The notes under the pieces are model-generated. The model did not search any database. It worked only from the letters and a program-made list of their open reading frames with translations, and was not told where the DNA came from. Of a stretch of 64,000 nt of DNA, positions 1-64,000 are shown piece after piece. Source of the stretch: an uncultured Haliea sp. (GTDB lineage: Bacteria > Pseudomonadota > Gammaproteobacteria > Pseudomonadales > Halieaceae); the NCBI GenBank assembly GCA_913061145.1, contig CAJXUQ010000002.1, forward strand, positions 186,001 through 250,000, given 5' to 3'. Numbering within the stretch: the stretch's first letter is position 1; the number at the start of each line of letters is the position of its first letter. Position numbers and translations under genes: made by a program.

Positions 1-786
1 CGGCGCGGCTTCACCCCGGCCTCTATCCGCACGTTTTGCGACATGATCGGCGTGACCCGCAGTGACGGCGTGGTTGATGTCGCGATGCTGGAGCACGCGA
101 TTCGCGATGACCTGAACACCAACGCGCCGCGCGGCATGTGCGTGCTGAACCCGCTCAAGGTGATTCTCACCGATCTTCCGGAGACGCATCGCGAGGTCCT
201 CACTGCGGCTTCGCACCCCAGCCGTGAAGATCTGGGTAGCCGCGAGGTGCCCTTTACCCGGGAGCTGTATATCGACGCGGATGATTTCCGGGAAGAAGCC
301 AACAAGAAATACAAGCGGCTTGTGCTGGGCAAGCGCGTTCGCCTGCGCAATGCCTATGTCATCGAAGCGACAGAGGTGGTCAGGGATGAGGCGGGAGAGA
401 TCATCGCCGTACATGCGCGGACCATTCCGGGAACGCTCGGTAACGATCCGGCCGATGGCGTCAAACCCAAGGGCGTGATCCAGTGGGTGTCTGCCAGCGA
501 GGGGCGTCGTGCCACCGTGCGCCTTTATGACCGCCTGTTCACCCATGAAGCACCGGATCGAGGCGATAACGCCTATCTTGAGTGGCTGAATCCCGAGTCT
601 CTGCGGGTCGTCGAGGGTGCCTGGATTGAACCGGCACTCGCCGCCGCGAGGCCCGAGCAGGGCTTTCAGTTTGAGCGGGAGGGTTACTTCGTTGCTGACC
701 GCTACGACCACACTGCGGAAAATCCGGTGTTCAACCGCACGATAGGGCTGAGGGACACCTGGGCTGCGGCAGGGGAGGATGCATGA
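1..786 (+). CDS. glnS: Glutaminyl-tRNA synthetase, C-terminal part (5' end outside window)
   Basis: The reading frame is open from the first base and ends at a TGA overlapping the next gene, leaving 261 residues. GlnS charges tRNA-Gln with glutamine in the cytoplasm. The visible part starts in the end of the catalytic core ([13 protein letters not shown] resembles the family's RRRGYTPASIR segment) and continues into the two beta-barrel anticodon-binding domains, with [17 protein letters not shown] and the late EREGYFV segments typical of bacterial GlnS. The HIGH and KMSKS motifs would lie upstream of the window. The stop overlaps the cysS start by four bases (ATGA), so the two synthetases are probably cotranscribed and translationally coupled. 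Confidence 0.95.
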
Positions 787-2165
787 GCATTGTGCTGTAC
801 AACACCCTGAGTGCGCGCAAGGAGGTATTTGAGCCACTGCAGCCCGACCGTGTCACCATGTACGTGTGTGGCCCTACGGTCTACAACCTGGCGCACATCG
901 GTAACGCGCGCCCGGTGGTGGTGTTCGATGTTCTGTTCCGGCTGCTGCAGACCCAGTACCGCGAGGTGATCTACGCACGCAACATCACTGATGTCGATGA
1001 CAAAATCATCGCCGCCGCGCGGGACAGCGGGCGCAGCATCGAGGACGTCACCGCGGAGTTTACCAACAAGTATCGCGAGGATATGGCGGCATTGAACGCC
1101 TTGCCGCCGACGCTCGAGCCACATGCCACCCACCACATCGACGGCATGATTGCGCTCACCGAAACCCTGCTGGCCAAAGGGCATGCCTATGTCAGCGAGG
1201 GTCATGTGCTGTTTGCCGTGGAATCCATGCCGGACTACGGCCGCCTTTCCGGGCGCTCACTGGACGATATGCTGGCAGGAGCGCGTGTGGAGGTCGCCGA
1301 TTACAAGCGCCATCCGGGTGACTTCGTGCTCTGGAAACCGGCAGCTGCGGAGGATCCCGGCTGGGACAGCCCCTGGGGGCGCGGCCGGCCAGGGTGGCAC
1401 CTCGAGTGTTCTGCCATGATACGCGCACACCTTGGCGAGACCATTGATATTCACGGCGGCGGCCGTGACCTGATTTTTCCGCACCACGAAAACGAGATCG
1501 CGCAAAGCCGCTGCGCTCACGGTGGTGATTATGTGCGCTACTGGATGCATAACGCGTATCTGGATATCGACGGTGAAAAGATGTCCAAGTCGCTGGGCAA
1601 TTTCCGCACGGTGCGCGAACTGCTGGCTCATTATCGCGGGGAGGTGCTGCGTTTCGCGCTGCTCTCGGCACACTACCGCTCACCGCTGAACTTCTCCACC
1701 GATCTTCTGGCGCAGGCGGAGGCCAACCTGGGCGGATTTTACACCGCTTTGCGCGGAGTGCAGGACGTGCCCGTGCCAGAGAGCGATGATATAGATCTCT
1801 CGGCCGAGGGGTTCTATTGCGCCCTGGAAGATGACCTGAACACGCCACTGGCGATTGCCGAACTGCACGCCCTGGCCAAGCAGTTGCACAAGGCCGCCGA
1901 GGCCGACAAGCCCCGTTTGAAGGCGCGCCTGCTGGCGGCCGGAAAATTGCTGGGCATACTGCAGCAGGAACCAGAGGCGTGGCTGCAGGGCGGCGCAGCG
2001 GCCGATGACATTGCGCCGGAGGCGATTGAAGCGCTTATCGCCGAGCGCCAGGCAGCGAAACAGGACAGGGACTTTGCACGCGCCGATGCGATTCGTCAGC
2101 AGCTGCTGGACGCGGGCGTTGAACTGGAGGATGGCCGCGAGGGGACCCTCTGGCGCAGGGCCTGA
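783..2165 (+). CDS. cysS: Cysteinyl-tRNA synthetase
   Basis: This is a full-length 460-residue class I aminoacyl-tRNA synthetase that charges tRNA-Cys. The class I signature appears as HIGN at residues 38-41 and KMSKS at about 266-270. Cys29 in the VCGPTVY segment, the cysteine in WHLECSAM, and His/Cys residues in [11 protein letters not shown] match the family's zinc ligands that select cysteine. The C-terminal third has the helical anticodon-recognition domain. The start overlaps the glnS stop (ATGA). The gene ends only 14 bases from the convergent folD stop, and no convincing hairpin lies between them. Length matches the family norm of about 460. Confidence 0.97.
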
Positions 2166-2179
2166 GGGTCCGCAAGGAT

Positions 2180-3025
2180 TCAGCCCAGTGACTTCTCGCC
2201 GGATTCAACGGTCTGCATGATCAGTGTGTTGATGGTCATCGGCCCGACACCGCCGGGAACCGGCGTATAGGCACTGGCGGTCTCCAGCAGGGGCGCCAGT
2301 TCGATGTCGCCGACGCCACCCGGGTGGTAGCCCGCATCTACCACTACCGCGCCGGGCTTGACCCAGGCCGCCTTGATGAACTCGGGTTTGCCCACCGCAC
2401 CCACCAGAATGTCTGCCTGGGCGACCAACGCCGGCAAGCCCTGTGTTCGGGAGTGGCAAATGGTCACGGTCGCATTTTTCTGTAACAGCATCATCGCCAT
2501 GGGTTTACCCAGAATAGGGCTGCGCCCCACCACCACGGCGTGTTTTCCTTCGATCTCAACGCCGTAACTCTCCAGCATCCTCATGATGCCCTGGGGCGTG
2601 GCACAGCCGTACGCCTCCTCGCCCATCGCCATGCGCCCAAAACCCAGGCAGGTGACACCGTCGACATCTTTTTCCAGCGCGATGGCGTCGAAGCAGGCGC
2701 GTTCGTCGATCTGGGCGGGCACCGGGTGCTGCAACAGGATGCCGTGCACATCGGGGTTGGCATTCAGCCGGGCAATCTCCTCCAGCAGTTCATCCGTGCT
2801 GGTGGTTGAGGGAAGTTCAACCGCCAGGGATTCCATGCCTACGCGACGGCAGGCGTTCCCCTTCATTTTCACGTAAGTCGCTGAGGCCGGGTCGTCACCG
2901 ACCAGTATGGTGGCGAGAATCGGTGTTTTGCCGCCTGAGCGGGCTTTGAGTTGCTCGACGCGCGCGAGCAGTTCGGCTTCGGTTTTGGCCGCGAGAGCCT
3001 TGCCGTCCAGAACCAGTGCTGACAT
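2180..3025 (-). CDS. folD: Bifunctional methylenetetrahydrofolate dehydrogenase/methenyl-THF cyclohydrolase
   Basis: FolD interconverts 5,10-methylene-, methenyl- and 10-formyl-tetrahydrofolate with NADP, feeding purine and formyl-Met synthesis. The 281-residue protein has the family's [14 protein letters not shown] segment with the catalytic YxxxK lysine, the [11 protein letters not shown] and [11 protein letters not shown] substrate-site blocks, the [16 protein letters not shown] dinucleotide-binding segment and the late PGGVGPMT signature. I chose the ATG at 3025 because it gives the usual length (about 285). The open frame runs further upstream only because it passes antisense through the tRNA-Pro region. 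The gene is divergent from the tRNA cluster and convergent with cysS. Confidence 0.96.
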
Positions 3026-3136
3026 GGGTCTGTATCCTGTGTTTGAGGTTGGGAGCGGGCGACTATTGTCCCATGCGCACGCGCTGAATGGGAGAGCAGT
3101 GCGGGGCGAAAGGGATATATTATGACCAAACTGACG

Positions 3137-3165
3137 TTGACGCCCTGCCGGGTGCTGAGTATCAT
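3137..3165 (+). promoter_or_regulatory. Sigma-70-type promoter for the tRNA-Pro/His cluster
   Basis: TTGACG (3137-3142) and TATCAT (3160-3165) are separated by exactly 17 bases. A GC-rich stretch (CGCCCCC) follows, resembling the discriminator of stringently controlled stable-RNA promoters. The tRNA-Pro 5' end is about 37 bases beyond the expected transcription start. This was called by eye. Confidence 0.65.
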
Positions 3166-3208
3166 TCGCCCCCTGAAAACGGACCGCAGTTTGGTCCAGG
3201 CAGAATAT

Positions 3209-3285
3209 CGGGGTATAGCGCAGTCTGGTAGCGCGCCTGCTTTGGGAGCAGGATGTCGGGAGTTCGAATCTCTCTACCCCGACCA
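3209..3285 (+). tRNA. tRNA-Pro (anticodon TGG)
   Basis: The acceptor strands CGGGGTA and TACCCCG (3275-3281) pair fully, followed by discriminator A and an encoded CCA. The anticodon stem CCTGC/GCAGG encloses the loop TTTGGGA with anticodon TGG. The T arm carries GTTCGAATC. The length is 77 nt including CCA. It is the first of three closely spaced tRNA genes. Confidence 0.97.
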
Positions 3286-3338
3286 ACTATTGGCCACGGT
3301 TGTCGAGTTGGTTGTATTGTTTTCAGCCCTTTTGCAGT

Positions 3339-3415
3339 GGTGGCCGTAGCTCACCTGGTAGAGCACCGGATTGTGACTCCGGAGGTAGCGGGTTCAAGAC
3401 CCGTCGGCCACCCCA
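3339..3415 (+). tRNA. tRNA-His (anticodon GTG)
   Basis: The extra 5' G (position -1, base 3339) opposite discriminator C73 is the hallmark of histidine tRNA. The acceptor strands GTGGCCG/CGGCCAC pair perfectly and CCA is encoded. The anticodon stem CCGGA/TCCGG encloses TTGTGAC with anticodon GTG. The gene lies 53 bases after tRNA-Pro and is probably cotranscribed with it. Confidence 0.97.
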
Positions 3416-3467
3416 CTCCCTCCCTGTCTACGGTGTTGCCCACATTCCTGTCTCGGGCCTGCGTGAG

Positions 3468-3496
3468 CTGGCAACTTGTCGACTGGGTGCTATACT
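3468..3496 (+). promoter_or_regulatory. Possible promoter for tRNA-Arg
   Basis: TATACT (3491-3496) is a good -10 element. CTGGCA at 3468-3473, 17 bases upstream, is a weak -35. A GC-rich discriminator (CGCGCCCG) follows. It sits in the 181-base gap between tRNA-His and tRNA-Arg, so tRNA-Arg may have its own start site. Confidence 0.4.
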
Positions 3497-3596
3497 CGCG
3501 CCCGTGAAATGCGGGGCGTTATCATCCGGTAGGTCTCCGATTTTCGGGATCCGCGCGCAGACCAAACGCCGATGCACTACACCATCAGCCATTTGT

Positions 3597-3673
3597 GGGG
3601 GTATAGCTCAGCTGGATAGAGCAACGGCCTTCTAAGCCGTAGGTCGAGGGTTCGAGTCCTTCTGCCCCTGCCA
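3597..3673 (+). tRNA. tRNA-Arg (anticodon TCT), integration target
   Basis: The acceptor strand GGGGGTA (3597-3603) pairs with TGCCCCT using two G-T wobbles, and CCA is encoded at 3671-3673. The anticodon stem ACGGC/GCCGT encloses CTTCTAA with anticodon TCT. The T arm has GTTCGAGTC. Its 3' half, from the anticodon stem to one base past CCA, is duplicated exactly at 12771-12818, which marks it as the attachment site of the integrated element. The gene itself is left intact. Confidence 0.97.
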
Positions 3674-3674
3674 C
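3627..3674 (+). repeat. attL: 48-bp att direct repeat inside tRNA-Arg
   Basis: This 48-base segment, from the anticodon stem of tRNA-Arg to one base beyond CCA, recurs without mismatch at 12771-12818 in the same orientation. The flanks diverge immediately (one mismatch, then scattered identity). This is the classic footprint of a tyrosine-integrase element that recombines within a tRNA gene and restores it. Confidence 0.95.
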
Positions 3675-3735
3675 TAACCTATTGAAAATAAACAATAATA
3701 TTTGCAATTCGAATTTTTACTGTCTCCATGAATCT

Positions 3736-3757
3736 CTCGTAAGTGCAATGTAAGTGC
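3736..3757 (+). repeat. Putative integrase arm-type sites, left copy
   Basis: The 22-base sequence contains two GTAAGTGC octamers spaced 11 bases start to start (GTAAGTGCAATGTAAGTGC) preceded by CTC. An identical copy in the same orientation lies at 12643-12664 near the other end. Short repeats just inside both att sites are expected for arm-binding sites of lambda/P4-type integrases. The role is inferred. Confidence 0.6.
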
Positions 3758-4159
3758 GGGCGGGGTTTGTTGGCGGCAGTGTTGGCGGTAATTTGCCTTC
3801 CCGCTGCTCTCAGCCCTGAAGCCAGCCGATAACAGGACAGCCGAGATACGCCATGAAGCCGCAGAGCGTGTTGCGAGGGAAGAACGCGAGGATAGGCGGG
3901 CGCTGTGCAAGTTGATGCTAGTCACGCTGTGTTGATGGGTATCATGATTGGCTTTGCGGCAGGATTACTGTTGACGGTTGGGTAGGGAGAGGCTCGCCAA
4001 GGGACCTTTGTTGCCGTCGGAAAGGAGCTCAACGTTTGTTGCGGTGTACGCAATGCATGCTTAGTGTGTTGGGAGGGTTTTTGCGCCTTCTTCACACGCA
4101 TCATTGGGTATGCTGCGGTCGGCTCCTAGCGGTTAACATAGTGCTCGTGCTATGATTGC

Positions 4160-4179
4160 ATATAACAATAATGTGATAT
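4160..4179. promoter_or_regulatory. Imperfect palindrome upstream of toxin gene (candidate operator)
   Basis: ATATAACA-ATAA-TGTGATAT is an inverted repeat with 7 of 8 pairs matching, ending five bases before the toxin ATG in AT-rich sequence that could include the -10 region. Autoregulation of the operon by the Xre-type antitoxin binding such a palindrome is usual for HigBA families. No Shine-Dalgarno sequence is evident before the toxin start. Confidence 0.4.
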
Positions 4180-4184
4180 AGTTT

Positions 4185-4565
4185 ATGGCTAGGCGTAAAA
4201 TATACGACTACATTGATGATGATGGTGAGAGCTGTCTTGAGGTGTGGATACAAAGCCAGAGGATGCCTGGCTTGGACGCCGTGATTGATGCTCGACTTCA
4301 GGGCCTTGAGGTTGTAGATGATCTAAGGCGTCCTGCGTGGGACAAATTAACTGGCAACTGCATGGGCCTTTATGAGGCTAGGATTGATTACAAAGGTGTG
4401 TGCGTTCGAGTTATCTGTTGTTTTGGCCCTGGTCAGGGTGAAATCACTATCTTGGGCGCCGCGACCAAGCGCGGCCGAACATTTAACCCAAGAAACATTT
4501 GTCAGGTTGCGCTAGGTAGAAAGGCGCGAATCACGGAAAAAGGAAGAACTAGTGAGCACTTTTAG
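4185..4565 (+). CDS. HigB/Gp49-like RelE-superfamily toxin
   Basis: The 126-residue protein resembles phage Gp49/HigB toxins (RelE/ParE superfamily, usually ribosome-dependent mRNA interferases). The order is an N-terminal YDYIDDDGES strand, a helical segment ending GLEVVDDLRRPAWDKL, the GLYEARIDYKG..VRVICCF strand pair, and a KRGRTFNPRNI C-terminal segment similar to the family's KK...P..EI tail. The gene opens a toxin-first trio, overlapping the antitoxin by 14 bases. The trio is visibly more AT-rich than the rest of the element and lies on the opposite strand, which suggests separate acquisition. The activity is inferred from resemblance only. Confidence 0.75.
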   Translation: MARRKIYDYIDDDGESCLEVWIQSQRMPGLDAVIDARLQGLEVVDDLRRPAWDKLTGNCMGLYEARIDYKGVCVRVICCFGPGQGEITILGAATKRGRTFNPRNICQVALGRKARITEKGRTSEHF

Positions 4566-5049
4566 TAAGAGATTTTTGAAGATCATCGGAAAGCTGTCAG
4601 ATAAAGCTTACCGCGATGCTTATGTAGAAGCGCATATTGACAGTGGACTAGCATTCCAAATAAGGGATATTCGTAAGAATAGAGGGTTGACGCAAGCTGA
4701 GTTGGCAGATTTGATAAACACTAAACAAGCATCTATTAGCAGATTTGAAGATCCTAACTATGGGAAATACACCATAGAGTCTCTTAAAAAAATGGCTTCT
4801 GTTTTTGACGTGGCATTGATGGTTAGGTTTGTGCCATTTTCTGAGTTGGCCAGAAAAACTAGTTTTATGAATAGCGAAGATATTGCCGTCCCAGCGTTTT
4901 CTGAAGATCCAGGCCTCAGATTTCAGTCTCAAAAAGATGATGTCGTAGTTTCAATAGACGTAGAAGGTGTGACGCATTCGAGTCAACCAGTCCGCTTCGA
5001 TCACAACAGAAGCACCGTTACAACCACGCAATTTGAAGTGGCACTTTAA
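4552..5049 (+). CDS. Xre-family antitoxin (HigA-like) with C-terminal extension
   Basis: Residues about 35-95 form a classic Xre helix-turn-helix (IRDIRKNRGLTQAELADLI, then QASISRFEDP), as in HigA antitoxins that neutralise HigB and repress their own operon. The start is GTG at 4552, preceded by AGGAAG and overlapping the toxin gene by 14 bases. After the HTH the protein continues about 70 residues (165 total), longer than a minimal HigA of about 100. This tail is rich in acidic and hydrophobic residues. Antitoxin tails of this sort can serve toxin binding or, in toxin-antitoxin-chaperone systems, chaperone dependence. The stop is two bases from the next ATG, so all three genes are coupled. 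Confidence 0.8.
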   Translation: MSTFSKRFLKIIGKLSDKAYRDAYVEAHIDSGLAFQIRDIRKNRGLTQAELADLINTKQASISRFEDPNYGKYTIESLKKMASVFDVALMVRFVPFSELARKTSFMNSEDIAVPAFSEDPGLRFQSQKDDVVVSIDVEGVTHSSQPVRFDHNRSTVTTTQFEVAL

Positions 5050-5051
5050 TC

Positions 5052-5522
5052 ATGGCTAGTGTTGTTTATTCCTGTTTATGTCATGGCCTCGCTATTGATC
5101 AGCGCTCGAACAGAGTTTCGATTTTTGACATCATTGAAAACGTGAGAACATCAATTTCGGTTCTGAAATCTCAGAGCGACGCAAATGGAGAAAAAATTCC
5201 GAAAGAAGGCGATTGGATTCTGTCCCAAGTAAAAGCTTCAATAATTACGCAATTCTCTAGATCTCAACTCAAAGACCCTGAGGAAGCTAAGGCAAGAATA
5301 CGCATTGTTTCCGACGATGGACAAACCTTTAACTCAGATATTGATGTCGAGGTAGATTTAAAAACATCGATTTCAAATCGCATAATTCATGATTTAGAGA
5401 CTGTTCCGCTGTGTTTTCGTGTCGGGGATCACTATCAGTTTTTTGTGGTTGAATTCCTTCAGAATGAGGAGTGGGTGGAGGCTTACCGTACACCGCTCAT
5501 TGTTAGGTTTGTCGAAGATTAG
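5052..5522 (+). CDS. Third protein of the toxin-antitoxin operon, unknown function
   Basis: This 156-residue cytosolic-looking protein starts two bases after the antitoxin stop, with no signal peptide or membrane segment. The pattern of alternating short hydrophobic stretches (VYSCLCHGLAID, RVSIFDIIENV, ASIITQFSR, ARIRIVSDD, LCFRVGDHYQFFVV, TPLIVRFVED) suggests an all-beta sandwich. The opening SCLCHGLAIDQ...NRVSIFDIIE resembles small uncharacterised proteins of the DUF6941 kind; that is a recollection, not a search result. Position after a HigBA-like pair is where SecB-like chaperones sit in TAC systems, but I see no SecB sequence signature. It could be a third regulatory component, a chaperone analogue or a phage sensor. 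Confidence 0.6.
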   Translation: MASVVYSCLCHGLAIDQRSNRVSIFDIIENVRTSISVLKSQSDANGEKIPKEGDWILSQVKASIITQFSRSQLKDPEEAKARIRIVSDDGQTFNSDIDVEVDLKTSISNRIIHDLETVPLCFRVGDHYQFFVVEFLQNEEWVEAYRTPLIVRFVED

Positions 5523-5568
5523 TATTGCTATCGATTTCGCCCTTTTCCCACTTCAGTTGAAGCGATCG

Positions 5569-6807
5569 TCAGGTTGGGTTGAGCGTTCCAATGGAACCAT
5601 CACGCTTTGAAAGCGCTTCGAGACTGTAGTTCTGTTGCTGGAGATAGGGGTACTTGCCTCCAGGCACCTTGTCGAACCCTAGCTTGGCTCGGGCCTCATC
5701 CGGGGCCAGAATGCCAGCCCCTACAGCCCTCGCGAGACTTTCCATTTGAGTCGCGCTATCCATGCGCAGTAGCCCATCCAGATCAAGTTGAACGCGCTTA
5801 CCCTGGGGCACCATAAGCCCTTCGTCGAGGCTGGTTTCCATGTCTTCGATTAGGATTTGCAGGCACTGGCTGTAGTACATTGAGTGCAGGGCTTCGATGT
5901 TGTTGTGGGTCGGCATCGGGCCCACGCCCACCATATAACCGGGAACGTGGAACGTTGAGCACACGGTTTCAGCCGACCACTTGAGATGCTCCAAAAGTTG
6001 GCTGTCCACGTTCGACATGCGCATTGGCTCATACTTCAGCCCATCGCCCACGACTGCAATGCGGCCAGACCTTTCACCGGTAAAGTTGCCCTCCCAGTAT
6101 TCCTTCAGCCTGATTGCAGTCTGATCTGAGATTGAACCGGGTGCGGCCAGTATCCCACCAGGGCTTGAAGCGTTCGCAAAAAACCCTTTGGCATTCTCCT
6201 GAATGGTCAGGCCAATACGCGAGGGCACGGCGCTGGCATAGATGGGCGGCAAGCCAATCAGCGGATGGTAAATGCAGTTCCAGCGGTCATGGATTATCTC
6301 GCGGGCCGGGACTGTTAGCTCAGACGTGTCCACGCCAGCAAGTCGCTGTTGCGATAGCTTGTAGAACACGTCACCGCTATCTGACACCAGCGGAGTCACC
6401 CGCAAAGGGTCAAGGACGTGCAGGCCAGTCACCCGGCCAGCGCTGCGCACCTTCAGGGCGTAGGTGTTGCCGTGAATCAACTTCGATTCGATCCAGTGCT
6501 GTTTGAATCGGATATGATTCTGGTAGCCATTGGGCTTGCGCAGCACTTCAGCCGCCTGATTTTGTGCCTCGCGCCAGATCCCGCCTGTCTTTTCCTGCAC
6601 CGTGGGGCGCAGCTTGGCAATGTCGCCGGAAATCAGGGAAACACACGCAAAGGTAGCCGACTGGCTGAGTACACTTTCAGTGCTCTGGTAAGCCGCGTCT
6701 GACTGCCACGCACCCGGACGAAAATCAAAGATTCGCGTCCAGGCACGATCATTCACAGTCTCACCGCCTTTTTGTACCTGCTTTGAGCCAAAGGGCCACA
6801 ACTTCAC
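5569..6807 (-). CDS. HK97-family phage portal protein
   Basis: The portal forms the dodecameric ring at one head vertex through which DNA is packaged. The 412-residue protein matches HK97-type portals: the N-terminal SATFACVSLISGDIAKL block, the HWIESKLIHGNTYAL segment, LHVLDPLRV, then FFANASSPGGIL, and the C-terminal NNIEALHSMYYSQCL and ILAPDEARAKLGFDKV segments. The start is GTG at 6807, preceded by a G-rich site and 11 bases after the capsid gene stop. It is the last gene of the leftward operon. A portal implies DNA packaging, yet no terminase is present in the element, so packaging would need a helper. Confidence 0.92.
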   Translation of the reverse strand: MKLWPFGSKQVQKGGETVNDRAWTRIFDFRPGAWQSDAAYQSTESVLSQSATFACVSLISGDIAKLRPTVQEKTGGIWREAQNQAAEVLRKPNGYQNHIRFKQHWIESKLIHGNTYALKVRSAGRVTGLHVLDPLRVTPLVSDSGDVFYKLSQQRLAGVDTSELTVPAREIIHDRWNCIYHPLIGLPPIYASAVPSRIGLTIQENAKGFFANASSPGGILAAPGSISDQTAIRLKEYWEGNFTGERSGRIAVVGDGLKYEPMRMSNVDSQLLEHLKWSAETVCSTFHVPGYMVGVGPMPTHNNIEALHSMYYSQCLQILIEDMETSLDEGLMVPQGKRVQLDLDGLLRMDSATQMESLARAVGAGILAPDEARAKLGFDKVPGGKYPYLQQQNYSLEALSKRDGSIGTLNPT

Positions 6808-6818
6808 GAGATGCCCCC

Positions 6819-8156
6819 TTAGGTGGAGATTGCGCCGCCATAGTCAGCGTCATTGATCCACGCCACAGCCGACTCTCTGCGGCGGGCGAAGTTAATGGAC
6901 TGCACAACCTTAAAGGCGGTCGATTCAGTCTGGAACATGCTCACAGTCTTACCAGTCGGCGCGGTAGGGGTGTCGGTGTCGGCACCCGGCGCGCTGTCCA
7001 TTTCAATTGTGGCTTGCTGGGACATTGATACTTCCATCGTGCCCATGCCGATACGGTAAATGTCCGAGGGCTTCAACATGATGACGTGATTGGCGTTCAC
7101 GTTGTCGCCGGTCACAACAGGCTTCTTGAATATCGTTCCACCGTCCTCCGAAATATCCGGGAACTCGTACTGGTCGAGGGCGTTGCGCAGCATGGAAAGC
7201 CCAGTGGCCAGGGCAGGGTTCATGATGACCCATTGTCCGCCTGAATTGCGTGCGGTCGTGAACCGATACATCATTTCCTTGAAATCATTGGCCACGGCAT
7301 CCCCGTCCGTACCTGCGGAAGTAGTCGCGGGAATGTTGTACAGGATACCGGCAGGACTAACCCCAGGCACCGCAGCCAGGGCACTGATAAACGTGGAGTC
7401 GATACGCTGCCGTGCAGCCTCTACCAGCGCGTCACGCACCAGCATTTCGGCTGAAGGGCTACTGTCGCGCAGCCACTCATTCGACGCCACAGCGATTGTG
7501 GCGACCTTCAGCGGGGTCAGGGTCACATCATTGAAGTCTGCGGAGGTAACCGGAATTGCTTTGGACTCGCCTACCCAATAGCCGGTTGCTGCACCGTCCT
7601 GCCCCTTGATGGTGATGTTGGCGGGCACCTCGCGCAGCGGCAACTGGTTGTAGATGGTCTTGCCGTACAGATACTCTTGAAAGTCTCCCATCCAGGTATC
7701 GCGGGAAACAAGCTCGTTACCCCACTCACCAGCGCCTGAACCGCCACCTGTTACATCGGCCTTGATGACCTCAACCACGCGGGGGGATGACTTGCCCCAG
7801 CGCTCGTTGGCAATCGCCACGGGGGAGCGTTGATGCAGGTTACCAAGTGCCTTGGCGATCACCATGCGCGTGAAATTCTGCCCCTGAAAATCCTCATCGC
7901 GTGAACGGTGTTTCAGAATGGCGGGGGCACCTTTGATCGGGGTTGCTGTTCTCATCTGCTCAGTCTCAAGTTGCTTGTAGCGTGAAATATCTGAATCGAG
8001 CTGCACAATCTCGCCTTGCAGCTCGTCAAATTCGGATTGCTCAACCTCGGCCAGCGTGCGGCCTTCGCTGGCGGCGATCCGCGTGATCTGATTTCGACGC
8101 TCTACGCGCAAGTCCTTGTTGTAGAGCATGTCCGCAATGTGTTCGGAAATATTCAT
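6819..8156 (-). CDS. HK97-fold major capsid protein
   Basis: The 445-residue protein begins with a charged, coiled-coil-prone region (about residues 15-70, ERRNQITRIAAS...EVEQSEFDELQGEI) like the delta/scaffold domain of HK97 gp5. The capsid fold follows: GGSGAGEWGNELV, YLYGKTIYNQLPLREV, a YWVGESKAIPVT segment, KVATIAVASNEWLRDSS, then WVIMNPALATGLSML and the C-terminal FARRRESAVAWI strand. The ATG overlaps the upstream stop (ATGA) with GAGG seven bases before it. HK97-type heads normally need a prohead protease; none is visible here, so maturation may be unprocessed or helper-supplied. Confidence 0.92.
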   Translation of the reverse strand: MNISEHIADMLYNKDLRVERRNQITRIAASEGRTLAEVEQSEFDELQGEIVQLDSDISRYKQLETEQMRTATPIKGAPAILKHRSRDEDFQGQNFTRMVIAKALGNLHQRSPVAIANERWGKSSPRVVEVIKADVTGGGSGAGEWGNELVSRDTWMGDFQEYLYGKTIYNQLPLREVPANITIKGQDGAATGYWVGESKAIPVTSADFNDVTLTPLKVATIAVASNEWLRDSSPSAEMLVRDALVEAARQRIDSTFISALAAVPGVSPAGILYNIPATTSAGTDGDAVANDFKEMMYRFTTARNSGGQWVIMNPALATGLSMLRNALDQYEFPDISEDGGTIFKKPVVTGDNVNANHVIMLKPSDIYRIGMGTMEVSMSQQATIEMDSAPGADTDTPTAPTGKTVSMFQTESTAFKVVQSINFARRRESAVAWINDADYGGAIST

Positions 8157-8368
8157 TTCTTGCCTCGTTCTAAGTGGGGCGCAAGCCGTTCTGCAAACAG
8201 CCGCATCAGATCGGACTCGGTGAGCAAGGGATCAAGCTCCCCCGGTTCGTAGTAAGCCGCCGCCACGTTGTTCGCAGCACGCTGGAACTCGTAGCCATAG
8301 ATATTGCTGTGCTTGGCCACCAAAAGGGCCATGTCTCTTTCAAGTGCCTGAACGTCGCTGTGTGCCAT
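8153..8368 (-). CDS. Small protein upstream of capsid gene, unknown
   Basis: The 71-residue protein is rich in Ala, Glu and Leu, with no Cys and no membrane segment. Two predicted helices (VQALERDMALLVAKH and DLMRLFAERLAPHLE) flank a FQRAANNVAAAYYEPGEL stretch. It is translationally coupled to the capsid gene (ATGA), which suggests a role in head assembly or its regulation. I do not recognise the family. AGGA lies 10 bases before the ATG. Confidence 0.65.
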   Translation of the reverse strand: MAHSDVQALERDMALLVAKHSNIYGYEFQRAANNVAAAYYEPGELDPLLTESDLMRLFAERLAPHLERGKK

Positions 8369-8441
8369 GATAAAAATGTCCTGTATCTACTATCATCGTA
8401 TCAACGGGGTCAGAGTTTCTCGTGCCACGAATTCCCCGTAT

Positions 8442-8747
8442 TCACGGAATTCCCCGAAGTGCGCAAAAGTTTTTAAACAAAATTGGCGATTTGCTCCAGG
8501 GAGTAGGACGCCTGTTGCCGCGCTGGATAAAATCCACCTCATTGCGGCCCTCGGTCACCTGTTTGCGCAGTGCGCTCGCAGTCAGCCCAAGCAATGCAGC
8601 CGCGTCAGTCTCACGGACGAAGTTACCCGGCCAGATTTCAATGCCGTGCTCGCTGGCGATCTGTTTGGCGTGTTCAATGCGTTCCGGGGCGGCATCGTCC
8701 ATGCTGGCGCGTTGTGTATACCCACAGTTCGGGCAGGTTGTTTGCAT
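8442..8747 (-). CDS. Zinc-ribbon plus helix-turn-helix small protein
   Basis: The 101-residue protein starts with CPNCGYTQ, a half zinc-ribbon knuckle. After a charged linker comes an excisionase/MerR-like helix-turn-helix (TDAAALLGLTASALRKQVTEG) followed by a wing-like GNRRPTPW segment. Such proteins are usually DNA-binding regulators or packaging accessories. It is preceded by AAGGTG six bases before the ATG and lies just after the iteron region, at the head of the structural genes. It might control capsid gene expression or act as a small-terminase-like recognition protein. That is inference only. Confidence 0.65.
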   Translation of the reverse strand: MQTTCPNCGYTQRASMDDAAPERIEHAKQIASEHGIEIWPGNFVRETDAAALLGLTASALRKQVTEGRNEVDFIQRGNRRPTPWSKSPILFKNFCALRGIP

Positions 8748-8807
8748 ACGGTCACCTTAAAAAACTACAAGTTAATAGAAACGATTCTCCGGGCGCGGTG
8801 TCCGGAT

Positions 8808-9176
8808 TCACGTTCTCTCTTCTGCGACCACCCCCCCCATGTATCCATGACCTGAATTGTGGATACGAGAAATTAACTTTGGTCGCGGTTTACGCATCAT
8901 TGCCTCGCGAATCGACAGGGACCCCCCGTGCCTGGTGCTATGCGCCCATGTCTTCGACACTATCGCCGATTTGCTGGCCTTGGCTGTCTCGGTTGCGAAG
9001 CCTTCGGGTCTTCCCTCACCATCTCGGCCTCGGACGCTTAGTTTCGGCTCAACTTGCGCCGATACTCTTTGCCGCTCCCTCGCCTCCCACAACTCCTTCC
9101 GCTTGGTTACATGCTCCGCGACCTCGGTGACCCGCGCTCTGTTCTGAGGCGGGTTTAAAGGGATTTGAAGGTACAT
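8808..9176 (-). pseudogene. ParB-like protein fragment
   Basis: The frame from the ATG at 9176 encodes 122 residues whose middle (RVTEVAEHVTKRKELWEAR, then a charged loop and GFATETAKAS) resembles the segment of phage/plasmid ParB-like nuclease-domain proteins reading 'AEHLAERKRIYEA ... FTADTAKKTG'. The N-terminal ParB/Srx nuclease domain and the full C-terminal part are missing, and the remaining sequence is low-complexity. I read it as a remnant, now partly replaced by the iteron region. It could instead be an expressed small protein. Confidence 0.4.
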
Positions 9177-9197
9177 AGGTGGTGGTAATGTAGGAGT

Positions 9198-9332
9198 GGT
9201 GTAAAAACGACACCTGTAGATGCTCAAAACAGGGGCCAGCGGTGTCAAAAACGACACCTGTAGCGCCTGAAATCGGGTCATATGGTGTAAAAACGACACC
9301 TGTAAGGGGTCTAGCGGTATCGTTTTTCCACC
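9198..9332 (+). repeat. Iteron array (three direct copies plus one inverted degenerate copy)
   Basis: Copies of GGTGTAAAAACGACACC followed by TGTA start at 9198, 9241 (one extra base, GGTGTCAAAAA) and 9284, so the period is exactly 43 bases, about four helical turns. Each unit is itself a small palindrome (GGTGT/ACACC). The sequence at 9316-9332, read on the minus strand, is GGTGGAAAAACGATACC, a degenerate copy in the opposite orientation. Spacing, phasing and adjacency to a winged-helix gene point to initiator binding sites. Confidence 0.75.
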
Positions 9333-9348
9333 GTTAGAAATCGAAACT

Positions 9349-9729
9349 TCAGGCTTCATGGTTGGCTTGCTCCCACTCGTTGCTCGGTGCTTTGTAGGCC
9401 CACGGGAGCCAGGTCAAACGCCATGTACGGGTTCTGGATTTGGCGCGCGAGCAGAACAGGCTGTCGTCCACCAGCTTGATGAAACCGGCTTCACGGAGTT
9501 CATTAAACGCATTCATGGCAGTCTTTCGTGAACATGGGACTGTTGCCTCCGCCTCGCGGACGCCGAAGCCTACAGGCACATCAGGACGCCAATGCACCTG
9601 CATTTGCAGGAGCAGCACCTTCGCTTGCACTGACAGCCCCAGATAGGCCGGTGACTTCAACAGCCGCCGTTGTATGGCCACAACTCCGCCGCGCTTGTCG
9701 AAAGGCAGTGATGTCTTTCCCTTTGCCAT
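9349..9729 (-). CDS. Winged-helix protein, candidate replication initiator
   Basis: The 126-residue protein has a winged-helix pattern: helices in AIQRRLLKSPAYLGLSVQAKVLLLQM, a recognition helix around CSRKTAMNAFNELREAGFI, and a beta wing ending RTRTWRLTW. This layout is common in plasmid Rep N-domains and small satellite proteins. I chose the ATG at 9729 because it overlaps the upstream TAA as TAATG, a reinitiation arrangement; an in-frame ATG at 9753 is possible. The iterons begin 17 bases beyond its stop codon. The initiator role is inferred from this adjacency. Confidence 0.65.
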   Translation of the reverse strand: MAKGKTSLPFDKRGGVVAIQRRLLKSPAYLGLSVQAKVLLLQMQVHWRPDVPVGFGVREAEATVPCSRKTAMNAFNELREAGFIKLVDDSLFCSRAKSRTRTWRLTWLPWAYKAPSNEWEQANHEA

Positions 9730-10019
9730 TAGCGAATCCGCACCAGTCGCCATTCGTGCGACATTGAAGGCTCGCCAAACCTGTTGCGGATTGGTCTATC
9801 TGGCATATTGGCGATGATGGTGTAACCGCGCTTTTGTAGTGCTGGGCGTATGAAGTTCGCAGCGGCAGATATGTTGCCGATTGCACAGTCGCGGGCGATG
9901 TCGCCAGTAAGCGCGGAGTCATTCACGACTAAATAATCGGCCAGTCGATGGGCCTGCCTGCTTTTTGTTTCCCCCTTTGCCGCCTCTACTGCCGACTGAA
10001 TGTCTGATTGTGTTACCAT
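9729..10019 (-). CDS. Small helix-turn-helix-like protein
   Basis: From the ATG at 10019 the protein is 96 residues. It has a charged N-terminal helix (SDIQSAVEAAKGETKSRQAHRLADYL), then DSALTGDIARDCAIGNISAAANFIRPALQKRGY, which looks like a compact winged-helix DNA-binding unit. I reject the longer upstream start because it would read through a hairpin (10052-10074) and adds unconserved-looking sequence. It is coupled to the next gene by TAATG. A role in replication control or transcriptional regulation is plausible; the family was not recognised. Confidence 0.6.
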   Translation of the reverse strand: MVTQSDIQSAVEAAKGETKSRQAHRLADYLVVNDSALTGDIARDCAIGNISAAANFIRPALQKRGYTIIANMPDRPIRNRFGEPSMSHEWRLVRIR

Positions 10020-10051
10020 GCGCGTGTCCTCCCGTTTAGGACAATTCACTG

Positions 10052-10079
10052 AACGCCAGCCGCAAACTGGCGTTTTTTT
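10052..10079 (+). terminator. Intrinsic terminator pointing rightward inside the leftward operon
   Basis: AACGCCAG (10052-10059), a 7-base loop and CTGGCGTT (10067-10074) form an 8-bp stem followed on the plus strand by seven T. Read on the minus strand, the direction of the surrounding genes, the hairpin has an A-run before it and no T-run after it. It should therefore stop only plus-strand transcripts. Confidence 0.7.
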
Positions 10080-10293
10080 ATGCCTTGCGTGAAAGTCTGA
10101 GTGCGCCCCTACAGGCATCTGCAACCATCGTGAGGTCATCTAGGTCGAATGCGATGGTCCAGGGCCTGCCCTTAATCCGGCTCAGAACTTCCACGTCATC
10201 AACCAAAATTCGGCAGGTGTATTGCCCGCGCTCAACGGTGACGCTGCGAGTAATTCCGGGCGCGATGCTGGGAAGTAAAATTGTCTTCTTCAT
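10078..10293 (-). CDS. Small conserved-looking protein of the satellite, unknown
   Basis: The 71-residue protein runs from the ATG at 10293, which has GGAG nine bases upstream and lies two bases after the previous stop. The sequence alternates strands (KTILLPSIAPGITRSVTVERG, YTCRILVDDVEVLSRIKG, WTIAFDLDDL) and ends in a basic helix, suggesting a small beta-rich fold. No membrane segment or metal motif is seen and I recognise no family. Confidence 0.6.
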   Translation of the reverse strand: MKKTILLPSIAPGITRSVTVERGQYTCRILVDDVEVLSRIKGRPWTIAFDLDDLTMVADACRGALRLSRKA

Positions 10294-10295
10294 GG

Positions 10296-10571
10296 TTACG
10301 CGCTCCGCTGATAGGGTCGGAACTGCCACAAGGGGCAGGCGGGCGCACTGCAATCGCGGATTGATTCACGAAAGCCGGGTTCTATGTGATCCGCAGTGCA
10401 GCCCATGCAATGCGCACACATGGCGTCTAAAGCGCCTCTTAGCGACTTAGAATTGCCAATGTTCCGCACTACGGGGTTGTATTCGGGTCGGGTGCTGATC
10501 GTTGAATCTAGCGCGCTGGAAGGGGCTTCTTGCCGGTCGCTTGATGCGGATGAGGGGGCTTCAACGTTCAT
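10296..10571 (-). CDS. Cysteine-rich small protein (putative zinc-binding)
   Basis: The 91-residue protein has a low-complexity Ser/Ala N-terminus and a C-terminal half with CAHCMGC and, about 20 residues later, CSAPACPLW followed by RPY. The CxxCxxC plus CxxxxCPLW pattern is familiar from small phage and phage-satellite proteins, where it likely binds zinc. It overlaps the upstream HTH gene by ATGA. A regulatory or DNA-binding role is inferred. Confidence 0.65.
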   Translation of the reverse strand: MNVEAPSSASSDRQEAPSSALDSTISTRPEYNPVVRNIGNSKSLRGALDAMCAHCMGCTADHIEPGFRESIRDCSAPACPLWQFRPYQRSA

Positions 10572-10786
10572 TGCTTGGCCTCCGCTTCAATTGCGTCGGC
10601 GAACTCACGGTCTTGGCGAGCGGTGATGATTCGCTTGCGCCCAAGCTTGGTACTCTTCAGCTTCCCGGAGGCGATCAGGTCATAAGTGAAATTGCGACCG
10701 AATCCCCAGCGAGCGCGCCATTCTTCAATGGAGAATGCTTGCTTCTCCACCTCGGGCAGCGAGTGGTTGGCATTGGTTTTTGACAT
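10568..10786 (-). CDS. Excisionase/AlpA-like helix-turn-helix protein
   Basis: The 72-residue protein contains a single HTH of the excisionase/AlpA kind: FSIEEWRARWGFGRNFTYDLIASGKLKSTKLGRKRI. In P4-like and PICI elements, AlpA/Xis-type proteins activate integrase expression and excision. It begins the downstream gene string after a promoter-like gap with two inverted repeats (10795-10864), and it overlaps the next gene by ATGA. Its role as satellite activator or excisionase is inferred from size, fold and position. Confidence 0.7.
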   Translation of the reverse strand: MSKTNANHSLPEVEKQAFSIEEWRARWGFGRNFTYDLIASGKLKSTKLGRKRIITARQDREFADAIEAEAKQ

Positions 10787-10794
10787 TGTGTGAC

Positions 10795-10864
10795 CCCCGT
10801 AAAAGGTTGTTTCTGTTTACGGGGTAAATCTAAATGGGGGAGTGCAGCTAACCGTGTTAGCTGC
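10795..10864. promoter_or_regulatory. Two inverted repeats before the excisionase-like gene
   Basis: CCCCGTAAA (10795-10803) and TTTACGGGG (10816-10824) form a perfect 9-bp inverted repeat with a 12-base gap, starting nine bases upstream of the 10786 ATG. A second perfect repeat, GCAGCTAAC-CGT-GTTAGCTGC, occupies 10844-10864, just past the stop of the 163-residue protein gene. The first suits an operator for the HTH protein. The second may be an operator or a hairpin ending the integrase transcript, though it lacks a T-run. Confidence 0.5.
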
Positions 10865-10875
10865 GAACGAACTTT

Positions 10876-11367
10876 CTACTTATCGCAGTTTGGCCAATAG
10901 GTTTTTTGGAATGTGGAGTGCTTGAAAGCGTGCTCTTCACAGGTGTCTTCGTCGAAAACCACATAGTGTTGCTGAGCAACCTTCTTTGCGGTTCCCTTGC
11001 GGGATAGGACTAAGTTGTCAAATGGCTGGTTGAGCCATCCTTGAAGAAACTCGTGGAAAGTTGCGCCCTCACGCTTTGAATAGCGCATGCGGTTTTGGAT
11101 GCGCTTTTTGACCTCAGATTCGCCTCCCGGTCGAGGGCGTAAAGCCGTGAAGAGGTTTCTAAGCCTACTTTCCTCAGCTGTGACCATCGCGTCAGCTATC
11201 CGATCTAAAATCTCTCCACCCTTGCGCTTTAAGTCATCATTGGGGCTGTTGCGCATTGCTACAGCCTGATCTAACAGTTGGCGAGCGATTGCTTTTAAGG
11301 ACGCGGTTTCTGATCCTTCATCTTCAAACCCATATCGGACACGGTACCTCTTTTTTCCATCCGTCAT
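10876..11367 (-). CDS. Hypothetical protein coupled to integrase
   Basis: The 163-residue, highly charged, largely helical protein begins at an ATG overlapping the integrase stop (ATGA). Its N-terminus (KKRYRVRYGFEDEGSETASLKAIARQLLDQAV) and a long amphipathic central helix (GEILDRIADAMVTAEESRL) suggest a coiled-coil element. The C-terminus has three cysteines and CEEHAFKHS. I recognise no family. Coupling to the integrase suggests a role in integration, excision or host takeover. Confidence 0.6.
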   Translation of the reverse strand: MTDGKKRYRVRYGFEDEGSETASLKAIARQLLDQAVAMRNSPNDDLKRKGGEILDRIADAMVTAEESRLRNLFTALRPRPGGESEVKKRIQNRMRYSKREGATFHEFLQGWLNQPFDNLVLSRKGTAKKVAQQHYVVFDEDTCEEHAFKHSTFQKTYWPNCDK

Positions 11368-12635
11368 GACTGACCTCCGAATGCGCGATCCAGCGCGGCA
11401 GCTTTGTGGTCTGTGCTCAAGTGAGCGTATACGAGGGTCATCTTGATGTCGGAGTGCGTCATCAGCTCCCGGACGGTGTTGATGTCCACGCCTGCCGTGA
11501 CCAGCCGCGAAGCGAAGGTATGCCGCAAGTCATGGAACCGAAAGCCCTTAATGTTCGCGTCATTAAGAACAGCCTCGAAGCCCTTCTTAACGTCCGTTAG
11601 CGGGCCGTTGGAGATAGGAGAGGGGAACACATAGGCAGAGTCGCCGCGTTGTTTGTAGCACTGTTTCAGCACCTTGTGGGCCTCCGCAGACAGTGGCAGT
11701 ACAGCAGGCTCTAACTTTTTCCCTGCCTTGCGGCGGGCGTGTGAGGTTTTGCCGATTATCTTGCGAATTTGTCTGCGCTCCAGATCCACGTGGTCCCACC
11801 TCAAGCTAAACAGGTCTCCACGTCGCAGCCCTGTATTCAGTGCCACTAGCGTCAAGGGTTTGAGGTGATCTGCATAGTGGTCGGCTGGAATGGCAGGGGA
11901 GAGCGCCTTCCCTCGCTCTCGTTGCCATGCCCGCATACGGTCTCTGGCATCGCGCAATTCCTGCTCTCTGGTATCCAGGGCAGAACGCAGCCGCTTTTCC
12001 TCAGCATCGGATAGGAACCGCACCTTGGCCTCGCCCTCGTTTTGCTTGAGCGTGCCCTTGACCCGGACCTGCCCCAACTGGTGGCCGGGGATCATCTTGT
12101 TGTTGACTGCGTGGTTGAGCACGGCCTTAAGGTAGCTCAGTTCCCGGCGCTGGGTCTCAAGAGAGACCTTGCTGCGCTCCCGCCGCCACTTCGCCATGTC
12201 CAGCTCTGAGATATCCGTCATGGGCTTGTCGAGGATGTGGTCGAAGACCTTGCCGATCCGGGCGAGCATGTCCTTGTGGCTGGCGATGTTGGCTTGAGCG
12301 TGAACCTTAAACGGGCCTTCCAGATAGCTGCGCAGGGTGGAATCCTTCAGCACCTTCTTCTGTCTGCGCTCAGCCTGGAAGTCATGCCCGCCTGCGGCCA
12401 TGCCCGTGATCTCTTTTGCGCGCTCGCGAGCGAACGCCAGGGTTAGCTGGCTGGCATCTCCTATGCGCTCTCGCTTGCCTCGGCTAATCTCGACATAGAA
12501 GGTCTTGCGGCCACTCGGTTGCACTCGAACGAGTAGACCCTTAACGGAGGATTTGCCCCCGTTGTCTCGTACCTCATAGGCTGAGGTTTTGGGGGCCAGG
12601 TTCGGTATGGTCTTTTCGGTTAGGGTTGCAGCCAT
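11364..12635 (-). CDS. Tyrosine-recombinase integrase (P4-like architecture)
   Basis: The integrase inserts and excises the element at the tRNA-Arg att site. From the ATG at 12635 (GAGGT upstream) it is 423 residues, with an N-terminal DUF4102-like arm-binding domain (VRDNGGKSSVKGLLVRVQPSGRKTFYVE), a SAM-like core-binding domain (about 100-200) and the catalytic domain. Catalytic residues are Arg271 in TGLRRGDL, His368 and Arg371 in HDLRHTFAS, His394 in LMTHSD and Tyr403 in LVYAH, so the set is complete. The gene reads away from attR. The start chosen avoids the upstream arm-site repeat being coding. Confidence 0.95.
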   Translation of the reverse strand: MAATLTEKTIPNLAPKTSAYEVRDNGGKSSVKGLLVRVQPSGRKTFYVEISRGKRERIGDASQLTLAFARERAKEITGMAAGGHDFQAERRQKKVLKDSTLRSYLEGPFKVHAQANIASHKDMLARIGKVFDHILDKPMTDISELDMAKWRRERSKVSLETQRRELSYLKAVLNHAVNNKMIPGHQLGQVRVKGTLKQNEGEAKVRFLSDAEEKRLRSALDTREQELRDARDRMRAWQRERGKALSPAIPADHYADHLKPLTLVALNTGLRRGDLFSLRWDHVDLERRQIRKIIGKTSHARRKAGKKLEPAVLPLSAEAHKVLKQCYKQRGDSAYVFPSPISNGPLTDVKKGFEAVLNDANIKGFRFHDLRHTFASRLVTAGVDINTVRELMTHSDIKMTLVYAHLSTDHKAAALDRAFGGQS

Positions 12636-12642
12636 ATCGCAC

Positions 12643-12664
12643 CTCGTAAGTGCAATGTAAGTGC
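12643..12664 (+). repeat. Putative integrase arm-type sites, right copy
   Basis: This is identical over 22 bases and in the same orientation to 3736-3757. It carries two GTAAGTGC octamers 11 bases apart. It lies 8 bases upstream of the integrase start and 106 bases inside attR, so integrase binding could also repress its own gene. Confidence 0.6.
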
Positions 12665-12770
12665 AAGGAAGTATAACACTGGCAAATAGTAACAAACATT
12701 AAAAAACTTAAGCGATTGAAATATATAGAGAAAAATATCTAAGCTATTGATGCGTAAGGGGTAAAAAACC

Positions 12771-12818
12771 GCCTTCTAAGCCGTAGGTCGAGGGTTCGAG
12801 TCCTTCTGCCCCTGCCAC
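12771..12818 (+). repeat. attR: duplicated tRNA-Arg 3' half
   Basis: This is a perfect 48-base copy of 3627-3674, comprising the anticodon stem-loop 3' part, variable loop, T arm, acceptor 3' strand and CCA of tRNA-Arg. It marks the right boundary of the element. Sequence 3' of it (CAACCCCGGG) should be the original DNA that followed the tRNA gene. Confidence 0.95.
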
Positions 12819-13022
12819 CAACCCCGGGTGCATTCCGGTCACATAGGTAACAGTTTATTCCGGGAACCGGCAGGCTTCCAACGGCCCCGGAAGACAGCCT
12901 TCTCCCGATTCCCCTGAACAAACTGGCCACTAAAACCTCGATTGTGTACCCTGTGGTTTTGTTCGGCGATTGGTGTCCCCGCGCTGTCCTTCCGACACCT
13001 ATTGTGCAACGGAGCCTCCATC

Positions 13023-13979
13023 ATGCGTTCTTCATCACGCCCCCGTGTTCTGGTTACCGGTGGAGCAGGTTTTCTGGGCAGTCATCTGTGTGAGCGACTT
13101 CTCGTGGATGGTCACGATGTTCTTTGCGTAGATAATTTCTTCACCGGCAGCCGCGACAACGTCCTGCACCTGCTGGGAAATCCCCGTTTTGAATTGCTGC
13201 GTCACGACGTGACATTTCCACTCTACGTCGAAGTAGACCAGATCTACAATCTGGCCTGTCCGGCGTCTCCCATTCACTATCAACTGGATCCTGTACAGAC
13301 CACCAAAACCAGTGTGCATGGCGCGATCAACATGCTGGGACTGGCGAAGCGAGTGAACGCAAGTATCCTGCAGGCATCGACCAGTGAAGTGTATGGAGAT
13401 CCGGAGGTGCATCCGCAGCAGGAGGATTACTGGGGCAGGGTAAACCCCGTGGGACCACGCGCCTGCTATGACGAAGGCAAGCGTTGTGCGGAGACACTGT
13501 TCTTCGATTATTTCCGTCAGCACGGGCTGCGTATCAAGGTGGCGCGCATTTTCAATACCTACGGACCGCGAATGCACCCCAATGATGGCCGTGTGGTTTC
13601 CAATTTTATTGTGCAGGCTTTGCGCGGAGCGCCGATCACGTTGTATGGGGATGGCCAGCAGACGCGATCTTTCTGCTACGTGGACGACCTCATAGAGGGA
13701 CTGATCAGGCTCATGAATACACCTGATGAGGTCACCGGGCCGGTAAACCTCGGTAACCCTGTGGAGTTTACGATTCGGGAGCTGGCGGAACAGGTGCTCG
13801 CGCAGACGCGCTCGCAGTCGCCCTTGTTGCAGGAACCGCTGCCCCAGGACGACCCTCGCCAGCGCCAGCCTGACATTGATCTGGCGAGACAATTGCTTGG
13901 CTGGGAGCCTGCAGTACCCCTTGCTGATGGGCTCGAGCGCACGATCGACTACTTCAGGCATCATGGCGATCTCGCATGA
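13023..13979 (+). CDS. UDP-glucuronate decarboxylase-like NAD-dependent sugar epimerase (SDR)
   Basis: The 318-residue extended SDR protein most resembles UDP-glucuronate decarboxylase (UXS), which makes UDP-xylose for surface polysaccharides. It has the Rossmann motif TGGAGFLG at residues 12-19, the [12 protein letters not shown] block typical of UXS, TSE at 120-122, catalytic Tyr149 and Lys153 (YDEGK), and the [10 protein letters not shown] and [11 protein letters not shown] segments. I chose the ATG at 13023 with GGAG upstream; the longer frame adds an implausible cysteine-rich leader. Its stop overlaps the next start by ATGA. It opens the polysaccharide cluster. Confidence 0.85.
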
Positions 13980-15046
13980 ATCCAGCTCAGGAACGCGCGC
14001 ACGCTGAGGCGTCTTCGGGTTTGAGCGTTTCTGTCGTCGTAAACAACTATAATTACGCGCAGTACTTGCCACAGGCACTCGACTCGGTACTTGCCCAACT
14101 CGCTCCGCAGGACGAACTGATAGTCGTCGATGATGGCTCCGGGGATGGGTCGGCGGAGATACTCGCCAGCTATGCGGCGCAACAGCACGTACGTGTTCTC
14201 CGGCAGGCCAACCGGGGGCAGTTGAGCGCCGTGCTGGAAGGGCTCTCCATGGCGCACGGCGACCTGTGCGCCTTGCTGGACAGCGATGACTATTTCCTTC
14301 CCGGCTATCTGGCGAGACTTCGGCGACATGCCGAGCAGAATCCCGACGCCGACTTTTTCTTTTGTGCAGCATCCCCCGGCGGTGAAGCGGAGGAGGCCGT
14401 GCGGGCAACGAAAGCGATGCTTGCACGTATCGAAGTTCCCCCGGGGTTGACCGGGTCAAGTCGCTGGAGTACCTGGGCGGGTGGTGAGTTCCTGGGTTCA
14501 CCGACCTCTGGCCTCGCCTTGCGTCGTGCGCTGCGGGATACCTTGCTGGAGCACCGGGAGCGCCTCTCGGACCGGGTGGTTATTCCGCGATGGGCTGTCC
14601 GCTTTTTTGCGATCAGCACAACCAGCCATGCGGCTACCCGTAACTCCGCAGATGGTATTATCGTGCGTCTGTGCTCATTGCTCGGTGCGCAAAAGCACTA
14701 TAGCGCCACGCCGGGCTTCTATTATCGGATTCACGGTGCCAATGCCTATGCCTGCCTGAGCGCAGGTGCTCGCAGGTATCTTCAGGTTGCCCGCATACGC
14801 CAGTTCCTGAGAATGTCCCAGGCTGCGATGCGCGTAGAGTTGCGCCCGCGGGTCGAGGACGTGCTCAGAGAAGCGGCCGGGCGAAGCAGGCCGCTGTGCG
14901 GCAGGCGTAGACGTCGCCTGGCAGTGAATTACGCCCTGGCTTTGATGCGTTGTGATGACGTCCTCCTAACCCGGTTTCGTGGTCTCTCGGGTTTGTCGTC
15001 TGCGCTCTTCAGACAAGCCTCGGCGAAGCCTCCAAACCGCGGGTAG
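13976..15046 (+). CDS. Family 2 glycosyltransferase
   Basis: The 356-residue protein has a GT-A fold N-terminus: [21 protein letters not shown], the nucleotide-binding [10 protein letters not shown] and the acidic [13 protein letters not shown] metal/sugar site. A C-terminal helical, Arg-rich region follows (about 260-356) with no obvious membrane segment. It should transfer a sugar from a nucleotide donor to a growing glycan; donor and acceptor cannot be read from sequence. It is coupled to the UXS-like gene by ATGA. Its 3' end overlaps the convergent WecG-type gene by 81 bases. Confidence 0.85.
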
Positions 15047-15787
15047 CAACCTCCAGGGAGTGAGCAGGTAGCGCTTCCAGAGTCGCCGTGGATCGTGCAA
15101 CAGGCGATAAAGCCAGCCGAAACCTCGCTGTGACCAGGAGGCGGGCGGTTGCGCCTGTTCACCGCTGTAGTAATCCAGCGTGCCACCCGCCTGCAGAATG
15201 ATCCCGGCTTTAAGCTGTGTGCGGTGTTGCAGTATCCAGGATTCCTGTTTGGGCATTCCCAGGCCAACGAACAACAGGTCGGGTGCGAAGGCATTGATCT
15301 CTGCCAAGACCTCAGCGCTGTCGGCAATGTAGCCATTGAGCAATTGGATGTGAAGCTCTGGCCACTGGCCCTTAATCCACTTGCGCGCGCGCTCGACACT
15401 GGTTGCGGACCCGCCGAAATAGAACAGTCGCAGTGACGCGCGTTCGGCCAGCGTCAATAGCTCGGGTAGGCAATCCATCAGGGAGAAGCGCTGAGCCTTG
15501 CGCTCCCGGACTCCCGCCAGATGAAAAAGCCACAACACGCCCACGCCGTCAATGTAGCAGTCGCGGCATTGCTCGTAGAACGTACGCACAACGGGGTCAG
15601 TGTTCGCCAGATACAGACTGTGCAGATTGTGGTGCCCGATGATTTCCCCGGTGGTACCACTCCCCAACATGGCTTGCATGTGCTCAAACAGCTTTGGAAG
15701 GCTGCAGGGCCGTACTGCGCAACCTGCGAAGGCCTGCATCTCCCTGCCTGCCAGTTCACCGGTTTCGGTCTTAGTGTTGTGCGTCAT
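14966..15787 (-). CDS. WecG/TagA/CpsF-family glycosyltransferase
   Basis: The 273-residue protein matches GT26 transferases that add the second sugar to a polyprenyl-diphosphate-linked intermediate. Characteristic blocks are HNLHSLYLANTDP, the active-site YIDGVGVLW (catalytic Asp), LFYFGGSATSVERA, and PDLLFVGLGMPKQESWI. The C-terminal basic segment ([23 protein letters not shown]) is typical of membrane association. I took the ATG at 15787. The gene follows the polyprenyl-phosphate sugar transferase on the same strand, consistent with successive steps. Confidence 0.88.
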   Translation of the reverse strand: MTHNTKTETGELAGREMQAFAGCAVRPCSLPKLFEHMQAMLGSGTTGEIIGHHNLHSLYLANTDPVVRTFYEQCRDCYIDGVGVLWLFHLAGVRERKAQRFSLMDCLPELLTLAERASLRLFYFGGSATSVERARKWIKGQWPELHIQLLNGYIADSAEVLAEINAFAPDLLFVGLGMPKQESWILQHRTQLKAGIILQAGGTLDYYSGEQAQPPASWSQRGFGWLYRLLHDPRRLWKRYLLTPWRLLPAVWRLRRGLSEERRRQTRETTKPG

Positions 15788-15858
15788 GACGGGTTCGCAA
15801 CAGGTGGCTACAGAGGCGGGCAATCGTCAGGCAGTGGTGACGCGCGATACGTCTAGTT

Positions 15859-17232
15859 TCAGTAGGCATTATGCCCGGTCCAGCCCATGAGAGCGGTTTT
15901 GGCCAGGATTTTTATGTCCAGCCAAAGCGACCAGTTCTCGATGTAGTAGATGTCGTATTCCAGCCTGCTTTGCATTTTCTCCAGCGTGTCTGTTTCTCCA
16001 CGAAATCCGTTGATCTGCGCCCAGCCGGTGATGCCGGGTTTAACCCGGTGGCGCTGCATGTAGGTGTCGAGCTGTTGCCCAAACTGTTCGTTCAGCGCCA
16101 GGGGATGTGGCCTCGGACCGACCAGGGACATGTCGCCTCGCAGCACATTGAAGAGCTGCGGCAACTCATCCAGGCTGCTGCGTCGAAGAAAAGCACCGAG
16201 ACGTGTAATGCGGGGATCATCTCGCCTCGCCTGCCGTTCAGGGCACGCCCCCTCACGCATTGTGCGGAACTTGAATACCTGAATAATGCGCCCACCACCC
16301 CCATGGCGGGCCTGAACAAAGAGGGCGGGGCCGGGAGATTCAAGCCGGATGAGGATCGCGAGCAACACTAGCAGCGGAGACAGAATGAGCAGGGCCATTG
16401 CCGCCAGGGTGTAGTCCATTATGCGCTTCAGTATGGCCTCGGGACCGTCCAGTGCCGTTGCGTTGAGTTCAATGAGTGTCACACCGTCGATGTCGTTGAC
16501 CCGATGTCGCAAGATCCGCAGTAAGGTCAGATCCGGCACGTAATGCACCGGCAGGCTAATTTGCTGAATTCGCGTGAGCAACGCGGCATCGTCGATGGCA
16601 TGCGTCGCATCCGGGGCCAGCCATATTTCATCAATGCCATGGTTGCCACTTATCAGCATCGGATCCAGATCATCCAGTTCACCAAGTAGCGCTGCTGGCA
16701 GGCTGTCTGCGGGCGCGGGGTTTTCTCCGGGAAGCCTGAACATGCCCGTCACGCAATTGTGTTTACTGTTCGCCTGCAGGTGGCGAACTGTGGAGCAGGC
16801 CAGGTGACCTGTGCCCAGCATGGCTATCTTTCGTGCACCCTGCCGGAGGACGGGATCCAGGAGCAGGCGCCAGCAGGCCATGGCCACAATGCCTAAAAGG
16901 CCCCACCCGACCATCCAGATGCGGGAGAAGTCGGCGGTCGTTTTGGTCAGTGAGGCAACGAGGAGTAATCCGCTGTACAACAGCAGGATGCCTGGCGCGG
17001 TGGCAAGCAGTCCGGAGACCGGGTGCGACCAGCGCGGTCTCCGGTAGGCGCCCGCCAAAGGCAGCAAAACCAGGGCCATGAGAAAGCCGAGAAGCAGGGC
17101 AACCGGGTAGTGGTCCTCCACCGGCGCGGACCCGAAGCGTAAATACCAGCTGAGAGCGCCCGCAGAGGTCAGGGCAATGGCATCCAGCAGTGGGGCAAAA
17201 CGCGCAAGGCGTATGTCGTTCGTTGGGGTCAT
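15859..17232 (-). CDS. Undecaprenyl-phosphate sugar phosphotransferase (WcaJ/PglC superfamily)
   Basis: This enzyme starts repeat-unit synthesis by moving a sugar-1-phosphate onto undecaprenyl phosphate in the inner membrane. The 457-residue protein has four N-terminal hydrophobic segments, a central nucleotide-binding-like region with [13 protein letters not shown], and a C-terminal Bac_transf domain (about 265-457). That domain contains the membrane re-entrant helix ([20 protein letters not shown]), [22 protein letters not shown] and VGPRPHP. The start (ATG at 17232) overlaps the previous stop as ATGA. Sugar specificity cannot be told. Confidence 0.92.
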
Positions 17233-18650
17233 TCCCGGTGCCCGGCGTGTTGCTGAACACCCCACAGGTCCGCCAACAGGGCAAACGCCACGTAGGTGCC
17301 GAGTGGCACCACATAGAGCATTGAGCGATCAAACGTCACACCATTCGCGACCTGGTTGAAGTAGTGGGTCAGACCGAAAACGGCCAGCAAGAGCCCCAGA
17401 CCACCCACAAACATCAGACAGGCAATGTTGCGCAGTGCGTCGGCATGGCGGGTGAAAATAGTCGCGGCAAAACTCCCGGCCAACAGCAGCCAGAAAAGGT
17501 GCCAGTTGCCGTACAGGAACATATTGTCCCAGAGCAAAGGCAGTAGAGGAGCCGGCGCGATGCGCAGCGTCGGCAGTGGCTCAGGGAGGGGTATTGCCAG
17601 GTTTTCCGCGAGGAACTGCGCCGAAACGGGGTGTAGGCCCATAAGAAGACCGATCATCAGTAGCGCCAGCGCAGCGAGGACCGCGCGGGCAATCCAGCGC
17701 ACGGGCGGCCGCCAGGCCAGAACACCCACTCCGACCATAATCAGTCCAGCGAAGCCCAGGCCAGGCACCTTGAACACTGCACAGCAGAGGGCCAGTGCCG
17801 CGGCGAGGAGCCCCCAGCACCAATGGTTGCTCCTGTGCCATTCCGCCAACGCCATCGCACCGAGCGCAAACGCCACACCGAGCCAGAGATCGGCATAGCC
17901 GGGGAGGGCGACGTGTGTATTGGCGAGGGGCTGGCTCAGCAACGCAAACACGGCCAGGGCGCAGAGTGGCCTCGGTACACGGTGCTGGCGCAAATGCCCC
18001 CACAGCGCAAGGGCCAGCGCGGCAGGCAGTAGCAGCCAGGGCAGGTAGAGCAGGGTGCTGTCGTGCGTGCCCGCCGCAAGCATCTGCCAGAGAACCAGGA
18101 GTGGAATGCCTGGCGGATACAGGTTTGCCCGCGGGTTGCCGAGGGTGTAGGGCGTCGTATCCGAGCTCGCGGCGAGCCAGGCCTCGGGCAATACAAAGGG
18201 TGTCATTGCGCCGTGATGAAACCAGACTACGGCCCGCGGCACCCAGTTCATCCAGGCATCCCAGGCGAAGAGGGGCCGCAGCAGGACTTCCTGTGTCAGC
18301 GTGACGCCACGCTCCGCAAGGAACAGAGCGAGCGGGACCAGCCATAGAGCGTCTCGCCAGCCGAGGGCGAGACCACGCCTGCGAGAAACGCTTTTCCAGC
18401 CCTGGTTCAGCGCAAGTAACGCGCTGAAGCCTGCCAGTGTGAGCGCCATCGGCGTGAACGCAAATGTCAATCCGGCACGGTTCCACGCCAGTGCGAGCAG
18501 GATAACCAGCAGTTGCCCGAGCATGAAGCCGTGCCCCAGAAGCAGCGTGGCCGGGGCAGGCCCGACAATCCTGCGGACGGTAACAGCGCCGGCGAGCCAG
18601 GGAAGCAGCAGGGCAATGGCCAGCGATGGTAGATGGACTTCAGCAGTCAT
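17229..18650 (-). CDS. Polytopic membrane protein, GT-C glycosyltransferase-like
   Basis: The 473-residue protein has about 11-12 hydrophobic segments. A periplasmic-loop region contains FAWDAWMNWVPRAVVW with acidic/aromatic residues and NLYPPGIPLL, resembling the first loop and the PPG motif of GT-C (ArnT/PMT/GT39-like) enzymes that use polyprenyl-phosphate sugars. It could add a side-chain sugar or act in polymerisation. It is coupled on both sides (ATGA) to the sugar-phosphate transferase and to the 428-residue membrane protein. I do not recognise a named family. Confidence 0.65.
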   Translation of the reverse strand: MTAEVHLPSLAIALLLPWLAGAVTVRRIVGPAPATLLLGHGFMLGQLLVILLALAWNRAGLTFAFTPMALTLAGFSALLALNQGWKSVSRRRGLALGWRDALWLVPLALFLAERGVTLTQEVLLRPLFAWDAWMNWVPRAVVWFHHGAMTPFVLPEAWLAASSDTTPYTLGNPRANLYPPGIPLLVLWQMLAAGTHDSTLLYLPWLLLPAALALALWGHLRQHRVPRPLCALAVFALLSQPLANTHVALPGYADLWLGVAFALGAMALAEWHRSNHWCWGLLAAALALCCAVFKVPGLGFAGLIMVGVGVLAWRPPVRWIARAVLAALALLMIGLLMGLHPVSAQFLAENLAIPLPEPLPTLRIAPAPLLPLLWDNMFLYGNWHLFWLLLAGSFAATIFTRHADALRNIACLMFVGGLGLLLAVFGLTHYFNQVANGVTFDRSMLYVVPLGTYVAFALLADLWGVQQHAGHRE

Positions 18651-19933
18651 GGTGTTGAGGCGGTCCCCGCATACCCGGAGATGAGATAGAGGTTGCCCAG
18701 TGGATGTGCATCGATGCGTCTTGCCCGGTAGACATGACGACCGTCGCTCAGCAGCTGCTCGCGCGGTGAGTACTGGAAGCCCGGCAGGGCACCCAGCGTC
18801 AGTACGTAGTCACCTCTGCGCATCTCTCCCGGCGCGAGCAGCCTGGATCCGTAGTTGTACACGTTGGCGGGGAGCAGGTGGAACTGCAGGCGCAGGCGAT
18901 CGTGATTGTGTCCCTCCGAGGCATGCAGCAGGACCACGCGGGCATCCGGGGTCGCCAGCATCCCGCGGATGCGCGTCGCATAGTCCTGCAGGTCAGCGTC
19001 CGCTTCTGCGGCGTGTTTTTCGGCCTGCGTTCTGTCGCCGAACGCGGCGTCCGTCAACGTCACCTGACGCTGCAGCTGTGCCTGCCACAGCCGGTCGAGA
19101 AGCAGCCACGGCAGGAATATCGTCAGCAGCGCCGCGGTGATTGCGGTGCGTCTGCCGACGCGGCGCCACAATACCCAGAGCACAGCCATGCTTGTCCCAA
19201 GGAAAGCCCACAGCCCAATCCACGCGACGGGGAAAACAGCTCCGGCCTGCAGGGGTGTCCCCATGTAGCGATTGATGCCGGATGCCGGCCAGCTACCGCC
19301 CGCATGCCAGAGCGTCCACGCGGAGGCGAACCGGGCCCGTCGGGAATCGCCATGGAAACCGAGGCTGCGCAATGTGATGGGTGCACCTGCAGGATTGCCA
19401 AACGCACCAATCGCCACCGTGGTTGCCGTGCCATTCCAGAGTGCGGGGTCGGGGAAGGCGTGCCAGGATACGCCACGCCCGGCACCCGCCAGCGGTGCAA
19501 AAAACTGTTGCTCTGGTTGTTCCGCAGTTCGCCAGAACAGGAAGTACCGCAGGGAGGCACCGCCGGTCAGGTCCAAACGGATGAACGGGTATTGTTGCAG
19601 TGGCACGCGCGTTGTGATGCTGAAGACGGCTTCATTGCCCAGCATGGTGCGAATGACCTGCGCAGTGCCCTCAATCTGTGAGGACTCGGCGCGTGTGGGG
19701 CTGAACGCGCGCCCATTGAAGGCCTCGACCGGTGGTGTGTCGTTGGCCCGCGGTGCTGGCGGGGATCCCCAGTACGGCAGGAGCAGCCCTATCAGTACCG
19801 CGGCCAGTGTCAGTGCACCGAGACCAATGAGAAGCCCGGCGCCCACAGCCTGGTCAGTGGGCGCGCCATGGGCTGTTCCCGACGAACCTGTATTCTCCGC
19901 GATGCCTGACTGGGCGGGCTGCTGTCTGCTCAT
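18647..19933 (-). CDS. Membrane protein of polysaccharide cluster, unknown
   Basis: From the ATG at 19933 (AGGAG five bases before) the protein is 428 residues. It has a low-complexity cytoplasmic N-terminus, a membrane segment (about 32-54), a large extracytoplasmic beta-like domain, two further membrane segments near 250-300 and a C-terminal soluble domain with ARVVLLHASEGHNHDRLRLQFHL. It overlaps the GT-C-like gene by ATGA, so the two probably work together. No catalytic motif is recognised. Confidence 0.6.
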   Translation of the reverse strand: MSRQQPAQSGIAENTGSSGTAHGAPTDQAVGAGLLIGLGALTLAAVLIGLLLPYWGSPPAPRANDTPPVEAFNGRAFSPTRAESSQIEGTAQVIRTMLGNEAVFSITTRVPLQQYPFIRLDLTGGASLRYFLFWRTAEQPEQQFFAPLAGAGRGVSWHAFPDPALWNGTATTVAIGAFGNPAGAPITLRSLGFHGDSRRARFASAWTLWHAGGSWPASGINRYMGTPLQAGAVFPVAWIGLWAFLGTSMAVLWVLWRRVGRRTAITAALLTIFLPWLLLDRLWQAQLQRQVTLTDAAFGDRTQAEKHAAEADADLQDYATRIRGMLATPDARVVLLHASEGHNHDRLRLQFHLLPANVYNYGSRLLAPGEMRRGDYVLTLGALPGFQYSPREQLLSDGRHVYRARRIDAHPLGNLYLISGYAGTASTP

Positions 19934-20096
19934 TGCGCTCCTGCTGCGATGGCTGGCTTCGCCAGTATACTGGTCGGGGACACTGAGGCAAATTCTCGCC
20001 CGGACTGTTTGCCACGCCAATTCCGCTGCCGCCTCGCGTTGTGCAGCCTACCGGCCTTCTGGTTTAATGCAGCCCTCACAGCCCCGGGGAACTCGC

Positions 20097-21170
20097 ATGG
20101 TCTGGTTTGTTGTTGTCGTTCTGGCACTCGTTATATTCAGCCTGCTTTACCTGCGCGGAGCGGACCTCTCCCGCTTTGACGGTACGCAGCTGCCGGCACC
20201 GACGATACCACCCAGCGCGGGGCACGCGGAGGTATTGCAGCGGTTGCGCGAGATGTTGCCGACAGGGCAGTCGATGCGTGGGCGCGATCGTCTGTTGCAC
20301 ATGCGTCGCATTATGGATGGGCTCAGCGAGGGCAGGCAGTTTGCGTCCCGTTTTGTGCCCGTTGACGAGCCGGGTGTTAAAGGCGAGTGGGTCCTGGCGC
20401 CGGGTTTCGATGCCAGGCGTCGCTTTTTGTACATTCATGGCGGTGCCTGGATTGCTGGCAGTCCCCTGAGTCACCGCGCAATCACCGATCGGCTGGCGCG
20501 GCTGACCGGGGCAGCGGTGTTCTCCCTGGACTATCGATTGCTCCCTGAGCACAGGCGCATCGACGGTATCAACGATTGCCGCAATGCCTGGCGCTGGCTG
20601 GTGGACAATGGCCCCGACGGTCCCGCGCCGCTGGATTACGCGATGGTGGGTGGTGATTCCGCCGGTGGCAGCCTTACCCTGGGTCTGATTGCGTGGATTC
20701 GCGACGAGGGCCTGCGTCAGGCTGATGCCGCGATTGGCTTCTCGCCCTCCACGGACGTGACGATGAGCAGCGGCAGTTTACGCAGCAATCTCGCCACCGA
20801 TCCCATGCTCGGCCCCATGTTCAGTTGGATGGCGAAAGTTCCTGCTCTGCTGTTGCTATGGGGCACCTGGTTTACCAATCGCCTGCCGCCCTCACACCCG
20901 GACGTGTCTCCGCTGCGCGGAAATCTGGCCGGACTGCCGCCGACCCTGCTACAGGTCAGCGAACAGGAAATGCTGCTGGATGACTCCCGTCGCTATGCGG
21001 CGCGCGCCGAAGAAGCCGGTTCGCTGGTCGTGCTGCAAACCTGGCCGCATATGGTCCACGTGTGGCAGATGTTTACCCCCGAACTGGAAGAGGCCGAGGA
21101 GGCCTTCGCCAATGTTGCGGAATTTCTGGCCAGCGCGGGCGTACCTGTTGCGGAGGGCGGCGAGCTGTGA
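20097..21170 (+). CDS. Alpha/beta hydrolase of hormone-sensitive-lipase type
   Basis: The 357-residue protein has an N-terminal membrane anchor (about residues 2-18) then an esterase domain: HGGAW oxyanion motif, catalytic nucleophile in GGDSAGGSL, acid residue in the SEQEMLLDDS region and histidine in WPHMVHVW. This set defines HSL-type carboxylesterases acting on short to medium esters. I chose the ATG at 20097, preceded by GGGGA, rather than a much longer frame that runs through the divergent neighbour. The stop overlaps the PlsC start (GTGA), suggesting a joint lipid role. Confidence 0.88.
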   Translation: MVWFVVVVLALVIFSLLYLRGADLSRFDGTQLPAPTIPPSAGHAEVLQRLREMLPTGQSMRGRDRLLHMRRIMDGLSEGRQFASRFVPVDEPGVKGEWVLAPGFDARRRFLYIHGGAWIAGSPLSHRAITDRLARLTGAAVFSLDYRLLPEHRRIDGINDCRNAWRWLVDNGPDGPAPLDYAMVGGDSAGGSLTLGLIAWIRDEGLRQADAAIGFSPSTDVTMSSGSLRSNLATDPMLGPMFSWMAKVPALLLLWGTWFTNRLPPSHPDVSPLRGNLAGLPPTLLQVSEQEMLLDDSRRYAARAEEAGSLVVLQTWPHMVHVWQMFTPELEEAEEAFANVAEFLASAGVPVAEGGEL

Positions 21171-21919
21171 ACGCACTGCGCTCCCTGCTGGTATTCCTGT
21201 GGATGGTGGTCACGGTGATCCCCTGCGGATTGGCGCTGGTGGTCATGTCAGTGTTTGTGAATGACACCCGGCTCTGGTGGTGGTTCGCCGTGCCCTGGCT
21301 GCGCGGCGTGATCGAGGTGGCACGAATTGTTGCCGGTGTGCAGTACCGCATCCATGGCATCGAAAACCTGCCTGCAGCAGATGACATGCGTCGGATCGTG
21401 CTCTGCCCCAAGCACCAGTCGACCTGGGAAACCTTCTTTTTTCCCAGCATGACGCCGCACCCGCTGGCCTACGTATTCAAAAAGGAGCTGCTTTATATCC
21501 CCGTTTTTGGCTGGTGCCTCGCCCGTTTGAAGATGGTGCATATTGATCGCAGCAAACGGTCCGAAGCGTGGAGCAGGGTGGCAGCGCAGGGCAGGGAGCT
21601 GATGGACCGGGGCAAGTGGGTCATCATGTTTCCGGAAGGCACCCGCACGGCCCGTGGCAGCAAGGGGCAATACAAGAGTGGCGCTACGCGCCTTGCGGTG
21701 GCCACCGGTGCGAGCGTCATCCCCATTGCGGTGACCTCCGGGCGCTGCTGGCCGCGGCGCACTTTTTCGTTTATACCGGGTGTGATTGACGTGTCGATTG
21801 GCACTCCCGTCTCAGCGTTGGACCGTGACCCAGGCGAGCTGATGGATGAGGTAGAGCGCTGGATTGAAGCTGAGATGCGCAGGCTCGATCCCGCGGCCTA
21901 CCAGAAGGCTCCGGGCTGA
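21167..21919 (+). CDS. 1-acyl-sn-glycerol-3-phosphate acyltransferase-like (PlsC family)
   Basis: PlsC-family enzymes acylate lysophosphatidate at the inner membrane. The 250-residue protein has an N-terminal membrane segment (5-32), the acyltransferase block I as His83-QSTW-Glu88 (the family norm is HX4D), block II around FGWCLARLKMVHIDR, block III FPEGTR and block IV in VIPIAVTSG. GTG at 21167 is the start: GGAGG lies upstream and it overlaps the hydrolase stop. Related proteobacterial paralogues also show E in place of D, so activity is likely, but acceptor specificity may differ from lysophosphatidate. Confidence 0.88.
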   Translation: MNALRSLLVFLWMVVTVIPCGLALVVMSVFVNDTRLWWWFAVPWLRGVIEVARIVAGVQYRIHGIENLPAADDMRRIVLCPKHQSTWETFFFPSMTPHPLAYVFKKELLYIPVFGWCLARLKMVHIDRSKRSEAWSRVAAQGRELMDRGKWVIMFPEGTRTARGSKGQYKSGATRLAVATGASVIPIAVTSGRCWPRRTFSFIPGVIDVSIGTPVSALDRDPGELMDEVERWIEAEMRRLDPAAYQKAPG

Positions 21920-21942
21920 ACACTCACTACAGGTAGGGCGTC

Positions 21943-23853
21943 ATGCGAGAACCCCAGGTTCACGTTGCCATTGTCAGCGGTGATGACGCGTTTGCGGCCC
22001 GCTGGGTAGCCCAATTGACCGCATGCGCTGCCCTCGAGCGGCGTCCCCCGCGCTGTGATTTCCAGTTTCTTGCCGTGGCGTCCGGCGCGGATGCCCTGCG
22101 ACTTGCGCAGGACGACGGGCTGCTGCAGACCCTGGTGGTGGATGCGACGACGCTGCCCGATAGCGCGACTGTCTTGCCGGCACTTGCCGCGCGGCGTCCC
22201 GAAGTGGATATTTTCCTGATGCCCGCGGGCGACGCACACCCTGAAACGCTTGCTGTGGAACTGCTGCACCGTGAGGACACCAAACCGGCGCATCTGTTTC
22301 GGCAGGTCGTGTCTGCGCTGCAGCGCCGTGCACGTACGCCCTTCGCCGACACCCTGCGTGACTACGTGTACAGCGCCAAGGATGCCTGGCATACGCCTGG
22401 TCATTCCGGGGGTGACAGCCTGCGAGACAGCCCCTGGGTGGCTGATTTTTATGAACTGATGGGTGAGCACATCTTCAACACCGACCTGTCGGTATCGGTG
22501 CAGACGCTGGACTCCCTGCTGGAGCCGCACAGCGTAATACAGGAAGCACAGGCGCTGGCGGCCGAGGCCTTCGGCGCCCGGCACACCTTTTTTGTGACCA
22601 ACGGCACCTCCACGGCGAACAAGGTGATTTTGCAGCAGCTTGTCGGCGCCGGCGGGAAGGTCATTCTGGATCAGGCCTGTCATAAATCGGTGCACCACGC
22701 CGTGGTGCTGTTCGGTGTTGAACCGGTGTATCTCGCAGCCTCCATGAATACCCGCTTCGGATTCTACGGGCCGGTACCACAGGAGGTGGTGTTAGGGGCG
22801 ATTGACGCGCACCCGGATGCGCGCCTTCTAGTGCTGACCAGCTGCACCTATGACGGGTTTCGCTACAATCTTGCGCCGCTGATTCGACATGCACACGCAG
22901 CGGGAATGAAGGTGTTGGTCGATGAAGCCTGGTACGCGCACGGTCGCTTTCACCCTGAACTGCATCCCTGTGCCCTCGACTGTGCAGCTGACTACGTCAC
23001 GCAAAGCACGCACAAGATGCTCTCTGCGTTCTCCCAGGCGAGCATGATTCATGTCGCAGATCCGGACTTCGACCTGTATCGCTTCCGTGAAAATCTCAAT
23101 ATGCACACATCCACCAGTCCGCAATACGCCATGATCGCCAGCCTTGACGTAGCCCGTAAACAGATGAGCCTTGAGGGCTTCGCCCGTTTGCAGGGCTGCT
23201 TGCGGATTGCCGGTCAACTGCGTGAGGGTATTGACCGCACGGGCGTATTCAGGGTCCTGACGCTTGAAGACATGTTGCCGCAGAGCCTGCGGGACGATGG
23301 CATCCGTCTGGACCCCCTGAAACTCAGCGTGGATGTGTCGGCCTCCGGATATTCGGCGCGCCAGTTACAGCTGGCCCTGTTTGAGGATTACGGCATCCAG
23401 GTCGAGAAAGTGACCCACAACACCCTGAGTATCCTGGTTACCCTCGGCTCTACAGAGAGCAAGGTGTTGCGGTTGCTGAACGCCCTGCAGGCGCTGGCGC
23501 GCAAAGCGCCCGGTGCGCGCGCTGACGGCGTGACGCGTCGGGGGGCCGCCGGGTTGCCGTCGCTGACTGACTTCGCCTGTCTGCCCCGCGAAGCCTACTT
23601 CGCGCCTGCGGACAGGCTCCCGCTGCAGGGCGCTGGGCAGGGCCCTAATGCGGCGCTGGTGGGGGCCGTCAGCGCCGACCAGGTGGTGCCCTATCCTCCG
23701 GGCATCCCCGTCCTGGTACCGGGCCAGCGTATTTCCCGGGACATCGCCGTTTTCCTCTGCGATCTGTATAACGCCCAGTCGGGTATCGAGATCCATGGCC
23801 TGGTGGAACACGACGGTCAGCCCTGCCTGCGGGTTGTGCAGGGACTGGCCTGA
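21943..23853 (+). CDS. PLP-dependent Orn/Lys/Arg decarboxylase
   Basis: The 636-residue fold-type I decarboxylase converts a basic amino acid to a polyamine precursor (ornithine, lysine or arginine cannot be told apart here). It has an N-terminal receiver-like wing domain (1-120), a PLP domain with TPGHSGGDSLRDSP, FFVTNGTSTANKVILQQ, CHKSVHHA and VLVDEAWYAHGRFHP, and the PLP lysine Lys358 in QSTHKMLSAFSQ. A C-terminal domain contains VPYPPGIPVLVPGQ. At 636 residues it is shorter than the inducible acid-stress enzymes (710-750). It has GGTAGGG upstream and stands alone. Confidence 0.9.
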   Translation: MREPQVHVAIVSGDDAFAARWVAQLTACAALERRPPRCDFQFLAVASGADALRLAQDDGLLQTLVVDATTLPDSATVLPALAARRPEVDIFLMPAGDAHPETLAVELLHREDTKPAHLFRQVVSALQRRARTPFADTLRDYVYSAKDAWHTPGHSGGDSLRDSPWVADFYELMGEHIFNTDLSVSVQTLDSLLEPHSVIQEAQALAAEAFGARHTFFVTNGTSTANKVILQQLVGAGGKVILDQACHKSVHHAVVLFGVEPVYLAASMNTRFGFYGPVPQEVVLGAIDAHPDARLLVLTSCTYDGFRYNLAPLIRHAHAAGMKVLVDEAWYAHGRFHPELHPCALDCAADYVTQSTHKMLSAFSQASMIHVADPDFDLYRFRENLNMHTSTSPQYAMIASLDVARKQMSLEGFARLQGCLRIAGQLREGIDRTGVFRVLTLEDMLPQSLRDDGIRLDPLKLSVDVSASGYSARQLQLALFEDYGIQVEKVTHNTLSILVTLGSTESKVLRLLNALQALARKAPGARADGVTRRGAAGLPSLTDFACLPREAYFAPADRLPLQGAGQGPNAALVGAVSADQVVPYPPGIPVLVPGQRISRDIAVFLCDLYNAQSGIEIHGLVEHDGQPCLRVVQGLA

Positions 23854-23899
23854 GTCGGCGGCATCGTCTAGGCTAGGACTTTTCTGTGAAGGAGCAAGC

Positions 23900-24619
23900 A
23901 TGTCCATACAAACGCGTTTGATTGAGTACGCCCACGCAGGGGTGACCTATGAAGGCTTTTTTGCCTGGGATGACGCCGCCACCCAGCCGCGACCAGGTGT
24001 GGCAGTGGCGCATACCTGGGCCGGACGCAGTGAGTTTGAGCAGGGTAAGGCCGTGGCGCTGGCAGAAGCCGGTTATGTCGGCTTCGCCCTGGATATGTTC
24101 GGCAAGGGGGTGCGCGGGGAGGGTGCAGAGCAATGTCAGGCGCTCATCGCGCCGCTGTTGGGCGATCGGGCCCTGTTGCAGGCTCTGGTGAACAAAGCAG
24201 TCTCCGTGATGAGTGAGCAGGCCGAAGTGGATTCCAGCCGACTCGCAGCGATGGGCTACTGCTTCGGTGGGCTCACCGTGCTGGACCTCGCCCGCAGCGG
24301 TGCTGATGTCCGGGGCGTGGTCAGTTTCCACGGCCTGTTCAATGCACCGGAGACAGGGTCGGCGCCTGCAATCCGTGCCAAGGTACTCTGCCTGCATGGC
24401 TATGATGACCCCATGGTGCCGCCGGAGAGTGTGCTGGCGCTCGCGGCGGAGCTGACTGCGGGCGGTGCCGACTGGCAGATTCATGCCTACGGCAACACCC
24501 TGCATGCCTTTACCAATCCGGCGGCTAATGACCCGGGTTTCGGGGCGGTCTACAGTCCAGATGCAGATCGTCGCTCCGCGCAGGCATTGCGGGACTTCCT
24601 TGCCGAGGTTCTGGCCTGA
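23900..24619 (+). CDS. Dienelactone hydrolase-family protein
   Basis: The 239-residue alpha/beta hydrolase has the DLH catalytic triad: Cys121 in GYCFGG, Asp in HGYDDPMVPP and His in LHAFTNP. DLH enzymes hydrolyse dienelactones in aromatic degradation, and many paralogues act on other esters. The N-terminal VAVAHTWAGR and DMFGKGVRG segments match the broad family. AAGGAG precedes the ATG. The next gene, a GST-type isomerase, starts 16 bases later, so the pair is likely cotranscribed. Confidence 0.9.
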   Translation: MSIQTRLIEYAHAGVTYEGFFAWDDAATQPRPGVAVAHTWAGRSEFEQGKAVALAEAGYVGFALDMFGKGVRGEGAEQCQALIAPLLGDRALLQALVNKAVSVMSEQAEVDSSRLAAMGYCFGGLTVLDLARSGADVRGVVSFHGLFNAPETGSAPAIRAKVLCLHGYDDPMVPPESVLALAAELTAGGADWQIHAYGNTLHAFTNPAANDPGFGAVYSPDADRRSAQALRDFLAEVLA

Positions 24620-24635
24620 CCGGGCCAGATCACGC

Positions 24636-25271
24636 GTGACAGACCTGCAGCTCTATGACTACTGGCGCTCCTCGGCCGCGTTTCGCGTGCGCATTGGCCT
24701 GAATCTGAAAGGCCTTGAGTACACCTCACTGCCCATCGACCTCATGCGCGACGTGCAGTCCGCGGCCGATTACCTGCAGCGTAATCCCCAGGGTCTCGTG
24801 CCCGCGCTGATCACAGGCGAGGGACAGCTGCTAACCCAGTCCATTGCGATACTGGAGTGGCTGGAAGAGACGGTTCCGGAGCCGCCCCTGCTGCCAGCAG
24901 GGGCGCTTGAGCGTGCTCGTGTGAGGTCCATGGTGCAGGCCATTGCCTGCGACATTCACCCGCTGAATAACCTGCGTGTGCAGCGCTACCTGGTCGATTC
25001 AGTGGGCCTCAACGAGGAGGCCAAGCTCGCCTGGTATCAGCATTGGATCGCGCTCGGTTTCACAGCCCTGGAGCAACAGGTCACGGGGGAGCACTACTGT
25101 TTCGGTAGCCGGCCTACACTGGCGGATATCTGCCTGGTGCCCCAGATGTACAATGCGCGGCGTTTCCAGCAGGATCTGGCGCCGTATCCACGGCTGGTCG
25201 CCATCACTGAACATCTGGCGCAGTTACCGGCTTTTGCCGCGGCTGCGCCCGAGGCTGTGGTGGCGGCCTGA
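24636..25271 (+). CDS. maiA: Maleylacetoacetate isomerase/zeta-class glutathione S-transferase
   Basis: MaiA isomerises maleylacetoacetate to fumarylacetoacetate with glutathione in tyrosine degradation. The 211-residue protein starts at GTG 24636, giving the usual length. It has the zeta-GST motif YWRSSAAFRVRI (catalytic Ser12/Ser13), QGLVPALI, LTQSIAILEWLEE, the helical LGFTALEQQV and the FGSRPTLADICLVPQMYNARRF signature. No hmgA or fahA homologue lies in the window, so participation in tyrosine breakdown is inferred from the family only. Confidence 0.9.
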   Translation: MTDLQLYDYWRSSAAFRVRIGLNLKGLEYTSLPIDLMRDVQSAADYLQRNPQGLVPALITGEGQLLTQSIAILEWLEETVPEPPLLPAGALERARVRSMVQAIACDIHPLNNLRVQRYLVDSVGLNEEAKLAWYQHWIALGFTALEQQVTGEHYCFGSRPTLADICLVPQMYNARRFQQDLAPYPRLVAITEHLAQLPAFAAAAPEAVVAA

Positions 25272-25306
25272 GCACCTTTCACGAGAATAAACGATGATGA
25301 GAGCCC

Positions 25307-26818
25307 ATGACTGACGACCAACCCATCTTTGTTGCCCAGGCGCAGCACACCTGGCGGGACCGGGACCCTGCACGCAGCCTGATTGATGCCCTTGAAAGCA
25401 TATCCCGTGCGGCGCTCGACGATGCGCACTGTCCGGCATTGCGCGACGCCATCGATACGGTGGCCACGGTGCCGTTCCTGGCGGCACAGGTGCCGGATCT
25501 GGCGAAAATTCTGCCCCCGCACGCCAGTGATGCCCTCTGTCAGCGCCTGGGCATCAAGGCGAAGACCTTTGAGGCGGATGTGGGCGGCAATACGCCGCAA
25601 TTGCTGGTGAATTACTTCGTTGACCGTCTGGCAGCCGGTGAATCAAAAGCAGTCCTGATCAGCGGTGCAGAGTTGATGTACACACTGTTTGGTGCGCTGT
25701 CATCCGGGGCTGACATCAGCCACTGGCAGCAGGGTGGTCGCCATACGGCGGTGCAGCTGGGCGACAACCGGATCGCCTGCACGGACAGTGAATGGGCCCA
25801 CGGACTGGTTGAGCCTATTCGCATCTACCCGATGTTTGAGAGTGCGCTGCGTCATGCAGCTGGCTGGGATCATGCGACACATATGCAGCGACTCGGTGGC
25901 CTGGTGAGTCGCATGAGCAAAGTGGCTGCGGCGAACCCACTGGCCTGGCGTCGCACCGAACTGACGGCGGAAGAGGCGGTAGACACAGGCAACGGCAACC
26001 GCATGATCACCTGGCCCTACACCAAATGCATGAATGCCATATTGGCCGTGGATATGGCGGCCTCGGTCATCATGACAACGGTTGGCGAGGCCCGTCGTCT
26101 GGGGCTTGATCCGGCGCGCTGGATTTTTCTGCGCGGTGGTGCGGCAGCCTGCGACATCTGGAACGTCAGTGAGCGTCCGGTGCTGCATGAGTCTCCTGCG
26201 CTTGCGGCCTGTGCCCAAAGTGCCCTGCAGCAGGCCGGATTGCCGCTTTCCGCGATTGACCTGTTCGATCTCTACAGCTGTTTCCCGTCCGCCGTGCAGG
26301 TGGCATGCAATGCCCTCGGCCTCGACTTGGAGGACCCACGCGGCGTGACGGTAACCGGTGGGCTTACCCTGTTTGGCGGCCCCGGGAATAACTATTCGCT
26401 GCACGCCATTGCGGAAGTCGTGTCGCGGCTGCAGGCGCGGCAGGGCGATCACGCCGTGGTGACGGCCAACGGCAATTACCTGACCAAGCACGCGGTGGGG
26501 GTCTATTCGCGCGAGGCGGGCACTCAGCCCTGGGCGCTTGCACGCCCAGATCTGCAAGCGGCAATAGACGCGTCTCCGCGGTTGCAGGTAAATGATCGAC
26601 CGAGCGGGCGGGGCACCATCGAAGCCTGCGCGGTGGGTTTTGACAAAGAGGGGCCCAGTCGCGGCATGCTGATTGGCCGCATGGAGGATGGCCGGCGCTT
26701 CCTTGCCAATACACCGCGAGGTGATATGGCCGCGCTGCAGACGCTGATGGACTGCGACCCGGTGGGTATGCAGGGACAGGTGACACCCGGTGAAAAGGTG
26801 AACCGCTTTGAGTTCTGA
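25307..26818 (+). CDS. Thiolase-like protein lacking the catalytic cysteine
   Basis: The 503-residue protein has the two-domain thiolase fold (GAELMYTLFG, then IDLFDLYSCFPSAVQVACNALG and GGLTLFGGPGNNYSLHA) of SCP2-thiolase/TLP type, often annotated acetyl-CoA acetyltransferase. At the position of the nucleophilic Cys it reads VGGNTPQ (Thr96), and the catalytic-His loop (normally GHPxGATG) reads FGGPGNNYS. Ordinary thiolytic activity is therefore unlikely. It may bind acyl-CoA or act on another C-C bond. It overlaps the APH-like gene, so it belongs to the same operon. A C-terminal domain of about 80 residues extends beyond the classical fold. Confidence 0.85.
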   Translation: MTDDQPIFVAQAQHTWRDRDPARSLIDALESISRAALDDAHCPALRDAIDTVATVPFLAAQVPDLAKILPPHASDALCQRLGIKAKTFEADVGGNTPQLLVNYFVDRLAAGESKAVLISGAELMYTLFGALSSGADISHWQQGGRHTAVQLGDNRIACTDSEWAHGLVEPIRIYPMFESALRHAAGWDHATHMQRLGGLVSRMSKVAAANPLAWRRTELTAEEAVDTGNGNRMITWPYTKCMNAILAVDMAASVIMTTVGEARRLGLDPARWIFLRGGAAACDIWNVSERPVLHESPALAACAQSALQQAGLPLSAIDLFDLYSCFPSAVQVACNALGLDLEDPRGVTVTGGLTLFGGPGNNYSLHAIAEVVSRLQARQGDHAVVTANGNYLTKHAVGVYSREAGTQPWALARPDLQAAIDASPRLQVNDRPSGRGTIEACAVGFDKEGPSRGMLIGRMEDGRRFLANTPRGDMAALQTLMDCDPVGMQGQVTPGEKVNRFEF

Positions 26819-27836
26819 GCAGGCATCAGGTGGCGATGTGGTCACCCCACTTGCACTGGCGGACGTACTCGCATCTCATGGTGCCGACGGCGAGAATAGC
26901 ATCCAGGGCCTGCGCCGGCTTTCCGGCGGTGCCAACATGGAAACCTGGGCGTTTGATCTGGTTCAGGAAAGCGTTGCACGGCCGCTGATTCTGCGCCGCT
27001 CGCCTCTGCGACCGGGGGAATCCGCAGCTGCCGTATCGGAGCTGCCGCTCAGTGCGGAGGCGGCGCTGCTGCCACTGGTGGCAGAGCAGGGCGTTCCGGT
27101 GCCAACGGTACTGTGCGCGCTGTCCGAGAGCGACATCCTGGGTCCCGGCTACATCATGAGCCGCGAGCGGGGAGAGGCGCTTCCCGGGCGTATTCTGGCA
27201 GACGACCGCTACGCCGCTGCCCGCCGTCATCTGGCCTGGCAGTGCGGCGAGACGCTGGCCCGTTTGCACCGCGTGAACCCGGAGCAACTCCCCCGGGAAG
27301 TGCCAAACCAGACGCTGTCTGAACGTCTCGATGGTCACCAGGGTTTACTGGATCGCTTCGGTAACGCGTCGCCCGTGCACCAGTTGGCGCTTAACTGGCT
27401 GCGCCAACATGCGCCGCCCCAGCGGCGTCACTGCCTGCTACACGGCGATTTTCGCAACGGCAATCTGCTGGTGGACGAGCAGGGGCTGGTGGCTGTACTT
27501 GACTGGGAGCTGGCGCATTGCGGTGACCCGGCTGAGGACCTGGGATACCTGTGCGGCAATGTGTGGCGCTTCGGCTATTCGGACAAACCGGTAGGCGGCT
27601 TTGGCGATTATGACGAATTGCTGGCGGGTTACCGTGAGGTGGCAGGCTGGGCCCCGGACATGGACACCATCCACTACTGGGAGGTGTTCTGCGCACTGGG
27701 TTGGGGACTGGTGTGCCTGACCATGGTAGACCTGTACCGCAGCGGAGCAGACCCGACGCTGGAGCGCGCCGCGGTTGGCCGACGGGTTTCAGAGTCCGAA
27801 ATGGATTTGCTGCTGTTGCTGGAAGATCGGCTGTAG
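26808..27836 (+). CDS. Aminoglycoside-phosphotransferase-fold kinase (LvaA/ACAD10-11-type)
   Basis: The 342-residue protein has an APH-type kinase fold: SGGANMETWAF and LILRRSP in the N-lobe, catalytic loop His212-GDFRNGN and metal-binding Asp232 (LDWELAHCGDP). Together with the following DUF6285-like and acyl-CoA dehydrogenase genes it matches the order lvaA-lvaB-lvaC of Pseudomonas putida, where the kinase phosphorylates 4-hydroxyacyl-CoA. The human ACAD10/11 fusion joins the same two activities. The start appears to be TTG at 26808 with AAAAGGTG upstream; a GTG at 26838 is possible. The substrate is inferred. Confidence 0.85.
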   Translation: MSSEQASGGDVVTPLALADVLASHGADGENSIQGLRRLSGGANMETWAFDLVQESVARPLILRRSPLRPGESAAAVSELPLSAEAALLPLVAEQGVPVPTVLCALSESDILGPGYIMSRERGEALPGRILADDRYAAARRHLAWQCGETLARLHRVNPEQLPREVPNQTLSERLDGHQGLLDRFGNASPVHQLALNWLRQHAPPQRRHCLLHGDFRNGNLLVDEQGLVAVLDWELAHCGDPAEDLGYLCGNVWRFGYSDKPVGGFGDYDELLAGYREVAGWAPDMDTIHYWEVFCALGWGLVCLTMVDLYRSGADPTLERAAVGRRVSESEMDLLLLLEDRL

Positions 27837-27875
27837 CAAGGCTGCATCGACATCCAGACGACCAAAGGAGAGAAA

Positions 27876-28313
27876 ATGAGCCATACCGATGCCACGGAGC
27901 TGCTGGCTGCAGTGCAGGGTTTTCTGCGTCAGTCCGTACTGCCCCAGCTGGAGGGGTTCGACGCCTACACAACGCGCGTCGCCGCCAATAGCCTGGCTAT
28001 TGTCAGTCGCGAAATTACAGCGCGGGGGGAAATCCTGGAGCTCGATCGCGAGGCGCAGTCGCGCTGGCTGGCCCCCGCTGCGGCGGGGTCATCGCAGGCC
28101 GGGGGTGATCATTCAGCCGCCCGGGCGCTCAGCCTGGCGTTGCGCGATGGCCGACTGCAGGCGAGCGACGAGTTTATCGACTACCTGCGTCAGCGCACCC
28201 TGCGCCAGATGGCGATCGACAACCCACGCTACTCCGGATTCAAACAGGCCCGACAGCGCTGGCCTGAGCTCGCGGCTGCCGCCGGTGTGGCAGAACCGGG
28301 TGCGGTCGGGTGA
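27876..28313 (+). CDS. DUF6285-like protein (LvaB-type partner)
   Basis: The 145-residue helical protein (AVQGFLRQSVLPQL, YTTRVAANSLAIVSREI, then YLRQRTLRQMAIDNPRYSGF) fits the small DUF6285 family that lies between APH-type kinases and acyl-CoA dehydrogenases. In P. putida the corresponding LvaB is needed for activity of the LvaA kinase. GGAG lies six bases before the ATG, and the stop overlaps the next start by GTGA. The family name is from memory of the sequence pattern. Confidence 0.7.
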   Translation: MSHTDATELLAAVQGFLRQSVLPQLEGFDAYTTRVAANSLAIVSREITARGEILELDREAQSRWLAPAAAGSSQAGGDHSAARALSLALRDGRLQASDEFIDYLRQRTLRQMAIDNPRYSGFKQARQRWPELAAAAGVAEPGAVG

Positions 28314-29584
28314 ATGTCCTCATCTCCGATACCCTCTGTGAACTCCTGCAGCGCCTGGATGCCTTCATTGAGGAGCAACTGAAGCCGCTGGAAGCGCAGG
28401 GCGACAACAAGCGCTTCTTCGACCATCGCCGGGAATTCGGCCGCACCGACTGGGAGAGAGACGGGCTTCCCAGCCGCGAGTGGGAGGCACTGCTGGCCGA
28501 GGCGCGCCGTCTGGCGCGCGATGCGGGCTTCCTCGCTTACGCGCTGCCGGGCGAGTACGGCGGCGGGGACGCCAGTAACCTGGACATGGCCGTGGTGCGC
28601 GAGCACCTGGCGGCGAAAGGCATCGGTTTGCACTGCGATCTGCAGAACGAGCACAGTATCGTGGGCAATTTCCCTACTACCCTCGCGTTTCGTGACTTTG
28701 GCAGCGAGGCCCAGAAGGCGGCTTTCATACCCGGTAGTATCGCCGGCACAGTAGGGGTGGCTTTCGGGCTGACCGAACCCGAGCATGGTTCCGATGCCAC
28801 CTGGCTGGAAACCACCGCGGTGGCAGAGCAACGTGACGGTGTGGCGGGGTGGTGCCTCAATGGCAGCAAGATGTGGACAACGGGTATGCACGTGGCCACG
28901 CATGTACTGTTGTTTGCGCGTACCGCGGGAGAGCAGGGCAGTGCCCGCGGTATCACCTGTTTTGTGGTGCCCAACCCCAGTCCGGGGCTGCGCGTAGAGG
29001 AATGGCTGTGGACCTTCAATATGCCCACCGATCACCCACGCGTGTCAGTTAACAACGTATGGGTCCCTGAGTCTGCGGTTCTGGGTGAATTGGGGCTGGG
29101 GCTCGCGGTGGCACAGCACTTTGTACACGAAAACCGGATTCGCCAGGCCGCTTCCAGCCTCGGCACGGCGCGGTACTGTATCCGGGAGTCGGTCGCCTAC
29201 GCCCGCGAGCGTCACACCTTCGGCAGGCCTCTGGCCAGTAATCAGGGCATACAGTTCCGTCTTGCGGAACTGCATGCGGATTATGAACTGGTCAAGGCCC
29301 TGACCTTCCAGGTCGCAGCCGAAATGGACCAGATGAGTAAGCCCGACGTGGCGGAGCGCTTGTCGGACAAGGTGGCTATCTGTAATTACCGGGCCAACCG
29401 TCTGGCATGCGAGGCGGCAGATGCCGCGATCCAGGTGCACGGTGCCATGGGCTATTCGCGCTACAAGCAGTTTGAACATCACTATCGGCACCACCGGCGC
29501 TATCGCATCACGGAAGGTTCTGACGAGATCCAGCTGCGCAAGATTGCCGGCCACCTGTTCGGGTTTATCGGCAGCCGCGAGTAA
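28310..29584 (+). CDS. Acyl-CoA dehydrogenase (ACAD10/11- or LvaC-like)
   Basis: The 424-residue flavoprotein has the ACAD fold: DAGFLAYALPGEYGGG, the FAD-binding FGLTEPEHGSDATWL block, GWCLNGSKMWTTG, ERHTFGRPLASNQ, and the C-terminal AIQVHGAMGYSRYK and ITEGSDEIQLRKIAGHLFG with the usual glutamate region. The start is GTG 28310, overlapping the previous stop. In the Lva pathway the dehydrogenase homologue converts the 4-phosphoacyl-CoA made by the kinase to a 3-hydroxyacyl-CoA, which ordinary beta-oxidation can use. That role is inferred from the operon. Confidence 0.88.
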   Translation: MNVLISDTLCELLQRLDAFIEEQLKPLEAQGDNKRFFDHRREFGRTDWERDGLPSREWEALLAEARRLARDAGFLAYALPGEYGGGDASNLDMAVVREHLAAKGIGLHCDLQNEHSIVGNFPTTLAFRDFGSEAQKAAFIPGSIAGTVGVAFGLTEPEHGSDATWLETTAVAEQRDGVAGWCLNGSKMWTTGMHVATHVLLFARTAGEQGSARGITCFVVPNPSPGLRVEEWLWTFNMPTDHPRVSVNNVWVPESAVLGELGLGLAVAQHFVHENRIRQAASSLGTARYCIRESVAYARERHTFGRPLASNQGIQFRLAELHADYELVKALTFQVAAEMDQMSKPDVAERLSDKVAICNYRANRLACEAADAAIQVHGAMGYSRYKQFEHHYRHHRRYRITEGSDEIQLRKIAGHLFGFIGSRE

Positions 29585-29650
29585 GCGGCGGACATCCCGC
29601 GGCCGGCGGCGCGTGTCACCTGAAGTCAATTTTTTTAGTAGCTGACGTCA

Positions 29651-29679
29651 TTGCCAGTCTGCGGGCCAACTTTCACTAT
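29651..29679 (+). promoter_or_regulatory. Possible promoter of the thiolase-fadB pair
   Basis: TTGCCA (29651-29656) and CACTAT (29674-29679) are 17 bases apart in a 136-base intergenic gap. An 8-bp palindrome, TGACGTCA (29643-29650), abuts the -35 element and could be an operator. The RBS GAGGAG and the ATG at 29721 follow. Moderate match only. Confidence 0.4.
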
Positions 29680-29720
29680 GTGCGTTGATTCGCGTGCACA
29701 ACCCAGTAATGAGGAGTCTC

Positions 29721-30929
29721 ATGACACACACGGCGTATATTTACGATGCGTTGCGCACCCCGCGCAGCAAGGGCAAAGCAGGCGGCAGCCTGAATGAAGT
29801 CAAACCCGTAGACCTGGGTGCGGGCCTGCTCCGCGAGCTCCAGTCGCGCCACGACCTGGATACGGCGTATGTCGATGATGTCGTCATGGGCTGCGTCACC
29901 CCGGTCGGCGAGCAAGGTTCGGATATCGCCAAAATGATTGTCCAGAACGCCGACTGGGACGAGTCGGTGGCGGGTGTCCAGCTGGATCGATTCTGCGCAT
30001 CCGGTCTGGAGGCCGTCAATATCGCTGCGCAGAAGGTCGCTTCCGGTTGGGAGGACCTGGTGGTGGCGGGGGGCATCGAGTGCATGTCCCGCGTGCCGAT
30101 GGGCAGCAATGGTGGCCCCATGGGCGGCGATCCGGCGTTTAGCCTGAAGACCGGATTCGTGCCCCAGGGCATTGGTGCGGACACCATTGCCACCCTCGAG
30201 GGCTGGAGTCGCGAGGACGTCGACGCCTTCGCGCTGGAATCCCAGCGTCGCGCCACCCATGCGCGGGATAGCGGCTACTTTGATCGTTCCGTGGTTCCGG
30301 TGCGCGACCGCAATGGCCTGACGATTCTGGAGCGTGATGATTTCATCAAGCCCAACACGACCCTGGAAGGTCTCGCTGCGCTCAAGGCGTCCTTTGTGAT
30401 GCCTGGACAGATGGGCTTTGACGATGTGATTCTGGCCAAGTACACCACCCTGGACCGGGTAAACCATGTGCACACGCCAGGCAATTCCTCGGGCATCGTC
30501 GATGGCAGCAGCGCCGTACTGATCGGCAGTGAGCGTGCGGGCAAGGATCTCGGGCTGACGCCCCGTGGTCGGATCGTGGCGACAGCCGTGCTGTCCACCG
30601 ACCCTATCATCATGCTCACCGGGCCCGGGCCAGCAGCGGAGAAGTGTTTGCGCAAGGCGGGCCTGAAGAAGTCCGATATCGATCTCTGGGAAATCAACGA
30701 AGCCTTCGCGTCTGTGGCTCTGCGTTATATGAAGGATCTTGGCATTGATCACAGTGTGACCAACGTCAACGGAGGCGCGATCGCCATGGGGCACCCGCTC
30801 GGTGCGACGGGTGGCATGCTGGTCAGTATCGTGCTCGACGAACTTGAACGGCGCGGACTGAAACGCGGCATGCTATCGCTCTGTGTGGGCGGTGGCATGG
30901 GCATCTCCACTATCATTGAACGTGTATAA
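29721..30929 (+). CDS. Acetyl-CoA C-acyltransferase (thiolase)
   Basis: This 402-residue thiolase, which ends each beta-oxidation cycle, carries the full active site: Cys92 in [11 protein letters not shown], His358 in MGHPLGATG and Cys388 in LCVGGGMGI. The NEAFASVAL motif is also present. I chose the ATG at 29721, preceded by GAGGAG; upstream in-frame starts lack such a site. The FadB-like gene starts 33 bases later. It contrasts with the Cys-less thiolase-like protein four genes upstream. Confidence 0.94.
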
Positions 30930-30962
30930 GCCGGCTGCGAACAGGAAAAGGATCGATAGACA

Positions 30963-33110
30963 ATGAGTGTATTCAAGTACGAGAAAGACGCTGACGGCAT
31001 CGTTACAGTCACCATGGACATGACCGGTCCGGTCAATGCCATGAACGAGGAATACCGCACGGCGATGGATGAAACGCTGCAAAGGCTGGAAGCGGAGAGT
31101 GACCTCACCGGCGTGGTCATTGCGTCGGCGAAGAAGGTGTTTTTTGCCGGCGGTGACCTGAACGACCTCCTGGCGGCCAAGCCCGGTGATGAGGCAGCCT
31201 TCATGGCCGAAGGCGAGCGTGTGAAATCGGGGCTGCGACGGCTGGAACATTTGCCGGTGCCTGTGGTGGCGGCTATCAACGGCGCAGCCCTGGGTGGCGG
31301 TTTTGAGCTGGCGCTGGCCTGCAATCACCGTATCGCGCTAAACGATCGCAGCGTGCAACTGGGCTTGCCCGAGGTCAGTCTGGGTCTGCTTCCCGGCGGC
31401 GGCGGCGTGGTGCGCATGGTGAATCTCCTGGGTCTGGAGAAGGCTTTGCCCTATCTGCTTGAGGGCACGCGTATAGACCCCGCTACGGCGCTGGAGGCCG
31501 GCCTGGTGCAGGAACTGGTGGAGAGCCGTGATGCGCTCGAGCCCGCAGCAAAGGCGTGGATCAGGGCCCAGCAGGGCAATCCGGATGCGGCCCTGCAACC
31601 CTGGGACCGCAAGGGGTTCCGTATACCGGGGGGCAATGCAGCCAGCCCGCATCTGGCCCAGCTGATTACCGTGGCGCCCGCCATGCTGCGGAAGAAGACC
31701 CGTGGTCTGCTCCCGGCGCCGGAAGTCATCCTGGATTGTGCCGTAGAGGCGCTGCGGCTGGACTTCGATACTGCCCAGCGGGTGGAATCCCGCGGCCTCA
31801 CCTACCTCGCCATGACCCCTGTTGCCAAGAACATGATTTCGACCTTCTTTTTTGCCATGAACCGGGTCAACCGCGGTGGTAGCCGGCCGGAGGGTGTGCC
31901 GCCACAGCAGGTGAAGAAGCTCGGGGTGCTGGGTGCCGGAATGATGGGGCAGGGCATCGCCTATGTTGCCGCCATGGCTGGCATGCAGGTGGTGCTGAAG
32001 GATATCTCCGAGGACGCTGCCAACCGCGGGAAAGCCTACAGCGAGCGCCTGTTGGAAAAGCGTGTGCAGCGCGGCAAGCTCACCGAAGACAAAAAACAGG
32101 CCATCCTCGACCTGATCTTGCCCACTGCGAAGAATGACGATCTGGCAGGCTGCGACCTGATCGTGGAAGCCGTGTTCGAGAATATGGGTCTCAAGCACCA
32201 GATGACCCGTGAACTTGAAGGGCAGCTGGCGCCTGGGGGCGTTTGGGGGTCCAATACCTCGACCCTGCCCATCACACAGCTCGCCGAGGCGAGCGCCAAC
32301 CCCGCCAATTTTATCGGCATCCACTTCTTCTCGCCTGTCGACAAAATGCCCTTGGTGGAGATTATCTGCGGTGCCGAAACCAGCGATGAGACGCTGGCCA
32401 AAGCCTACGACTTCGCCAAGCAGATCAGGAAAACCCCGATTGTCGTCAACGATTCACTGGGCTTTTTCACCTCGCGAACCTTCGGTACCTACCTCGATGA
32501 GGGGGTGCGCATGGTCAGCGAAGGCCTGCATCCCGTACAGATAGAGAACATGGGCAAGGCCATAGGCATGCCGGTCGGGCCGCTCGCCGTCTATGATGAA
32601 GTCAGCCTGGAACTGACCCGCAAGGCGCAGGAAACCTGGGCGGAGATGGGGGTTCTTGACAAGTTCAGCGACGGTACCGTGACGCGTGCCGTGATCAACA
32701 CCATGGTCGGTGAACACGGCCGCGGTGGTCGTCACCATGGCGGTGGTTTCTATAACTACGCCGAGGACGGCAGCAAGACCATCTGGCCAGGTCTGTACGA
32801 ACTGTATTACCAGTCGGGAGTCGCAGTGCCGGAGGCGGATATGCGCGATCGCCTGCTGTTCCGCCAGGTCATTGAAGCGCTGCGCTGCCTGGAGACCGGC
32901 GTGCTGCGCACCGTGGACGACGGCAATATCGGCTCGATTATGGGTATTGGCGCGCCGCCGTGGACCGGGGGGCTTATCCAGTTCGTCAACACCTACGGTC
33001 TGGAACGGTTTGCCGCGCGCTGTGCTGAGCTGGCAGAGCGCTATGGCGAGCGCTTTGCCGCGCCAGCGATCGTGCAGCAGAAACTCAGCGCGGGTGAGCT
33101 GTTCGAATAG
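30963..33110 (+). CDS. 3-hydroxyacyl-CoA dehydrogenase/enoyl-CoA hydratase (FadB/FadJ-like)
   Basis: This multifunctional beta-oxidation enzyme has 715 residues. The N-terminal crotonase domain has the oxyanion-hole NGAALGGGFELALAC and LGLPEVSLGLLPGGGG with its glutamates. The dehydrogenase part begins near residue 322 (VLGAGMMGQGI, NAD binding) and has SNTSTLPIT, HFFSPVDKMPLVEI and the C-terminal NDSLGFFTSR and GMPVGPLAVYDEVSLEL segments. It pairs with the adjacent thiolase as a trifunctional-type complex. A 9-bp hairpin follows the gene. Confidence 0.94.
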   Translation: MSVFKYEKDADGIVTVTMDMTGPVNAMNEEYRTAMDETLQRLEAESDLTGVVIASAKKVFFAGGDLNDLLAAKPGDEAAFMAEGERVKSGLRRLEHLPVPVVAAINGAALGGGFELALACNHRIALNDRSVQLGLPEVSLGLLPGGGGVVRMVNLLGLEKALPYLLEGTRIDPATALEAGLVQELVESRDALEPAAKAWIRAQQGNPDAALQPWDRKGFRIPGGNAASPHLAQLITVAPAMLRKKTRGLLPAPEVILDCAVEALRLDFDTAQRVESRGLTYLAMTPVAKNMISTFFFAMNRVNRGGSRPEGVPPQQVKKLGVLGAGMMGQGIAYVAAMAGMQVVLKDISEDAANRGKAYSERLLEKRVQRGKLTEDKKQAILDLILPTAKNDDLAGCDLIVEAVFENMGLKHQMTRELEGQLAPGGVWGSNTSTLPITQLAEASANPANFIGIHFFSPVDKMPLVEIICGAETSDETLAKAYDFAKQIRKTPIVVNDSLGFFTSRTFGTYLDEGVRMVSEGLHPVQIENMGKAIGMPVGPLAVYDEVSLELTRKAQETWAEMGVLDKFSDGTVTRAVINTMVGEHGRGGRHHGGGFYNYAEDGSKTIWPGLYELYYQSGVAVPEADMRDRLLFRQVIEALRCLETGVLRTVDDGNIGSIMGIGAPPWTGGLIQFVNTYGLERFAARCAELAERYGERFAAPAIVQQKLSAGELFE

Positions 33111-33142
33111 GTCTGCGCAGTACGCTGGCTATTTTCAGCGAG

Positions 33143-33169
33143 CAGGGCAGCGCGTATGATGCTGCCCTG
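33143..33169 (+). terminator. Candidate terminator after the fadB-like gene
   Basis: CAGGGCAGC (33143-33151), a 9-base loop and GCTGCCCTG (33161-33169) form a perfect stem followed by TTTCG. The T-run is short, so termination may be partial. Confidence 0.45.
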
Positions 33170-33193
33170 TTTCGCTGTATGGTCGGATGCTCC

Positions 33194-34201
33194 ATGAAGT
33201 GGTTTTCAGTTTCTTCGCGTGCCGTGTTCGCGGCCTGCGTTCTCGCCCTGCTTGCCGAGGGCAGCCTCGCTGTGTCCGAGGGTGCGGCGAGCGGTTTTTA
33301 TCCGCTCCCGGCGCCAGACGATCATCTCGTCGGTGGCCTGGGGACGACGACGGCGAGCGAAGAGGATACCCTCGTGCTGATCGGTCGGCGTCATCGTACC
33401 GGTTACGGCGCTATCCGCGCTGCCAATCCCGGCGTTGATGCCTGGCTGCCCGGAGAAGGGACGCAGGTGTTGCTGCCGACCTGGCATATCCTGCCGGAAG
33501 CGCCGCGCAAAGGGATTGTCATCAACACAGCGGAAATGCGCCTGTATCACTACGAGGGTGCCAGCGCGGATCGTCCCGCGCGCGTGGGCGTCTACGCGAT
33601 CAGCATTGGCCGCAGCGGGCGTGAAACGCCGCTGGCGACTGCCCGGGTGACGCGCAAGGCTGAGAATCCCACCTGGTACCCCACGGAATCGATTCGCAAG
33701 GACCGAGCAGCGCGGGGCACGCCGGTGCCTGCCGTGGTGCCGCCGGGGCCGAATAATCCGCTGGGTACGCGGGCCCTCTACCTGAACCTGCCTGCCTATC
33801 TCATTCACGGTACCAACCGCGAACTGGGCATCGGCATGCCGGTTACTGCGGGCTGTGTTCGCATGTACCCCGAGGATGTCGAATACCTTTACGAGCAGGT
33901 GCCTGTGGGCAGTCAGGTGGAAATTGTCTATCAGCCGGTGAAGGCTGGCTGGATGGGCGACACACTGTATGTAGAGTCCCACAACCCGCTGGGTGATCTG
34001 GAGATTACGGTGGACGAGCGCGTACAGCAATTGCGGGCCGCAATCGCGCGGACGCTGGGTGAGCGCAGGGATTTTACGGTTGACTGGAGCAAGGTGCGCA
34101 GCGCTGCTGAAGCGTCTACGGGTTTGCCGGTGCCGGTGGGTCCAATCTGGCTGGAGCATCACAGGCCGGGGCAGGATGACAGCGGCGCTGTCGGGGAATA
34201 G
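33194..34201 (+). CDS. L,D-transpeptidase with LysM-like domain (ErfK/YbiS type)
   Basis: This periplasmic enzyme of the YkuD family forms 3-3 crosslinks or attaches Braun-type lipoprotein to peptidoglycan. From the ATG at 33194 it is 335 residues: a signal peptide (1-27), a LysM-like segment (LVLIGRRHRTGYGAIRAANP, then LLPTWHILP) and the catalytic domain with AYLIHGTNRELGIGMPVTAGC, where Cys221 is the nucleophile, followed by RMYPEDVEYLY. The signal peptide plus LysM architecture is that of the E. coli ErfK/YbiS/YcfS group, which anchors Lpp. The lipoprotein gene is next door. Confidence 0.9.
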   Translation: MKWFSVSSRAVFAACVLALLAEGSLAVSEGAASGFYPLPAPDDHLVGGLGTTTASEEDTLVLIGRRHRTGYGAIRAANPGVDAWLPGEGTQVLLPTWHILPEAPRKGIVINTAEMRLYHYEGASADRPARVGVYAISIGRSGRETPLATARVTRKAENPTWYPTESIRKDRAARGTPVPAVVPPGPNNPLGTRALYLNLPAYLIHGTNRELGIGMPVTAGCVRMYPEDVEYLYEQVPVGSQVEIVYQPVKAGWMGDTLYVESHNPLGDLEITVDERVQQLRAAIARTLGERRDFTVDWSKVRSAAEASTGLPVPVGPIWLEHHRPGQDDSGAVGE

Positions 34202-34220
34202 ATCGGTAGCTGGAATAAAA

Positions 34221-34249
34221 CGGCGGGGCCGAAGCCCCGCCGGGTTTTA
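34221..34249. terminator. Bidirectional intrinsic terminator
   Basis: CGGCGGGGC (34221-34229), a 4-base loop and GCCCCGCCG (34234-34242) form a perfect 9-bp GC stem. It is followed by GGTTTTA on the plus strand and by TTTTATT on the minus strand. On the minus strand the loop is UUCG, a very stable tetraloop. It separates the convergent L,D-transpeptidase and lipoprotein genes. Confidence 0.9.
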
Positions 34250-34258
34250 CAAAACCGC

Positions 34259-34519
34259 TTACTTCTGCATTGAGGTTTTGAACGCGCGGTCGATTTTGCT
34301 GTTGGCTTCGTCGGCGCTGCGCTTGGCTTCTTCAGCGATGCGCTTGGCGTCAGAGGCAGTGCGCTCTGCACCGGCAGCAGATTGCTTGGCTTCGTCAGCT
34401 GAGCGCTGAGCGGCTTCCGCGATGCTGCGAACTTCGTCCAGTTGTGAAGTGCTGGCGCAGCCGGTGGCCAGTGCCGCGAAGGCGGCGATTGAAACAGCCT
34501 TGATAAGCGTAGATTTCAT
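34259..34519 (-). CDS. Lpp/OprI-like outer-membrane lipoprotein
   Basis: The 86-residue precursor has a lipoprotein signal peptide with lipobox LATGC (Cys21), then a continuous alanine-rich heptad coiled coil (about 26-78) like E. coli Lpp and Pseudomonas OprI. It ends in lysine (SMQK), the residue that L,D-transpeptidases join to diaminopimelate. The start at 34519 has AGGAG upstream; the longer frame is rejected. It tethers the outer membrane to the wall. It is flanked by three L,D-transpeptidase genes and ends at a strong terminator, as expected for an abundant protein. Confidence 0.92.
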   Translation of the reverse strand: MKSTLIKAVSIAAFAALATGCASTSQLDEVRSIAEAAQRSADEAKQSAAGAERTASDAKRIAEEAKRSADEANSKIDRAFKTSMQK

Positions 34520-34656
34520 GATAAAACTCCTTGAGCAGGGTTGGCCTGTCAGATCTAGGAAGCCACAAAGTGGCGAAACGTGCAAACTTCGAACTCCCGT
34601 CTGGGGCCCTTGGTTCGAACGCGCGTAAAATATCACTCTAGGAGCATGGTAAACCA

Positions 34657-35151
34657 GTGAGCATAAGAGCGTTATTGGCGTTTTGTGCATTTTTCCTGAA
34701 TTTTTTGTTGCCTTCACCCGTTTTGGCCTTCAATCCGCCGGTCGACCAGGTGGTTGTGGTCAAATCGGAGCGTACGTTATATCTCAAGTCGAGCGGGGTG
34801 GTGGTGCGCCATTACCCGGTCGCGCTGGGTCCGGTGCCCTGGGGGCACAAGGAGCGCGAAGGGGATGAGCGCACCCCGGAAGGGCGCTACATCCTCGATT
34901 ACAAAAATGCGCAGAGCCGCTTCTACAAATCGATTCGGGTGTCTTATCCGAATCGGCGCGACAGGCAGCGGGCCCAGGCCATGGGGGTGGATCCCGGCGG
35001 CAATATCATGATTCATGGCCAACCTGAAACGCCGCAGCCGGGCGCGGAGCTGTTTAACTGGACCGACGGCTGTATCGCGGTCAGTAATGAGCACATGGAT
35101 GAAATCTGGCAGCTGGTGACGGTCGGGACGCCTATCGAAATCCGGCCCTGA
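34657..35151 (+). CDS. Small secreted L,D-transpeptidase (YkuD family)
   Basis: The 164-residue protein has a signal peptide (about 1-24), then a minimal YkuD domain. This includes VVVKSERTLYL, the ALGPVPWGHKEREGDERTPEG substrate-loop typical of the YafK-like group, IMIHGQP, and the nucleophile Cys139 in NWTDGCIAVSNEHMDEI. The start is GTG 34657 with GGAG 12 bases upstream. YafK-like enzymes can release Lpp from peptidoglycan, opposing ErfK-type ligation, so it may counterbalance its neighbour. It is divergent from the lipoprotein gene. Confidence 0.9.
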   Translation: MSIRALLAFCAFFLNFLLPSPVLAFNPPVDQVVVVKSERTLYLKSSGVVVRHYPVALGPVPWGHKEREGDERTPEGRYILDYKNAQSRFYKSIRVSYPNRRDRQRAQAMGVDPGGNIMIHGQPETPQPGAELFNWTDGCIAVSNEHMDEIWQLVTVGTPIEIRP

Positions 35152-35266
35152 CCACCCGAGATAGCGGTAGGCAGCGCGGCGTCGCGACCCATCGGCCCTG
35201 ACTGGCAGGCTAGGCAGTGGTGAAGCAATGAGGTAAGCTGGCACCTCGTTTCCCTGAGATCACAAC

Positions 35267-35962
35267 ATGTCCGGTCGTGCCAGCATTTTTTTCGTTATTC
35301 TGGCGGCTTGGTGTCTGGGTATCTCATTGCCGGCTGCGGCTGGCGGTGGCACAGACCTGGTTCGCGCATTGACCGCGGCGGCACCGAACCTCGACCGCAC
35401 GGTACTGCGACGGGCGGTGTCGGCAATGAATTGCGCCCTGGACCGGGGTTTGGAGCGCGCCGAGCGGCTCGCCATTATCGATTTCTCTCTCCCGTCCAGC
35501 GAACAGCGGTTGTGGATTTTTGATCTTTCCCGACGCGAATTGCTGCTCAATGAACTGGTCGCCCACGGGCAGGGTTCCGGCCAGAACCTGGCCTCACAGT
35601 TCTCCAATGTATCGGGCAGCCATCAGTCGAGTATCGGCCTGTTTCGCACCAGCGAGAGCTACCGTGGCCGCCACGGTTACTCACTGCGGATGGATGGTCT
35701 GGAGGCCGGCATCAACGATCTCGCCCGGGAGCGGGCCATCGTGATCCACGGTGCCGATTATGTTGATCCACAGTGGATAGATCGCCAGGGACGCATCGGG
35801 CGCAGCCAGGGGTGCCCGGCCGTGCGCCCGGAAGTGGCCAGCACGGTCGTCGATACCCTGAAAGACGGACAATTCCTGTTCTCCTGGTATCCGGATCCGG
35901 ACTGGCTGGCCAACTCGGATTTTCTCAATTGCCAGGCGGGCACGCTGGCCCGACTGGACTAG
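35267..35962 (+). CDS. Murein L,D-transpeptidase catalytic-domain protein (YkuD_2 type)
   Basis: The 231-residue protein has a signal peptide (1-25), then a domain with IIDFSLPSSEQRLWIFDL, VAHGQGSG, IGLFRTSESYRGRHGYSLR, IVIHGADY and RIGRSQGCPAVRP with Cys183. This matches the YkuD_2 branch (family of murein L,D-transpeptidase catalytic domain proteins). No membrane segment follows the signal. Its role in wall crosslinking versus carboxypeptidase activity is not settled for this branch. Confidence 0.88.
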   Translation: MSGRASIFFVILAAWCLGISLPAAAGGGTDLVRALTAAAPNLDRTVLRRAVSAMNCALDRGLERAERLAIIDFSLPSSEQRLWIFDLSRRELLLNELVAHGQGSGQNLASQFSNVSGSHQSSIGLFRTSESYRGRHGYSLRMDGLEAGINDLARERAIVIHGADYVDPQWIDRQGRIGRSQGCPAVRPEVASTVVDTLKDGQFLFSWYPDPDWLANSDFLNCQAGTLARLD

Positions 35963-35984
35963 CGCCCTCCACGCGCCTTGCGTA

Positions 35985-38900
35985 CTAGCTGGCCATGGTC
36001 ATCAAGGACGCATTGCCGCCTGCGGCTGTAGTATCGATGCTCACCGACTTCTCCCACAGGGTCTGCCTGAGCAGCGTTTCCGGTGCCACACAGCTGATCA
36101 GTGCCATTATCGGGCCCTCCCGCGCTGCGATGGCCCGCGCCGCTGCGCGCAGGTAGCGACTGCGCGCATGTACCATCGCGCCCTGCAAGGCCGCTTCGTG
36201 CAATAGTGCCGCAGCGCGGTCGAGTGACTGCATCTGGAACAGGGAGGAGGGCAGGCCAGCGGCGATCAGGCTGGTCGCCAGTACTTGCCATTTCTCCAAT
36301 AGCGCCGGCGCGGCGACCCCGATCACACTGTTGCCCGAGGCCAGGGCTGATACGGTGGCCATCAGGTACTCGCCCTGATGTTCTGCGTTGTCCAGCAATA
36401 ACAGTAGCGGCCCGCGCGGCTCGTGCAGCAGCTGATTGGATTCTCCTGTGGGCCCGGGTAGCTGCGGGGGTGAGGCAAGCAGCTGGCTCGCAGCGCGCAG
36501 TTGGTCCCGAGCGGCGCCCAGTGTTTCTTCGAGAATAGCCGGGTTGTCCTCTGTGCCGCTGGCATAGGAAGCCAGGAAGCGGCGCAGTACTGACACCCGC
36601 TCACTGACGCTGCAGCGCGCCCACAGAATGCCCGCATCCTGTGCAGCGCGCAGTACCGCTGCCGTTGCCACGCAGTCGCCGTCTGTATCTGGAAGTGGCT
36701 TCTGGCCCGCGGCGTTTTCGGCTTCTTCACCAGTGGTAACCAGGCGCGACAGGTACTCCGGTCCTCCGGCTTTTGGCCCGGTGCCTGACAGGCCTCGACC
36801 GCCGAAGGGTTGCACCCCGACGATGGCACCGATCATGTTGCGGTTGACGTAGACATTGCCCGCCTGCACGCGATCCGCCGCCCGCTGACAGGCTTCCTCG
36901 ATGCGGCTGTGAATACCAAACGTCAGACCGAATCCGGTTGCATTGATTTGCGCCAGCACGTCGTCGAATGCTTCTGCGCGGTAGCGAATCACGTGTACGA
37001 TGGGTCCGAAGACCTCACGTTCGAGCAGCGACAAATTGCTGATCTCATACAGATGGGGCGCGAAAAACGTGCCTGGCATCTCCGTTGGCAACTCGCATGA
37101 GTAAAGCAGCCGCCCGGTCGCCTCGAGATAGCGTACGTGATCCATCAACGACTGCCGCGCACGTTCGTCGATGACCGGCCCGATATCCGTCGACAACGCG
37201 GATGGATCGCCAATGCGCAGCTCGCGCATTGCGCCGATAATCATCTCAATAACCTTGTCTGCGATATCTTCCTGCAGGAACAGCACCCGCAGGGCAGAGC
37301 AGCGCTGCCCTGCACTCTGGAAGCCCGATGTCACTACGTCGCGGACGACCTGCTCGGGCAGTGCTGTGGAATCGACAATCATGCAGTTCTGGCCGCCGGT
37401 TTCCGCGATCAGCGGCACCGGTGCATCCTCTCGTTGCGCCAACGTGCGCGAAAGCCAGCTACCCGTTGCCGTGGAGCCGGTGAACATTACGGCTTTCACA
37501 CGCGGGTCGGGCACCAGTTGCTCGCCCACGCTGCGACCTTCCGCGATCAGCAGCGCCACCGCACCCGGTGGAAAACCGCAGTCAACCATCAATTCAACGG
37601 TACGCAGGGCGATCAGGCTGGTTTGTTCTGCCGGTTTGGCGACCACGGTGTTACCTGCCACCAGCGCGGCGCTGACCTGGCCGAGAAAAATGGCCAGCGG
37701 GAAGTTCCATGGACTGATACACAGCACAACGCCGCGGGCCCGCAGGCCGCGTTCCGCAAAGTCCGCCTGAGTAGCGCCTGTGGCGTAGTAACGCAGGAAA
37801 TCCACCGCCTCCCGAACTTCCGCCACGCCATCGCGCAACGTCTTGCCGGCCTCTTTGCAGCACAGTGCAATGAGCTCGTCACGGTGTGTTTCCAGCGCAT
37901 CCGCCAGACGCAGCAGGCAGTCTGCCCGTTGCTCAACCGGCTGTGCAGACCAGTGCGCGAAAGCGCCGTCAGCGCGCGCCAGCGCCGCCTCTATGCCGTC
38001 ACTATCCGCCAGCCTGATATGCCCGACGATTTCTTCATGCCGCGCGGGATTGCGCACCTCGCAAAGGCCAGCAGCTCCCTCGCCCATCGGCAGTGAAGCC
38101 TCCCAGCTGCGCATGGCCCGGCGCATCGCCTCCAGGGTTGGACGGTGCTGCAGGTCCACGCCCTGTGCGTTGCGTCGCTCATGCCCATAGAGTGCAGGTG
38201 GTAACGGAATCAACGGGTTGCGTTTTTCAGCCCAGCTCTGGGCCGCCTCAACCGGGTCCTCAAGCAGGCTTTCGACCGGAATGGCTTCATCCACAATGTT
38301 GTTCACGAAGGAGCTGTTGGCGCCGTTTTCCAGCAGCCGTCGCACCAGATAGGCGAGCAGATCGGCGTGCACCCCCACCGGCGCGTAAACCCGGCAGGGA
38401 ACGTGCTCAGTGCTCACGATCTGGTCGTACAGCGTTTCTCCCATGCCGTGCAGACGCTGGAATTCGTAGCCGCTGCGATCCTTGTCCATCTCAAGAATCG
38501 TTGCCGCGGTGTAGGCGTTGTGCGTGGCGAACTGGGGGTAAAGGCTGTCGCGGTAGGCGAGCAGGCGAGCCGCGCAGGCCTGATAAGACACATCGGTAGC
38601 CGCCTTGCGGGTGAACACCGGGTAGTCATCCAGTCCTTCCACCTGTGCCAGCTTGATTTCGGTATCCCAGTAGGCACCCTTGACCAGTCGTACCATAAGG
38701 CGCCGTTTGCAGCGCAGAGAGAGCTCTCGCAGCCACTCGATCACCAGCAGGCTGCGCTTCTGGTATGCCTGCACAGCCACGCCAAAGCCCTGCCAGTCAC
38801 CCAGGTCCGGGTCGCTGGCAACGGCCTCGATGACGTCCAGCGACAGCATCAGTCGGTCGGCCTCTTCGGCATCCACGGTAAAACCGATATCAAATGCCTT

Positions 38901-39743
38901 TGCCGCCAGCGCCAGAGATTTCAGGCGTGGTACCAGTTCGTCCATGACCCGTTGGCGTTGTGCGAACTCATACCGCGGATGAATCGCGGAGAGTTTGACC
39001 GAGATGCCGGGGCCGGATTCGGGACCACGTGCGTGTGCGGCCCGGCCAATCGCCTCGATTGCGTTGTAGTAGCTGTCGAAATAGCGCTGCGCGTCCGCGG
39101 CTGTGCGAGCGGCCTCTCCGAGCATATCGTAGGAATAGCGGTATCCTTTGCTTTCAGCGTCTTTGGCCCGGTGCAGTGCTTTCTCAATGGTCGTTCCCAT
39201 CACGAACTGGGTGCCCATGATCTGCATCGCATAGCGCACGGAGGCGCGGATCACCGGTTCGCCCAGGCGTCCCATGGTTTTCTTGAGCAGGCCGAACTGG
39301 CGTGGGTTGTCCTCGTCGTTGTAATTGACCACCTTGCCGGTGAGCAGAAGGCCCCAGGCCGAGGCGTTGACGAACAGTGATTCGCTGTTGCCGAGGTGAG
39401 AACTCCAGTCTCCATCGGCCAGTTTGTCGCGTATCAGTCGATCCATGGTCAACTGGTCCGGCACGCGCAGCAGTGCTTCGGCGAGGCACATGAGCACCAC
39501 GCCTTCTTCTGTGGACAGTGCAAATTCCTGTAGCAGGGCGTCAACACCGCCTTTGCAATGCTGTGCCTTGCGTATGTTCAGCACCAGCACCCTGGCTCGC
39601 TCCCAGGCACGGCTTCGGGCAGCCTGACTCAGGGTAGCAGCGGGCAGTAGCTGCGCCAACACGCTCGCCTCACTGTCGCGGTAGCTTTTCTCCATGGCCA
39701 TGCGCAGTGGATCGGTCGGGTCAAGGTGGCAGTCGTGCAGCAT
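35985..39743 (-). CDS. putA: Bifunctional proline dehydrogenase/P5C dehydrogenase
   Basis: PutA oxidises proline to glutamate, delivering electrons to quinones and NAD. The 1252-residue protein has an alpha domain, the FAD-binding PRODH barrel (VSVKLSAIHPRYE; YWDTEIKLAQVEGLDDYPVF), then the P5CDH half with SPWNFPLAIFLGQVSAALVAGN and the nucleophile Cys815 in SAGQRCSALR. A C-terminal ALDH-superfamily-like domain (about 1040-1252) typical of long PutAs follows. I see no N-terminal ribbon-helix-helix, so it should not be a self-repressor. The divergent Lrp-type gene is the likely regulator. GGAG lies upstream of the ATG at 39743. Confidence 0.96.
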   Translation of the reverse strand: MLHDCHLDPTDPLRMAMEKSYRDSEASVLAQLLPAATLSQAARSRAWERARVLVLNIRKAQHCKGGVDALLQEFALSTEEGVVLMCLAEALLRVPDQLTMDRLIRDKLADGDWSSHLGNSESLFVNASAWGLLLTGKVVNYNDEDNPRQFGLLKKTMGRLGEPVIRASVRYAMQIMGTQFVMGTTIEKALHRAKDAESKGYRYSYDMLGEAARTAADAQRYFDSYYNAIEAIGRAAHARGPESGPGISVKLSAIHPRYEFAQRQRVMDELVPRLKSLALAAKAFDIGFTVDAEEADRLMLSLDVIEAVASDPDLGDWQGFGVAVQAYQKRSLLVIEWLRELSLRCKRRLMVRLVKGAYWDTEIKLAQVEGLDDYPVFTRKAATDVSYQACAARLLAYRDSLYPQFATHNAYTAATILEMDKDRSGYEFQRLHGMGETLYDQIVSTEHVPCRVYAPVGVHADLLAYLVRRLLENGANSSFVNNIVDEAIPVESLLEDPVEAAQSWAEKRNPLIPLPPALYGHERRNAQGVDLQHRPTLEAMRRAMRSWEASLPMGEGAAGLCEVRNPARHEEIVGHIRLADSDGIEAALARADGAFAHWSAQPVEQRADCLLRLADALETHRDELIALCCKEAGKTLRDGVAEVREAVDFLRYYATGATQADFAERGLRARGVVLCISPWNFPLAIFLGQVSAALVAGNTVVAKPAEQTSLIALRTVELMVDCGFPPGAVALLIAEGRSVGEQLVPDPRVKAVMFTGSTATGSWLSRTLAQREDAPVPLIAETGGQNCMIVDSTALPEQVVRDVVTSGFQSAGQRCSALRVLFLQEDIADKVIEMIIGAMRELRIGDPSALSTDIGPVIDERARQSLMDHVRYLEATGRLLYSCELPTEMPGTFFAPHLYEISNLSLLEREVFGPIVHVIRYRAEAFDDVLAQINATGFGLTFGIHSRIEEACQRAADRVQAGNVYVNRNMIGAIVGVQPFGGRGLSGTGPKAGGPEYLSRLVTTGEEAENAAGQKPLPDTDGDCVATAAVLRAAQDAGILWARCSVSERVSVLRRFLASYASGTEDNPAILEETLGAARDQLRAASQLLASPPQLPGPTGESNQLLHEPRGPLLLLLDNAEHQGEYLMATVSALASGNSVIGVAAPALLEKWQVLATSLIAAGLPSSLFQMQSLDRAAALLHEAALQGAMVHARSRYLRAAARAIAAREGPIMALISCVAPETLLRQTLWEKSVSIDTTAAGGNASLMTMAS

Positions 39744-39899
39744 GGCGTGAGGCTCCGGATAGCGTTCAGAGCGTAAATTGTAGTCATCGGGATGCAGAAT
39801 GAGCTGTTTATTTTGGCTTGGCCTTTGAATAATATTCTGTAACGGAATCTATTCTCAGTAGATTATTCTGCATTGTCAGGAAGCTGGAGTCGTAGCGCT
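39744..39899. promoter_or_regulatory. putA/Lrp-family divergent control region with Lrp-like site
   Basis: CAGTAGATTATTCTG (39856-39870) matches the published E. coli Lrp consensus YAGHAWATTWTDCTR at 14 of 15 positions. Around it lie further ATTC/GAAT half-sites, including GAAT at 39797, GAATAATATTC at 39827-39837 and ATTC-N7-GAAT at 39834-39848. The whole 156-base gap is AT-rich compared with its flanks, suiting Lrp-family wrapping and control of both genes. Confidence 0.6.
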
Positions 39900-40367
39900 A
39901 TGGGACTTACCCTGGATAAGACTGATCTGCTCATTCTCTCCCTGCTACAGGGCGAGGGCCGCATGTCGAATGTGGATCTGGCGCGCCGCGTCAATCTGAG
40001 TGCCAGCCCTTGTCTGGAGCGGGTGCGCCGGCTTGAGGCGACAGGGCTGATTGAGGGCTACAGCGCGCGCCTGAACGCGCCCGCGCTGGGTTACGGCACC
40101 AGTGCGTTTATTCAGGTGACCCTGGATCGCACCACGGCGGAGGTGTTCGACCGTTTCCGGGATGCGGTCATCACCATTCCGGAAGTCGCCGAGTGTCATA
40201 TGGTGGCTGGCGGATTCGATTATCTGCTCAAACTGAGGCTCACCGGTATGGATGCGTACCGCGCCGTACTGACCCGCATCGTCGACCTGCCCGGCGTAGC
40301 GCAGACACACACCTATGTCGTTATCGAGGCCATAAAGCAGGACACCGGGCTGCCGCTGTCACGCTGA
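39900..40367 (+). CDS. Lrp/AsnC-family transcriptional regulator (PutR-like)
   Basis: From the ATG at 39900 (GGAG 10 bases upstream) the protein has 155 residues with the AsnC-type winged HTH (DKTDLLILSLLQGEGRMSNVDLARRVNLSASPCLERVRRLEATGLI) and the C-terminal RAM ligand domain (VAECHMVAGGFDYLLKL). Divergent pairing with putA matches PutR/Lrp-type activators that switch on proline use. It also likely binds the intergenic sites itself. Its 3' end overlaps the convergent asparaginase-domain gene by nine bases. Confidence 0.92.
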   Translation: MGLTLDKTDLLILSLLQGEGRMSNVDLARRVNLSASPCLERVRRLEATGLIEGYSARLNAPALGYGTSAFIQVTLDRTTAEVFDRFRDAVITIPEVAECHMVAGGFDYLLKLRLTGMDAYRAVLTRIVDLPGVAQTHTYVVIEAIKQDTGLPLSR

Positions 40368-40850
40368 ATCAAGTGCCTCAAAGCGATTGGCTGCGGTATT
40401 CTTGACTACCTTGTCCGCATCAAACACCTCGCCATTCATGGCGATGTAGACGCCCGGCGGTTTGCTCTGCAGGGCGCCGATCGCACAGCCAATATTGAAA
40501 ATGGCATCGGACTGGGCGAACGCGGCCGGCTGCAGTGCGCCGGTCAGCACGATACATTTGCCCGGGATATCCTGGAGAGCCCGCGCTGTGGCGACCATGC
40601 CATCGGTGCCGTGGGTGATCAGGACCCAGCGCTCCTCACACTGTACCGCCGCGCGACGGATCAGTGCCCGGTCCGCGTCGGTCATATCGAGACTGTCCTT
40701 GCGCATGGCCGATTCCACACTGTAGGCAAACTGCACACCCATGCGTTGCAGTAACTCCCCGATGACCGGCGCTCCGACCTGGTAGTCGCTCTTGGCATCG
40801 AAGTAGATTTTATCGATGGTGCCGCCGGTGGTAATAATGTGCAGTTTCAT
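40359..40850 (-). CDS. Short asparaginase-domain protein
   Basis: The 163-residue protein has the N-terminal asparaginase catalytic domain only: TTGGTID (nucleophile Thr), the DSLDMTDADR pocket and LITHGTDGM with the second Thr-Asp. The whole C-terminal domain of about 330-residue L-asparaginases is absent, as in a known group of short asparaginase-domain proteins. Whether it hydrolyses asparagine is unclear. It lies at the 3' end of the polyphosphate phosphotransferase gene on the same strand, 53 bases apart from it. Confidence 0.85.
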   Translation of the reverse strand: MKLHIITTGGTIDKIYFDAKSDYQVGAPVIGELLQRMGVQFAYSVESAMRKDSLDMTDADRALIRRAAVQCEERWVLITHGTDGMVATARALQDIPGKCIVLTGALQPAAFAQSDAIFNIGCAIGALQSKPPGVYIAMNGEVFDADKVVKNTAANRFEALDSA

Positions 40851-40903
40851 GAGCCTGAGCCCCGTTGGCTGTGCGCGGGCGGGCAGTATAGCGCCGGTGT
40901 CGG

Positions 40904-42400
40904 TTACTGGGTACCGAGGGCCGCTTCCAGCGCGTCGCAGAGGGTCTGCAGGATGTGGACCCGCGCGTAGCGTTTATCGTTGGCGGCCACCACTGTCCAG
41001 GGTGCCGTTGCAGTGGAGGTCAACCTCAGCATTTCCAGAACGGCGTGTTCATAGTCGCTCCAGCGTCCGCGGTTGCGCCAGTCATCCGCCGTAATCTTGT
41101 GCTGCTTGTGCGGTGTGTGTTCACGCTCCCGGAACCGTTTCAGTTGTTCTTCCGGCGAAATATGCAACCAGAATTTCACAATAATTCCGCCGTGCTCTTC
41201 CAGTTGCGATTCGAAGTCATTGATTTCGGCGTAGGCCCGCTGCCAGGCGTGCACGGGGGCGAAGCCTTCCACGCGTTCAACCAGTACCCGCCCATACCAG
41301 GAGCGATCAAAGAGCATGATGCGCCCGCGCCGCTCCAGATTGCGCCAGTAGCGCCACAGGTAATGGTGTGCGCGCTCTTCATCCGACGGCGCACTGCTCT
41401 GGATAACGCGATACAGACGGGGATCCACAGGCGCGGTGACGCGGCGTATGGCCGAGCCTTTGCCAGCGGCGTCCCAGCCCTCAAAAACGGCAATCAGCGA
41501 GCGTCCGGCATCGTGCGCCTGCCACGCGAGCTTCTGCAGCCGCTGTTGCTGCTCGCGCAACAGGGCGCGGTACTCCTGTTTGCCCAACTGCAGGTTGCGA
41601 GGCAATGTCGCCAGTGCCTGTGATGGTGCGGCGCGCCCGCCATCCGCGCTGCGCGCCGCTGCCGTCTCCCCAATGCCGGGGGCGCCCCGTGCAACGTGCG
41701 CGTTCATCATCTGCAGGAGGGTCTCTCCGGCAATCAGGTTGCGTTCGTGGGGGTCATCGGCGTCCACTGTCTGCCAGCGCGCCTCGGGCCCGTCACTGCC
41801 CTGCAGCACGGTCTTTGCCGCCCGCTGCGCCGCTGCGTAATCCTCCGCCCAGGCCCTGGCGGATGCGGGCAGGTGGCGCAGGCGCAGACTATCTGCGGTA
41901 AGGCGCCGTTGCTGCGTGGCGCGCTCGACCTGCAGCCACACTTTCACCAGAAGCACACCCTCGTCGCGCAACATGCGCTCGAACTGCCGGATCCGCTTCA
42001 GCTGCTGGTCGTAATGACCTGGCTCCAGCCTGCCAGACGCGCTGTCGTAGAGAAGCTGGGTGTACCACGAGCCCAGAAATATCGTCATGCGCCCCCTGGG
42101 TGGCATATGTCGCCAGAAGCGCCAGTAATAAGGGCGATCCTCTTCCTCATCCGAGTGCTTCCACTGGGCACTGGTGGTGACGAATCGCGGATCCAGCCAC
42201 TCATTCAGCTGCTGTACCAGCTCGCTTTTGCCGGCACCGGGCAGGCCGCCCAGCACGATAATGACGGGGTAGTCGCGCGTCGCGAGGTCGCGCTGTGCCT
42301 GCAACAAAGCGTGTTTGAGGGCTTTCTCGCGCGCCTTCATTCGGGCGCCCGCTGCGCTGGTCTGTGTGTCCTGTTGCTCACGGGGGCTCCTGTCTGTCAA
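40904..42400 (-). CDS. pap: Polyphosphate:AMP phosphotransferase (double PPK2 domain)
   Basis: PAP makes ADP from AMP with polyphosphate. The 498-residue protein is a tandem of two PPK2 domains. The N-terminal one carries Walker A GLPGAGKS (52-59) and Walker-B-like FLGSWYTQLL, and the C-terminal one GWDAAGKGS, FDRSWYGRVLVERVEGF and the SDYEHAVLEML lid. Two-domain PAPs (about 475-500 residues) are the AMP-specific class II PPK2 enzymes. The start is uncertain: the frame opens with TTG at 42400, and an ATG at 42340 gives 478 residues. Neither has a strong ribosome site. Confidence 0.92.
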   Translation of the reverse strand: MTDRSPREQQDTQTSAAGARMKAREKALKHALLQAQRDLATRDYPVIIVLGGLPGAGKSELVQQLNEWLDPRFVTTSAQWKHSDEEEDRPYYWRFWRHMPPRGRMTIFLGSWYTQLLYDSASGRLEPGHYDQQLKRIRQFERMLRDEGVLLVKVWLQVERATQQRRLTADSLRLRHLPASARAWAEDYAAAQRAAKTVLQGSDGPEARWQTVDADDPHERNLIAGETLLQMMNAHVARGAPGIGETAAARSADGGRAAPSQALATLPRNLQLGKQEYRALLREQQQRLQKLAWQAHDAGRSLIAVFEGWDAAGKGSAIRRVTAPVDPRLYRVIQSSAPSDEERAHHYLWRYWRNLERRGRIMLFDRSWYGRVLVERVEGFAPVHAWQRAYAEINDFESQLEEHGGIIVKFWLHISPEEQLKRFREREHTPHKQHKITADDWRNRGRWSDYEHAVLEMLRLTSTATAPWTVVAANDKRYARVHILQTLCDALEAALGTQ

Positions 42401-42477
42401 CGGGATTCTTTGTGTGCGCGATAGGCTACCGCCTCTTGCGCCGGTATAATCATACGCAATTCAGGGAGAGTAACAGC

Positions 42478-43107
42478 ATGGGTTTTTACGAACGGAGGAT
42501 ACTGCCTCACGTCATCAACTGCGCCTGCGGTAGCAAGCCGATCATGCGCCAGCGTGAAAAGGTGGTGCCGCAGGCGCGGGGTGAGGTGCTGGAAATCGGT
42601 GTCGGCACCGGGCTTAACCTGCCGCTGTATGATCCGGCGAAAGTGACCCGGCTGATTGGCCTCGATCCGTCGGAAAAATCCTGGGAGCTCGCGGGCAAGC
42701 GCGCCCAGGCGCTGTCCTTCCCCGTTGAGTTTGTGGGTTTGCCGGGTGAGGCCATTCCGCTGGCGGACGACAGTGTCGATACGGTGGTGGTGACCTTTGC
42801 CCTGTGTACTATTCCCGACCCCATTGCGGCGCTCCGCGGCATGGCCCGGGTGCTGAAGCCGGGTGGCGAGTTGCTGTTCTGCGAGCACGGTCTTGCACCG
42901 GACGGCGGGGTGCAGCGCTGGCAGCATCGAATCAACGGTGTCTGGGCGTCTGTTTGTGGCGGCTGCAACCTTAATCGTGATATCCCCGAGCTGCTTGCCT
43001 CGGGTGGTTTTCACGTCGATGAATTGCAGACGATGTATCTGCCGAATACACCGCGTATTGCCGGCTATAATTACTGGGGTCGTGCCCAACGCATCGACCG
43101 GGCCTGA
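42478..43107 (+). CDS. Class I SAM-dependent methyltransferase
   Basis: The 209-residue protein starts at an ATG with GGAG upstream. It has the SAM-binding motif VLEIGVGTGLNLPLY, an acidic IGLDPSE motif, VVVTFALCTIPDP and the post-motif LKPGGELLFCEHG, characteristic of Methyltransf_11-type small-molecule enzymes. The N-terminal cysteine pair (CACGS) and the later CGGCN are unusual but no metal site is proven. Possible substrates include phospholipids or quinones. A TATAAT at 42445-42450 could be its -10 box. Confidence 0.85.
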   Translation: MGFYERRILPHVINCACGSKPIMRQREKVVPQARGEVLEIGVGTGLNLPLYDPAKVTRLIGLDPSEKSWELAGKRAQALSFPVEFVGLPGEAIPLADDSVDTVVVTFALCTIPDPIAALRGMARVLKPGGELLFCEHGLAPDGGVQRWQHRINGVWASVCGGCNLNRDIPELLASGGFHVDELQTMYLPNTPRIAGYNYWGRAQRIDRA

Positions 43108-43124
43108 TCGGGTAAACCGTCGCC

Positions 43125-44876
43125 GTGTTGCGGGTTTTTCGCCACTGCTTTTTTGTCTGCTGTCTGTTGCCGGGTCCTGTGCTCGCCGCCGACGCGCTGC
43201 TGGAGTACCGTCTCGAGGGACTGGACAAAGCGCAGCGTACCAATGTCGAGGCTTGGCTGGGCCCGGCACCAGAGAGCGAGGCCGCGCGCAGCAATTTCCT
43301 GTCGTCCGCGCGGGAGCGGGTCGCTGATAGCCTGAAGGCGCTGGGTTACTACCGCGCCGACATCGACCTGTCTGTAGACAGGACCCGTAGTCCCTGGCAG
43401 CTGCTGATTTCAGTTACTCCTGGTCTGCCAGTCACGGTCGCTGAGCTGGATATACGGGTCACCGGTGCCGCCCAGAGCGATCCCGCTTTTCAGCGCCTGT
43501 TGACCACACCCGGTATTGCGCTCGGGGATATTCTGCACCACGGCCAGTATGAGTCCCTGCGCAATGCCCTGCTGCAGCTGGGACAACGCCGGGGCTACTT
43601 CGATGCCCGCCTGTTGCAGCGTTCTGTGGAAGTGGAGCCCGCTGCGAACACTGCGCGCGTGCACCTGCACTACGCCAGCGGCGATCGTTATCTGGTGGGT
43701 GAGTTGCGCTATGCAGAGGACATCGTCTCGCCCACCCTGCTCAAATCCCTGAGAAGCTTCAGCTCGGGTGAGCCCTACGATGTGGCCAGGCTGCAGACCC
43801 TGCAGGCGGAGTTGCAACGCACAGGCTATTTTTCCGGCGTTACCCTGCGGCCGCTGCTCGAGGAGCGGGAAGCGGGGCGAGTGCCCGTGCGGCTGGAACT
43901 GTTTCCCGCCAGGCGCCACACTATCGAACTCGGTATCGGTTTCAGTACCGACACCGAGGAGCGCGTCTCCGCGACCTGGACTACGCCGCGTGTGAATCGC
44001 TTCGGGCACAGCCAGGAAACCCGCTTCGAGTACTCCCGCATCAACCCCAGCGGGCAGTTTATCTACAACATTCCGCTGACCCACCCGCTGGATGACGTCC
44101 TGCAACTTGCGCTGCGGGTAGAGCAGAACGAGTACGGTGATCTCGACAGTAACCAGAATGAGGCGCAGGTGCGGCGCGAGCGGCGCTATGGCAACTGGGT
44201 GCTGAGTTATCACCTGCGTCTGCTGAATGAACGCTGGGATGCTGCCACGGTTACGGGTGACGAAGACTACGTCTTGCCCGGTTTCACTGTGTCCCACAAG
44301 ACCCGACAAGGGTCGCCCGTAAACCCGGACCGCGGGTTCAGCCAGTTCTACGAAGTCGAGGCAACCTCGAGCCAGCTCGGTTCGACTATCGACATGACCC
44401 GCCTCTATGCCAACTGGGTCTATGTGATGCCGTTGGGCGAGCGCGGCCGGGTTGTCAGTCGCGCTGAGGCCGGTGCGGCCTTGATCGGTGAGGGCCAGCG
44501 CGATGACCTGGCACCGTCACTGAGCTTTTTTGCCGGTGGATCGCAGAGCCTGCGCGGGTACGGTTACCAGTCCATAGGCAACACGGTTCCGGTGACGCTG
44601 CGCGATGGGGAGGCTGTGGATTATGTGCTGGGTGCGGACCGGCTGGCGCTCGCCAGTATCGAGTACCAGTACAGGTTTCTACCTGACTGGCGTGCGGCCG
44701 TGTTTGTCGACGGTGGTGACGCCTTTGATGAGGGCGAGTTTGACGCCGTCGTGGGTGCCGGGTTCGGCCTGCACTACCTGACGCCTGTCGGTGCTGTGAA
44801 GCTGGAGATCGCCAACAGCGTGAGTGAGGATAATCCCGATTGGCGCATACACATCAACATTGGGGCCGAGTTTTGA
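43125..44876 (+). CDS. tamA: TamA: Omp85-family translocation and assembly protein
   Basis: TamA is the outer-membrane half of the TAM complex that helps insert autotransporters and move phospholipids. The 583-residue protein has a signal peptide (about 1-21), three POTRA domains (about 25-265; two show GYYRADIDL and GYFDARLLQ) and a 16-strand-type barrel with the late GGSQSLRGYGYQSIG lid-lock motif. It ends in an aromatic residue (GAEF). The start is GTG at 43125. TamB follows and overlaps it. Confidence 0.93.
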   Translation: MLRVFRHCFFVCCLLPGPVLAADALLEYRLEGLDKAQRTNVEAWLGPAPESEAARSNFLSSARERVADSLKALGYYRADIDLSVDRTRSPWQLLISVTPGLPVTVAELDIRVTGAAQSDPAFQRLLTTPGIALGDILHHGQYESLRNALLQLGQRRGYFDARLLQRSVEVEPAANTARVHLHYASGDRYLVGELRYAEDIVSPTLLKSLRSFSSGEPYDVARLQTLQAELQRTGYFSGVTLRPLLEEREAGRVPVRLELFPARRHTIELGIGFSTDTEERVSATWTTPRVNRFGHSQETRFEYSRINPSGQFIYNIPLTHPLDDVLQLALRVEQNEYGDLDSNQNEAQVRRERRYGNWVLSYHLRLLNERWDAATVTGDEDYVLPGFTVSHKTRQGSPVNPDRGFSQFYEVEATSSQLGSTIDMTRLYANWVYVMPLGERGRVVSRAEAGAALIGEGQRDDLAPSLSFFAGGSQSLRGYGYQSIGNTVPVTLRDGEAVDYVLGADRLALASIEYQYRFLPDWRAAVFVDGGDAFDEGEFDAVVGAGFGLHYLTPVGAVKLEIANSVSEDNPDWRIHINIGAEF

Positions 44877-47800
44877 GCAGGCTGGCGGGCGTTCTGAGCG
44901 CGGCTGTGCTGGTCGCTGCCATCGGGCTTGTGCTGCTGCCTTTCAGTGCTGCTGGCACGCGGCTGCTGCTCAGTCTGCTACCATCCGCAGCGCCCGTGCA
45001 GGTGAGCTACGCCGGGGGCAGCCTCGGCGGGGAGCTGCAGCTGGAGATGTTGCGGGTGTCGCTGGATGGCCTCGAGGTGGAACTCTCCGGCGTGCGCAGT
45101 CGACTGCGCCCGGCCTGCCTGTGGCAGAGCCTGGTTTGCTTCGCGGCGCTGGAGATTGAGCAGCTCGAGGTCAGGGTGCTGCCCGGCGAATCCGCAGCGG
45201 ATGACACCGAGGCGCAGACGGCAGAGGCGGGGTCCATCGAAATGCTTGCGTTGCCGCTTCGGCTGCGCGCACCCGGCGTGCGTATAGGGCGAGCGGAGGT
45301 CCGCTGGCCCGGGGGCATGTGGCGACAGGGCGCCAGTGAACTGGATATCGAGCTCAAGCCGGAGGGCGTCTTTCTTGGCAACGTCGTCCTGCGCGACGCG
45401 CAGCTTGCCCTGGAGGCGGCGGAGTCGTCAGCACCGTCGCCCCTTGTTTTGCCCTCGCTGGCACTGCCACTGACACTGGCAATCGATGACTTCCTGCTGC
45501 AGCGCCCAAGCGTGCGTCAGGGTGAGCGGCTCGAAGCATTTGACGCCATCCGCGGTGCACTGCGGTGGCGTGGGGAGCGTCTTGAGATTGCGTCGCTGCA
45601 GGTGTCGCAGCAGAGCCGGGGCCGGTTGCAAGCGAGCGGGCAGGTCGCCATGTCGGGGGACTGGCCGTTGCAGCTGGGTATTCGGGCCGACCTCGACATG
45701 CCATCTCTGCCGATGGCGCTGGGTGCGCGCAGGGTGGAGCTTGCCCTGTCGGGATCGACGCGCGCGCTGCAGCTGGAACTGCTCTCGCCGGGGGAGCCAC
45801 AGGTACAGCTGACAGGTGACGTCGACCTGCTTGCACCCGCGCTGCCCTTCAATGCCTCGTTACGGCTCAATGGGGATCAGCCGTTGCCGCTGGCAGGTTT
45901 GCCTGGCCTGACCGGCCTGCCGCCTGGGCTGGTGGATGCGGCCATCCTCTGGCCTCTGCAGGCGACGGCGCAAGGCGATCTCGACGAGCAGGATCTGACG
46001 CTCACGGCACGGGTACAGGATCTCGCTTATGCCATGCTGAGTCTGGAGCTTTCTGCGCGCCATGCCCCGGGTCTGGTGCAGGTGCACAGTTTCCTGCTTG
46101 ATGCCGCCGAGGCGGGAAGCCTGTCCGTCGAGGGCCGGCTGAACTACGCGGATACCATCGCCTGGGAGGCCGCGGTGCACAGCGGGGGTCTGCAGATGCC
46201 GGAGCTCAGCGAGTACCTGTTCGGGCAGGTGGCGGGCTCATTGACCACGCGCGGCCGCCTTGGAGATGACGACTGGCAGGTGGAGCTGCAGGAGGTTGAC
46301 CTCGTGGGTGACGTCAACGGTCTGCCGGCGATGATCAAGGGCGGATTGCAGCTTGACTCCAGCGAATTGATCCGCAGCGGTGCCCTGCGCGCACAGGTGA
46401 ACGGCGCGGAAATTGATGTTTCGGCAGGCGCCTCGGGTGCGGCAGGTGCCCGCGCTGAACTGGGTATCGCAGATCTGGGACGCTGGTCGCGGGGAGCAGG
46501 GGGCAGCGTCCTGCTCAACGTCGATTGGGATCGTGCCGACAACCGTCTGGCGCTGCGCGGCAGTGTCGAGGGCATACACTGGAACAGCCTGCGGGCGGAC
46601 CGCGGTGTGCTGGAGGGCGCGGTAAGCCTCGCCGATGGCCCCCGGGGAGCGGGTCGCCTGCGACTGGATCAACTGGAATTGGCGGGCGTCAATCTCGACG
46701 GGCTCAGTCTCACGGTCCAGGCGGACCGTGAAACAGCAACGCTGGAGCTGAGCAGCGAAGGCGAGATTGCGGGAGCGCTGAAGGCGGCGGCAACCGCCAG
46801 CGAGCGCGTCTGGGAGGTCGCTTTACAGCGCTCGGAGTTTGCGACACCGATAGGACCGCTGACCCTTGCTGCTCCCGTGCAGGCGCGCTTTGCCGGGGAC
46901 AGCGGTACGCTGGGTGCGCACTGTTGGCAGCTGCCGGAGACTGAGCTGTGTTTTTCCGAATCGCGGTTCGGAGCGACTGGCGCCGTCATAGGCCGGCTGA
47001 CCGGCGATCTGGCGTTATTCGCCGCGCTGCTGCCACAGCAGCTTGAGGTTCGCGGGCCGCTGAATGCGGACATCGCGCTGTCCTGGGGAGACGATTCGCC
47101 CCTGCGCGCGCAGGCGCAACTGTCCAGCCCGGGCGGCTCGGTAACCCAGTTTTATCCGGAAGGGGAGTCGGCCACGTTCACCTGGGACGTCCTGCAGGCG
47201 ACCCTGCAGCAGGATGACCGTGGTCTCGCCCTGCAGGCGGGATTGTTGCAGGACGACCGTCAGCGGCTGGCACTCACTGTGCAGTTGCCCCCTGACCGTG
47301 CAGGGAAGCTGCAGGGTGAGTTGGCTATCGACGCGCTGCAGATGGGCGCCTTGCAGCCATTTCTACCGCAACTGGAGCGCCTCGAAGGGACCTTGAACGG
47401 GCAGGTAACCCTCTCCGGCTCTGTGCAGGAACCGCTTGCAGACGGCGTCGTGCGCTGGGCCGACGGGGTGGTACGGCTGGAGGTCAATCCCACAGAGCTG
47501 GACGCGGTCGATGTGCAGATTGCGCTGCAAGGAACCCGGGCGGCCCTGCGTGGCGTTGCCCTGCTGGGTGGGGGGCAGCTAGAACTGACCGGCGATGCGC
47601 AGTTGGGCGAAGAGCCCGCGTTACGCCTCAACATCAAAGGCGGCAACAACCGCCTGCTGTATCCGCCCAGTACGCAGGTGGAGGTGTCGCCCGACCTGCA
47701 ACTGGCGCTAACTCCCGCAGGGATACAGGCCCGCGGCGAGGTGCTGGTGCACGAGGGACTGTTGGCCTATGAGGAACTACCGCCCGGTAGCGTAACGCTG

Positions 47801-48568
47801 TCAGACGACGTCGTTGAGGTCGATTTCACGGGTGCGCCGCTGGAAGCGCACAACCCGCTGCGGCTGGACGCCGACCTGAGACTGCGCATCAAAGACCGGT
47901 TCCGGATACGCGGCAAGGACCTTAACATCACGGTGGGGGGGGATCTCAGTCTGCGCCAGGCGCCTGAAAGGCCGCTGCAGCTGTTTGGTAGCCTGAATAT
48001 TCTCGGTGGTGAGTTGCGCGCCTATGGCCAGCGATTGCTGGTACGCCAGGGGCGAATCGCCTTCAGCGGGGTGCCGGAAAACCCAGAGCTCAATCTGCGG
48101 GCAGAACGTGAAATACCGGCGGAGGATGTACGCGCTGGGGTCACGGTCACCGGCACTTTGGAACAGCCGGAGTTGACGGTGTACGCGGAGCCGACAATGT
48201 CGCAGACCGAGGCGCTGTCTTACCTGCTGCGCGGTCGGGGGCTGGATTCAGGCGCGGGCGCGGACGGCACTGCGATGGCGCTGTCGCTGGGTACCAGCCT
48301 GATGAATCGCAGTGCCCTGGTGGAAGAGCTGAACAAGGTCCCGGGGTTGCGTAACGTGGAATTTGGCACCGACGGTTCAGAGGACGACACAGCTGCCACG
48401 GTGAGTGGCTACATTGGTGAGCGTATCTATCTGTCCTACGGGGTGGGGCTGTATGAGCCCATCAATGTACTCACGGCGCGCCTGTATCTGCAGGCGCGCC
48501 TGTGGCTGGAGGTGGTCAGTCGCCTTGAGAGCTCGGTAGACCTGTATTACAGCTTTGATATCAACTGA
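44873..48568 (+). CDS. tamB: TamB: AsmA-like inner-membrane translocation protein
   Basis: TamB spans the periplasm as a long beta-taco that carries phospholipids with TamA. About 1231 residues: an N-terminal membrane anchor (ten residues in, LSAAVLVAAIGLVLLPF), a long run of repetitive beta strands, and the C-terminal DUF490 domain with MSQTEALSYLLRGRGL and GERIYLSYGVGLYEPIN, ending YYSFDIN. The start is probably TTG at 44873 overlapping the tamA TGA; another TTG at 44840 is possible. No ATG is available near the signal anchor. Confidence 0.92.
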   Translation: MSRLAGVLSAAVLVAAIGLVLLPFSAAGTRLLLSLLPSAAPVQVSYAGGSLGGELQLEMLRVSLDGLEVELSGVRSRLRPACLWQSLVCFAALEIEQLEVRVLPGESAADDTEAQTAEAGSIEMLALPLRLRAPGVRIGRAEVRWPGGMWRQGASELDIELKPEGVFLGNVVLRDAQLALEAAESSAPSPLVLPSLALPLTLAIDDFLLQRPSVRQGERLEAFDAIRGALRWRGERLEIASLQVSQQSRGRLQASGQVAMSGDWPLQLGIRADLDMPSLPMALGARRVELALSGSTRALQLELLSPGEPQVQLTGDVDLLAPALPFNASLRLNGDQPLPLAGLPGLTGLPPGLVDAAILWPLQATAQGDLDEQDLTLTARVQDLAYAMLSLELSARHAPGLVQVHSFLLDAAEAGSLSVEGRLNYADTIAWEAAVHSGGLQMPELSEYLFGQVAGSLTTRGRLGDDDWQVELQEVDLVGDVNGLPAMIKGGLQLDSSELIRSGALRAQVNGAEIDVSAGASGAAGARAELGIADLGRWSRGAGGSVLLNVDWDRADNRLALRGSVEGIHWNSLRADRGVLEGAVSLADGPRGAGRLRLDQLELAGVNLDGLSLTVQADRETATLELSSEGEIAGALKAAATASERVWEVALQRSEFATPIGPLTLAAPVQARFAGDSGTLGAHCWQLPETELCFSESRFGATGAVIGRLTGDLALFAALLPQQLEVRGPLNADIALSWGDDSPLRAQAQLSSPGGSVTQFYPEGESATFTWDVLQATLQQDDRGLALQAGLLQDDRQRLALTVQLPPDRAGKLQGELAIDALQMGALQPFLPQLERLEGTLNGQVTLSGSVQEPLADGVVRWADGVVRLEVNPTELDAVDVQIALQGTRAALRGVALLGGGQLELTGDAQLGEEPALRLNIKGGNNRLLYPPSTQVEVSPDLQLALTPAGIQARGEVLVHEGLLAYEELPPGSVTLSDDVVEVDFTGAPLEAHNPLRLDADLRLRIKDRFRIRGKDLNITVGGDLSLRQAPERPLQLFGSLNILGGELRAYGQRLLVRQGRIAFSGVPENPELNLRAEREIPAEDVRAGVTVTGTLEQPELTVYAEPTMSQTEALSYLLRGRGLDSGAGADGTAMALSLGTSLMNRSALVEELNKVPGLRNVEFGTDGSEDDTAATVSGYIGERIYLSYGVGLYEPINVLTARLYLQARLWLEVVSRLESSVDLYYSFDIN

Positions 48569-48571
48569 GCG

Positions 48572-49210
48572 TCAGACCTTGGGCAGGATGGTGAGTTCCA
48601 CGCGCCGGTTCTGGCTGCGTCCCTGCTCCGTGGTGTTGTCGGCAACCGGTTGGTCAAAGCCCATACCCTGCACCAGCATGCGCGAGCGGTCGACGGAGCG
48701 GGTGACCAGGTAGTCGGCAACGCTGCCGGCACGGCGCTCTGACAGTGTCTGGTTCATTGCGCGGCCGCCGGTGTTGTCAGTGTGGCCGGTGATGCGCAGG
48801 GTGGTGTCGGCGTACTTCGAGAGCACTTCACCCACCGAGTTCAGCGTCGGGTAGAAACCTTCACGCAGGTTGTAAGAGCCCGTTTCAAACGTGATGTTGC
48901 CAGGCATGATCAGGCGGATGTTGTCCCCTTCCCGTGCAACCTGCACTCCGGTGCCCTGCAACTGCTCGCGTAGCTTGGCTTCCTGCACGTCCATGTAGGC
49001 ACCGACGCCTGCGCCGACTATGCCGCAACCCAGGGCGGCATTGCGCGCGTGCTTGCCGGAGTCAATGGCGCCCACCAGCGCACAGACCGCCGCGGCGCCG
49101 GCCCCGTAGGTGGCCGCCTTGCTGGCCTGTTGTTGACCTGTGTAGGGGTTGGTGGTGCAGGCGCTCAGCAGCAGGCTGGCAGTGATTGCAGTAACAAAGC
49201 TCAGGCGCAT
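48572..49210 (-). CDS. OmpA-family lipoprotein with glycine-zipper (YiaD-like)
   Basis: The 212-residue precursor has a lipobox (LLLSACTT), a glycine-zipper stretch (YGAGAAAVCALVGAIDSG; CGIVGAGVGAYMD), and an OmpA-like peptidoglycan-binding domain with ITGHTDNTGG, LSERRAGSVADYL and SQNRRVELTI. It links the outer membrane to peptidoglycan non-covalently. The ATG at 49210 has GAGGAG seven bases before it. The size and layout resemble E. coli YiaD. Confidence 0.93.
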   Translation of the reverse strand: MRLSFVTAITASLLLSACTTNPYTGQQQASKAATYGAGAAAVCALVGAIDSGKHARNAALGCGIVGAGVGAYMDVQEAKLREQLQGTGVQVAREGDNIRLIMPGNITFETGSYNLREGFYPTLNSVGEVLSKYADTTLRITGHTDNTGGRAMNQTLSERRAGSVADYLVTRSVDRSRMLVQGMGFDQPVADNTTEQGRSQNRRVELTILPKV

Positions 49211-49320
49211 AGGGTAATCTCCTCGTCCATTTGCGGAAGTGCAGCGTAAACACGCTTGGTCGGACCTGCAAGCTGTGGAAAAGTTGCAGCACCGGGCCGG
49301 CAATGATAGAGAGGAACAAG

Positions 49321-50385
49321 ATGGATCCCTTGACCCAGGGCGCACTTGGCGCAGCATTTCCCCAGGCGATGGCGCAGCGGCGGCAGGTTGTCAGCGCCGG
49401 CCTGCTGGGTTTCCTGTCCGGCATGGCGCCCGACCTCGACGTACTGATTCGCTCCAGCGAAGATCCTCTGCTGTTTCTCGAGTACCACCGGCAGTTTACC
49501 CACTCGCTGTTTTTCGTGCCTGTCGGCGGGCTCATCTGTGCACTGTTGCTGCACGGCCTGATTGGTCGGCGCGGGGGACTCCTGCCCTGGCAAACGTACC
49601 TCTTCTGTGTGCTGGGCTATGCGACGCACGGTCTGCTCGATGCCTGTACCACCTACGGCACCCTGTTGTTATGGCCCTTCAGTGACCAGCGTTTTGCCTG
49701 GAATACAATCTCCATCATCGATCCGCTGTTCACACTGCCCGTACTGGCGCTGGTCGTCTGGGCGGGCCTGCGTCGCCGGCCTGCGCTGGCGCGCGCGGCG
49801 TTGGTCTGGGCGCTTGTATACCAGGGGCTGGGTGTGTGGCAGCGGGAGCAGGCGGAGCTACACGGTTGGGCGCTGGCCCGGGACCGGGGCCACGAGCCCC
49901 TGCGACTCGAGGCCAAGCCGAGTTTTGCCAACATACTGGTATGGAAGATTGTTTACGAAACCGACACGCATTTTCATGTCGATGCAGTGCGTACCTGGCC
50001 CTCGGTGGTCGACTATCCTGGCGGCAGCATTCCGCGACTGGATGTCGCTCGCGATTTTCCCTGGTTGCAGGGTGCAAGCCAGCAGCGGCTGGATATCGAG
50101 CGCTTTCGCTGGTTCAGCAACGGCTATGTGGCGCTCGACCCAGCCGTGCCGGGGCGGATTATCGACGTGCGCTATTCCATGTTGCCGAACGAGATCAACT
50201 CGCTGTGGAGCATCCAGCTGCGTCCGCAGGCCGGCCCAGACGACCACGTGAGCTACGCGATGCATCGTAGCGGTCGTCGCGAGCAGGCCGGTGTGTTGTG
50301 GCGCATGCTGCGTGGCGAGAGGGTGCCTGGCAGCACCCCGTCGCGCAGTGCATCAGGCGTTGAGTACGGCGTTGGCGGCGATTAA
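49321..50385 (+). CDS. Membrane metal-dependent hydrolase (YdjM/DUF457-like)
   Basis: The 354-residue protein begins MDPLTQGALGAAF and has the family's N-terminal metal-binding set: HRQFTHSL with two histidines, the DLDVL aspartates and the YATHGLLDACTTYGT histidine/aspartate. About five membrane segments follow, then a soluble C-terminal region of about 160 residues. Function in this family is unproven (some members are called inner-membrane hydrolases). The ATG at 49321 has GAGAGGAAC upstream. Its end overlaps the convergent aminotransferase by 33 bases. Confidence 0.82.
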   Translation: MDPLTQGALGAAFPQAMAQRRQVVSAGLLGFLSGMAPDLDVLIRSSEDPLLFLEYHRQFTHSLFFVPVGGLICALLLHGLIGRRGGLLPWQTYLFCVLGYATHGLLDACTTYGTLLLWPFSDQRFAWNTISIIDPLFTLPVLALVVWAGLRRRPALARAALVWALVYQGLGVWQREQAELHGWALARDRGHEPLRLEAKPSFANILVWKIVYETDTHFHVDAVRTWPSVVDYPGGSIPRLDVARDFPWLQGASQQRLDIERFRWFSNGYVALDPAVPGRIIDVRYSMLPNEINSLWSIQLRPQAGPDDHVSYAMHRSGRREQAGVLWRMLRGERVPGSTPSRSASGVEYGVGGD

Positions 50386-51531
50386 TGCTGCGTCGGTATC
50401 CGTGCTCAACCCCTGTTGTTGCAGCGCGGTGGACAGCGCAGTCAGGCAGAGGATCACGTTGCTGCGGTTACACGCCTGTCCCATCAGGCCGATGCGCCAG
50501 GTTTTACCAGCGAGTGCGCCGAGGCCTGCGCCGATCTCCAGATTGAAGTCCTGCAGCAGTGTCTGCCGCAGCCGCGCATCGTCGACGCCCTCGGGAATTC
50601 GCACAGCGTTCAACTGGGGGAGGCGGAACTCGGCGGCAACCGCCATGTCCAGCCCCAGCGCGTCGAGTCCCGCTACCAGCGCCTGGTGATGCAGGCGATG
50701 CCGCGCATGTGCCGCTGCAAGGCCTTCTTCCTTCAACATCAACAGAGACTCATGCAAGGCGTACAGCAGGTTGATGGGCGCGGTGTGGTGGTAGGCGCGC
50801 TTGCTGCTGCCTCCCCAGTAGCCCATCACCAGTTGCATGTCGAGAAACCAGCTCTGCACTTTGTGGCTGCGATTCTGGATGCGTTCCACAGCGCGCGGGC
50901 TGAAGGTGACGGGGGACAGGCCGGGCACGCAGGACAGGCACTTCTGGGTGCCGGAATATACGGCATCTGCGCCCCAGGCGTCGACTTGCAGCTCAATGCC
51001 GCCCAGCCCGGTGACGCTGTCCACGATGCTGAGGGCTCCATGCTCCCGGGCCAGTGCGCAGAGTGCTGCGACGTCGCTGCGGGCGCCCGTAGAGGTTTCG
51101 GCGTGCACAAACGCCAGCAGGGAAGCCTCGGGGTGAGCTGCAAACGCCGCGGCGACCTTGTCGGGGCTCACGGGCTGACCCCAGTCGTCCTCCACCATGA
51201 TCGCTGTTGCGCCACAACGCTCCACATTTTCCTGCATGCGTCCGCCAAAGACACCGTTGCGACACACAATCACGGTGTCGCCCGGTGAGACGAGGTTGAC
51301 GAAACAGGCCTCCATACCGGCCGAGCCGGGTGCGGAAATGGGCAGGGTCAACGCGTTATTCGTCTCGAAAGCGTATTGCAGGAGACCTTTCACGTCGTCC
51401 ATCAGGCCGACAAACAAGGGATCCAGGTGACCAATGGTCGGCCGACCGAGGGCGCCAAGTACGCGAGGTGATACGTCGGAGGGGCCGGGGCCCATCAATA
51501 CGCGGTGTGGAGGGAAAAAACTCTGGTTCAT
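50353..51531 (-). CDS. Class V aminotransferase (serine-pyruvate/alanine-glyoxylate type)
   Basis: The 392-residue PLP enzyme has the GPGPSDVSPRVLGAL start, SAPGSAGMEACFVNLVSPGD, FVHAETSTGARSD, DSVTGLGGIELQVDAWGAD and the PLP lysine in SGTQKCLSC. These fit the alanine-glyoxylate/serine-pyruvate aminotransferases used in glyoxylate and serine metabolism. The start has AGGAG upstream and lies 17 bases after ppdK, so the two are probably one operon. That link to pyruvate/PEP metabolism is suggestive. Confidence 0.88.
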   Translation of the reverse strand: MNQSFFPPHRVLMGPGPSDVSPRVLGALGRPTIGHLDPLFVGLMDDVKGLLQYAFETNNALTLPISAPGSAGMEACFVNLVSPGDTVIVCRNGVFGGRMQENVERCGATAIMVEDDWGQPVSPDKVAAAFAAHPEASLLAFVHAETSTGARSDVAALCALAREHGALSIVDSVTGLGGIELQVDAWGADAVYSGTQKCLSCVPGLSPVTFSPRAVERIQNRSHKVQSWFLDMQLVMGYWGGSSKRAYHHTAPINLLYALHESLLMLKEEGLAAAHARHRLHHQALVAGLDALGLDMAVAAEFRLPQLNAVRIPEGVDDARLRQTLLQDFNLEIGAGLGALAGKTWRIGLMGQACNRSNVILCLTALSTALQQQGLSTDTDAALIAANAVLNA

Positions 51532-51548
51532 GATCGTGCTGCTCCTGT

Positions 51549-54164
51549 TCAGCTGCGCCGGCTTTCGGTTTCGCGGCGCACTTTTGCCTGTGCTGCGGCG
51601 ATGCGCGCCACGGGCACCCGGAACGGGCTGCAGGACACGTAGTCCAACCCGAGGTCGTGGAAGAACTGGATAGAGCGGGGATCGCCGCCATGTTCTCCAC
51701 AGATGCCGTATTTGATACCCGGTTTGCGCGCCCGGCTCTCCTGCACGGCGATTTCCAGAAGCCTGCCGACTGCGCGCTGGTCAAGCGAGACGAAGGGGTC
51801 ACTCTCCACCAGCTTTTTCTCCAGATACATGGGCAGGAACTTGCCCACGTCGTCGCGGGAGAAACCGTAGGTCATCTGGGTGAGGTCGTTGGTGCCAAAA
51901 CTCATGAATTCCACTTCCGGAGCAAGGCGATCGGCACCGAGTGTCGCGCGCGGTGTTTCCATCATGGTGCCGATCTTGTAGGGCACGGAAACGTGCTTTT
52001 CCTTCATCACAGCCTGGATGCCGCGATCGATGATTTCACTGATCAGGCGGATTTCCCGCACGTTGACCACCAGTGGAATCATGATCTCCGGCAACGGCTT
52101 CAGGCCTTCCTCAATGGCCCGCACAGCCGCGCTGATGATCGCCTTGACCTGCATTTCAGTAATTTCCGGGTAGACGATCGACAGCCGGCAGCCGCGGAAT
52201 CCCAGCATGGGATTCACTTCCTTCAGACTCTCGGTCATCTCGCGGATCTTCTCCACGGGCTTGCCGATACGGCCGGCCAGCGCGACCATGTCGGCCTCGT
52301 CGTGGGGCAGAAACTCGTGTAAGGGCGGGTCCAGCAGGCGCACGGTGACGGGAAGCCCGTCCATGACCCGGAACAGGGCCAGCATGTCCTCTTCCTGGTA
52401 TTTCAGCAGTTGCTGCAGATAGCGTTGCCGCTCATCCCTGTTTTCGGCGAGGATCATCCCGCGCATCTGGTCAATGCGTTCGGCATCAAAAAACATGTGC
52501 TCTGTGCGGCACAGGCCGATGCCTTCGGCCCCGAGTTCCCGGGCCTTGGCGGCATCCTCCGGTGTCTCCGCGTTGGCGCGCACCTTGAGTCGCCGGTGCT
52601 GGTCAGCCCAGGAGAGGAGGATCTGGAAGTCTTCGCTGCTGCTCGCTTCGGTTTTGGGTACGTCGCCCAGCATCACCTCGCCGGCGGTACCGTCGAGCGT
52701 AATGATGTCGCCGCGCCGCATGACGACACCATCAGCGGTGGTGGCGGTGCCCTCGGCATAGTTGATGCTCAGGCTGCCACAGCCAGTGATCGCGCAGACG
52801 CCCATACCCCGGGCGACGACGGCGGCGTGGGAGGTCATGCCGCCGAGTTCGGTCAGTATGCCGGCAGCCACTTTCATGCCGTGAATGTCTTCCGGTGTGG
52901 TCTCCCGCCGCACCAGAATGACGCTCGCGCCTGTCGCCGCGACTTCCACCGCCTCTTCGGCAGAGAACACCACGCGACCCGTTGCACCGCCGGGACTTGC
53001 AGGCAGGCCGGTAGCGACAATCTCGGTTTTCTGGGTCGGGTCGACCATCGGGTGCAGAAACGATTCGACATGTTCAGGTGACACGCGCATCAGGGCTTCG
53101 CTCTCTGATATCAGCCCCTCGCGCACCATGTCCACGGCAATTTTTACCGAGGCCCGTCCGGTGCGCTTGCCGCTGCGTGTCTGCAGCATGTACAGCTTGC
53201 CTTCCTGTACCGTGAATTCCAGATCCTGCATGTCGCGATAATGCTTCTCCAGCAGAATCTGTGTCCTGAACAGTTCGTCGTAAACCTCGGGCAACCTGTC
53301 TTTCAGTGCGGCCACCGGCAGCGGCGTACGGATGCCGGCGACAACATCCTCACCGGCAGCGTTGAAGAGAAACTCACCGAAGAAATCGTGGTCGCCGTTG
53401 GAGGGATTCCGGGTAAAGGCCACGCCGGAGCCGGAGGTGTCACCGAAGTTGCCGAACACCATGGCCTGTACGTTGACCGCAGTCCCCAGCGTTTCGGGAA
53501 TGTTGTTCATCTCCCGGTAAACGTAGGCGCGCGGCGTATGCCAGGAGAGGAATACGGCTTCCACAGCCAGCTTCAGCTGCACGAAGGGGTCCTCGGGGAA
53601 CTCCACCAGCGTTTTATAGATACGAATGATTTCCTGCCAGTCCTCCGCAGTCATGTCCACGTCATCACGTTTGCCATGGGCGGCCTTGTATTGTTCTATC
53701 TCGTGCTCGAACCGGTCGCCATCGGCTTCCAGGACGACATCCGCGAACATCTGGATAAAGCGTCGGTAGCAATCATAGGCGAAGCGCGGATTGCCGGTCT
53801 TTTTTGCCAGACCCTCGGCAATTTCGTCGTTGAGCCCCAGGTTGAGAATGGTGTTCATCATGCCGGGCATAGACACCGGGGCGCCGGAGCGCACCGAGAA
53901 CAACAGGGGATTTTCAGGGTCCCCAAAGCGCGCTCCCATCTTCTTTTCCACCAGGTCGAGGGCGACGCGGTATTCCTGTTCCAGCAGGGGCGGCAGCTTG
54001 TTGCCGGCCTCAAAGAATTCGCGGCAGGTTGGCGTGGTGATGATAAAACCATAGGGCACGGGCAGGCCCAGAGAGGTCATTTCGCAGAGGTTGGCACCCT
54101 TGCCACCGAGTAAGTCCCGGTCGTCCTTGCTGCCTTCATTGAACAGGTATACGCGCTTGGCCAT
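51549..54164 (-). CDS. ppdK: Pyruvate, phosphate dikinase
   Basis: PPDK reversibly makes PEP from pyruvate, ATP and phosphate. At 871 residues it matches the bacterial norm. It has the N-terminal ATP-grasp region (GGKGANLCEM; FSVRSGAPVSMPGMM), the swivelling phosphohistidine domain with catalytic His446 in GGMTSHAAVVARG, and the TIM-barrel PEP domain with catalytic Cys822 in CGEHGGDP. The FSFGTNDLTQ-type motif appears as MSFGTNDLTQMT. GGAGGG precedes the ATG at 54164. Confidence 0.96.
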   Translation of the reverse strand: MAKRVYLFNEGSKDDRDLLGGKGANLCEMTSLGLPVPYGFIITTPTCREFFEAGNKLPPLLEQEYRVALDLVEKKMGARFGDPENPLLFSVRSGAPVSMPGMMNTILNLGLNDEIAEGLAKKTGNPRFAYDCYRRFIQMFADVVLEADGDRFEHEIEQYKAAHGKRDDVDMTAEDWQEIIRIYKTLVEFPEDPFVQLKLAVEAVFLSWHTPRAYVYREMNNIPETLGTAVNVQAMVFGNFGDTSGSGVAFTRNPSNGDHDFFGEFLFNAAGEDVVAGIRTPLPVAALKDRLPEVYDELFRTQILLEKHYRDMQDLEFTVQEGKLYMLQTRSGKRTGRASVKIAVDMVREGLISESEALMRVSPEHVESFLHPMVDPTQKTEIVATGLPASPGGATGRVVFSAEEAVEVAATGASVILVRRETTPEDIHGMKVAAGILTELGGMTSHAAVVARGMGVCAITGCGSLSINYAEGTATTADGVVMRRGDIITLDGTAGEVMLGDVPKTEASSSEDFQILLSWADQHRRLKVRANAETPEDAAKARELGAEGIGLCRTEHMFFDAERIDQMRGMILAENRDERQRYLQQLLKYQEEDMLALFRVMDGLPVTVRLLDPPLHEFLPHDEADMVALAGRIGKPVEKIREMTESLKEVNPMLGFRGCRLSIVYPEITEMQVKAIISAAVRAIEEGLKPLPEIMIPLVVNVREIRLISEIIDRGIQAVMKEKHVSVPYKIGTMMETPRATLGADRLAPEVEFMSFGTNDLTQMTYGFSRDDVGKFLPMYLEKKLVESDPFVSLDQRAVGRLLEIAVQESRARKPGIKYGICGEHGGDPRSIQFFHDLGLDYVSCSPFRVPVARIAAAQAKVRRETESRRS

Positions 54165-54229
54165 GGGCCCTCCGGCTGGTTAGTGGAGTTGCTGTCGGAA
54201 TTCGCGCGCGAGTATAGCGGAAAAGAGAG

Positions 54230-54255
54230 GGGGCTGCTCCGCAGAGATCAGCCCC
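54230..54255 (-). terminator. Candidate intrinsic terminator after the LLM gene
   Basis: On the minus strand GGGGCTG, a 12-base loop and CAGCCCC form a 7-bp GC-rich stem overlapping the LLM stop codon, followed by CTCTCTTTT. It would end the upstream transcript before ppdK. Confidence 0.55.
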
Positions 54256-55135
54256 GGCGAAGCAGTAAGTCCCCGAGCCTGTCGACCTCGCTGAGATCCG
54301 CGGTGGCCGGCACCAGGAACAGTTCCTCACAGCCGGCTGCCTCGGCATTGTCCAGTGCTTCCAGCACGGCATCTTCAGAGCTGCGGTGTACCGACTCTGC
54401 CATCATGGTGGCGATTTCCGGCCCGGCGATGGCGAGATACTCGTACACGTAGTCATACAGGCGCTGCGGACCGTTATCCGCGAGGGTGCACCAGAACCCG
54501 CCGAGCCGGTAAGGCTTGCTGTCCCGTCCGGCGGCTTGCCAGGCCTCGTCGGCCATGCTGAAGGCATTGGCCAGTTCTGCCTGCTCGCCGTTGCCCGACC
54601 AGGCATAGAGTCCGTCCGCCCATTGCGCGCACCGGGCGATGCTTTTGGGGCCCAGCGCACCAGCCAGCAGTTTCGGTCCCCCCGGCTGTGTCGGTGCGGG
54701 GCCGATGACGCCCGCGCCCGGGATCACCTCCTGCTGGTTCCAGACCTGGCGGAGTGTTTCGACCTGGGTGTCCATGCGGCCATATCGACCTTTGAAGGGG
54801 GCCTCCAGCGCGGCGTAGTCTTTGTCCCTGCCTCCATAGCCCACACAGACGTGCTGTACCCGACCGCCGGAGAGGATATCGAGGCTGGCGACCTCCTTGG
54901 CAACCTGTACGGCGCTGTGCATCGGCAGCACGTAGAGGGTCGGCGTGATCATGACCTTGCTGGTGCATGCCGCGGCGGCTGCCAGCAGAACGCGCATATC
55001 GAACGTCGGCCCGTGCACGCGCTCGCCGCAGGAGACACTGTGAAAGGGGCCCTCGTCGACCCGCTTGAACCACTGCAGGTAATCGTCGCGCGTGAGACCG
55101 GCTTTCATGTAGGGCAGGCAGATTCCAACTTTCAT
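54248..55135 (-). CDS. LLM-class flavin/F420-dependent oxidoreductase
   Basis: This 295-residue bacterial-luciferase-like TIM barrel begins MKVGICLPYMKAG and has ITPTLYVLPMHSAVQVAKEVASLDILSGGR, GRVQHVCVGYGG and GPKSIARCAQWADGLYAW, the usual LLM blocks. The cofactor (FMN or F420) cannot be told from sequence. It is divergent from another LLM gene across a 215-base gap. The substrate is unknown. Confidence 0.85.
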   Translation of the reverse strand: MKVGICLPYMKAGLTRDDYLQWFKRVDEGPFHSVSCGERVHGPTFDMRVLLAAAAACTSKVMITPTLYVLPMHSAVQVAKEVASLDILSGGRVQHVCVGYGGRDKDYAALEAPFKGRYGRMDTQVETLRQVWNQQEVIPGAGVIGPAPTQPGGPKLLAGALGPKSIARCAQWADGLYAWSGNGEQAELANAFSMADEAWQAAGRDSKPYRLGGFWCTLADNGPQRLYDYVYEYLAIAGPEIATMMAESVHRSSEDAVLEALDNAEAAGCEELFLVPATADLSEVDRLGDLLLRRG

Positions 55136-55350
55136 CTTTACAGCGTCCTGGTGAAATAAAGCACGATTATGACCCAGACGGCGGTTCGGGTGCCCGCTGA
55201 CCTGTACACGTATATAAACCAGAGGGGCCGGCCCTCCGCGGATGAACCCGCTGTACCTGCGGCGGGCGCAATCATCGCGGGCATTTTCTGTGGCACAGGG
55301 TATATTCTCTGGCCGGAGTCACTGCGGCACAGGGACAACAGGAGTCGCCG
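55136..55350. other. Divergent intergenic region between two LLM genes
   Basis: This 215-base gap lies between the divergent luciferase-like genes and probably holds both promoters. I could not identify a clear -35/-10 pair. AGGAGT near 55340 is the ribosome site of the right-hand gene. Confidence 0.4.
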
Positions 55351-56379
55351 ATGGCAATAAAAATTGATGGCCCGCTGTACGCGCGACTGGGGGAGGCCGC
55401 CGAGGCGGCGCGACGCCTGGCAGACCTGGGCTACGATGGGGTGTATACGCTGGAGGGGAGCAGTGACCCGTTTCTGCCGCTGCTGCTCGCGGCGGAGCAC
55501 GCCCCCGGTCTCGACATTGCGACAGGTATCGCGGTTGCCTTTCCACGCAATCCATTGCACCTGGCCTACCAGGCCTGGGACCTGCAGCAGTACAGCCGGG
55601 GACATTTTTTGCTTGGTCTCGGCTCGCAGGTCAAGGCACATATCGAGAAGCGCTTCGGGGTGGACTTCAGCCCACCCGCCGCGCGCATGCGCGATTATAT
55701 CCTTGCCCTGAAGGCCATTTTTGCCTGCTGGCAGGATGGCGTGCCACTGGCCTATCAGGGCCGGTTCTATCGGCACACCCTGATGACCCCCATGTTCAAT
55801 CCCGGGCCCAACCCCTATGGCCCGCCGCCTGTGCTGCTGGGCGCCCTGGGCCCTCGCATGACGGAAGTCGCCGGCGAGGTTGCCGACGGTTTGATTGTGC
55901 ATCCCTTCAATAATCCACGTTTCCTGCGTGAGCAGGCGCTACCGGCGGTACAGCGCGGGTTGGCCAGTGCCGAGCGCCGACGCGAGGCGTTCACATTGCA
56001 AATCAATGCCATTGTCGTCACCGGGGTCACGGACCAGCAGCGCGACGCTGCGCGCGCGGCGGTGCGCAGTCTGCTCGGCTTTTATGCCTCGACACCCGCT
56101 TATCTGCCGCCGATGGCGGCCATGGGTTTCGGGGACTTGCAGCCAGAGCTCAATCGGCTGTCCAAGTCGGGTGACTGGGGAGCGCTGGGCGAGCGCATTG
56201 ACGATGACTTCATGGAGGCCTTCGCCACCTCCGGGCACCCGGGCGACATAGCGGCTGCGCTGCTCGCCCGGTACGGCGACTGCGCCGACCGGCTCGCAAT
56301 CTATGCACCCTACGATGCCCCTGACGCGATGTGGCGGGAGATTGTGCAGGACCTGAAGCGGCTGCAGGCACCGTGCTGA
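55351..56379 (+). CDS. LLM-class F420-dependent oxidoreductase (TIGR03617-like)
   Basis: The 342-residue luciferase-like protein has AAEAARRLADLGYDGVYTLEGSSDPFLPL, VAFPRNPLHLAYQAWDLQQYS, FLLGLGSQVKAHIEKRF, and GALGPRMTEVAGEVADGLIVHPF, typical of the F420-dependent LLM group. GGAG precedes the ATG. Two acyl-CoA dehydrogenase genes follow, a context seen in side-chain degradation clusters. Cofactor and substrate are inferred from the family only. Confidence 0.85.
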   Translation: MAIKIDGPLYARLGEAAEAARRLADLGYDGVYTLEGSSDPFLPLLLAAEHAPGLDIATGIAVAFPRNPLHLAYQAWDLQQYSRGHFLLGLGSQVKAHIEKRFGVDFSPPAARMRDYILALKAIFACWQDGVPLAYQGRFYRHTLMTPMFNPGPNPYGPPPVLLGALGPRMTEVAGEVADGLIVHPFNNPRFLREQALPAVQRGLASAERRREAFTLQINAIVVTGVTDQQRDAARAAVRSLLGFYASTPAYLPPMAAMGFGDLQPELNRLSKSGDWGALGERIDDDFMEAFATSGHPGDIAAALLARYGDCADRLAIYAPYDAPDAMWREIVQDLKRLQAPC

Positions 56380-56468
56380 ACGCCTTCGACAGACACTATG
56401 GCCGCTCGCCGTCCTGACCCGATGGTTCGGAGGCGCTATCATGGGGGCTCGTTCCCCGGGAGACAGGT

Positions 56469-57656
56469 ATGAAAATCCAGTTTACTGATGCCCAGCTGGC
56501 GCTGCGGGACGAGTTGCGCGCCTATTTTCGTGAGCTCATGACGCCGGCGCTGCGCGCCGAGTGTGAACGGGATATGGGCGAGGGGGGCGGGCCGCTGTGG
56601 CGCGAGGCCCTGGCGCGCATGGGCCGCGATGGCTGGATCGGTCTGGGCTGGCCTGAGGAGTACGGCGGTCGCAATCTCTCACCGATGGAGCAGTTCATTT
56701 TTGTGGAGGAGGTGATGCGGGCCGGTTACCCGTTTCCCTTTTTGACCACCGAGTCCGTTGGTCCCACACTTGCGGAACACGGCAACGCCTGGATACGGGA
56801 GGATATCGTACCGAAGATCTTGCGCGGTGAGCTGCTGGTCTCCATCGGTTATTCCGAGCCGGACGCGGGTACCGACCTCGCCGCATTGCGTACTACCGCG
56901 GTCCGTGACGGTGATGACTGGATAATCAACGGGCAGAAGATGTGGACGTCACTGGCGCATTTCTGCGACTACACCTGGCTCGCTGCACGCACCGACCCCG
57001 ACGTATCCCGGAAGCACAAGGGTATCTCCATGTTTCTGGTGCCGAACAGTGACCCGGGTTGGAGCTGTACGCCGGTGCACACCCTGGGCGGTGTGCGCAC
57101 CAATGCAACCTTCTACGACAACATCCGGGTAAGCGATGATCACCGTGTCGGCGAACTGCATGGAGGTTGGAAGCTGATCACCAGCCAGTTGAACCGGGAA
57201 CGCCTTAGCCTGATCAATTTCGGCCCGATTTCGGAGCTGTTCAATCAGGTTGTGCAGTGGGCCAGGGCAGCACCCTATGCTGAGGGTGGGTTCATCGCTG
57301 ACCAGTCCTGGGTGCAGGCCAATCTCGCTCGCAGTCGGGCGCTGATCGAATGCATGAAGCTCATTGTGTACAAGCAGTCCTGGGCAATGACGGCGGGTAC
57401 GCTGGGCATGGCCGATGCATCTGCCGCCAAGGTGTTCGGTTCCGAAGGGTTTATCGAAGTGTATCGACTGCTGGGTGAGATTGTCGCGGAGGGCGGCCTG
57501 TTGCGCAGCCACTCCCCGGGGGCTCTCGAGCAGGCAGGGCGTATCGAGCGTCTGTATCGGACAGCGTCGATCATCACGTTTGGTGGCGGTGCCAACGAAA
57601 TACAGCGCGACATCATATCGGCGGCGGGCTTGTGGATGCCCCGCGCAAGCCGCTGA
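56469..57656 (+). CDS. Acyl-CoA dehydrogenase, subunit 1 of a pair
   Basis: The 395-residue ACAD has LGWPEEYGGRNLSPMEQFIF, IGYSEPDAGTDLAALRTTAVRD, WIINGQKMWTSLAHFCDYTWLAARTD and the C-terminal TFGGGANEIQRDIIS motif. Tandem adjacent ACADs like this and the next gene (12 bases apart) often form heterotetramers in steroid or long side-chain beta-oxidation. GGGAGACAGG precedes the ATG. Confidence 0.9.
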   Translation: MKIQFTDAQLALRDELRAYFRELMTPALRAECERDMGEGGGPLWREALARMGRDGWIGLGWPEEYGGRNLSPMEQFIFVEEVMRAGYPFPFLTTESVGPTLAEHGNAWIREDIVPKILRGELLVSIGYSEPDAGTDLAALRTTAVRDGDDWIINGQKMWTSLAHFCDYTWLAARTDPDVSRKHKGISMFLVPNSDPGWSCTPVHTLGGVRTNATFYDNIRVSDDHRVGELHGGWKLITSQLNRERLSLINFGPISELFNQVVQWARAAPYAEGGFIADQSWVQANLARSRALIECMKLIVYKQSWAMTAGTLGMADASAAKVFGSEGFIEVYRLLGEIVAEGGLLRSHSPGALEQAGRIERLYRTASIITFGGGANEIQRDIISAAGLWMPRASR

Positions 57657-57668
57657 CAGGAGACAGCC

Positions 57669-58787
57669 ATGGACTTCGGATTCTCAGACATTCAGGGCGA
57701 ACTGCGCGCGTTGGCGCGCAAGATTCTTGACGATTCAGTGTCGGCCGGCACGCTCGCGGCCTATGACGAGTTTGCCGCCCCGCGCTTTGACCGCGGGCTC
57801 TGGCAGACGCTGTTGGATAGCGGTCTGCCGGGTATCGCGGTCGCGGAGGAGTACGGCGGCATGGGGCTGGGCTTCATGGAGCTGGGCCTGTTCATTGAGG
57901 AACTGGGACGCAGCATCGCCCCGGTTCCCGTGCTCGCCCATTGCGTGTCGGGCCTGCTACCCCTGCAGCGCTACGCCGGCAGTGCACTGCAGGCGCGCCT
58001 GTTGCCGCCTGCCGCGCGCGGTGAGCTGCTGCTGACAGGAGACTTCTGGTCAGGCTCCGGCGTGCCCACCGTACAGGCTGAAGCCACGGCGGATGGCCTG
58101 CGGCTGGCAGGGCGCTGCCCTGCGGTGCCCTTCGCGCGGCAGGCGGACTGGCTGCTGTTGCCCGTGGGGCTCGCTGACGATATCGCGGTGGTGCTGGTGC
58201 CTGCCGACGCTGCGGGTCTGCGTCTGACCGATCTGCAGATGACGCACTTCGAACCCCACGCTGCGGTGGAACTGGATGCAGTGAGCGTCCCCGCCGCTGA
58301 TATTCTCGTGGCGTCCGGTGGTGAGTCGCTGGTGACATGGACGCGGGAGCGCTGCACCGCAGCATTGTGCGCGCAACAGCTCGGGTCGGCAGATCATGCA
58401 ATGCACCTGGCCGCCGGGTATACCAGTGAACGCAAACAGTTCGGTGTGCCGATCGCGACCTTCCAGGCCGTGGGCCACCGCATGGCCGACGGTTACATCG
58501 ATATCGAATGCCTGCGCCTGTGCACGTGGCAGGCGCTCTCGCTCCTGGGCGAGGAGCGGTCTGCGACCACCGAGGTACAGATCGCCAAGATATGGGCAGG
58601 TGATGTCGGCCACCGGGTCAGCTACGCCTGCCAGCACGTGCACGGCGGCACCGGTATCGACCGCGACTATCCGCTCTGGCGCTATTGCCTCTGGCTGCGT
58701 TTCAATGAGATGGCGCTGGGCTCCAGTGCGTCACAGACCGCTGCGCTGGGACGGCGCCTGGCGCGCGGTGAGGGCCTGTTCAGCTAG
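57669..58787 (+). CDS. Acyl-CoA dehydrogenase, subunit 2 of a pair
   Basis: The 372-residue ACAD has VAEEYGGMGLGFMELGLFIEELG, ERKQFGVPIATFQAVGHRMAD, VQIAKIWAGDVGHRVSYACQHVHGGTGIDRDYPLWRY. The FAD-loop TEPxAGSD motif is poorly conserved (LTGDFWSGSGVP region instead) and the C-terminal GGANEIQ-like segment is absent, as in non-catalytic partners of heteromeric ACADs. GGAG lies before the ATG. The substrate is unknown. Confidence 0.87.
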   Translation: MDFGFSDIQGELRALARKILDDSVSAGTLAAYDEFAAPRFDRGLWQTLLDSGLPGIAVAEEYGGMGLGFMELGLFIEELGRSIAPVPVLAHCVSGLLPLQRYAGSALQARLLPPAARGELLLTGDFWSGSGVPTVQAEATADGLRLAGRCPAVPFARQADWLLLPVGLADDIAVVLVPADAAGLRLTDLQMTHFEPHAAVELDAVSVPAADILVASGGESLVTWTRERCTAALCAQQLGSADHAMHLAAGYTSERKQFGVPIATFQAVGHRMADGYIDIECLRLCTWQALSLLGEERSATTEVQIAKIWAGDVGHRVSYACQHVHGGTGIDRDYPLWRYCLWLRFNEMALGSSASQTAALGRRLARGEGLFS

Positions 58788-58856
58788 CCTGCCGTTGTGG
58801 GCTGTGCCCGCAGATTTCGCTCCGGTTGCGGGCGTCTCTGAGGTACACTGGAGTTC

Positions 58857-59549
58857 ATGGTGCTGCGCTTGTCAACGGTTCTGCTTCTAATGTCGCTGGT
58901 TGCCTGCGGCAGTGGGCCGACGCGCGAGGCGACAGCCAGTCGCGTGGGTGTCGATTTCAGCGGGCAGTGGTCGCTGGATTACGGCATGAGCGACAACCTG
59001 CAGGCCAGCCTCAACGTGCTCGTGCGCGAGCTGCAGCGGCAGGCAGAGCGCAGGGCACAGGCGGCCGGCGCTGATCCGCGCATCCCCAGTGCCAGCCTGC
59101 TGGTGGGTGGCACGGGCAGCGACAGCGGTTCGGCCATCATCGGTTTGGCGCAGATGGCGGACCTGGTCAGTCGAAGTCCACTGCTGGATATCACGCAGGA
59201 TCAGCAGGGCATCCGGGTGCGGCGTGAGGATGATTTCGCCCTCGACTGCGACTTTCACGAGGGTCGACCGCAGGCAGTGGAAACGCCCCTGGGGCGTGAG
59301 CTCTGTGCCTGGGACGGGCATCAGCTCGTCTTTGTGCTCTCGTTGCCGGATGGACTGGGGATTCGCCACCGGCTCACCCTCGGCCCCGACGGACAGCTGC
59401 TCAATATTGCCAGCACGGTCAGTTCTGACCGCGTATCCCAGCCGTTTACGCTGAACCGCGTCTACCGCCGTATCGAGCCGGGCGCGCAAGGTTTTTCCTG
59501 CCAGCAGACCCTGACCCGAGGCACTGTGTGCACCACCGAAACCGACTGA
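58857..59549 (+). CDS. Predicted lipoprotein, unknown
   Basis: The 230-residue precursor has a signal with lipobox SLVACGSG (Cys17), then a conserved-looking sandwich domain (VDFSGQWSLDYGMSDNLQ; PLLDITQDQQGIRVRREDDFALDCDFHEG). No enzymatic motif is seen. It overlaps the next lipoprotein gene by 22 bases, so the pair should be coexpressed and may work together. Family not recognised. Confidence 0.7.
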   Translation: MVLRLSTVLLLMSLVACGSGPTREATASRVGVDFSGQWSLDYGMSDNLQASLNVLVRELQRQAERRAQAAGADPRIPSASLLVGGTGSDSGSAIIGLAQMADLVSRSPLLDITQDQQGIRVRREDDFALDCDFHEGRPQAVETPLGRELCAWDGHQLVFVLSLPDGLGIRHRLTLGPDGQLLNIASTVSSDRVSQPFTLNRVYRRIEPGAQGFSCQQTLTRGTVCTTETD

Positions 59550-60679
59550 GTCGCCTATTCGCGCTGTGGTGTGCCGCCCTGTGTCTCGTCGCCTGCGCAG
59601 CGACCCCGCCTGCGCCGGTTCCCGCTGCTGGAGTTGCCGAGTCTCTGCTCGTCAGTGACGCCACGCCGGTGGTCGGCAGCGTCGTACTGCGTACCCTGGA
59701 GGCTCCGCTGGCACCGGCGCTGTCGCTGGTGGTTGCGAGTTTTGACCCCGGCTTGCCTGAGTCCACCGCGGGGCTCAGCCGCCTGGGTGTCTTCCCGGAG
59801 ATACGCAAGGCTGAAGCCCGTTTCATGCCGGTGCTGCTGCGACAGGTGCTGCAGGAAAGCAATGCATGGGGTCCGGTACGCGTGCTTCCCGAACCGCAGC
59901 CAACCGCTGAGCTGCAGGTGGACGGACGGATACTGCATTCTGATGGGCGTGTGCTGTTGCTGCAGGTGCGCGCTGTCGATGCGATGGGGCAGGTGTGGCT
60001 CGACCGACGCTACCGGGATGAATCGCAGGCCGGCGACTTCGCGGCCGGCAGCGCCAGCGACCCCTTTATCGACCTTTACCGGCAGGTGGCCAATGATCTG
60101 CTGGCTGCTTACGAACGGCAGCAGGCCGCCACGCTCGCACAGTTGCCAACCGTAGCCCTGCTGCGCCAGGCCCGTCTGTTGGCACCCGCCGCATTTGAGG
60201 GGTATCTGGTGGACGAGGACGCGGTGGTGACCTTGCGCAGGGCACCTGCGGAGGACGACCCGATGATGGCTCGCGTGCAGCGCATTCGGGACCAGGAATA
60301 CCGCTTCATTGACGCGGTCGACCAGCAGTACGTAGACCTTTTCGAAACCATGCAGCCAACCTACAACCTCTGGCGTCAGTTCGGACGCGAGCAGGCTGAG
60401 TACCGCGAGGACTATGCGCAGCGTCTCTCCCAGCGCGATCGTGCAGGCCCCCGTGGCACCTTCGCGGCAATGGAGCAAACCTACAATGCGTTCAAGTGGA
60501 GCAAAATCCAGCAGCAGGACCTGGAGGACCTGGCGCGGGGCTTCAATAACGAGGTACAGCCGACGGTCCTGGAAGCCAGTGGCAGCGTATACCGGTTGAG
60601 CGGCAGTCTGGAAAACCAGTACGCAGAGTGGCGTGAAATTCTTGAGCAGATATTCCGTATCGAATCCGGTCTGCCCTGA
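59528..60679 (+). CDS. Predicted lipoprotein, unknown
   Basis: Starting at GTG 59528, the 383-residue precursor has a lipobox (CLVACAAT), a first region of beta strands (VLLRQVLQESNAWGPVRVLPEP; ILHSDGRVLLLQVRAVD) and a C-terminal charged helical half with long predicted helices (FGREQAEYREDYAQRLSQRD). No family is recognised. The overlap with the previous lipoprotein suggests a coupled pair. Confidence 0.68.
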   Translation: MHHRNRLSRLFALWCAALCLVACAATPPAPVPAAGVAESLLVSDATPVVGSVVLRTLEAPLAPALSLVVASFDPGLPESTAGLSRLGVFPEIRKAEARFMPVLLRQVLQESNAWGPVRVLPEPQPTAELQVDGRILHSDGRVLLLQVRAVDAMGQVWLDRRYRDESQAGDFAAGSASDPFIDLYRQVANDLLAAYERQQAATLAQLPTVALLRQARLLAPAAFEGYLVDEDAVVTLRRAPAEDDPMMARVQRIRDQEYRFIDAVDQQYVDLFETMQPTYNLWRQFGREQAEYREDYAQRLSQRDRAGPRGTFAAMEQTYNAFKWSKIQQQDLEDLARGFNNEVQPTVLEASGSVYRLSGSLENQYAEWREILEQIFRIESGLP

Positions 60680-60725
60680 GTGGGCGGCACCGGCAAAACC
60701 CGGAGGGTTGCGCTAAGCTTGTCCC

Positions 60726-61403
60726 ATGAGTGATAAAAAATCGACAGAAGATACCGAGAGCCTGCTGGCCGGCCTGATGCGTTTTACCGGGCAGGTGGCG
60801 GGCGGCACCCTGGAAATTGCCCGGCACACCGCAACCATGACTGCGATGTTCGGCGAGGGGTGGGTGCGCCAGATGGTGCTGCAGAGCATGGAGCCCGAGC
60901 GCCTTGAGGCCATGGCCGATGCGGGGCACTTTCTGCGCGACGCCCGGGAAACCGCGGGATTGTCGCTGAAGGAACTCGCCGATAGCCTGGGCCTGTCCGA
61001 CAAGTCCGTGCTGGAAGAGGTGGAGCGCGGCGACAAGATCATGCCCCTGGAGCTGGTGCTGCGCAGTGCCAGCCTGCTCGCCCGACACGATCCCGTGCCC
61101 TTTCTGATCAAGTTCCTGCGCACCTACAATCCGCAGCTGGAACAGGTGCTCGAGCAGTGGGGCGTGATGGCGCTGCCGCGGCAGTATGAGCGGGAACGGC
61201 GCTTCGTGAATCTGTACCGACAGCACGACGCTCTGCGCAGCCTGAGCGATGCGGAGCACGATCGCTTCATTCAATACATTGATGGTGCTGCGCGACTGGT
61301 GCTCGATGTCATGGAGAAGGAAAAGGCCGCGAACAAGCCCACCGCCGCCGCCCCGAAACGCCCCGCGGCTGCGCGCAAGCGGGCACCCCGCAAGCGCAGT
61401 TAG
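60726..61403 (+). CDS. XRE-type HTH protein with basic C-terminus
   Basis: The 225-residue protein has a helical N-terminus, an XRE-like HTH at about residues 75-130 (GHFLRDARETAGLSLKELADSLGLSDKSVLEEVERGDKI), a further helical region and an Ala/Lys/Arg-rich tail (about 195-225) resembling histone-like or nucleic-acid-binding tails. A transcriptional or nucleoid role is likely. rlmKL follows 48 bases later on the same strand. Confidence 0.75.
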   Translation: MSDKKSTEDTESLLAGLMRFTGQVAGGTLEIARHTATMTAMFGEGWVRQMVLQSMEPERLEAMADAGHFLRDARETAGLSLKELADSLGLSDKSVLEEVERGDKIMPLELVLRSASLLARHDPVPFLIKFLRTYNPQLEQVLEQWGVMALPRQYERERRFVNLYRQHDALRSLSDAEHDRFIQYIDGAARLVLDVMEKEKAANKPTAAAPKRPAAARKRAPRKRS

Positions 61404-61451
61404 CTGCGCTTTCCGGTACACTGTGCGGCCCGCTGACATCCGGACTGTTGC

Positions 61452-63719
61452 ATGCCAAGGCCCGCGCCAACATCACCTGCCTCCCCACTGCAGCCGGCCA
61501 CGGCCAACCGGCAGTGGTTCGCCACCTGTCCCAAGGGCATGGAAGGGCTGCTGCGCGACGAGATGCTCGCCCTTGGAGCCAGCAGCGCGCGGGAAACCGT
61601 CGCCGGCGTGTATTTCGATGGCCCCCTCGCCATGGGCTATAGGGCCTGCCTCTGGTCGCGGCTGGCCAACCGCGTGCTCTTGCCGCTGGGGAAGTTCGAC
61701 GCCGGTGATGCCGATGCGCTGTACCGCGGCATGCATGCGCTGAACTGGCGTGACGTCTTCTCTCCTGAGCAGACATTCAGCATCGACTTCACCGGTGAAA
61801 ACGCACAGATCCGAAACACCCAGTTTGGCGCCCAGCGCTGTAAAGATGCCATTGTTGACTGGTTTACAGAGCAGGGCCTCGAGCGCCCCTCGGTAGACCG
61901 GCGCAATCCGGATCTGCGCTTCAATGTGCGGCTGTCACGGCATGGCGCGTTGCTGGCGCTGGACATGTCGGGAGGTAGCTTGCACCGGCGCAACTACCGC
62001 CTGCAGGCCGGGGCAGCGCCCCTCAAGGAGAACCTTGCCGCGGCGATTCTGCTGCGTGCGGACTGGCCGGGGATGGCAGCGCGTGGGGGCGCCCTGATTG
62101 ACCCCATGTGCGGGTCCGGGACCCTGCTGCTGGAAGCGGCCATGATGGCGGCGGATATTGCCCCCGGGCTCGGCCGCGAGCGCTTCGGGTTCGAGCGCTG
62201 GCACGGTCACAATGCGGCCCAGTGGCAGGCCTTGCTGGCAGACGCGCAAGGCCGGGCGCAGCGCGGCAGGCAGGCGCAGCTACCGGAGATGCGTGGCTAT
62301 GATGCCGACGCCGCGGTGGTGCGGCGTGCGCAGGAGAACATCGCGCGCGCCGGCTTGCAGGACGCGGTGCGGGTCAGCTGCCGGCCGCTGGCAGAATTGA
62401 GCAAACCCACGCATCGGCCGCTGCCCCAGGGCCTCATCGTCTGCAACCCACCCTATGGCGAGCGCCTGGGCGATCGCGATAGCCTGCCTTATCTGTATCG
62501 AGAGCTTGGCGAAACACTGGCGCGCGAGTTCAAGGGCTGGCAGGCCGCGATTTTTACCGGCGACAAGGCGCTGGGACGCGCCACCGGGCTGCGCAGTCAC
62601 AAGCAATACACGCTCTGGAACGGCGCCCTGGAGGCCTGCCTGTTGCTGTTCGATCTCACCGATAACCGGGTCAGCGACCGGCCCCCGGTGGCGCCGGGCG
62701 GTGCGGATGTCGTCTCCCGCGCCGGCGAACAGGGTGGTGAACTGTCACCCGGTGCGGCGATGTTTGCCAACCGCCTGCGCAAGAATCGTCGCCGCCTCGC
62801 CGCCTGGGTGAAGCGGGAGGGTATCGAATGCTATCGGCTGTACGACGCGGATATGCCGGAGTACGCCGTCGCGGTCGACCTCTACGGCACGCGAGTTCAC
62901 GTCGCTGAGTATCAGGCCCCGGCTGGTGTAGACCCGCAGGCAGCCGCCACCCGCCTGGACGAGATCAGAGCCGCACTACCCCAGGCACTGGGCGTTGCAG
63001 CCGCCGACGTCGCCTACAAAGTGCGCCAGCGGCAGCGCGGGGATGAACAATACCGGAAGCAGGGCACCGACGGAGAGCTCCTGACCGTGCGCGAGGGGGC
63101 CGCGCGGCTGCTCGTCAACCTGCACGACTACCTGGACACCGGCCTTTTTCTGGACCACCGACCGCTGCGGCTGCGGCTGGGCAAGGAGGCTGCGGGGCGC
63201 GACTTCCTCAATCTGTTCTGTTACACCGGCACGGCCACCGTGCATGCGGCCCTGGGGGGCGCCCGCAGCACCACCAGTGTAGACCTGTCAAATACCTACC
63301 TGGCCTGGTTGCGCAAAAACCTGGCGCAGAATGGACTGGACGAGAGCCGCAATCACATCGTGCGTGCCGATTGCCTGTCCTGGTTGCAGGAAAGCACGCA
63401 GCGCTATGACCTGATTCTGCTGGACCCGCCGTCTTTTTCCAATTCACGGAAAGTGGAGGGAAGTTTTGATGTACAGCGGGACCACGGTGATTTGGTCAGG
63501 GCGGCGCTCGCCCGCTTGCGCTCCGGGGGCGTGCTGTATTTCTCCAACAACCGCCGGGGCTTTCGCCTGGATCCGGAACTGGTCAGCAGTTACCACTGTG
63601 AAGATATCAGCCGGGCGACACTGGACCCCGATTTTCAGCGCAACCCTAAAATCCACCGATGCTGGCGGATCACGCAGCCGAGCTCCGAGAAGCCAGCGAG
63701 CCCGTGGGTCCGCCGGTAA
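61452..63719 (+). CDS. rlmL: Bifunctional 23S rRNA methyltransferase RlmKL
   Basis: The 755-residue protein fuses two MTases that act on 23S rRNA: RlmL (m2G2445) and RlmK (m7G2069). The N-terminal part has a THUMP-like region and the RlmL SAM/catalytic motifs Asp217-PMCGSGTLL and Asn332-PPYGER. The C-terminal RlmK part has NLFCYTGTATVHAALGGA and Asp658-PPSFSNS. This matches E. coli RlmKL in length and layout. The N-terminal 20 residues are a Pro-rich extension of uncertain start. Confidence 0.95.
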   Translation: MPRPAPTSPASPLQPATANRQWFATCPKGMEGLLRDEMLALGASSARETVAGVYFDGPLAMGYRACLWSRLANRVLLPLGKFDAGDADALYRGMHALNWRDVFSPEQTFSIDFTGENAQIRNTQFGAQRCKDAIVDWFTEQGLERPSVDRRNPDLRFNVRLSRHGALLALDMSGGSLHRRNYRLQAGAAPLKENLAAAILLRADWPGMAARGGALIDPMCGSGTLLLEAAMMAADIAPGLGRERFGFERWHGHNAAQWQALLADAQGRAQRGRQAQLPEMRGYDADAAVVRRAQENIARAGLQDAVRVSCRPLAELSKPTHRPLPQGLIVCNPPYGERLGDRDSLPYLYRELGETLAREFKGWQAAIFTGDKALGRATGLRSHKQYTLWNGALEACLLLFDLTDNRVSDRPPVAPGGADVVSRAGEQGGELSPGAAMFANRLRKNRRRLAAWVKREGIECYRLYDADMPEYAVAVDLYGTRVHVAEYQAPAGVDPQAAATRLDEIRAALPQALGVAAADVAYKVRQRQRGDEQYRKQGTDGELLTVREGAARLLVNLHDYLDTGLFLDHRPLRLRLGKEAAGRDFLNLFCYTGTATVHAALGGARSTTSVDLSNTYLAWLRKNLAQNGLDESRNHIVRADCLSWLQESTQRYDLILLDPPSFSNSRKVEGSFDVQRDHGDLVRAALARLRSGGVLYFSNNRRGFRLDPELVSSYHCEDISRATLDPDFQRNPKIHRCWRITQPSSEKPASPWVRR

Positions 63720-64000
63720 GTGTCTGCAAACACGGCAGATTTTTTTGTCCACACTTATTGACACCGACCAAACCGTTTGGTACTGGAGGTTTCATTAATA
63801 GAATGTGCTTTATATATATAAAATAACTACATGAAAAATATGAAAAAAATCTATATCCAAGCGGGCGGCGAGGTGCTGCGACGGAAAAGAGTAGGTTGGT
63901 GCCGAAACGGAATGTCCCCAGACTTATCCACAGGCCGTTCTGTGGATAAGCTGTGTTTGGTGCCGGCAGGCGGGCGCTTCCGCATGTGCGGTAGCCGCAA
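63720..64000. other. Gene-free AT-rich end with DnaA-box-like repeats
   Basis: This 281-base stretch has no open gene. TTGTCCACA at 63745-63753 differs from the DnaA box at one position. An AT-rich tract lies at about 63786-63855. A perfect inverted pair follows, CTTATCCACAG (63923-63933) and CTGTGGATAAG (63940-63950), containing TTATCCACA and TGTGGATAA. The flanking gene to the right is outside the window. Confidence 0.6.
63923..63950. repeat. Perfect 11-bp inverted repeat made of two DnaA boxes
   Basis: CTTATCCACAG and CTGTGGATAAG, separated by six bases, each contain a consensus DnaA box in opposite orientation. It may be a DnaA-binding element near a promoter or an origin-like locus. Confidence 0.6.

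Follow-up and report, generated by a model that had tools for sequence, protein, structure and literature searches.

Published toxin-antitoxin-chaperone (TAC) systems are described with SecB-like chaperones as their third component (PMC5105189, PMC11618068). TAC antitoxins rely on the SecB-like chaperone because of their variable C-terminal extension, and grafting this tail transfers the requirement (PMC5105189). CmdTAC is triggered by a phage capsid protein that dislodges the chaperone, whereupon ClpP degrades the antitoxin and the toxin becomes free (PMC11618068). In HigBAC, the major tail protein of phage lambda acts as the trigger (reviewed in PMC11980606).

Here, we compare these systems with a three-gene toxin-antitoxin (TA) locus found in a 64,000-nucleotide (nt) stretch of DNA, called the window below. 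On balance, we favor the interpretation that the locus is a TAC-like TA system, carried as cargo by a satellite, with a protein other than SecB as the partner of the antitoxin tail.

A coupled trio of genes inside a satellite

The trio comprises the following features:

4185–4565, plus strand: toxin, 126 amino acids (aa), Gp49/HigB-like (RelE superfamily), predicted ribosome-dependent mRNA endonuclease
4552–5049, plus strand: antitoxin, 165 aa, GTG start
4552–4905, plus strand: antitoxin core, residues 1–118, with the N-terminal region, the Xre helix-turn-helix (HTH) and an FVPFSEL...VPAF motif
4906–5046, plus strand: variable C-terminal tail of the antitoxin, residues 119–165, ending in TTTQFEVAL; candidate chaperone-addiction-like region
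5052–5522, plus strand: third gene, 156 aa, modeled Ig-like beta-sandwich; proposed partner or stabilizer of the antitoxin tail

A sequence-only reading of the window had described three coupled ORFs at these positions, AT-rich and on the strand opposite to their neighbors, and all of this was confirmed. The toxin and antitoxin ORFs overlap by 14 nt, and the stop codon of the antitoxin is separated from the start of the third ORF by a 2-nt gap. The order toxin, antitoxin, third gene was seen again in other loci (see below), and the arrangement is thus not due to chance. GC contents are 49% (toxin), 41% (antitoxin) and 41% (third gene), and the corresponding GC3 values of 0.47, 0.37 and 0.38 are below those of the satellite genes for portal, capsid and integrase (0.65–0.69) and of host genes (0.74–0.75). 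The trio is encoded on the plus strand, and the capsid, portal and integrase genes are encoded on the minus strand.

The surrounding element is delimited and equipped as follows:

3597–3673: tRNA-Arg gene
3623–3679, no strand: attL, 3' half of the tRNA-Arg gene, 57-nt direct repeat, 96% identical to 12767–12823
3736–3757 and 12643–12664, no strand: perfect 22-nt repeat CTCGTAAGTGCAATGTAAGTGC, inside both element ends; candidate integrase arm-binding site
5569–6807, minus strand: satellite portal protein (Phage_portal, E=7e-81)
6819–8156, minus strand: satellite major capsid protein (Phage_capsid, E=2e-18)
10568–10786, minus strand: AlpA-like excisionase/regulator (HTH_17, E=2.5e-4, below cut-off)
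11364–12695, minus strand: satellite tyrosine integrase (Phage_integrase, E=1.6e-28)
12767–12823, no strand: attR, partial tRNA copy, 57-nt direct repeat partner of attL

The integrated element is 9.2 kb long, lies in the tRNA-Arg gene and is bounded by the 57-nt direct repeats. The trio had been placed at the edge of a satellite. It is indeed near the left end, close to the left attachment site, but it lies within the element and not merely beside it, since the attachment repeats bracket it. As a sign of anti-phage defense, this location is only suggestive. Specific PADLOC models matched none of the three proteins, and the antitoxin gave general HTH matches only.

The satellite (3623–12823) encodes its own portal and capsid, and no terminase was recognized among the satellite ORFs examined. 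Three 31-nt direct repeats starting with AAAAACGACACCTGTA are located at 9203–9319, with spacings of 44 and 42 nt, and adjoin an HTH_36/RepA_N-like ORF (9349–9753, weak matches); they are possible iterons of a replication origin. Relatives of the portal protein were tried as a guide to the cargo slot and were set aside, because their gene clusters turned out to be phage-like and did not represent satellites.

A HigB-like toxin and an Xre antitoxin with a tail

The window toxin matched Pfam Gp49 with E=0.0013, which is below the curated cut-off. The Gp49 match was found in 8 of the 11 toxin family members scanned (window protein included), and the best solved structure for the family profile was M. 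tuberculosis HigB1 (E=0.012). The proposed catalytic residues of HigB1 include E66, R68, R77 and K95 (PMC9098466). Residues E64, R66 and R75 of the window toxin, invariant in the family, match E66, R68 and R77 of HigB1. The catalytic Lys/Arg position is occupied by R96, preceded by K95, and relatives have Lys there. These family matches, the HigB1 profile match and the retained catalytic positions place the toxin in the RelE/Gp49 superfamily. Judged by family and residues, the protein probably has ribosome-dependent mRNA endonuclease activity.

The antitoxin matched HTH_3 (E=9e-9), which together with the overlap with the toxin gene identifies it as a downstream Xre/HTH antitoxin. The proposed toxin-first, HigBA-like pair is thereby corroborated, with a Gp49/HigB toxin upstream of an overlapping Xre antitoxin that extends in a C-terminal tail beyond its conserved core. 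The length of about 70 residues given earlier for this tail holds when counted from the end of the HTH, but only about 47 residues follow the conserved core. The C-terminus of the tail, FEVAL, is non-polar; in CmdTAC, the last residues of the CmdA tail are LAA, a ClpXP signal (PMC11618068).

Long antitoxin tails go together with a coupled third gene

Relatives were searched with the window antitoxin and its Thiothrix unzii relative as queries. Eight loci were fetched from genome contigs, three from viral contigs, and one more was obtained by genome search. Beyond the window, 13 related loci with the TA core (counting L003 and L025) were available from Proteobacteria, Acidobacteria and viral contigs. 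The toxin gene nearly always overlaps or abuts the antitoxin gene in these 13 loci; the viral loci L018 and L019 start inside or after the toxin gene, and the toxin is therefore partly or not visible there. In most of the loci, a third ORF begins at an offset of −89 to +9 nt from the antitoxin stop.

The antitoxin core (residues 20–118) shows a mean pairwise identity of 44% among 13 aligned antitoxins. The tails, by comparison, are mutually unrelated; their similarity to one another does not exceed that between shuffled sequences (mean shuffle Z 0.18). A coupled third gene accompanies 12 of the 13 long-tailed antitoxins (window included) versus none of the six tail-less or short-tailed ones, which are those of four cyanobacterial plasmids (L004–L007), L009 and L017. 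The association between tail length and third gene is significant (Fisher p=2.6e-4; treating the four similar cyanobacterial loci as a single one gives 0.007), and it could have other causes. The tail of about 47 aa in the window antitoxin is absent from the two-gene relatives (cyanobacterial, L009).

Two loci depart from the general pattern. At L015 (3079–3588), a long tail of 52 aa, strongly basic (RRNRVRRALER), occurs without a third gene; its function may be another one, for example nucleic-acid binding. At L017, the antitoxin tail is short and a DUF3467-like gene (1577–1942) lies about 290 nt upstream of the TA pair. The third component may have moved there, or may have been lost from the operon.

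The third position has different occupants

The third protein of L013 is SecB-like, with matches to NCBIfam SecB (E=1.1e-4) and Pfam SecB (E=0.0012) that both fall short of the curated cut-offs, and for that of L010 a resemblance to SecB-like proteins was seen only by eye. In L011 and L012, the position is taken by DUF3467 proteins (E=1e-11 and 5e-9). Five loci (L003, L014, L016, L018 and L019) encode members of one loosely conserved, unnamed family of about 100 aa, which has no profile similarity to the DUF3467 set. L020 and L025 encode other, unplaced proteins. The L025 protein (731–1372, minus strand), from a different proteobacterial genome, has 213 aa and no family match, and its gene overlaps the antitoxin stop by 4 nt. 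DUF3467 genes in the other genomes examined showed no TA linkage, and a survey of the open-access literature (subscription journals being outside its scope) found nothing that links DUF3467 or DUF6941 to toxin-antitoxin systems.

Since L013 has a SecB homolog in the same slot, next to a homologous TA core, the link between the layout and TAC rests on comparison as well as on analogy. The parallel to TAC drawn in the sequence-only reading thus held. Judged from these sequences, the third part looks exchangeable between loci.

These data bear on the possibility that the window contains an ordinary two-gene type II TA system, and that the third ORF is independent cargo on a shared transcript, such as a DUF6941-type ligand-binding Ig-like protein. 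The tail-less relatives are indeed two-gene systems without a third gene, DUF6941 genes in Acidobacteria are not located beside TA genes, and the third protein of the window has no family match. We nevertheless consider this explanation unlikely, in view of the 12/13 versus 0/6 distribution of coupled third genes, the tight spacing, which is as in translational coupling, and the presence of SecB in the same slot in L013.

Far less probable is direct binding of the third protein to the toxin instead of the tail, whether as a second antitoxin or as a toxin co-factor. A separate third antitoxin is known from tripartite TA systems such as HipBST (PMC10627512, PMC9325769), but across our relatives the toxin is conserved and the third proteins are unrelated; it is the tails, not the toxin, that vary together with third-gene presence.

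The third protein of the window is modeled as an Ig-like beta-sandwich

The third protein had no match in Pfam, NCBIfam, PHROGs, PADLOC or PDB sequences. No SecB match was obtained in Pfam, NCBIfam, PHROGs or PDB sequences either, in line with the earlier remark that it lacks a SecB signature; we therefore call the trio a TAC-like variant and not a TAC member. Convincing relatives were found neither among 196 relatives nor in 398 genomes of the phylum, plasmids, phages, IMG/VR and genome contigs. Two weak matches (E 0.013 and 0.038) were discarded. Because the third protein has no detectable relative, its pairing with the window tail was not seen twice.

When folded alone with AlphaFold2, the third protein reached a pLDDT of 33.6. 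With distant DUF6941 rows as alignment, which presumes kinship, pLDDT was 73.1 and pTM 0.64. The resulting model is all-beta, with ten strands and short helical turns only, and the DUF6941 alignment may have dictated its fold. Its best structural match was the Wzt carbohydrate-binding domain (Z 8.6); many Ig-like domains followed with Z of 7–8, none of which stands out, as is the range of a common arrangement. SecB was absent among the structural matches listed. A viral structure library gave two matches with E<0.001, to unnamed or uncharacterized proteins and with low TM-scores. The third protein is likely, by this model, an Ig-like beta-sandwich, and the earlier suggestion of a beta-sandwich is sustained at the model level (pLDDT 73).

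The relation to DUF6941 (PF22091) was considered separately. By eye, an LC near the N-terminus, V-S-x-F, RI..DG and G-x-Y are collinear in the third protein, and the protein models well with DUF6941 sequences. The Pfam PF22091 model gave no match to it. Scored with a DUF6941 profile built from 11 members, it was no better than shuffles or random ORFs, and direct assignment to DUF6941 was rejected on these sequence statistics. An artificial DUF6941-like probe had no matches in plasmids. Kinship with DUF6941, whose genes in Acidobacteria differ in context as described above, is unproven.

The modeled fold is pertinent to a further explanation, according to which the third protein is a sensor or co-repressor sitting on the tail of the DNA-bound antitoxin, where it would tune repression or detect a ligand or phage protein and would not serve folding. 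Resemblance to ligand-binding Ig-like domains such as that of Wzt would suit such a role, and sensor swapping would give many different third proteins and tails around one core, as observed. The structural matches, however, are within the range of a common arrangement, and the sole third proteins of known type in this position, the SecB-like ones, act as antitoxin chaperones (PMC5105189, PMC11618068). We regard the sensor explanation as improbable.

Proposed mechanism

The conserved core, the unrelated tails, the occurrence of the third gene with long tails and the presence of SecB among the occupants together suggest TAC logic with another helper. In the TAC-like system that we favor, the Xre core of the antitoxin would, as expected from its family, bind and neutralize the toxin and repress the operon. 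The variable tail would make the antitoxin dependent on the third protein, which would bind the tail and guard the antitoxin against misfolding or proteolysis. The third protein would thus do the job of a SecB-like chaperone with a different fold, probably an Ig-like beta-sandwich. Its withdrawal, for example by a phage protein, would cost the cell the antitoxin and leave the toxin to arrest translation. We infer physical binding, stabilization and triggering in the trio by analogy with TAC systems. A chaperone role shared by third proteins outside the SecB cases, the folds of which differ and are mostly unsolved, is likewise an assumption. The sequence-only reading had raised the possibility of a different three-part defense system. 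It was correct that the third protein is not detectably SecB, but the proposal was overstated, and the data agree better with a TAC-like system whose third part has been exchanged.

More tentatively, and with slightly less than even confidence, we propose that tail and third protein form a swappable cassette, with SecB-like proteins, DUF3467 proteins, the family of about 100 aa and Ig-like folds as dedicated partners. The exchanged partners perhaps act as sensors for different phage proteins. If the cassette proposal is true, TAC would belong to a wider class of partner-addicted toxin-antitoxin systems, and antitoxin addiction to a helper would have evolved by module exchange, not solely via SecB. 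The loci would then offer natural chimeras for testing how helpers sense phage, and several families of unknown function, DUF3467 and possibly also DUF6941 among them, would become candidate antitoxin helpers.

Comparison with known systems

Among the relatives are the two-gene Gp49/HTH pairs of the cyanobacterial plasmids (L004–L007). Their toxins and antitoxin cores are homologous to those of the window and are encoded in the same order by overlapping genes, but their antitoxins of about 103 aa have no tail, and no third gene is coupled to them. The closest antitoxin (55% identity over the core) is encoded by Thiothrix unzii pTunz2 (L003), together with a coupled toxin and third gene; its tail is another one, and its 95-aa third protein belongs to another family.

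With CmdTAC and HigBAC of E. coli, the window trio has in common the three-gene TA organization, an antitoxin with a variable C-terminal region and a phage-linked context. These two systems differ from it in their SecB-like chaperones and demonstrated phage triggers. In addition, CmdT is an ADP-ribosyltransferase (PMC11618068), and the window toxin is Gp49/HigB-like.

The founding TAC system, HigB1-HigA1-Rv1957 (SecB-TA) of M. tuberculosis, differs from the window trio in its third protein and its tail: no similarity to SecB was detected in the third protein of the window, which is modeled as an Ig-like beta-sandwich, and the tail of the window antitoxin is unrelated in sequence. Two hallmarks of TAC are present in the window, namely the C-terminal extension of the antitoxin and a third gene in the operon, at 2-nt spacing. 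Moreover, the two loci share the order toxin, antitoxin, third gene, a Gp49/HigB toxin related to HigB1 with conserved proposed catalytic residues, and an Xre antitoxin with a variable C-terminal extension.

Follow-up and report, generated by a model that had tools for sequence, protein, structure and literature searches.

The components of a covalent tie between the outer membrane and the cell wall are already known from Escherichia coli and Pseudomonas. In P. aeruginosa, anchoring, release and cross-linking have been assigned to three enzymes. According to the accessible text of the study concerned, LdtPae2 is the only Pseudomonas enzyme that anchors the lipoprotein OprI, and the release role of LdtPae3, deletion of which altered no muropeptide, is tentative (PMC10434034). 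The locus tags of LdtPae2 (PA14_27180) and LdtPae3 (PA14_15840) are distant, unlike the cluster described here, and no discussion of the gene neighbourhood of the OprI enzymes was found in the accessible part of that paper (PMC10434034). In E. coli, the bonds ascribed to LdtE are 3-3 cross-links, not bonds to Lpp (PMC8263019, PMC12729407). A survey by Winkle et al. considered DpaA and PF04728 lipoproteins only, with OprI and PF11839 going unmentioned in its accessible text (PMC8263019).

The window analyzed here, a stretch of 64,000 nucleotides of DNA from an uncultured Haliea sp., belongs to a genome of 3.52 Mb. Flanked by fadAB and by a gene that we take to be putA-like are four genes: the L,D-transpeptidase gene R, a lipoprotein gene, the YafK-like gene A and the YkuD_2 gene K2 (Table 1). 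All four had been named in the original prediction, as a Lys-ended Lpp/OprI-like lipoprotein between an ErfK-type and a YafK-like enzyme with a YkuD_2 protein beyond and no strands stated, and the interval proposed there (33194-35962) does begin at R and end with the YkuD_2 gene. The lipoprotein gene is oriented tail-to-tail with R and head-to-head with A, and K2, likewise on the plus strand, starts 115 bp after A. A strong terminator-like hairpin (RNA fold -21.1 kcal/mol, z -4.1) separates the 3' ends of the lipoprotein gene and R. In the divergent region on the other side, an inverted repeat, GCCAC-TTT-GTGGC, has its core CCAC...GTGG in 6 of 7 aligned sequences. The whole leader folds no better than shuffled sequences (z -0.27), which led us to reject a regulatory hairpin upstream of the lipoprotein gene.

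Table 1. Features of the proposed tether locus, with positions in the window
Feature	Position	Strand	Description
R	33194-34201	+	335 aa; LdtE/LdtPae2-type L,D-transpeptidase; PF03734 72.7 bits; TAGCVR; proposed lipoprotein-peptidoglycan ligase
Terminator-like hairpin	34221-34242	-	9 G-C pairs, then T-rich tail
OprI/Lpp-type lipoprotein gene	34259-34519	-	86 aa; PF11839 50.6 bits; proposed tether
Divergent intergenic region, lipoprotein gene/A	34520-34656	no strand	inverted repeat at 34562-34574
A	34657-35151	+	GTG start, 164 aa; DpaA/YafK-like; PF03734 82.8 bits; TDGCIA; proposed releasing amidase
K2 (YkuD_2)	35267-35962	+	231 aa; PF13645 221.5 bits; SQGCPA

A profile search of the genome returned four YkuD matches, three of them at the locus, and a single PF11839 match, which is the lipoprotein itself. 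This concentration, together with the recurrence of the arrangement in relatives with other flanking genes, places the grouping beyond chance. Among the loci of the order, fadA and fadB adjoin the cluster in no other family, whereas R is found at the cluster in 15 families; putA occurs in one locus of family f29.

P. aeruginosa resembles the window in having an OprI-type lipoprotein, an R-type anchoring enzyme and a YafK-like enzyme with the motif SXGChA (PMC10434034). E. coli likewise has a Lys-ended lipoprotein, and lpp and ldtE stand tail-to-tail, 63 bp apart; unlike in the window, dpaA is remote from lpp, next to yafJ and yafQ, and Lpp belongs to PF04728 whereas the window's lipoprotein belongs to PF11839. 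In family f21, which from its OprI features we take to be the Pseudomonadaceae, oprI and R are tail-to-tail in 12 of 12 loci, as in the window. However, no A gene is found within 5 kb of oprI in any of the 12, with A matches elsewhere in the genome, and no YkuD_2 gene was found at these 12 loci.

The lipoprotein passes the NCBIfam Lpp/OprI alanine-zipper model NF040598 (59.6 bits, cut-off 43) and also exceeds the PF11839 cut-off of 23.1 bits. Its lipobox reads ...LATGC, with Ala at position -3, where the consensus usually has Leu, and its C-terminus reads ...TSMQK, with a terminal Lys. Based on homology, active-site residues and gene order, we propose, with a probability of about 0.65, that the locus encodes a reversible outer-membrane tether in which R attaches the lipoprotein and A releases it. 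The lipidated Cys would anchor this OprI-type protein in the outer membrane and its coiled coil would reach the peptidoglycan. A tetrapeptide stem would acylate the Cys of R, which would then hand the tripeptide on to the C-terminal Lys of the lipoprotein, at its side-chain amine; A would hydrolyse the mDAP-Lys amide bond and set the lipoprotein free again. The amount of attached lipoprotein would be governed by the relative activities of R and A. Here we infer both reactions, their direction and the action of A on the lipoprotein at 34259-34519. The suggestion, made at the outset, that ligation and release may be encoded together is plausible: R has the transpeptidase Arg and a likeness to LdtPae2, and A has the hydrolase hallmarks of DpaA.

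What we observe directly comprises gene content, motifs, the Lys terminus, conserved linkage and co-occurrence. In the Halieaceae, a PF11839 match is present in 20 of 61 genomes. All 20 lipoproteins end in Lys. A is located no more than 5 kb from the gene in each case, and R in 19, where it is invariably convergent. At the twentieth locus (G029), the gene lies 115 bp from the contig end and an R-like match stands at the end of another contig. Judged by position and frame length, no R-type enzyme occurs in the 41 family genomes without the lipoprotein; A is found in two of these 41 (G034 and G039), and a YkuD match is wholly absent from 36 of the 61 genomes.

At the level of the order, a PF11839 match was found in 65 of 293 genomes, corresponding to 70 rows. 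We read 60 of these rows, following each Pfam match through to its stop; the other 10 comprise long frames, second matches within one genome and the second piece of one frame. Six genomes (G194, G198, G243, G247, G272 and G290) were counted as lipoprotein-less by frame length alone, and G083 after reading. Fifty-nine of the 60 loci read end in Lys; the remaining one has no YkuD neighbours and was rejected as a false positive. R is found no farther than 5 kb from the lipoprotein gene in 58 of the 60 loci and is convergent with it in 55. A lies within 5 kb in 35 loci, spanning 10 families, two subfamilies and four orientations: upstream of the lipoprotein gene on the same strand (21) or divergent (3), and downstream on the opposite (10) or the same strand (1). 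In families f4, f9, f14, f21 and f23, R is beside the lipoprotein gene and A is not. Counted by genome across the 293, R is present in 58 of 58 lipoprotein-bearing genomes. A is present in 57 of these 58 versus 22 of the 235 others at a cut of 100 bits, which was set after viewing the list and keeps 79 of 88 genomes, the nine weaker ones being dropped from the A counts. Fisher values for these counts disregard relatedness and were given no weight.

Seven further genomes have R with no listed PF11839 match. In six of them a Lys-ended lipoprotein gene, overlooked in the PF11839 search, is convergent with R. Five belong to family f35 (L146-L150); the sixth is G069, whose lipoprotein (L122:3429-3623) matches PF11839 only at E 0.13, with a small non-Lys lipoprotein gene in between. 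In the seventh genome, G150, an oprI-like gene is interrupted by an assembly N. After reading, R and a Lys-ended lipoprotein coincide in 65 of 293 genomes, neither occurs alone and R is found in 0 of the 228 others, a count that includes G150 with its cut gene and takes six unread long frames as non-lipoproteins. The gene-order rule, a Lys-ended lipoprotein gene convergent with R, located lipoproteins missed by PF11839.

In a sample of the class, R was detected in 51 of 114 genomes at E 1e-60. Of 30 R loci read, among them our own, 23 are accompanied by a Lys-ended lipoprotein no more than 1 kb away (22 convergent) and 8 have A within about 1.5 kb, while 2 of the 7 loci where the lipoprotein is missed end with the contig. 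The cluster turns up repeatedly in the order and outside it, and the family, order and class surveys lead us to reject the view that the arrangement is unusual or, as it had been described, unusually compact.

The assignment of A draws on its active site. Its motif has Ala at Cys+2 in place of Arg, which makes a transpeptidase unlikely; among 92 aligned A proteins this residue is Ala in 88 and Gly in 4. The Arg is also missing from DpaA, and its place is taken by Ala or Asn in most DpaA-like proteins (PMC8263019). A has Lys83, Met133, Cys143 and Ala145 in common with E. coli DpaA, the equivalent of Tyr109 being Phe. Unlike DpaA, A (164 aa) has no C-terminal extension, and it scores 45.7 bits against the DpaA equivalog NF040599 (cut-off 365), over residues 34-155 only. 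The best PDB sequence match of A is E. coli DpaA (8ikr, E 1.4e-8), with Pgp2 at E 1.2e-4. The motif, the shared residues and the PDB match suggest that A is probably a hydrolase of the lipoprotein-peptidoglycan bond, with the low equivalog score and the missing extension counting against this.

We may also hypothesize, although we think this unlikely, that R anchors the lipoprotein while A is an L,D-carboxypeptidase or a general peptidoglycan editor, which, rather than cleaving the lipoprotein bond, might shorten tetrapeptides to tripeptides and thereby restrict the donor of R. The predicted structure of A (pLDDT 86) has a YkuD fold, and in structural comparisons Bd1075 (Z 15.8), YkuD (15.2), Csd6 (14.9) and Pgp2 (14.6) outrank DpaA (11.6). 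By modelled structure alone, L,D-carboxypeptidases and transpeptidases are as close to A as DpaA is; sequence favors DpaA, and the fold by itself does not decide. However, L,D-carboxypeptidases have a Trp where DpaA has Met133 (PMC10653827). The column of Csd6 Trp158, in the D-Ala pocket, holds Met in A, as in DpaA, and Trp is absent from it in 92 of 92 A proteins. A carboxypeptidase would also leave unexplained the company that A keeps with the lipoprotein gene in 10 families.

The distribution of A away from the tether bears on the same alternative. Among 80 named loci of the best relatives of the window's A, 26 have a Lys-ended lipoprotein, 25 of them with R, while 54, including loci of Shewanella and deltaproteobacteria, have neither in the stretch examined; among a set of 20 A-like loci, 17 are without R. 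These isolated loci are in line with a carboxypeptidase or editor, and they led us to reject the idea that A-type proteins are dedicated to OprI. The 54 solitary loci indicate instead that the A subfamily is a general tool placed beside the tether, and that A may have further substrates.

A tree of the 92 A proteins and E. coli DpaA contains a clade of 24 proteins (support 0.998), subfamily II, which lacks the Lys83 equivalent and carries an insertion; all 24 are linked to a lipoprotein gene. The lack of Lys83 in this clade is a point against the amidase reading. In the window's subfamily (68 proteins), the Lys83 equivalent is present in 68 of 68 and that of Met133 in 59 of 68. Twenty-seven of its members are linked to a lipoprotein gene and 41 are labelled free, a label meaning that they were not retrieved through a PF11839 match, so that the free rows L121, L122 and L124 nonetheless adjoin R or a lipoprotein. 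Within one family, members of both subfamilies occur next to the lipoprotein gene. Our reading is one of separate recruitment or of replacement, and this favors a need for an amidase beside the lipoprotein gene; a linkage that was ancestral and later lost in some branches could also account for it.

R has a signal peptide-like N-terminus, and its motif fits the (S/T)XGCh(R) of amide-forming enzymes, transpeptidase Arg included; Cys and Arg are invariant across 23 alignment rows. The LysM-like domain that had been ascribed to it found no Pfam match up to E = 1, and we rejected it. R can be aligned with E. coli LdtE along its entire length (37% identity) and is 39, 41 and 40% identical to three f21 enzymes encoded beside oprI. 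Its score against the LdtE equivalog NF047955 is 204.8 bits, below the cut-off of 480; the ligase-like assignment rests on LdtPae2. In both position and sequence R is related to this Pseudomonas enzyme, and by analogy would share its ligase role.

Adjacency to a lipoprotein gene cannot in itself prove ligation, since E. coli LdtE adjoins lpp and yet makes 3-3 cross-links. R might accordingly be a cross-linker of the LdtE kind, to which it is related in both sequence and tail-to-tail position, with the lipoprotein either unattached or ligated by a different enzyme, for example the LdtD-like G000:C7:67808. We find this improbable: R accompanies a Lys-ended lipoprotein in 65 of 65 genomes versus 0 of 228, which cross-linking would not require, and LdtPae2, an enzyme of the same type, anchors OprI (PMC10434034).

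The role of K2 is less readily placed. Its PF13645 score far exceeds the cut-off of 27 bits; its motif is also without Arg, it has no PDB sequence match at E 0.1 and its predicted structure is poor (pLDDT 55). The three enzymes had been presented together as L,D-transpeptidases; with Arg lacking in both A and K2, they are probably one ligase, one hydrolase and one YkuD_2 enzyme, and two of the three are probably no transpeptidases. YkuD_2 genes occur in 9 of the 61 family genomes, all 9 with the lipoprotein, and lie near the lipoprotein gene in 6 and elsewhere in 3, which makes YkuD_2 an optional companion. The only studied member of the family that we found, Legionella pneumophila Lpg1697, is like K2 small (225 aa), with a signal peptide, and has no known reaction (PMC10117105). 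Unlike K2, it is described without a link to a lipoprotein, and its deletion caused no detectable peptidoglycan change, according to the accessible text (PMC10117105).

Finally, it is very improbable that the grouping is just an inherited neighbourhood of paralogues without functional coupling: three close YkuD-fold genes could be old duplicates, and close relatives do inherit gene order, but R, A and K2 come from different subfamilies, the linkage outlasts changes of orientation, amidase subfamily and flanking genes, and genomes without the lipoprotein are without R.

Relative to the literature searched, in which few subscription journals were covered, we found no paper on a linked ligase-lipoprotein-amidase cluster; the conserved linkage, and its use for finding tether lipoproteins, appear to be new. 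Comprising a single OprI-type lipoprotein with a likely ligase and a likely amidase, all within 2 kb, the reversible tether proposed here would be a minimal on/off tethering system. It bears on how Gram-negative bacteria regulate the covalent linkage of their outer membrane to the cell wall, and on the role of DpaA-like enzymes in species thought to be without Lpp. More broadly, the chances seem to us evenly balanced that the Gammaproteobacteria carry the Braun-type tether as a portable module, whose ligase, lipoprotein and amidase persist or vanish as a unit and for which two amidase subfamilies were recruited separately. If so, a convergent R gene would be a better marker of tether lipoproteins than Pfam, and lipoproteins invisible to the PF04728 survey would explain part of the distribution of 'DpaA without Lpp'.

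In two Halieaceae relatives, G017 and G010, the cluster holds an additional enzyme with the motif SSGCVR (frame 559-759 amino acids), which we take to be LdtD-like. Counting this one, up to four YkuD-fold enzymes thus surround a single lipoprotein gene; a comparable gene lies at G000:C7:67808 in the window's own genome. Across the family sample, a profile search returned no PF03734 (YkuD domain) match in 36 of the 61 genomes, which therefore seem to be without any YkuD-type L,D-transpeptidase.

The core of an inverted repeat upstream of the lipoprotein gene, a candidate operator or leader hairpin, is conserved in six of seven aligned Haliea/Kineobactrum sequences.

Coordinates of the features described
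Feature	Source	Position	Details
Inverted repeat	window	34562-34574	GCCAC-TTT-GTGGC; upstream of lipoprotein gene
LdtD-like enzyme gene	L033, Halieaceae relative G017	6345-8621	SSGCVR
LdtD-like enzyme gene	L040, Halieaceae relative G010	5998-7674	SSGCVR
Second small coiled-coil lipoprotein gene	L122, G069	3741-3941	C-terminus DG, without terminal Lys

Among the A-type (DpaA/YafK-like) proteins of family f21, a further substitution occurs at Cys+2, TDGCIG replacing TDGCIA in 4 of 14 (L134, L135, L137, L139). In genome G069, the small lipoprotein gene whose product ends in DG sits between the gene for the Lys-ended lipoprotein and that for R, the LdtE/LdtPae2-type enzyme. Lipoproteins of families f9 and f4 (L090, L091, L093, L094, L096-L099) end in CCRK, with a Cys pair immediately before the terminal Arg-Lys; this pair could allow disulfide-linked tethers.
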